Virus record (IMG/VR): IMGVR_UViG_3300029263_000681
Location: 1 to 22,858 of that record
Reading direction: 5' to 3' (one strand)
DNA: 22,858 nt
Origin: a virus
Below, one piece after another: positions 1 through 22,858 of the stretch. A program made the position numbers and the translations under genes. Numbering within the stretch: position 1 is the stretch's first letter; the number at the start of each line of letters is the position of its first letter. Under the pieces are notes generated by a model, which was not told the DNA's origin, did not search any database, and saw only the letters and a list, made by a program, of their open reading frames with translations.

Positions 1-5
1 AAGAA

Positions 6-242
6 ATGATTAGAGAGGTAGAGCAGATAAAAATGCGTAAGGATATAAAGTATCTTTTAGAAGAACGTAATTTTAGTAAGGAAACAATTGCTGAAGCATT
101 GGGTATCGTTCCAAGAACAGTAAGAGATTTTATTACAATTGAAAGTGATTTTCACAAGAATACTTTTGATAAAGTATACCCAAGACTACAGGACTTTATG
201 AAGCAAATTAAAGAGGCAGAGGACTATAAACCAAATGAATGA
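6..242 (+). CDS. Small helix-turn-helix protein, possibly 5'-truncated
   Basis: The protein is 78 aa as read from the ATG at position 6. Residues about 23-45 (NFSKETIAEALGIVPRTVRD) have the spacing and hydrophobic pattern of a helix-turn-helix, so it is probably a small DNA-binding regulator. The rest is charged and helical. The frame is open to the left edge (the codon before the ATG is GAA), so the true start may lie outside the window. An internal ATG at 33 has no well-spaced ribosome site. Its stop overlaps the next start at 235 by 8 bases, so it is the first visible member of a four-gene cluster. The target and role cannot be told from the sequence. Confidence 0.7.
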   Translation: MIREVEQIKMRKDIKYLLEERNFSKETIAEALGIVPRTVRDFITIESDFHKNTFDKVYPRLQDFMKQIKEAEDYKPNE

Positions 243-414
243 ACTCATTAATGAAATAATAGCTGAGATCAAAAGAGATATTGATCTAGATAATATGATG
301 GCTCTGAGAGACATGTTAACTAGACTGTTAGAGGATGGAGAGAACAAACATATACTAACCCGTTACTTATCTGAGTTCCCAGAACTACGAGAAGAATATA
401 AGGACAAAAAATGA
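235..414 (+). CDS. Small acidic hypothetical protein (59 aa)
   Basis: This ORF begins MNELINEIIAEIKRDI and ends ELREEYKDKK. It is almost wholly helical in pattern, with alternating Leu/Ile and Asp/Glu/Lys, and shows no membrane segment, Cys pair or catalytic motif. Its ATG lies inside the end of the upstream gene (8-base overlap) and its TGA shares the ATGA junction with the next gene, so translation is probably coupled along the cluster. I do not recognise the family. Such small helical proteins in phage early regions are often host-takeover or regulatory factors, but nothing here shows that directly. Confidence 0.65.
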   Translation: MNELINEIIAEIKRDIDLDNMMALRDMLTRLLEDGENKHILTRYLSEFPELREEYKDKK

Positions 415-584
415 GCAAAGAGATTGATCACCAAGAGGCCGCTAGAAAGCTAACAAGAAAATATAATATCTATAGAACTGTAAGCAGTTTTAAGAAACCC
501 AAGTTTAGAAGCGAGGATGATATTCAACAAATAATGTCTAAGGAGGACTGGGAGCGATACAGCTACCATATTAAAAATGCCTAA
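411..584 (+). CDS. Small basic hypothetical protein (57 aa)
   Basis: The ORF reads MSKEIDHQEAARKLTRKYNI at its N-terminus and ends SYHIKNA. It starts in an ATGA overlap with the preceding gene and ends 8 bases inside the next one. Overlaps on both sides and codon use like the neighbours support it as a real gene. The N-terminal half is basic and the C-terminal half (about 34-50) is acidic with two Trp/Tyr residues. There is no recognisable domain and the function is unknown. Confidence 0.6.
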   Translation: MSKEIDHQEAARKLTRKYNIYRTVSSFKKPKFRSEDDIQQIMSKEDWERYSYHIKNA

Positions 585-777
585 TTTATTTATAAAGATG
601 GTTGAATGGGAAGAAGTCATCAACGACCTTAACATTCCAGAAGGATTTGATAACGAAGGATTCAAGCTTGGGTTCTTAGTATTTAAAAATAAAAAAAGAT
701 TATATCCAGATCAATTGTTTTGGTTTAAATCAGATAAAAGCCGTTGGAAAGGTTTGGAGGATTATCTTGCTAAATAA
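577..777 (+). CDS. Small hypothetical protein (66 aa)
   Basis: This is the last gene of the left-hand cluster. Its ATG at 577 overlaps the previous stop by 8 bases; a second in-frame ATG at 598 (MVEWEEV) is a possible alternative start. The protein is rich in Trp, Phe and Lys, with aromatic stretches such as LYPDQLFWFKSDKSRWKG, and is predicted soluble. No family is recognised. It is followed by a 78-base convergent gap before the terminase small subunit gene on the other strand. No strong hairpin terminator is visible in that gap. Confidence 0.6.
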   Translation: MPNLFIKMVEWEEVINDLNIPEGFDNEGFKLGFLVFKNKKRLYPDQLFWFKSDKSRWKGLEDYLAK

Positions 778-855
778 ACTTATTACCATTAGAATCGGGT
801 TGTGTTGGTTAGTTGATTTGTTTTTAAAACTCCTCTACTCTCCTAATAGTATGAT

Positions 856-1587
856 TCAACTAACTGGCACTTCATCATGACCCTCTTCATTATTGCCGTT
901 ATCATCTACTTGCTTCTCTTGGTTCTCGACCGACCCAGTAATCGTTGATTCTTTTTTACCGTCTATAGGCTCTTCATCTTCTTGATCTAGAGCCTTTTCA
1001 TTATCTATCCCATCTTCTTGATCCAACGCATCTAATCCGTTCATCTCATCTTCCAGAGAAATTGGATCCAGAACATCTTCTTTGTTTTGCAGACTAGCTT
1101 CGACGACATTACCCAGGAGCTGAGAAAGTCTTGATTCAACCTCTTCCCGACTCATCTGATCTACCTTCCCGAACATGACTTCTTTACGATCAACAATCAA
1201 GCCCCCGACTTTCAATAAACTATTCTGTGCAGATATGGCCGCATTAAAAGACCCAGCTTCTAAAGCTTTGTCCCGAATGTCGTAAAGATCTTGTACAGCC
1301 CGATCATAATTAAGTTCATACTTCTTTTTAGCCTCATTCATCAGATAGTTATATTCTTTACGGATGAGAGGCTTTCTCATTAGTTTGTTGGCTGCTTGTC
1401 TGGGACTGGTATAACCAGCCTTGTAAGCACATTCTACGAGAGACAGGCGAGGATTGTTGACTGCTTGCCAAATAAAATTTCTTTGTCTTCTGTTGAGGGA
1501 GTTGTCTAGATTGGCATATTCAATGGGAGCTTCTTCATCTTCTGAAATGATAGTTTCGTATTCAAGTTTATTTTTTCTGAATCCCAT
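856..1587 (-). CDS. terS: Terminase small subunit
   Basis: The protein is 243 aa. Residues about 32-80 match the DNA-binding part of Terminase_2-type small subunits: RRQRNFIW, then VECAYKAGYTSPRQAANKLM forming a helix-turn-helix, then a PLIRKEY segment. Residues 80-165 are helical, as in the oligomerisation region that builds the ring which recognises packaging DNA and recruits the large subunit. The C-terminal tail (about 168-240) is strongly acidic and contains a repeated ALDQED element at about 187-192 and 199-204, an extension longer than usual. The large subunit is not next to it; plus-strand small genes follow instead. No clear ribosome site precedes the ATG. A sigma70-like promoter lies about 110 bases upstream. 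Confidence 0.8.
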   Translation of the reverse strand: MGFRKNKLEYETIISEDEEAPIEYANLDNSLNRRQRNFIWQAVNNPRLSLVECAYKAGYTSPRQAANKLMRKPLIRKEYNYLMNEAKKKYELNYDRAVQDLYDIRDKALEAGSFNAAISAQNSLLKVGGLIVDRKEVMFGKVDQMSREEVESRLSQLLGNVVEASLQNKEDVLDPISLEDEMNGLDALDQEDGIDNEKALDQEDEEPIDGKKESTITGSVENQEKQVDDNGNNEEGHDEVPVS

Positions 1588-1695
1588 ATTTATTAAGCAT
1601 ATTAGAGTTTTGAGTAAATATAAGTAATACCTACCCCCACTTTACCCTAAAGTGTATTGTGAGGATACATTACAAAGAACAACCTAGTCAAGATA

Positions 1696-1725
1696 TTTAT
1701 AATATATTTATAAGGATATAGTCAA
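1696..1725 (-). promoter_or_regulatory. Sigma70-like promoter for terS
   Basis: On the minus strand, TTGACT (-35, plus coordinates 1720-1725) is followed by an 18-base spacer and TATAAA (-10, 1696-1701). Each hexamer matches five of six consensus bases. It points toward terS, leaving a leader of roughly 100 bases. The leader contains a weak inverted repeat. Confidence 0.45.
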
Positions 1726-1779
1726 AGTCTTGTGACAAAAATGCAAAAAATAAAATAATCCGCAAACCCCGACTCCTAT

Positions 1780-1803
1780 CATGTTTTATGACGTCACACA
1801 TGT
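1780..1803. repeat. Palindrome, operator-like
   Basis: TGACGTCA at 1789-1796 is a perfect palindrome. CATG occurs on both sides (1780-1783 and 1799-1802), and ACATGT at 1798-1803 is itself palindromic. The arrangement is dyad-like but not exactly concentric. It sits between the end of the 92-aa gene and the terS promoter, a fitting place for an operator or packaging-protein site. Confidence 0.3.
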
Positions 1804-1828
1804 CTGACAAAAGTAGGACAATAATAGA

Positions 1829-2107
1829 TTAGTCTTTATCTGGGGTCACTAATGACACATAAGACTCATCATCTGGTATGTCAATATACTGATCTAAAAT
1901 GCAATCTATGAGATCTAACATCTTTTCATCATCAACAACCTCTCTTTGAAGTTGAGAGATAGAAAAGCTTAATGTTGTTAGTATTATGTGCTTTCGGTCT
2001 TCGCCTCTTGTAGTGAAATTGGTGAGTAAGCTTTCTAAACGAGAGACCACCTCTGACAAGGTAGGCTTCTTCATTTTAGTTTGTATTGGTACTATTTTAA
2101 TTGTCAT
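1829..2107 (-). CDS. Hypothetical helical protein (92 aa)
   Basis: A soluble, largely helical protein with an acidic C-terminal half (for example DDEKMLDLIDCILDQYIDIP). The N-terminal 15 residues are basic. There is no membrane segment or catalytic motif that I recognise. It lies 30 bases after a 41-aa ORF on the same strand and 241 bases before terS, so it may be the last gene of a short minus-strand unit starting at 2558. Its ribosome site is weak: AGG lies only a few bases from the ATG. Function unknown. Confidence 0.6.
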   Translation of the reverse strand: MTIKIVPIQTKMKKPTLSEVVSRLESLLTNFTTRGEDRKHIILTTLSFSISQLQREVVDDEKMLDLIDCILDQYIDIPDDESYVSLVTPDKD

Positions 2108-2137
2108 ACCTAATATTAACGCAATTAGGTACTTTTT

Positions 2138-2263
2138 CTAGATTTCTTTTTTAATTTCTTTGCTTATGTACTTCATAAGAATATTTACAAGTTCTATTCG
2201 TTCGGATCTCGTTAGCTTTTTAAACTCTAACATAATGCTTTCTATTGCTTTTTGGCCTTCCAT
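2138..2263 (-). CDS. Very small hypothetical protein (41 aa)
   Basis: This short ORF reads MEGQKAIESIMLEFKKLTRS at its start and ends SKEIKKEI. It has an ATG preceded by AGGGGAAC at a suitable distance, which is the main reason to accept it. The product would be a single charged amphipathic helix or helical hairpin. It lies between the hairpin at 2282-2318 and the 92-aa gene, on the same strand as both neighbours. I do not recognise it, and at this length a chance ORF is not excluded. Confidence 0.5.
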   Translation of the reverse strand: MEGQKAIESIMLEFKKLTRSERIELVNILMKYISKEIKKEI

Positions 2264-2281
2264 GTTGTTCCCCTAAATAAA

Positions 2282-2318
2282 GCAGGAGGTTTTTCGCTAA
2301 GCCCTCCTGATTGCTTTT
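2282..2318. terminator. Hairpin terminator after the 68-aa gene
   Basis: CAGGAGG at 2283-2289 pairs perfectly with CCTCCTG at 2303-2309 around a 13-base loop. On the minus strand the stem is followed by CTTTATTT, and on the plus strand by ATTGCTTTT. It lies just past the minus-strand gene ending at 2352, so it most likely terminates or attenuates that transcript before the 41-aa gene. Confidence 0.6.
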
Positions 2319-2351
2319 AAATTTATCTAGCTCTAACTAAATAATACGATC

Positions 2352-2558
2352 TTAATAAATGTTTACTGTTTCTAGTAAGTCTTCGTTATGAAATAGCTCA
2401 ACTTCCGCAGCCGGATCAAAGCAATCATACTTCAAATTTATTTTGTGATATTTTTTATATGCATCAACAATGTTAAAAGTTTTCTTGTCTGCATAATCTG
2501 CTTCGGCTTGGTCATATGATAAACGCATCATCATATACATATCTTTCGTTCCACTCAT
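2352..2558 (-). CDS. Hypothetical protein (68 aa)
   Basis: The start is set at the ATG at 2558, because AAGGAG lies 7 bases upstream of it. A longer reading from 2597 adds 13 residues but would place that ribosome site inside the gene. The protein begins MSGTKDMYMMMRLSYDQAEA and has several Tyr and Asp/Glu residues in a soluble fold of unknown type. It is divergent from the 58-aa gene at 2644, with an 85-base shared control region. It is followed by a hairpin terminator. Function unknown. Confidence 0.6.
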   Translation of the reverse strand: MSGTKDMYMMMRLSYDQAEADYADKKTFNIVDAYKKYHKINLKYDCFDPAAEVELFHNEDLLETVNIY

Positions 2559-2586
2559 GTAATCTCCTTTGTTTCTAAATGTAGAC

Positions 2587-2614
2587 ATTATGCACAATTT
2601 AGATTAGAATGCAA
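2587..2614 (-). promoter_or_regulatory. Possible promoter for the 68-aa gene
   Basis: On the minus strand CATAAT (plus 2587-2592) matches five of six -10 consensus bases. TTGCAT (2609-2614) lies 16 bases further upstream as a weak -35. The position 30-60 bases before the ATG is appropriate. The -35 match is poor, so this is tentative. Confidence 0.3.
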
Positions 2615-2643
2615 ACTTACATATATTATTACAGGAGAGTAAT

Positions 2644-2820
2644 ATGACATTTGATTATAAGAAACAAATTGATGCTTTGTTAGTATCAACACACACCAAC
2701 GGCATAAGTAATGACGAAGTTAATTATGCTTTATTTAACCTAAAAGTAGCTATCGCTGAATTAACCGTTGCAGTTAACAACCTTAATATTACAGCAGAAG
2801 AAATCAAGGAGGTCTCTTAA
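2644..2820 (+). CDS. Small hypothetical protein upstream of RecE-like gene (58 aa)
   Basis: The ORF starts MTFDYKKQIDALLVSTHTNG with a good ribosome site (CAGGAGAG, about 5 bases before the ATG). It ends in TAATG, sharing one base with the start of the RecE-like gene. The sequence is one or two amphipathic helices with Leu, Ile and Val spacing suited to a coiled coil or small helical bundle. The tight coupling suggests co-expression with the exonuclease; whether it is a partner of that enzyme is unknown. Confidence 0.65.
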   Translation: MTFDYKKQIDALLVSTHTNGISNDEVNYALFNLKVAIAELTVAVNNLNITAEEIKEVS

Positions 2821-3728
2821 TGAATAAACTACCAGAAATATTAGAAAACCAAGATCATACAATTATTGGTGACGCTATTTACTTCCCAGATATGGAGCAT
2901 AACTTCTACCATGAAGTACCAGGCATATCCTCATCTAACATAAGAAGATTTGGTCAGAGCCAGCTACATGCCTTTGAAGAGGAACATGAAACAACGGCAG
3001 CAATGCGCTTTGGAACTGCAGCTCATTCTTTAATAGTAGAGGGAGAGGAGGCCTTTGTTAATGATGTAGTTTGTTTAACTGGATCTCCGTATACCAATGC
3101 TAACAAAGATCTTAAGAAAGACTATGAAAGCAGAGGACTAACCGTTATTAATGCTAAAGAAAAAGATACTTTATACGGCATGAGAGAAGCCTTAATACCA
3201 GAGGGCGTAAAGTATTTATCTGCAGATGAAGGAGAATATCCAGAGATCTTTAACTCTCCGTTTGAGAGAGCTATCTTCTGGTGGGAAAAGAATCTTTTAC
3301 TTAAGGTTAAGTCAGATGTCCTTAGATCGCCTATAGTCATTCCTCATGACTCTAATTCTATTATCTTAGTCGACTATAAGACTACTCAAGATTGTTCCGT
3401 CAGAGGCTTTACAAGCTCTATTAGGAAGTATCAGTATGATCTACAAGCGGCTTGGTATAAGAGAGGCTTTGAGAAGGCAGGATTTAAAGTTACAGACTTT
3501 ATCTTTGTAGCTCAAGAAAAGAAGAAACCGTATGCAAGTAAAGTATTTAAGATGAGGCATGAGGATATGGATGATGATTGGCTTAAATTAGAATCGCTTC
3601 TTGACGGATATAACGATGTATTAAATGGTAAGAAGGCAACCATATACAATTCACCAAGTGTTGTTGAGGTGGATTTAAATCGTGTAAATACAAATAATAG
3701 TTCTACAAATTTATGGAGTGATAAATGA
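2820..3728 (+). CDS. RecE-like PD-(D/E)XK exonuclease (DUF3799/PDDEXK_1 type)
   Basis: This 302-aa protein shows the ordered motifs of RecE/phage exonuclease-type PD-(D/E)XK enzymes: ISSSNIRRF near the start, a MRFGTAAHSLI segment with His69, KVKSDVL with Asp166, the core ILVDYKTT with Asp185-x-Lys187, and YQYDLQAAWY with Gln208/Tyr213. In this family these residues bind metal and cleave DNA, resecting double-stranded ends to give 3' single strands for annealing. The strong AAGGAGG ribosome site lies in the tail of the upstream gene. The Sak4-like ATPase and DUF669-type binding protein needed to complete recombination are encoded on the opposite strand just downstream. Substrate polarity cannot be read from the sequence. 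Confidence 0.8.
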   Translation: MNKLPEILENQDHTIIGDAIYFPDMEHNFYHEVPGISSSNIRRFGQSQLHAFEEEHETTAAMRFGTAAHSLIVEGEEAFVNDVVCLTGSPYTNANKDLKKDYESRGLTVINAKEKDTLYGMREALIPEGVKYLSADEGEYPEIFNSPFERAIFWWEKNLLLKVKSDVLRSPIVIPHDSNSIILVDYKTTQDCSVRGFTSSIRKYQYDLQAAWYKRGFEKAGFKVTDFIFVAQEKKKPYASKVFKMRHEDMDDDWLKLESLLDGYNDVLNGKKATIYNSPSVVEVDLNRVNTNNSSTNLWSDK

Positions 3729-3964
3729 TGCAAACAGAAGAAGAAACTAACGACCCGGTAAATCCTAGCCACTATAAAAGTGGTGGGATTGAATGTATAG
3801 AGGCTATAAAGGCCGCTTTAACAAAGGAAGAGTTTAAGGGCTACTGCAAGGGCAATGCTATTAAATATATTTGGAGAGAGGATTTAAAGGATCAGAATAT
3901 AGTAGATCTTCAAAAGTCTGTATGGTATCTCTTAAAGCAGATAGAGGAGTTAGAGCAGCTGTAA
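3725..3964 (+). CDS. DUF3310 family protein
   Basis: A 79-aa protein with the full DUF3310 signature: NDPVNPSHYKSGGIECIEAI at about 10-30, then FKGYCKGNAIKYIWR and a C-terminal helix LQKSVWYLLKQIEEL. Members are widespread in phages beside replication and recombination genes. They are often labelled nucleotide kinase, but no P-loop is present here, so I do not accept that label. Its ATG overlaps the preceding stop (ATGATG junction) and its stop overlaps the next start. Its biochemical role is not established. Confidence 0.85.
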   Translation: MMQTEEETNDPVNPSHYKSGGIECIEAIKAALTKEEFKGYCKGNAIKYIWREDLKDQNIVDLQKSVWYLLKQIEELEQL

Positions 3965-4113
3965 TGAGTGGCAAGGGATCAAAGAGAAGGCCGGAGGATC
4001 AAAAAAAAATAGAGTCTAACTGGGACAATATCTTTAAGAAGAAGAAGCGAAAGAAAGATCCCAACAAGGAAGGCTACATAAAAATAGAAAATCCAAGGAA
4101 TTTCGTAACATAA
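3964..4113 (+). CDS. Small basic conserved phage protein (49 aa)
   Basis: The ORF starts MSGKGSKRRPEDQKKIESNW and continues with NIFKKKKRKKDP. A short N-terminal GKGS-R-P segment followed by a W-x-x-IF helix is a pattern I know from many small phage proteins encoded beside DUF3310 genes. The start is the ATG in the TAATG junction with the DUF3310 gene; a longer in-frame reading from 3871 is rejected because it lies within that gene. The strong positive charge suggests nucleic-acid contact. Its stop codon touches the terminator hairpin. Function unknown. Confidence 0.7.
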   Translation: MSGKGSKRRPEDQKKIESNWDNIFKKKKRKKDPNKEGYIKIENPRNFVT

Positions 4114-4114
4114 A

Positions 4115-4135
4115 AAAGGGGCTTAACGCCCCTTT
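4115..4135. terminator. Bidirectional intrinsic terminator
   Basis: GGGGC (4118-4122) pairs with GCCCC (4128-4132) around a TTAAC loop, and the stem extends with AAA/TTT on either side. The plus strand continues TTTCGTTT and the minus strand TTTTTTA. It sits between two convergent genes whose stops are at 4113 and 4153, so it serves both transcription units. Confidence 0.85.
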
Positions 4136-4152
4136 CGTTTACCTATTCTAAC

Positions 4153-4617
4153 TTAAAAAGGTGGTACAGCTTCTGGTGGAGGGGACATCCCATCATTATC
4201 AGCAGGAGCATATAATCTTACTTTATTCTTATATGATTCTACTGTTACACCTTCGTTGTTAATCCACTTATCCTCATACTGGCTAAGCGTCAATGTAAGT
4301 GATTTACCTACAAATTCAGCACCAACATTAGGGAACTTTTTAAAGCCTGTAGCCTTAGTTAAAAACGTAAAGTTTTCGTTAGAAATCCTTTTAGCGTCTT
4401 CATTAACACTCCACAAGTTATACCACTCTGTATGATCTCGGTACTTACCTCCATCAATCTGGAATACTATCTTCTGTGTCCAGTTACCACTCTTCGCCTT
4501 GTACTTCTCTTCGCCAACAATCTTGGCTTTATAAGTACCATCCGGAGCAACTTCTGGGCCTTTCGACTCTGTTTGCTCTATATTATCAAAAAACTCAACG
4601 CCGTCAAAATCTGACAT
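4153..4617 (-). CDS. DUF669-type single-strand DNA-binding protein
   Basis: The 154-aa protein begins SDFDGVEFFDNIEQ and carries the segment PDGTYKAKIVGEEKYKAKSG, then KIVFQIDGGKYRD, as in DUF669 phage proteins that act as single-strand DNA-binding proteins with an OB-like fold. The C-terminus is acidic and proline-rich and ends in VPPF, comparable to the acidic tip with terminal Phe that bacterial SSBs use to recruit partners. It starts one base inside the stop of the Sak4-like ATPase gene, the usual pairing for single-strand annealing or recombinase modules. It ends just before the shared terminator. Confidence 0.75.
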   Translation of the reverse strand: MSDFDGVEFFDNIEQTESKGPEVAPDGTYKAKIVGEEKYKAKSGNWTQKIVFQIDGGKYRDHTEWYNLWSVNEDAKRISNENFTFLTKATGFKKFPNVGAEFVGKSLTLTLSQYEDKWINNEGVTVESYKNKVRLYAPADNDGMSPPPEAVPPF

Positions 4618-5330
4618 TACGCACTCTCCTTTTCTATATTAGTATTAAAACCTAATTTTGCAATTAGATCAGTTAAATTCGGCTTCTCAAAGGGTTCTAG
4701 CTTACCGCTACGGTCTTTAGCTGTATAGCCTTGACCTATCCTTGTTTGTAGCCATCTTGCAACAACCGCATTACCTTCATCATCTTGATCGTCCATAATG
4801 CGAATTGCTAAAACCTCGTCAAAGAAATACGTTATTGCATCTCCTAGAGGTTTACTTGCCATCTTAGGACCAAAGAAAAACACGCCGTCATTATTATCTT
4901 TGCCTTCTTTGCAAAGAAATAAGACATGCATGTCTAAGTCCCTAAATGATCTCATTAGACTGGTGACTGCCTCACTTACATTCTGGTAAGCCATTCTCCC
5001 GTCTTTGTTTCTGCCCTTTTCATGCACGAGAAGTATCTCGCTAATCTCCGAAACAGAGTCTAAACATACGCTATCGTACTTTAGTTCTCCGGACTTAAGA
5101 GCGCTGTAAACCTCTCTCAAATCATCATATGTTTTTACTTCTATAGCCGACACATTAGGTGCGTCTTTAATAGAAAGTAATCCTGCTTCAGCACTAATAA
5201 CCAGAACAGATCCTGGCATAGTTTGTGTTGCATATGTTTTTCCGGCTCCTGCTTGACCATAAATAAGCAGCTTTGCTCCTTGTTGATCAACAAGCGCATC
5301 GGGCGTTGTTATTCTATCCTTTAAGCTCAT
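4617..5330 (-). CDS. Sak4-like / AAA_24 recombination ATPase
   Basis: This 237-aa protein is a compact RecA-fold ATPase. Walker A is GQAGAGKT at 25-32, and the Walker B strand is YDSVCLDS with Asp91. A later VLFLCKEGKDNN strand fits the sensor region, and the C-terminal part carries LQTRIGQGYTAKDRSG. Sak4-type proteins load on single-stranded DNA and anneal or pair strands together with a phage SSB, which is the next gene here (1-base overlap). GGGAGGT lies 9 bases before the ATG. A strong minus-strand promoter lies at 5373-5402. I am sure of the ATPase fold and fairly sure of the Sak4 role from context. Confidence 0.75.
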   Translation of the reverse strand: MSLKDRITTPDALVDQQGAKLLIYGQAGAGKTYATQTMPGSVLVISAEAGLLSIKDAPNVSAIEVKTYDDLREVYSALKSGELKYDSVCLDSVSEISEILLVHEKGRNKDGRMAYQNVSEAVTSLMRSFRDLDMHVLFLCKEGKDNNDGVFFFGPKMASKPLGDAITYFFDEVLAIRIMDDQDDEGNAVVARWLQTRIGQGYTAKDRSGKLEPFEKPNLTDLIAKLGFNTNIEKESA

Positions 5331-5366
5331 ATATCTCTACCTCCCGTAGTTATTTTAAAAATGAAC

Positions 5367-5395
5367 TTGTAAATTATACACTAAGTAATTACAAT
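5367..5395 (+). promoter_or_regulatory. Promoter for the regulator/primase operon
   Basis: TTGTAA (5367-5372) and TACAAT (5390-5395) are separated by exactly 17 bases, and the downstream gene starts 31 bases later with an AGGAG ribosome site. Its region is shared with an opposing promoter, so both probably cannot be occupied at once. Confidence 0.5.
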
Positions 5396-5402
5396 ATGTA
5401 AA
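5373..5402 (-). promoter_or_regulatory. Promoter for the Sak4/SSB operon
   Basis: On the minus strand, TTTACA (plus 5397-5402) and a perfect TATAAT (plus 5373-5378) are separated by 18 bases. This is the best sigma70-type match in the window. Transcription would start about 30-35 bases before the Sak4-like gene's ATG. Confidence 0.6.
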
Positions 5403-5409
5403 ACATATT
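5393..5409. promoter_or_regulatory. Inverted-repeat operator candidate
   Basis: AATATGT (5393-5399), AAA, ACATATT (5403-5409) form a perfect 7-bp inverted repeat. It covers the -35 of the leftward promoter and the -10/start region of the rightward one. It lies directly upstream of a Cro-like protein gene, which is the obvious candidate to bind it. A second, imperfect dyad (TTGTAAATTA/TAATTACAA) occupies 5367-5394. Confidence 0.45.
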
Positions 5410-5426
5410 ATTTAGGAGAAGTAATC

Positions 5427-5768
5427 ATGACAAGAAAGACAGACATAACATGGGTAGCCAACTACTACTTTAGAACGAAAGTAATGGCCACAAAAAAACT
5501 AAAGGAATTAGAGACTATGGGCGTACAACCAAAATATAAAGATAGGCAGGTTAAGAAATATACTTTATCTGACTATATAGAATTCTTAGGACACAAGAAA
5601 GCCTCAGAGGAGTTTGAATGTTCTGAAGCTTCTTGTAAATCTTGGAGATATGGATATAGACAACCGTCTATTGCGCAAGCAAAACAAATCATACAAGCGA
5701 CTGAAGGAAGACTGGACTTTGAATCTATATATGGGTCGATTTCTGAAATATTAGAAACAGAAGTTTAA
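5427..5768 (+). CDS. Cro-like DNA-binding regulator
   Basis: The 113-aa protein has an N-terminal basic, aromatic-rich stretch (1-45). A helix-turn-helix unit follows at about 48-98: DYIEFLGHKKASEEFECSEA, then a W-x-x-G-x-R-x-P element (WRYGYRQP) and an AKQIIQATEGRLDFESIYG tail. That order is typical of Cro/YdaS-type regulators. TTTAGGAGAAG gives a good ribosome site. It is the first gene of the rightward replication operon and sits beside a perfect inverted repeat over two overlapping divergent promoters, so autoregulation and control of the Sak4 operon are likely. The N-terminal third is unfamiliar and may add DNA or protein contacts. Confidence 0.65.
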   Translation: MTRKTDITWVANYYFRTKVMATKKLKELETMGVQPKYKDRQVKKYTLSDYIEFLGHKKASEEFECSEASCKSWRYGYRQPSIAQAKQIIQATEGRLDFESIYGSISEILETEV

Positions 5769-7889
5769 GTGTTTCAGCTAAATATAACCGAGGACGATAC
5801 ATCCTTGGAGCAAGCACTTGCCTACTATGATGATGGCTATAATGTTGTACCCCTGCAAAGGTCTAACAAAAAGCCACCCCCTTTCTTAAAAGATTGGGCG
5901 CAATACAAAACTGGAAGACCTACTAGGGAACTTGTAGAGTCTTGGTTTAAAGATAGAGACAACCTAGTTGTTGCTCTAGTGTGTGGTAATTTTATAGTCG
6001 TTGACGCTGACTCACCAGAGGCTATGGATTGGGTAGAAAGAAATCTACCAGCATGTCCTTTTAAAGTTGTAACTGGTAAAGGTATGCATTACTACTATAA
6101 CAACCCGCAAAATTATACAACCTTCGCTACTAGAAGAACTAACGATACACCTATAGAAAGACTGATAGATATCAGAGGTGTTGGAGGATTGATTATTGCT
6201 CCTTATAACCGTCATGCCAATGGTCAGGTGTATAAGCCAATTACCTTTCCAGATTGGAAGATATATGACCATACGGATCTCCCAGACTTTACTGAAATTG
6301 AGTACACAAAGATAACCGGTGTCCCAAAGATAGAAGTAAGTAAGCAGACAGCTCCTTTTTCATTAGACGGTGTATTAGAAGGCTCTAGGAACGACGGAGC
6401 GGCAAGAATAGCAGGATACTTAATATCTAAAGATATCAACTTAGACTTTGCTAGGGTTTTTTTACAAAACTGGAATAAGAATAACAATCCACCATTACCA
6501 CAAAATGAGGTTGATTCTGTTTTAGATAATGTAAAGAAGACTCATGACAGGAAGAATCAGAAAGCACCATTATTTATCCAAGCAACTGAGACTATACAAC
6601 CACCTGCAGATTTGTTTAATCCACCAGGTTTGATCAAAGATATGTTTAATTTTTGTGAAGAGATAGCGCAAGTTCCTCAACCAGAACTATCTTTAGTAGG
6701 AGCTTTATCACTAGCTAGTGTTACATGTGGCCGTTTATACAGAACAAGTATGAACAACTTCTCTAGCATGTATTTTATGTGTATAGCTAAGTCTGGACAG
6801 GGTAAGGAGAACATTAAGACTTTTGTTGAATCGGTTCTTAATGCCTCTGATCATGAGAAGCTTATTGTTGGAGATGGTTATACCTCTAGTGGTGCTGTGC
6901 ATTCTGTTTTAAAGATGAGACCTACTCAAATAACTATTATGGATGAGTTTGGTAAAAGACTAGAAGCAATAGGATCTCAAGGAAACGCAAACAAAGAAGA
7001 CGGCATACAGACTCTTATGGAAGCTTGGGGGCGTTGTCACGGGACTCTAAGGCCAGATAACTATTCTCTTATGAATGTGCAAGAAAACTATAAAGAGCAA
7101 ATGATGAATAGGGTTACTCACAAACCTGCAATTACTTTAGTTGGTCTTTCTGTACCTAAGAACTTTTATGGTGCTTTGAACGGAGGACGTATTGCAGATG
7201 GATTCCTAAACCGTTTCGTAGTTGTTGAGTCTAACGAGCCAAGAAGGGTCGGTGATCTGAAAAGATTTAAAGAGCCACCTCTGTCATTAATTAACTGGGT
7301 TAATTATATAAGAAGAGATAGAGGAGGATTAAGCGATCCATCTAGAGACAATGCAGAGATTGATTTAAATCAAACTGTATTAGATTTTGACAGACAAGCA
7401 GAAGAGCAATTACAAGACTTTGCTAGGGAGATTGTTAAAAGGCAGGATGTTTTAGAAAAAGATAATCTTGAGCCGTTATTAAGTAGATCTAAAGAAAAGG
7501 CAATGCGATTAGCTTTGCTATGTACTTTAGCCTCTAAGGTAGACTCTCTGGTCATTACTGGCGATGTTATGAAGTGGGCTATAGATTATATTAGATATTA
7601 CGATCTTATGTTTATAGAAGCTTGTAGAGATAAGGTTGCAAGTTCAGCAACTGAGTCAAAGATTAAGCAGGTATTGTCATTTATTAAATCTAGGAATGGC
7701 GATGGCATATCTAAAAGGGAAGTAGATAGACATGAATTATTTAGAAGCATGAAGTCTTATGAGGTTAAAGAGATTATAGAAAGACTTAAGAATGCCGGAG
7801 AGATACAAGAAATAGAAATTAAAATTGGAGGTAAGGGTAGACCTACCAAAAGATTGGTAGCTGTTGATCCTAACTTCTTTGAGGAATGA
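5769..7889 (+). CDS. Primase-polymerase with ATPase (DUF3987-like) and winged-helix tail
   Basis: This 706-aa replication protein starts with GTG directly after the preceding stop. The N-terminal domain (about 10-175) is an archaeo-eukaryotic type primase-polymerase: motif I VVDAD (77-81), motif II GKGMHYYY with His107, motif III DIRGVGG (134-140). A PriCT-like helical segment follows at 200-260 (EGSRNDGAARIAGYLIS). The ATPase-like region shows a Walker A-like AKSGQGKE (340-347) and Walker B ITIMDEF (388-394), matching DUF3987-type domains. A C-terminal winged helix is likely at about 630-700 (GISKREVDRHEL). The P-loop ends in Glu instead of Ser/Thr. Likely role: priming and perhaps unwinding at the replication fork or origin. 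No DNA polymerase is in the window. Confidence 0.8.
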   Translation: MFQLNITEDDTSLEQALAYYDDGYNVVPLQRSNKKPPPFLKDWAQYKTGRPTRELVESWFKDRDNLVVALVCGNFIVVDADSPEAMDWVERNLPACPFKVVTGKGMHYYYNNPQNYTTFATRRTNDTPIERLIDIRGVGGLIIAPYNRHANGQVYKPITFPDWKIYDHTDLPDFTEIEYTKITGVPKIEVSKQTAPFSLDGVLEGSRNDGAARIAGYLISKDINLDFARVFLQNWNKNNNPPLPQNEVDSVLDNVKKTHDRKNQKAPLFIQATETIQPPADLFNPPGLIKDMFNFCEEIAQVPQPELSLVGALSLASVTCGRLYRTSMNNFSSMYFMCIAKSGQGKENIKTFVESVLNASDHEKLIVGDGYTSSGAVHSVLKMRPTQITIMDEFGKRLEAIGSQGNANKEDGIQTLMEAWGRCHGTLRPDNYSLMNVQENYKEQMMNRVTHKPAITLVGLSVPKNFYGALNGGRIADGFLNRFVVVESNEPRRVGDLKRFKEPPLSLINWVNYIRRDRGGLSDPSRDNAEIDLNQTVLDFDRQAEEQLQDFAREIVKRQDVLEKDNLEPLLSRSKEKAMRLALLCTLASKVDSLVITGDVMKWAIDYIRYYDLMFIEACRDKVASSATESKIKQVLSFIKSRNGDGISKREVDRHELFRSMKSYEVKEIIERLKNAGEIQEIEIKIGGKGRPTKRLVAVDPNFFEE

Positions 7890-7891
7890 TT

Positions 7892-8353
7892 ATGAAGACA
7901 CCATCACTAGAGACGAGAGACGATCAAAAACGAGAAGAGAGGGTTGCAGGCTTCTTAGAAGGACTGTGGGGAGTCAGCTGTCATAAGCTACCCACCAGTT
8001 ACTCTTTAGATTATTGGATAGAGTCTCAAGACAAATGTTTTTGGTGCGAAGTTAAATGCAGAAGCTTTGGATATGATAAGTACGATACCTTTGTTCTATC
8101 TGCTAATAAGATGCGCAAAGGGTCTTCCTTTGCTTTAGCTACAGGGAATCCTTATATAACGGTGTATGCAATGACTGATGGTGTTTATATGCATGAATGG
8201 AAACCTGGGTTTAAGTATGACATAAGAATGAATGTTAGTGAAAACCCTACCTATGATGACGACAATGAGCCGTATATACATATAGCAAAAGAAGATCTCG
8301 TTTGTTTGTCTACCACTCCGCTGGGAATGGATAGCAACCAAATAGGATTTTAA
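7892..8353 (+). CDS. Small PD-(D/E)XK nuclease, possibly a junction resolvase
   Basis: The product is about 153 aa. The start is placed at the ATG at 7892 because GAGG (7881-7884) lies 7 bases before it; the ATG at 7886, overlapping the previous stop, is only one base from that site. An N-terminal helix contains ERVAGFLEGLWG. The core is LDYWIESQ ... FWCEVKCRS, with Asp40 and Glu53-x-Lys55, the D...ExK arrangement of PD-(D/E)XK nucleases. Small enzymes of this type in phage replication operons act as Holliday-junction resolvases or nicking enzymes, and position after the primase fits. Its stop overlaps the stop of the opposing 1093-aa gene. Exact substrate uncertain. Confidence 0.6.
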   Translation: MKTPSLETRDDQKREERVAGFLEGLWGVSCHKLPTSYSLDYWIESQDKCFWCEVKCRSFGYDKYDTFVLSANKMRKGSSFALATGNPYITVYAMTDGVYMHEWKPGFKYDIRMNVSENPTYDDDNEPYIHIAKEDLVCLSTTPLGMDSNQIGF

Positions 8354-11300
8354 ACTATAGTTCTTCCGCCTATTCTTTCTGCAAAGTCTAATCTTTCTTG
8401 ATCTATACCGCCCATTCCAGCTAGGCCTCCTGTCTGAACTGAAGAGACATCAGGCATTTCTATTTGTGACGTTTTTAATCCTGTTTGAACTTGGTTTTCA
8501 GCGTCCTGTAAAGCGTCAACGCCTTGGTCAAGTAATGCTTTTCCTGGTTCAATTAACTTATCTAATTGTAGAGAATCTTTAACTTGATCAAACATATTCC
8601 CGGTTAAGTCGCCAAGGGTTTCAACTCCCATTCCGAACTTTCTTGTAAAGTATTGGCTTAGAGCTTTTTCAACAGCATCTAACAAGATCATAACAGATCC
8701 CTTGTCATTTTTAGCTAGAAGGCTAACAAAATACCCGTTACTAAAAATTTGTCTTGCAATAGCTAAACCAACTACTGTAGGAAGAACAGCTAAAGGGTTT
8801 AAAGCCATAGCAGCTCCTATTCCAGCAGCAACCAAAGAACCAGTCTGCGCTCCTCTACCTGCTTCGCCTTTAGTAAACGAATCAATAGACCTTTGAAAGT
8901 TTTTTAAACCTTGTGTTAATTCTTTTCCAAACATAGCCTCTAAAGTTGGATCACTATAAGAGTCTAAAGCTGTTTTTAAATTACCAGATTTAAATAAATC
9001 AGTTATTTTTCCTTTACCGTTCATGTCTATAGATTTAGCTAAAAGCTTTTGCATGCTTGCTTGTTGTAGACTTTTAAATACTTCAGGGCTTAAAGTTTCT
9101 TTTAAAATAAGAATATTTGCCTCGCCATTAGGCCTAAAGATAGTATTAACAGTTTCTTCTATACCTTTAGTTGGTAAATCTGATATAGCCCTATTTGCTT
9201 GGAAAGCTAATCTTTTTTCAGATTCTACAGCTAATTCTTTTAGCCCCTGTATAAAGGCTACGCCCTGCTCACTAGCGTTTAATCCTTCATTAGTTGTAGT
9301 AAAGTCATTAACTAAATTCTTCATATCTTGAGGTTTTAATTTTGGATTAACTTTATTTATTTGCGAAATAGTATTCCTAACTAAAGTTGCTGTATTCCTA
9401 CCGGTGCTTGAGTCTGTAAATAGTAAATCAAGTTTTCCAGGCTCGTCTCTTTCAAATCTTGCTATCTTCTTGGCGAACGTTTGGAAGTCTATAGCCTCTG
9501 TAGTTATATCGGTAGAATCTCTGAAAGCATCAGCAAATAAACGTTTTTTAATTTGACCTTTAAGCCTTGCTTCATTCCCCCCAGCTTTACCAGCCAGTCT
9601 CATGTATTCATCATACTGTCTTAGGCCTTTAAAAATGTCATCTAAATTCTTAGCCTCTCCATTAAGTATAACTTTTTTATAAATATCATCTGCGTCAAAT
9701 GCGCCTATTTGTGAATTAGATATGATTTTTTTAATTTCTAAACGGTCAAAAGGAGCCATTCTTTCTGCTGCAAGCTTATTAGTCTCTCTTAATGATTTTA
9801 TGGCTATGTTTACATCATTTAAACTTTTTGTTTCTAAGCTAAAGACTTCATCTCCTAACCCTGCTTTTTTAATATTTCTAGCTAATAGGACATTAAACTC
9901 AGCAAGACCTTCTACTTCTAATTGCCCAAGTATGCTATCAGGAGATCCTGTTCTCATTCCAGGCCTTGAGTCATCAAGCTTTCTCATAATTTCTATTATT
10001 ACTTTTCTTTCAGGACTAGCTTCAAGAGTGTCTCTTGATATGGTATTAAGCTTTGAGTAAGCGTTTCTTACATGAGTTAAAGAGACTGGTTTGCTTGGAT
10101 CAGACGCTGCTATTCTAAAGGTTTTTAAAGCTGCTTCAATCTTAGATACTATGCCTCCATCAAGCTCATCTCTATTATTTACACCCCAAAAATAGTCAGC
10201 ATCCTTATGTTGTGTAATTAACTTTAAAGAATCATCAATGTTTGTTGTTACCGTATTCCTAATAACTCTATCTAAAGTCTGCGCTCGTATTAAATCAATT
10301 CCAGTTTTTCCTTGTGTAGAAACTAAATTGTCAAATAGAGAATCAACTCCTCTGTATTTAACGCCTAAATCTTTTACAACTTCACCCCTTGCTCTGCTAA
10401 GAACTTTTTTTAGCTCCTCACCCATAGCCTTTCTGCTTGGAGCATCTCCATAATTTCCTATCTGCAAGGCATCTTCTCCAACGTCATCTAATAATTTTCT
10501 AAGTGCTTGAGTAACATCTTTTTCTTTCAACCTTAATTCTTGTAGTTTAGCCTGCACTTGTTCATCAAGGCTTCCTTTAGTGGAATCTGTAATAGATTTA
10601 TTTAATAATGCTTTTTCGTCTTTAATGCCTTTTAAAATATAATTTAATTCTGCACCAAAGTATTGAGCTGACTCCTTACCTCTAATATCTCCAAGAACTT
10701 GCTCTGATATTCCTTGAATTTTACCGGCTAAATTCCTTTGTAAAGTTTGCTGAGCTACGATACCTCTAAAATCAAATTGTTTTACTTTTCCATCTCTAAC
10801 GGCTTTATTTATTTGCCTTTCTGTTGCTTCCTTTCCTAAATCTGCATCAAGCTTAAGAACGTCATCAATGGATCTTCCTGCTGCTTGTTGAGCGTTTAAT
10901 CTTAAATCCTCAATCGGTGCTTTTTTACCAAGAAGCAAGCCGTAGCCAAGTCCAAATAACTCACCTACTCCTTGACCTACTGACCCAAACAAAAATTCAG
11001 TACCAAATAAACCTCTTAACTCATCTCTATCCTGTAGCTGAAACCCTTCTTGTGTATCTAAATATTCTTCTCCTGCTTTACCAGCCGCAGATCCAGCACC
11101 TGCTGCAAATGTTCTAGCTATTCTCTGTCTTCCGCCAAATAGAGTAGCAAGGCCTTTTAAAACTCTTAATTGAGGAGTCATAAAAGCTATGGCACCAACT
11201 ATAGGGCCAGCTACACCAGCAAAGTCTGAGAGATCCCCTGTTTTTAAATTAAAATCTTTTTCATCAACAATAGTATTTAACGGTATTCTTGTGCCGTCTG

Positions 11301-11631
11301 CTAACTCTCTGTATTGAATATCGAGGCCTAGCTCTTCTAACCCTGTTGGGTTTAAAGCTATTTGTCCTTTAGTATTTCTTGTAAAGCCAGACGATCCTAC
11401 TATCTTAGATAAGACTTGATCTTGTTCTTCTGCTGTTTCTGCTCTTCCTAGTTTCTGTCTTAATCCTTTAGCGTTTACACCTGTCTCATAATCAAAGTAA
11501 AGTTCATCATAAAAAGGAGATACTGCCCCTTGAGCAACGATTGCTTTTACTTTTTTTCTTGCTTCTTCTGGTGATTCTGCTTCAACAAACTCGTAAACAC
11601 CTTCAGCAATATTTACTTTATATCTTTGCAT
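8350..11631 (-). CDS. Large virion protein, probable DNA-ejection protein (1093 aa)
   Basis: This is the last gene of the late unit. The start is MQRYKVNIAEGVYEFVEAES in a TAATG junction with the 630-aa gene. The protein is mostly long helices rich in Lys, Glu and Leu, with Ala/Gly-rich hydrophobic segments at about 135-180 (FAGVAGPIVGAIAF; RTFAAGAGSAAGKAGEE), 209-235 and near the C-terminus (about 950-985, SLVAAGIGAAMALNPLAVLP). Length, position and helical/hydrophobic pattern fit the largest internal virion protein of podoviruses, which leaves the capsid with the DNA and helps span the cell envelope. No transglycosylase motif is visible. Function is inferred from context and composition, not from a recognised domain. 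Confidence 0.55.
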   Translation of the reverse strand: MQRYKVNIAEGVYEFVEAESPEEARKKVKAIVAQGAVSPFYDELYFDYETGVNAKGLRQKLGRAETAEEQDQVLSKIVGSSGFTRNTKGQIALNPTGLEELGLDIQYRELADGTRIPLNTIVDEKDFNLKTGDLSDFAGVAGPIVGAIAFMTPQLRVLKGLATLFGGRQRIARTFAAGAGSAAGKAGEEYLDTQEGFQLQDRDELRGLFGTEFLFGSVGQGVGELFGLGYGLLLGKKAPIEDLRLNAQQAAGRSIDDVLKLDADLGKEATERQINKAVRDGKVKQFDFRGIVAQQTLQRNLAGKIQGISEQVLGDIRGKESAQYFGAELNYILKGIKDEKALLNKSITDSTKGSLDEQVQAKLQELRLKEKDVTQALRKLLDDVGEDALQIGNYGDAPSRKAMGEELKKVLSRARGEVVKDLGVKYRGVDSLFDNLVSTQGKTGIDLIRAQTLDRVIRNTVTTNIDDSLKLITQHKDADYFWGVNNRDELDGGIVSKIEAALKTFRIAASDPSKPVSLTHVRNAYSKLNTISRDTLEASPERKVIIEIMRKLDDSRPGMRTGSPDSILGQLEVEGLAEFNVLLARNIKKAGLGDEVFSLETKSLNDVNIAIKSLRETNKLAAERMAPFDRLEIKKIISNSQIGAFDADDIYKKVILNGEAKNLDDIFKGLRQYDEYMRLAGKAGGNEARLKGQIKKRLFADAFRDSTDITTEAIDFQTFAKKIARFERDEPGKLDLLFTDSSTGRNTATLVRNTISQINKVNPKLKPQDMKNLVNDFTTTNEGLNASEQGVAFIQGLKELAVESEKRLAFQANRAISDLPTKGIEETVNTIFRPNGEANILILKETLSPEVFKSLQQASMQKLLAKSIDMNGKGKITDLFKSGNLKTALDSYSDPTLEAMFGKELTQGLKNFQRSIDSFTKGEAGRGAQTGSLVAAGIGAAMALNPLAVLPTVVGLAIARQIFSNGYFVSLLAKNDKGSVMILLDAVEKALSQYFTRKFGMGVETLGDLTGNMFDQVKDSLQLDKLIEPGKALLDQGVDALQDAENQVQTGLKTSQIEMPDVSSVQTGGLAGMGGIDQERLDFAERIGGRTIV

Positions 11632-13523
11632 TATATTGATATTTCCTGATATCCGGCAGAGGTTCCTTCTTTAAAATTGTATCTTAGTGCATCATCAAAG
11701 TTAAAGTCCATTATTAAATCTATTAGGGACGCATTTAAACGTATCATATCAGAATCGTATCCAACCTTTCTTAAACCTGAAGCTCTTGATATTACTTGGT
11801 TTTGATTTGCTCTCATTCCTTCTATTATGTTTGACCTACTGTTTTCTAGCTTCTTCTGAATTTCTGCTTTAGATGTAAAGATATTAACGCTACCAAATAT
11901 TTTTGCAACAATATCTCTATCTAAATTAGAAATAGTTTTACCTGATTCTCCAAGAATATTTCTTACAGACCTTTGAGCAGTAACTTCAAGAATTATTTCT
12001 GTTCTTTTTGCTGATGATAAATTGCCCCATTTTTCAGCTCCCATACCTGCAGCTGCAGCTAAATCATTACTAATTTTTGCTATCCAACCACCAACACCAA
12101 AAGCTTTAGGGTCGTTTAAATCTTCATTTATAACAGTATTAACATCACTTAATATTCTTTGATCTTCATCAAAGTTTTTAAGTGCAGTTGATACCTCATC
12201 TTCTAACTCTACAAATTTTGTTAAATCGGCTCCACTTAGAGTCTCGCCACCTTTCAAGCTAGCTTCATAACGAATTAGATTCATTTTTTGTTTAAGCTCT
12301 CTATTTTCTTGTTCGGCCATAAGATCTCTAGCAGCTCTTTCTTCTGCAGCTTTAGCTGCTCCAGAGGCTAATCCTTCGCCCATTTGACCTGTTCTTACAA
12401 GTTCGCCACCAACGTTTCTAATAAAGTCTAAGAACCTATCAGATCCAAAGAACCCTGGTTCTTGTAGCTTCCTATTAATAGAGTTATCTCTTGATCCTGT
12501 GATAGATTCAGTAACCGTTGTATCAACTTTATTCATGCTTGGAGCAGGTAAATCAAATGTAGGAGTTGCGCTTTTGTCTATTTCTTTTTTAAGCTCATCA
12601 GGTGAAAGGCCATCAAATTTTAAATCTGTATTGTTTGCACTTTCTTCTTCAGTTAAGTCTGTATTTACCGTTAGCTCTGCTGGTGTCATTTCTTGTATTA
12701 GGTTTGCAATTTCGTTATCTATTGGCTCTGGTCTTTCTATGGGATTTCCAAACTCGTCCTTACCAATAAGAGATGCCTCATAAGCACTTCTTCTTGCATC
12801 TTGTTCGGCACGTCCAACGCTACCAGGTTCATATAATTGACCTACAGATTCTCCGCTAGTAACCGGAGTTCTTGTTACAGGCTCTATTTCTAATAATGGT
12901 ATATCTTCTACTAACAAAGGTTGACTAGGCTCTACAGACCCTTGGTCTTCTATGGTCGGATTATTTATTGCTGTTATTTCTTCCGCAAAGTCCGGAACAA
13001 CTCCTAAATCTTTGCTAACTAATTGGCCTAGTATTCTGCTTCTGTTTTCTTCTCTTGTATCAACAAAAGAGTCATAATCTTTTCTTTTTCCTTTTTGAAA
13101 ATCAAAACTACTTTGATCTTTTAAAAAAGTCCCAACCGGTCCAGAACCAGCAAATTCACCAATAAAACCACCTACTCCTCTTATAGGTCCCTCTAATTTA
13201 CTCAGAATTCCTCTTGAGACATCAAAAGCAGCTGTACCTACGTCGTCAACCCTATCTCCAAACATATTTCTATCTGACATATTAAAAGGTTCATCGCCTT
13301 TTCTGTATGTTTCTAACTCTTGATAAACACCATCACCCATTTCTAATTGTCCAACTTTTAAACCATTTAATAATGGATAAGCATATTGTGATTTAGCCAT
13401 AACGTTATCAAGAAAACCGGGTGTTAAAGTTGTTACTTTTCCAGTTTCGTTATCTCTAATGTCGTAAGGCCCTAAGGTAGTCTGACCACCAATTGCAAAC
13501 ATTCTTCTATTAAGAATATTCAT
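11631..13523 (-). CDS. Virion/internal protein (630 aa), unknown function
   Basis: The protein begins MNILNRRMFAIGGQTTLGPY. Residues up to about 180 look folded. About 185-345 is acidic, Pro/Thr-rich and probably disordered. Residues 375-420 contain an Ala/Glu coiled-coil-like stretch (AAKAAEERAARDLMAEQENR), and the C-terminal 200 residues are helical. It sits between two large Gly/Gln- or helix-rich genes in the late unit, with 1-base stop/start overlaps on both sides. I do not recognise a domain; a structural or ejection role is inferred from position. Confidence 0.55.
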   Translation of the reverse strand: MNILNRRMFAIGGQTTLGPYDIRDNETGKVTTLTPGFLDNVMAKSQYAYPLLNGLKVGQLEMGDGVYQELETYRKGDEPFNMSDRNMFGDRVDDVGTAAFDVSRGILSKLEGPIRGVGGFIGEFAGSGPVGTFLKDQSSFDFQKGKRKDYDSFVDTREENRSRILGQLVSKDLGVVPDFAEEITAINNPTIEDQGSVEPSQPLLVEDIPLLEIEPVTRTPVTSGESVGQLYEPGSVGRAEQDARRSAYEASLIGKDEFGNPIERPEPIDNEIANLIQEMTPAELTVNTDLTEEESANNTDLKFDGLSPDELKKEIDKSATPTFDLPAPSMNKVDTTVTESITGSRDNSINRKLQEPGFFGSDRFLDFIRNVGGELVRTGQMGEGLASGAAKAAEERAARDLMAEQENRELKQKMNLIRYEASLKGGETLSGADLTKFVELEDEVSTALKNFDEDQRILSDVNTVINEDLNDPKAFGVGGWIAKISNDLAAAAGMGAEKWGNLSSAKRTEIILEVTAQRSVRNILGESGKTISNLDRDIVAKIFGSVNIFTSKAEIQKKLENSRSNIIEGMRANQNQVISRASGLRKVGYDSDMIRLNASLIDLIMDFNFDDALRYNFKEGTSAGYQEISI

Positions 13524-15988
13524 TACGAACTCCTAGGTACTAGAGATCCGTAAGCGCTAAATGCTGATCCTAGTCCTTTAGCTGTAGGGTCATCTGCCAT
13601 ACCATACTGAGATCCTATATTGGTTGATGATGCTTGATAACCAGGAAGTAAAGCTCCAATACCTTGAACCGTCTGTAAAGGTCTCAACTGCTGACTTAAC
13701 TGCTGCTGGTATCTTCTTTGATTCTCTTGTTCAGAGATACTTCTATTATCCATACCCATACCTGAAAGCTCGGATCTTTGGCCTCTTCTTAACTGTTCTA
13801 CATTAGAACCTATGTTACCCATTTGATTACCGTAAGCGGCTAAATTAGAACCTAAAGCGTTAGCTCCTGCTCCTCTTTGCTGACCTATACCCAACATTCC
13901 ACTAGCCATATTCTGTCTAGCTGCTGATGACCCTTGGCCATACTGTTGTAAGTTAGAAGCTAAATTAGATCCTGCTCCATATCTTGACTGAGCGCCTGAT
14001 GTTAATTGATTCGTAAGTCCTTGTTGTGCGGCAAGTTGATCAGAACTTAATCCTCTCAAAGTTCCGCCAAGCTGTTGATTTGCTCCAAGTCTAGAACCTG
14101 CAAACTGTCCTAATCCAGATGCTGCTGCGCTTTGCGCTGCCTTCTGTCTTGCAAATTCACTCATTCCTGTTTGTTGAGCTTGTTGGAATCCTTGTGATCT
14201 AATGCCAGATAGAGCTTTACCTAAACCTCTTCCTAGAGCTTCTCTTCTTTCGTCAGCTCCAAGCCTTGCTCTTGATCCAAACGCAGATTCACCACCAGAT
14301 GAAATACCTTGCGCTCTTGCTGATATATCTTGTTTATCACCAGCATCCATTACGTCTTGTATTGTTTGATTAACAACGGCATCTTCGTAAGGGTTATAAA
14401 ATTGTGAAGTCATATTCTGGTCATAGCCACCTAGAGTTCCTCTTAATAAATCTTCAGACTCGCCTAAACGATTTCCAAATTCATCAGTAGCACCCATAGC
14501 CATTCCACCAATACCGCCTAATGCTTGTCCAAACTGACCAACATTTCCAGCAGCTTGAGATTCAATATCACCAAGTCTATTAGATAAGTCTCCTGTAGTT
14601 CCTCTAGAAAGATTTCTTGCTTCGCCAATACCACCTAAAGAATCATCTAAACCTAAACCTATTTGTTGTTCCGCTGTATTAAAATAAGGATCTTGTAAAT
14701 CTTCAGCTCTTCTTGATTGACCTATAGCCTCATTAACTAATCCTTGTTGTTGATCAAAGTACGGTTGAAATTGTCCTAAACCTTCTTGAGCTTGTTGTCT
14801 TGCAAGACTTTGAAGAGGGTCTAAACCAGCAGTATCCTGTAATGGTACATCAGTACCTATAAGGTTAGCTCCGGCTTGTTGTAATTGATTGTAAAAGCCT
14901 GGAGTATCTTCTGTACCAAAATACAATTGACGCAGTAGAGGGTCTGATATTGTTTCACTTGTAGTCTGATTTTGTAAAACAGGATCTACCATATTTGGTC
15001 GTTCTTGAACTCCACCAGTTGTTGCAGGATCTGTTGTTACTCCCGGATTAACTTCAAGATCAGCAGGATCCATTAATCCACCAGGGACAGGTGGCATACC
15101 GTTAGTAGCTGGTGGAGGTACAGGAGCTGTTCCTGGATTGACTGGTGGTTGTCCAAAGTTTATAGGCTCTGGTTCTCCAGGTATTCCACCAAACAAGTCA
15201 GATGGATTTGGTTGTACAGCAACGTTAGGCCTTTGTTGATCTCTATCATCTGTACCATCGCCGTTGTAATCTTGGAAGTCAGCAGTTCTAGGGCCACGAG
15301 CCATCATCTCTTCCATAAAATCTGGATTAACTGTAATCCCTGGGCCATAACCTCTGTCTTCAAGAGGAAGTGGATCAAGTTGATTTACAGAGAATTTTTT
15401 TGGTCTGCCATCAAGACCACCAAATCCTCCAATAGAAAGAGGTTTTTTAATACCATTTGGATCTCGTGCTATAGACATAAAACCATTACTCTTGGGTGGT
15501 GCCATAGGAAAATCATTACGCTTGGGTGGTGCCATAGGTGCTACTGGTTGTTGCAGTTGCTCTAATGTCTGAGCATCTGGAACCATATTATTGAATCCCA
15601 TTTGGAATGTTCCACTAGGATCCATAGGCCCAGGAATTCCTTGCTGGAATTGTTGTGCTATTTGTGGAGGTAGTGAAGGTATTACTTGTTGCGCTATTTC
15701 CGGAGGTAAAGTTGGTATTACTTGTTGTATTACTTCTGGAGGAAGTGTTGGTATTACTTGCTTTATTACCTCTGGAGGTAATGAGGGAAGCATTTGCATT
15801 ATTTGTTCTATTTCCGCAGGAGGTGCTTGTCTAACTGGTTGAGGTTGTCTTCTATCAAAATTTCCGAAATTAAATCTTGAAGGACGGTCACCACCAAACG
15901 AAGGTGCTTGTCTTATACCACCTACAGACGTTGAACCGTCTGGATTTCTTACAATATTACCTCGTCCTGCTGAAAATCTTCTTGCCAT
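13523..15988 (-). CDS. Gln/Gly-rich virion protein with tandem repeats (821 aa)
   Basis: The N-terminal third is low complexity: basic and Gln/Pro-rich, then five 12-residue repeats of the form E-x-x-x-Q-V-I-P-x-L-P-P (about 61-113), then two copies of an MAPPK element (152-166). A calcium-loop-like DYNGDGTDDRDQ is at 240-251. After residue 380 the protein is helical and Gly/Gln/Ala-rich. It contains a conserved block around NPYEDAVVNQTIQDVMDAGD, then ISSGGESAFGSRARLGADER and GFQQAQQ, which I associate with large virion proteins of marine podoviruses. This region has short near-repeats such as QxxGxxLxxNLxxYG. Likely an internal or tail-associated structural protein. Confidence 0.6.
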   Translation of the reverse strand: MARRFSAGRGNIVRNPDGSTSVGGIRQAPSFGGDRPSRFNFGNFDRRQPQPVRQAPPAEIEQIMQMLPSLPPEVIKQVIPTLPPEVIQQVIPTLPPEIAQQVIPSLPPQIAQQFQQGIPGPMDPSGTFQMGFNNMVPDAQTLEQLQQPVAPMAPPKRNDFPMAPPKSNGFMSIARDPNGIKKPLSIGGFGGLDGRPKKFSVNQLDPLPLEDRGYGPGITVNPDFMEEMMARGPRTADFQDYNGDGTDDRDQQRPNVAVQPNPSDLFGGIPGEPEPINFGQPPVNPGTAPVPPPATNGMPPVPGGLMDPADLEVNPGVTTDPATTGGVQERPNMVDPVLQNQTTSETISDPLLRQLYFGTEDTPGFYNQLQQAGANLIGTDVPLQDTAGLDPLQSLARQQAQEGLGQFQPYFDQQQGLVNEAIGQSRRAEDLQDPYFNTAEQQIGLGLDDSLGGIGEARNLSRGTTGDLSNRLGDIESQAAGNVGQFGQALGGIGGMAMGATDEFGNRLGESEDLLRGTLGGYDQNMTSQFYNPYEDAVVNQTIQDVMDAGDKQDISARAQGISSGGESAFGSRARLGADERREALGRGLGKALSGIRSQGFQQAQQTGMSEFARQKAAQSAAASGLGQFAGSRLGANQQLGGTLRGLSSDQLAAQQGLTNQLTSGAQSRYGAGSNLASNLQQYGQGSSAARQNMASGMLGIGQQRGAGANALGSNLAAYGNQMGNIGSNVEQLRRGQRSELSGMGMDNRSISEQENQRRYQQQLSQQLRPLQTVQGIGALLPGYQASSTNIGSQYGMADDPTAKGLGSAFSAYGSLVPRSS
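15481..15538. repeat. 30-bp direct repeat in the 821-aa gene
   Basis: Two copies of an 18-base identical core (15491-15508 and 15521-15538), with 10 similar bases before each, give a 30-base period with two differences. They encode the doubled MAPPK segment. The near-identity suggests a recent duplication. Confidence 0.75.
15650..15808. repeat. Tandem 36-bp repeats encoding PxLPPE units
   Basis: Four to five consecutive 36-base units encode 12-residue repeats with the consensus Q-V-I-P-x-L-P-P-E-x-x-x (residues about 61-113 of the 821-aa protein). The copies differ at several bases, so they are older than the 30-bp repeat at 15481-15538. Confidence 0.8.
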
Positions 15989-17343
15989 TATGACATTCTC
16001 CCTACGCTGTTGTAGTCTTCAAATATTGACATTAATCTATTCATATTTTCTACACCTTTTTTTCTGTTTGGTTTTCCGCCAGGTATTAGTTCTATACCTG
16101 TTTTAGTTTTACTGATTTCAAATCCACCAGAGCCTTTATTAGCAGCAGCTGTCATCACAAACTCGCCGTCGCTAAGCATCGCCGGTATATCATCTGAAGT
16201 TCCAGTTCCTGGCCCTTCTGACTCACCACCATCACGCATGTCTTGTTCAGCGATCATAGCTAAGCCGCCATCTCTAAAGTACTGACGGTTAGACATCTCT
16301 CCGCCATTAGCAGCATTTTTTCTAATGCCTAAGTCAAAACCTTGAAATACAGGTTGAGGATTTAAATCTGGTCTTATTGAATTTCTTACGTCTCGTAATC
16401 CGCCTGAGGTTTTTTTAGTGTAGTCTTTTACAGCTTTACCGTATAACAAAGCTAATGCTGCCATCTTAGGATCTATACCGCCTCCGCTGTTTTTGTTTGA
16501 GAACACACTTTCTGCTCCCGGGGCCGTTCCTAAAGCGTCTTCAACGCTTTGCGGTAATAATTTAGCACTTAAATATTCCATAGGTGATTTACCATCTAAA
16601 AATCCACCACTAAGCTGTACCCCATAGTCATTATCAAAAAGAGTACCCCCATCTGTTAGCTCATCAAATTCTTTTCCTGATGTATAATCATTTTTTAAAT
16701 TACCAAATAACCCTACATCATCACTTCCAGGCATTACATAGTCATAAGCTTTGGACGCTGATTTACCCAAATTACCGAATAACCCTACATCATCACTGCC
16801 TTTAAATACATAATCCCCAGCCTTACTAATGCCTTTGCCTATATTACCGAAGAAGCCAACTCCATCTGAGCCTTTGGTAAAAAACTCTTTTGTATTTCCA
16901 AAAATGTTTCCTGTCTTGCCACCTGTATAAGCTTTTGCAGGTGTAAAAGCAGTTATAAGGTCGCCAATACCACCTTCGCCTTTAGCTATGTTTAAGACAG
17001 CTCTGCCTCTGTTGTACATGATTGCAGGTCCTTGCCAAGGGCCGGGTATAGCCGCTGCTATAGGTGCTATTTTTTTAACTACTTTCTTAACTGTTTTAGC
17101 TAGCTTTTTAAGAAAGCCAAACTCTGCCATACCCGTAATAGGGTTAATTGACATTCCTTGTCCTACTTGATATTCATTTGGATCAAGACCTGCTGCTTGC
17201 ATTTCTTTTCGTATTATTGCTTTAGTGCTTTCTGATATGACTGGTGGAACTACCATTTCTCCAGAAGCAACGTGAGCCATCATACGGTCTTCGTCCCTTC
17301 CTAAAGCTGCTATTCCTTTTCCTGAGTTGTCTATTATATTCAT
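15988..17343 (-). CDS. Virion protein with 24-residue repeats and paired GE-V motifs (451 aa)
   Basis: Residues 21-36 read MMAHVASGEMVVPPVI and residues about 388-404 read DDIPAMLSDGEFVMTAAA; both resemble a short hydrophobic-GE-hydrophobic motif found repeatedly in marine phage virion proteins. Residues 77-105 form a Lys-rich amphipathic segment (FLKKLAKTVKKVVKKIAPI), possibly membrane- or DNA-binding. Three tandem 24-residue repeats follow at 153-224, centred on GSDDVGLFGNLGK. The C-terminal end is basic. It begins 15 bases after the oxygenase gene and ends in a 1-base overlap with the 821-aa gene. Structural role inferred; family not named with certainty. Confidence 0.55.
   Translation of the reverse strand: MNIIDNSGKGIAALGRDEDRMMAHVASGEMVVPPVISESTKAIIRKEMQAAGLDPNEYQVGQGMSINPITGMAEFGFLKKLAKTVKKVVKKIAPIAAAIPGPWQGPAIMYNRGRAVLNIAKGEGGIGDLITAFTPAKAYTGGKTGNIFGNTKEFFTKGSDGVGFFGNIGKGISKAGDYVFKGSDDVGLFGNLGKSASKAYDYVMPGSDDVGLFGNLKNDYTSGKEFDELTDGGTLFDNDYGVQLSGGFLDGKSPMEYLSAKLLPQSVEDALGTAPGAESVFSNKNSGGGIDPKMAALALLYGKAVKDYTKKTSGGLRDVRNSIRPDLNPQPVFQGFDLGIRKNAANGGEMSNRQYFRDGGLAMIAEQDMRDGGESEGPGTGTSDDIPAMLSDGEFVMTAAANKGSGGFEISKTKTGIELIPGGKPNRKKGVENMNRLMSIFEDYNSVGRMS
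16672..16887. repeat. Three tandem 72-bp units in the 451-aa gene
   Basis: Three 24-residue units share the core GSD-D/G-VGLFGN. The spacing of the GSD core is exact (residues 158, 182, 206), while the third unit diverges after GNL. Expected to form a solenoid or repeated structural strand. Confidence 0.75.
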
Positions 17344-17357
17344 TTTTAAATTTTACC

Positions 17358-18068
17358 CTATTCTTCTAAACATTTTAACCAAAATACTAGTAAGTATCTA
17401 TCTCCTGATTCAACAGATAGCCCCCTATGCATATGTGTAAAGCTAGGGAATATTAGAGCGTGGCCTGTAGGTAATGGTTCAACTGTACCACGATTTAAAA
17501 ATTCAGTTCCGCCCCCTCTATAATTACCAGTATTCAAAGGGACTACCATACTTATATCAGCACTTGCATCATGATGCCAAGCGCCTTGCTTTTTATCCTT
17601 TAAATTATAATTAGCTACTTGTATGGCGCCTGCGTTAACATGCCTGTTCCAAATACTCAAAAATATAGGATTACCTATAGTATATATTGTTTGCATTAAA
17701 GATTGGAATATTTCAGGGCAATTATCTTGAAAAGTTATTTCTGGTATTTGTCTTAAGGTATCTTCATCTGGGTTAGGAACAAACCCATAAAAATCTTCTA
17801 AGCTCTTTACTTCGTCTAATAATATTTCGCAAAACTTTTCAGAAAAGAAAGGAGCCGTATAAACATCTTTAAGAGGTTCTTTTATAATTTTATGTAGATT
17901 GTTTTTTACCGGAGCTTTTTCTCCTTCTTTTTCATAAAAATCAACAATATCTGGTAATGACTCTTTTACGGCCTTAAATGTTTTATCTTGTATGTACCAG
18001 TCGCCAGGATAGGCTAACAATAGATTCTTAAGCTTGTACTCTTCTTCTTTCTTTTTTAACTGTACCAT
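17358..18068 (-). CDS. 2OG-Fe(II) oxygenase
   Basis: This 236-aa protein has the complete facial triad and co-substrate residue of 2-oxoglutarate/Fe(II) dioxygenases of the prolyl/lysyl hydroxylase group: AWHHDASAD with His165-x-Asp167, distal His214 in THMHRGL, and Arg224 in GDRYLLVFW ten residues later. GNYRGGGTEFLNRG is the typical strand between them. The N-terminal 70 residues are a charged helical extension without recognised domain. Enzymes of this group hydroxylate protein, nucleobase or small-molecule substrates. Placement inside the late structural unit, overlapping the 122-aa gene by 13 bases, suggests a virion protein or host envelope substrate, but none can be read from the sequence. 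Confidence 0.85.
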   Translation of the reverse strand: MVQLKKKEEEYKLKNLLLAYPGDWYIQDKTFKAVKESLPDIVDFYEKEGEKAPVKNNLHKIIKEPLKDVYTAPFFSEKFCEILLDEVKSLEDFYGFVPNPDEDTLRQIPEITFQDNCPEIFQSLMQTIYTIGNPIFLSIWNRHVNAGAIQVANYNLKDKKQGAWHHDASADISMVVPLNTGNYRGGGTEFLNRGTVEPLPTGHALIFPSFTHMHRGLSVESGDRYLLVFWLKCLEE

Positions 18069-18424
18069 CTTTCAATACCGTAGCCTGTAATATTTTCTGT
18101 TACGTTTATAGAAACATTTCCGTTAGTAGTGACTGTAACATTACCTAAATGAGATTGTATTTCATATCCAGTATCAAGACCTCTTTGCCCAATATCTTGC
18201 CAATAAAGGCCATCATAAACCTGTAATACTTCTAATGAGGTATTCCAGATAATACTTCCTGCTAAGAAGTTTAAAGTTCCTCTTTGTTCTGTACTTACTT
18301 GAGTGGTTTTATCTACGTCAACAGATCCAAGATTTATTTCTAGTATTCTTACTAGCCTATTAAATATTTCTGGAGACAGAGGTCCTGTTGCAACAGGTAA
18401 TTGGGTTTGTAAGATCTTACTCAT
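18056..18424 (-). CDS. Small tail/appendage-type protein (122 aa)
   Basis: The N-terminal half is helical (LSPEIFNRLVRILEINLG). The central FLAGSIIWNTSLEVLQVYDG followed by LYWQDIG resembles the short G-x-x-x-W/Y-N-x-x-x-x-x-LQ-x-YDG-x-W strand pattern seen in phage fibre and appendage proteins. The C-terminal third is Thr/Asn/Val-rich beta structure. It starts in an ATGA overlap with the tail/stabilisation gene and its end overlaps the oxygenase gene. A structural role is likely but not proven. Confidence 0.5.
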   Translation of the reverse strand: MSKILQTQLPVATGPLSPEIFNRLVRILEINLGSVDVDKTTQVSTEQRGTLNFLAGSIIWNTSLEVLQVYDGLYWQDIGQRGLDTGYEIQSHLGNVTVTTNGNVSINVTENITGYGIERWYS

Positions 18425-20280
18425 TTTCTACCGTCAGTTCTTATATCAATCCTTGTAGCTCCAATCCTCCAGCCTATAGATAAGTTAGCGTCATTTGTAG
18501 CATCATCATCTGACTCAAATCTTAGAACCATCTGTCTAGCTCTTCCTCTTACGAATGTTTGTTGAGTTGTTTCAGTTATTTTATTAGTAGAGTTTACTGT
18601 TAATGTGTCTCCAGGAAAGTTTCTTGTCTTAACAACAATATTAACGTTGCCAGAATTTGTATTCTGTAGAAACTTAAAATCAGGTATTATCTTTCTAAGG
18701 AAAGTAAACTGCTCTCCATCACCTATATCAAAGTCAGAACTTTCAATAAATACTCCAGTCATAGGAGATCCGTCGTCGTTAAACCCGTCCTCATGTTTGT
18801 ATATGTAATTTTCACTTACGGCTCTAGGGTAGTTTTCTATACCAGCGTCTAACCAAGCTGTTCTGCTTAAAGTTCCGTAGTACCAAACATTATCTCCGTA
18901 GTTGTATATAACATACCTGTCTATTTCTGTTGAACTGCTTGAACAGTAGTACCAACCAATTTCATTTTTATCCGCAATAGTAAATGCATGAATTTTAAAA
19001 GACTGTAAAAGATCAATATCACTAAAAACATAATTATGAACAGAACAGGGTAAATGTTGAACCGTTCCATTATAAATATAAAAGTTGTTGTAACTCATCC
19101 AGTAAACTCCGGAAGGAGTTGTAATGGCTGCTTTAGGCCCTACTAATCCTATACCCTCGTTTATTAGATTAACAGCAAATGTAAAAGGAGGGCCAACAAA
19201 CTGCATGCTGTATAAAGCAGTATCTGTCCATATAAGAACTTCTTGCCTTGATTTAACGGCACCAATAATTGAAGATCCAGAAGAAAGTCTTAAGGATCCT
19301 GATGTATTTGTTGTTAAAGGCTCAAACTGTAAATCATTTTCTTGATCGCTAAATGCTATAAACATAGGATCTATAACACCAGTTCTTGTTGTACCAGAAA
19401 GAGTATCTGCTCCTAATACAATAAGATGTCTGTCTTTTTCAGATGTAATAACTTGTAAAGCAACAGTAGGAACTTGATTAGCACCACTAATTCCAGAAAG
19501 AGCTACGGCTCTTGTATCTGTGCCGTTGTTCTCAGTCCACCTAAAAATACCAGCATTTCTTTGATTAATAATTAAATTTTCGCCAAAGTTGTCATGAGTC
19601 CATAAACGTAATTGATTGGTACTTGATAAGGCATTAGCTGATCCAAAAGTTCCTTCTCCCCAAAAACCAGAACTCCAACCAGTACCAGCAACGTAAACAT
19701 CAAGACCTACATTTAATTGATAAGCAGCATCTGTTGCACCTCCGCCGTTTCCACTATCACTTGAATTAGCAACAACGGCCCCTGAAGAATTTTTTGCCGT
19801 AAAAGTAAAGGTATTGGTTGTAATGGATGTTACTTGATATTCTTGGTCTAAGACAACTGCTGTAATTGCTCCACCTAAACTAGCAGAACCAGATATAGTT
19901 ACAAAGTCATTTACTACAGCTCCGTGATTATCATCGGTAGCTGTGATTATTGAGCTTCCGTTAGTAGCAGCAAATATAATACCATTAGTTGTAACAGCTC
20001 TTATTGGAGTAATGTCATTAAAGGCTTGACCTTCTTTTATATAATATTTAAAAGTAGTTCCTAGGCCAAGATACTTAGTACCTTCTAGAGCTACCCAGGA
20101 ATGCAAGGCTCTTCCCGTACCAAGGAAAGTAGATGGTGAGTTCTTAGACCATCCACCAAACTTTTCTGGTCTTCCTTTTCTAAAACGAATTAAATTGCAA
20201 TCAAACCAACCGCCCTCGTTGTCGTAGTCGGTACCTTCTCTATTTATACCTGGTTTAAATATTGCTTTTTGCAAAGGCAC
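18421..20280 (-). CDS. Tail/packaged-DNA stabilisation-type structural protein
   Basis: I place the start at GTG 20280: GAGG lies 6 bases upstream, and the resulting N-terminus, MPLQKAIFKPGINREGTDYD followed by EGGWFDCNLIRFRKGRPEKF, is the usual beginning of this large phage family. A longer reading starts at TTG 20310 inside the endolysin gene. The product is about 619 aa, beta-rich, with many Gly/Thr/Ser loops, an Ig-like or coiled insertion around 95-205, and a C-terminus GWRIGATRIDIRTDGRK typical of the same family. Relatives are annotated as tail or stabilisation proteins that seal the portal after packaging. It lies immediately after the endolysin and before the appendage-type gene. Confidence 0.65.
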   Translation of the reverse strand: MPLQKAIFKPGINREGTDYDNEGGWFDCNLIRFRKGRPEKFGGWSKNSPSTFLGTGRALHSWVALEGTKYLGLGTTFKYYIKEGQAFNDITPIRAVTTNGIIFAATNGSSIITATDDNHGAVVNDFVTISGSASLGGAITAVVLDQEYQVTSITTNTFTFTAKNSSGAVVANSSDSGNGGGATDAAYQLNVGLDVYVAGTGWSSGFWGEGTFGSANALSSTNQLRLWTHDNFGENLIINQRNAGIFRWTENNGTDTRAVALSGISGANQVPTVALQVITSEKDRHLIVLGADTLSGTTRTGVIDPMFIAFSDQENDLQFEPLTTNTSGSLRLSSGSSIIGAVKSRQEVLIWTDTALYSMQFVGPPFTFAVNLINEGIGLVGPKAAITTPSGVYWMSYNNFYIYNGTVQHLPCSVHNYVFSDIDLLQSFKIHAFTIADKNEIGWYYCSSSSTEIDRYVIYNYGDNVWYYGTLSRTAWLDAGIENYPRAVSENYIYKHEDGFNDDGSPMTGVFIESSDFDIGDGEQFTFLRKIIPDFKFLQNTNSGNVNIVVKTRNFPGDTLTVNSTNKITETTQQTFVRGRARQMVLRFESDDDATNDANLSIGWRIGATRIDIRTDGRK

Positions 20281-20281
20281 A

Positions 20282-20725
20282 TTAGACCTCGTGCCATTCT
20301 TTATTTTCAAACAATAGAGCTTCAGCTTCTCTACGTCTAATCAGACCTTCTAAGACTTTACCGCCTGCTTTATTCCAACGTTTAATCTGTTCAGGAACAT
20401 TATCCCAATCTTTATTATTAATTTTTGTAAGTAATGTACTTGACGATAAGTTTGAAGGGCCTAAATTAAATACCCATGATACTAAAGAATCAAATTGATT
20501 CTGGTTTAAATCTACAGTTACTGCACTCTTTATATAGCCCTCGTACTCTTTCATGTCTTCTTCTAGTATTTTATCTGCTTCTTGTTGAGTTACTAAGTCT
20601 CCTTCTTTAACACCAGCAGTATGACCATATCCTATAGTCCATACGCCTGCTGCGCATTTGTATGCGTTGTATTCGCAGCCTTCAAATTTTTTAATTAACG
20701 ATAAACCTTCTTGTGATATGTTCAT
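20282..20725 (-). CDS. GH24 endolysin (T4/P22-type lysozyme)
   Basis: The 147-aa enzyme has the phage lysozyme core: catalytic Glu15 in KKFEGC, Cys24 nine residues later, and Thr30 in WTIGYGH, the E-8aa-D/C-5aa-T arrangement. It also has the helix NQFDSLVSWVFNLG and the C-terminal RWNKAGGKVLEGLIRRREAE. It hydrolyses the glycan strands of peptidoglycan. There is no signal-anchor or secretory N-terminus, so it should need the upstream holin to reach the wall. Its stop and the next gene's start are separated by one base. AGGAC upstream of the ATG lies within the end of the holin gene. Confidence 0.92.
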   Translation of the reverse strand: MNISQEGLSLIKKFEGCEYNAYKCAAGVWTIGYGHTAGVKEGDLVTQQEADKILEEDMKEYEGYIKSAVTVDLNQNQFDSLVSWVFNLGPSNLSSSTLLTKINNKDWDNVPEQIKRWNKAGGKVLEGLIRRREAEALLFENKEWHEV

Positions 20726-20727
20726 AT

Positions 20728-21201
20728 TTAGTCCTGTTTGTGTGAGGCTCCGAAATAAAAAGAAATAACCGCACTAGCTAACCCACCAAGGTAACCAAGA
20801 ACTAAGTTAATAAGAGCTTCTGAGTTTTGTTCTGGTGGTTGTAGAGTTACTAAAAATATGTAACCCATAAAGCCGCCTACAATTACTATACCCATAATTC
20901 TAGCTGTCCAGTCTTTACTAAACTTACCTCTAGCATCTTGTATATCTGCTGTTTCTAAAGCAAATACATCTACCTCTAATTCTTTCATTTGTAACTCAAA
21001 GGCTTGTTCAGACTTTTTGAGTTCTAACATTTGTTCTGGAGTAGCATCAGCTAGTCCTTTTTCTATTGACTTAGAGTTATTAGGAACTCCTAATACATCG
21101 GCAATCATTTTAGTTGCCATACCTGCCATTGGACCACCAAGAGCAGTTCCTAATGTAGGAGCTACAGCACCAACTATATTCTTCAATAAATTTAACTTCA
21201 T
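20728..21201 (-). CDS. Three-segment holin (GTA_holin_3TM-like)
   Basis: The protein is 157 aa. An N-terminal Gly/Ala-rich hydrophobic stretch (about 5-38, containing LGGPMAGMATKMIADVLGVP) is followed by a charged helical middle (45-98, with ALETADIQDARGKFSKDWTA). Two clear membrane helices lie at about 102-120 and 129-150. The DIQDAR...DWTAR element just before the membrane pair is characteristic of the three-TM holins associated with gene-transfer-agent and phage release. It lies directly before the endolysin and overlaps the small membrane-protein gene by ATGA, forming a lysis cassette. Confidence 0.8.
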   Translation of the reverse strand: MKLNLLKNIVGAVAPTLGTALGGPMAGMATKMIADVLGVPNNSKSIEKGLADATPEQMLELKKSEQAFELQMKELEVDVFALETADIQDARGKFSKDWTARIMGIVIVGGFMGYIFLVTLQPPEQNSEALINLVLGYLGGLASAVISFYFGASHKQD

Positions 21202-21410
21202 AATAATATGGCTGTTAGTATTGCTATTGCTAATGCACCTATAAATCCAAACATTCCAAAGGTTGCTGTTTTTAATGTAGAATTAATGTTTTCAATTTCT
21301 TCTTTTATTTCGGCAAAGTTATTGAAAGCGGTTTTCCATCTTTCAGCGCATTGCGCCTCATGAATTTTTAAAGAGGCGTCTACTTGTGTTACTGTTTTTC
21401 TTACGGTCAT
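21198..21410 (-). CDS. Small C-terminally anchored membrane protein in the lysis cassette
   Basis: Residues 1-45 of this 70-aa protein are charged and helical (HEAQCAERW; IKEEIENINSTL), and residues 49-70 form one hydrophobic segment ending at the C-terminus (FGFIGALAIAILTAILL). That topology resembles XhlA-type or antiholin-like membrane proteins placed before phage holins. Both junctions are 4-base ATGA overlaps: upstream with the cyclase and downstream with the holin. It could modulate holin timing or be a small holin itself. The family assignment is not certain. Confidence 0.65.
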   Translation of the reverse strand: MTVRKTVTQVDASLKIHEAQCAERWKTAFNNFAEIKEEIENINSTLKTATFGMFGFIGALAIAILTAILL

Positions 21411-22858
21411 ATATTTGTATAAATTTTTAAATATTTATCTTTACCCTTTACTTTTATTGGATTTAATGATTTTAACTTAAATTTAGATTTTTGTGCAGTA
21501 TTTTCTCCAATCAGTATGTCAACACCAACCTCTTTAGTAGAAGATTCTAGTCTTGCTGCTATATTTACAGCGTCCCCAATTGCTGAAAAATCAAACCGGG
21601 TACTTGATCCCATATTGCCTATTACCGCCAGTCCTGTATTTACACCAACGCCAATAGCAATAGGATGAGACAACTCTTTATTAAGTTCTTTAATTGCTTC
21701 TTGCATTTCAATTGCAGTTTGTATTGCTTTGTCCTCATGATCTTTTAAATCCAAAGGAGCATTAAATATAGCCATACATGCATCACCTATAAATTTATCT
21801 ACCATACCTCCGTTTTTTTGGACGCATTCAACCTGAACTGTTAGTGCTTTGTTCATAATCTCGGTTACTTCTTCTGGTTCTAATTTTTCCGACAAAGAAG
21901 TAAAACCTCTAACATCTGTAAATAAAAATGTTGCTTCTTTTTTTTCACCACCAAGTTTTAATAACTCTGGATTCTCTTGCAATCTTTTAACTTGTCTTGG
22001 ATCTAAGTAATGTTCAAATTGTTTTTTTATCTGTTGACGCAATTTAAACTGCTTTCTAAAGTTAAAATAGAAGGCAATAGCTCCAGTTATGAACTGTGAG
22101 ATAAAAGTCCACGAAAAATCTATTAAAAAACCCTTCTGGATGCTAAAAACTCCTGAGAACCCCGTAGTGAATAGTAAAATTATAGCTATACTTACGCCCT
22201 TAGTTACTCCTAGATAGTTAATTACAAACCACGTCAACGATACAAAAAATGAAAAAATTAAAATTTCTAACGCTAAAGCAAAATCTGGAATGTATGGAGA
22301 GTTTTGCATAAGAATTGATTCAGATAATGCAGCTTGAATCTTATGAGGTTCTAATAATCCAATTGGAGTTGCCACTTGAGGCATAATTCCATTGGCCGTT
22401 GTCCCGATGAAAACAAATTTATTTGCAACGTCCATGTCTTTTAAATTAGTTTGCGGTGTGTCTACCCAGCTAATCCATTTACGACCAAGACTATCTGTTT
22501 TAACTGGTGGTATTCCTCTGACTGATATCTCTTGGATACCATTATCATTTGTAGTGATAATGTAAGTTTTTGCTCCTGTTAATGCTTTTAATACTTCTGT
22601 GCCAAAAGCAGGAACATATCCATCTGGAGTTTTCAATAACAAAGGTATTCTTCTAACCAGGTTGTCTATATCTACTGGAGCAGATGCAATTCCTTGAGAT
22701 GAATTTTCTTGTAGTATATTAATGTTTTGAACCACTCCTTGAGTAGGTATGCCACCAGGATTTTTTCCTTTAATAACTGTGCCTGTAGTTTTTGGGTATT
22801 GTCCGTTTGGATTTTCAAACATCGCTAATACAGAATTAGTGTAGCCTAGGGTTTGTGC
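21407..22858 (-). CDS. CHASE2-transmembrane class III nucleotidyl cyclase, 5' partial
   Basis: The frame is open to the right edge (upstream codons read AQTLGYTNSVLA before the first Met), so the N-terminus is missing. Numbering from that Met: residues 1-175 are the distal part of a CHASE2 sensor domain, with FVFIGTTANG and ATPIGLLEPHKIQAAL. Three membrane helices follow (about 182-204, 208-227, 236-255). A cyclase domain occupies 297-471. Metal ligands Asp303 (FTDVRGFTSL) and Asp347 (FIGDACMAIF), base-contacting Lys343, Ser413, and transition-state residues Asn420 and Arg424 are all present, so the enzyme should be active. Lys343 favours ATP, but Ser at 413 leaves specificity open. ATGA overlap with the next lysis-cassette gene marks it as a phage gene. 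Confidence 0.88.
   Translation of the reverse strand, partial: AQTLGYTNSVLAMFENPNGQYPKTTGTVIKGKNPGGIPTQGVVQNINILQENSSQGIASAPVDIDNLVRRIPLLLKTPDGYVPAFGTEVLKALTGAKTYIITTNDNGIQEISVRGIPPVKTDSLGRKWISWVDTPQTNLKDMDVANKFVFIGTTANGIMPQVATPIGLLEPHKIQAALSESILMQNSPYIPDFALALEILIFSFFVSLTWFVINYLGVTKGVSIAIILLFTTGFSGVFSIQKGFLIDFSWTFISQFITGAIAFYFNFRKQFKLRQQIKKQFEHYLDPRQVKRLQENPELLKLGGEKKEATFLFTDVRGFTSLSEKLEPEEVTEIMNKALTVQVECVQKNGGMVDKFIGDACMAIFNAPLDLKDHEDKAIQTAIEMQEAIKELNKELSHPIAIGVGVNTGLAVIGNMGSSTRFDFSAIGDAVNIAARLESSTKEVGVDILIGENTAQKSKFKLKSLNPIKVKGKDKYLKIYTNI

Follow-up and report, generated by a model that had tools for sequence, protein, structure and literature searches.

A stretch of viral DNA listed in IMG/VR, 22,858 bases long and with a G+C content of 37% (the whole of it is hereafter called the window), was analysed. 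A membrane-bound cyclase encoded at its right edge is, judging by its sequence, almost certainly the product of the terminal gene of a curli (T8SS) module, which serves the export of amyloid fibres, and it is probably the last, regulatory component of this phage-borne system. The module itself is already known. What is new, and unreported as far as we searched, is its consistent attachment to unrelated lysis cassettes in hundreds of marine phages, which suggests that the module and the lysis programmes are tied together.

Organization of the lysis region of the window

The following features were distinguished (evidence in brackets):

21407..22858, (-): gene of a class III cyclase of the adenylyl type with CHASE2 and 3-TM parts, its 5' end cut off by the contig end (Pfam, PHROG, alignment to full-length relatives)
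21407..21410, (-): ATGA stop/start overlap of the cyclase gene and the 70-aa gene (sequence; TCAT on the + strand)
21198..21410, (-): gene of a 70-aa protein, family c12, with one C-terminal hydrophobic stretch (ORF)
21198..21201, (-): ATGA stop/start overlap of the 70-aa gene and the holin-like gene (sequence)
20728..21201, (-): gene of a 157-aa holin-like membrane protein, phrog_1544 (PHROG; precedes GH24 in relatives)
20282..20725, (-): gene of a GH24 endolysin (PF00959, 5e-51; phrog_7 endolysin, 2e-64)
18421..20310, (-): gene of a tail/DNA-stabilisation protein (phrog_3287), the downstream genome context (PHROG)

The cyclase ORF (483 aa) is open up to the contig end and, because full-length relatives have about 580 aa, approximately 100 N-terminal residues should lie beyond it. 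Its product matched the Pfam families CHASE2 (PF05226, 2.5e-13) and Guanylate_cyc (PF00211, 3.7e-24), as well as phrog_35576 of PHROG (2.4e-107). These matches, together with the full architecture in relatives and the intact active site, bear out the sequence-only reading, in which a CHASE2/3-TM/class III cyclase gene had been recognized; the ATGA junction of this gene with a small membrane-protein gene and the endolysin next in line, both described there, are also present. As for the claim that the small gene overlaps a holin gene, the overlap stands, but the 'holin' is only holin-like: phrog_1544 is annotated in PHROG as 'unknown function', one distant relative (H46) is labelled 'holin', and the model of the 157-aa protein, showing two C-terminal helices, is of low confidence (pLDDT 59.5) and too poor for structural use. 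The 70-aa protein had no family match in Pfam or PADLOC, and its gene directly follows the cyclase gene in 17 of 80 relatives. The phrog_1544 gene and the endolysin gene are separated by 2 nt, and no terminator-like sites were found between the cyclase, 70-aa, holin-like, and endolysin genes. Contiguous, same-strand endolysin and holin(-like) genes, i.e., a phage lysis operon, thus adjoin the cyclase gene. Farther along (17358-18068, (-)), a 236-aa protein carries an HxD...H pattern resembling that of 2OG-Fe(II) oxygenases, and its gene is kept beside the tail gene in relatives.

An independent contig (L442) was found to be 99.84% identical to the window over 4411 nt, every junction included, a match that takes in the cyclase, the small protein, phrog_1544, the endolysin, and the following tail gene. 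The arrangement is therefore no assembly chimera, and the joining of phage and host DNA, named earlier as grounds for rejecting the whole reading, was ruled out. A chromosomal gene was rejected as well: the closest matches among genome contigs, L084 and L085, resemble phages and had been sorted into MAGs, and outside such phage-like contigs identity reached only ~31%. The close relatives are phage genes rather than chromosomal ones, so that the second sequence-based ground for rejecting the reading failed too. The phage-type module, whole or in part, is also present on contigs L084, L085, L086, L088, and L098 from MAGs with the labels Pelagibacter, Neomarinimicrobiota, Flavobacteriaceae, and Pirellulales; these are apparently phage contigs that ended up in bacterial bins.

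The curli module and its FecR partner

Because the contig of the window breaks off within the cyclase gene, the curli genes were seen in relatives only. The order in these relatives is small HK-like membrane protein(s), CsgF, CsgG, curlin-repeat protein, FecR, and CHASE2 cyclase, with successive upstream Pfam matches to CsgF (PF10614), CsgG (PF03783), and FecR (PF04773), and a curlin-repeat ORF filling the CsgG-FecR gap. In phages HTVC008M and Melnitz, the cyclase comes after CsgF, CsgG, curlin-type, and further genes. A record of 1,499 bases filed as 'Salmonella phage' (OR851715.1, hit H64) matches CsgG at 43% and is probably a host csgG filed as phage.

The constant partner of the cyclase is FecR, not the lysis genes. 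Within 220 distinct non-myophage loci, the distance between FecR and the cyclase was not greater than 10 nt in 185, FecR was farther away in 33, and it was missing in two. FecR-CHASE2 is an old bacterial pair; FecR-domain genes are located directly before, or flank, CHASE2 genes in Marinobacter, Nitrosomonas, Sulfuricurvum, Xanthobacteraceae, Nautiliales, Filomicrobium, and Thermodesulfovibrio. Moreover, the BiofilmReg operon of Burkholderia contains LysM-FecR and CHASE2-kinase genes, and a mutant in the response regulator lost biofilm production (PMC5192318). By analogy with this bacterial pairing, the Burkholderia operon included, the phage FecR and cyclase may be read as an imported two-protein envelope sensor with cAMP output, rather than as an iron regulator, and it is likely that they form a signalling pair. 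Such a pairing would provide a concrete role for two proteins previously read as iron and CRP-type regulators.

The small HK-like genes (L018:4311-4661, L134:2929-3491, and genes at the same position elsewhere) encode proteins of ~92-116 aa, whose single hydrophobic stretch is N-terminal. The gene(s) at this position are called 'histidine kinase' in PMC9599517; in those examined here, no kinase domain was found with Pfam or NCBIfam, and their weak PHROG matches are to holins. In 45 loci, the start of the HK-like gene overlaps the phrog_1544 stop by 1 nt, and these small genes may belong to the lysis side. Other genes were found at the module edges: in one lineage (L298, L303-L307, and L299, with PF13392 at L299:7753-8007), the cyclase is immediately followed by a gene resembling HNH endonucleases, and in L085 a sequence that reads like a DNA methyltransferase (1694-2857) is inserted between FecR and the cyclase. 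Both are putatively of the selfish type.

Linkage of the module to lysis genes

In the window-like set, a lysis gene starts within 450 nt after the cyclase gene in all 49 loci whose downstream sequence extends for 2.5 kb or more. The set gathered with CsgG, which is blind to lysis, gave a downstream lysis gene in 30 of 39 loci, and the HTVC008M-type myophage set in 0 of 60, although myophage lysis genes unrelated to the models could be missed, because these models derive from the window-like set. An obligate downstream lysis partner was rejected in view of 37 exceptions among 162 loci; those examined had lysis genes just before the module, and a recount that included the upstream side left no locus without an adjoining lysis gene. 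Among 225 determinable distinct non-myophage cyclase loci (25 further distinct loci were not callable and were left out), a lysis gene was located downstream in 189, just upstream of the module in 36, and on neither side in none, a zero that is partly post hoc, because upstream gene types were added after the exceptions had been inspected. As short contigs yield positives more easily than negatives, the fair count is that of the 47 loci with both flanks on the contig: downstream in 29, upstream in 18, and neither in none. The check proposed earlier, i.e., whether relatives lie beside lysis genes in other phages, had a positive outcome outside the myophages. The idea of a cyclase built into a lysis operon holds for the recurrent lysis link, but its primary unit is the curli/FecR module. 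Of the 13 determinable myophage loci, 12 had a lysis gene on neither side and one had it upstream; since the module is kept there without lysis adjacency, the link is not required for module function. No genes annotated as lysis genes were found in the HTVC023P and 023Pt_psg01 regions.

In the long loci used for these counts, 46% of randomly placed points had a lysis gene nearby; this overstates chance, because the module occupies the middle of each locus. In the reverse search, the module or its HK-like gene lay next to the lysis gene in 56 of 64 assessable phrog_1544 loci (four of these positives having the HK-like gene alone) and in 28 of 36 GH24 loci; related lysis genes without the module were found in 16 loci with both flanks on the contig.

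The downstream cassettes are mutually unrelated, and comprise an Rz-like spanin (phrog_739) with GH24, phrog_1544 with or without GH24, and a GTA-type 3-TM holin (PF11351) with peptidase M15. What follows these cassettes belongs to at least three genome contexts, i.e., the phrog_3287 tail gene, an apparent terminase large subunit gene, and a scaffold/capsid block (the last two named from reading the sequences). On the upstream side, the types distinguished were phrog_1544 overlapping the first gene of the module by 1 nt (L303, L305, L307), T4-type lysozyme with phrog_1544 (L318), spanin (L299), and T4-type lysozyme ~1-2 kb before the module (L241 and its kin), the lysozymes being confirmed with Pfam.

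On the cyclase tree (FastTree), lysis type changed 23 times and side three times; an earlier IQ-TREE tree, built from fewer rows, had 14 such changes of type and two of adjacency. Over 20 swaps of the lysis cassette are thus seen on the cyclase tree, and adjacency was not lost. We attach no probability to the adjacency, because related rows are not independent. What the data show is that the link was retained while lysis genes were exchanged many times, and not that it was gained many times independently.

Relatives, active site, and fold of the cyclase

The scan of IMG/VR revealed at least 597 relatives of the cyclase, the best 80 of which are 67-83% identical over nearly the full protein. 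The nucleotide search of the phage collection gave no close cultured relative of the window. Amongst named phages, homologs with 34-35% identity are encoded by Pelagibacter phage HTVC008M and Methylophilales phages (Melnitz). Their records are annotated accordingly, and a 2022 paper described the module of pelagiphages, cyclase included (PMC9599517), contrary to the earlier statement that phages are not generally known to carry such cyclases.

The metal-binding Asp pair (FTDVRG and FIGDAC) is kept in the window and in 81 of 81 rows of the window-like set, in which the substrate Lys and the transition-state Asn and Arg are invariant too (81/81), whereas the adenine-recognising Asp position is occupied by Ser or Thr; the window has K, S, N, and R. 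In the myophage set, the catalytic residues are conserved in all readable rows. In the Melnitz cyclase (L083:5545-7596), unlike in other phage copies, Ser replaces the transition-state Asn, and this enzyme may therefore be altered or inactive. The dN/dS ratio is ~0.2 in both the CHASE2 sensor and the catalytic part (~3,400 pairs). By these comparisons, the active site is intact and under purifying selection, which points to a maintained enzyme of the adenylyl type, likely producing cAMP from ATP.

The full-length layout was assessed on relatives. PF05226 covers residues 14-305 of full-length L018, the window copy being without its N-terminus, and helices 2-34, 294-341, and 349-381 in the model of the complete relative L005 (mean pLDDT 86) correspond to an N-terminal TM / extracytoplasmic CHASE2 / three TM / cytoplasmic output layout. 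The catalytic domain of this model reached target-normalised TM scores of ~0.8-0.86 with solved cyclases, and the whole-length match in the viral fold library was a COG4252 protein of an uncultured phage. The best solved relatives are bacterial adenylyl/guanylyl cyclases (E-values from 6e-50 to 1e-36), compared with only 1.5e-7 for 7r65, which we take to be a Pycsar cyclase.

Possible roles of the module

A far-reaching proposal, put forward tentatively and less likely than not, is that the curli/FecR/CHASE2-cyclase module is functionally wired to lysis, and that it provides many marine phages, late in infection, with signal-gated amyloid export and a second messenger, attached to whatever cassette is current. 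In the reading that we prefer, FecR, presumably located in the periplasm, would relay a signal from the envelope or from curlin export to the CHASE2 domain, conceivable signals being periplasmic curlin or open CsgG pores, and the cyclase would respond by making cAMP. The overlapping genes and the conserved adjacency suggest joint late transcription of the module and the lysis genes, and their late co-expression is probable; curli export and the sensor would in this case be deployed in the last phase of infection.

It is quite possible, if short of probable, that the lysis locus is a hot spot for accessory genes in which the module resides without any functional tie. Phages often place cargo genes at late loci, the same module is located elsewhere in myophages, and the yes/no state of adjacency changes only a few times on the tree, so that few independent placements have been demonstrated. 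Against this stands the persistence of the adjacency across more than 20 changes of lysis type, at least three changes of side, and at least three genome contexts, as well as junctions that, on either side, are often overlaps of 1-8 nt, the 45 cases of phrog_1544 among them.

A narrower version of the proposed wiring, in which FecR/CHASE2 lets the cyclase sense the envelope or the export of curlin and the cyclase product times the action of holin and endolysin, is rather unlikely. It agrees with the conservation of adjacency with unrelated lysis cassettes, and the regulation of lysis by CsgG/F was independently proposed for myophage Melnitz (PMC9004378). However, a search of 20 related virus records, none of them rated complete, gave no cNMP-binding protein (PF00027), the cyclase is kept in myophages without lysis adjacency, and the above 16 loci have related lysis genes but not the module.

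That cAMP acts on host transcription via CRP-like receptors, one form of the host reprogramming considered in the sequence-only reading, is improbable, at least if the host is Pelagibacter. The cAMP-CRP circuit is widespread, and the active site is of the class III adenylyl type; yet PF00027 matches occur in eight of 98 Pelagibacteraceae genomes, with a CRP-sized frame in only one. Class III cyclases were found in two of 60 Pelagibacteraceae genomes, both of the phage type: in the genome of L084 (G001), the match has phage-module length, and the other is a phage-type CHASE2 cyclase. The related contig L084 (75%) belongs to a Pelagibacter-labelled MAG, a label that is weak evidence for Pelagibacter as the host of the window phage. 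Phages of very abundant ocean bacteria would bring a sensor and a second messenger into hosts mostly without a known receptor.

The remaining suggestion, that the cyclase floods or feeds cyclic-nucleotide defence of the Pycsar kind, may practically be dismissed: the PADLOC PycC models do match the cyclase domain, but only in the shared catalytic part, the active-site residues are of the adenylyl type with the purine NxxxR present (in place of which PycC presumably has a pyrimidine-cyclase signature), 7r65 is a far poorer match than the solved adenylyl cyclases, and the neighbours are lysis and curli genes, with no effector or cNMP-binding gene in the 20 virus records.

Returning to the proposed wiring of the module to lysis, three roles have been suggested in print for phage curli, i.e., sibling capture, nutrient uptake, and lysis control. 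Since the link to lysis genes is conserved whichever genes these are, a role at or near lysis is favoured, and it is directly testable.

Comparison with known systems

CsgF and CsgG of phages were described before the pelagiphage module (PMC7029224). In the available portions of this paper, of PMC9599517, and of PMC9004378, a cyclase beside lysis genes is not presented, and the words holin, endolysin, and lysozyme are absent from PMC9599517. The pelagiphage T8SS module shares with the window's relatives the order CsgF-CsgG-curlin-FecR-cyclase, a homologous cyclase, and both podophage and myophage carriers. It differs in that HTVC008M has an extra gene between FecR and the cyclase, whereas in the window's relatives FecR is directly adjacent and the module abuts lysis genes, on either side.

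The bacterial FecR-CHASE2 pair (COG4254-COG4252) resembles the phage one in having a periplasmic FecR protein beside a CHASE2/3-TM sensor, and in its link with biofilm control. The Burkholderia operon combines LysM-FecR with histidine kinase output and a response regulator, while the phage version has cyclase output and curli genes. Finally, CyaB of P. aeruginosa (3r5g) and CyaC of S. platensis (1wc1) have the same catalytic fold and residues as the phage cyclase, which is distinguished from them by its N-terminal CHASE2 domain, its three transmembrane helices, and its being phage-borne.
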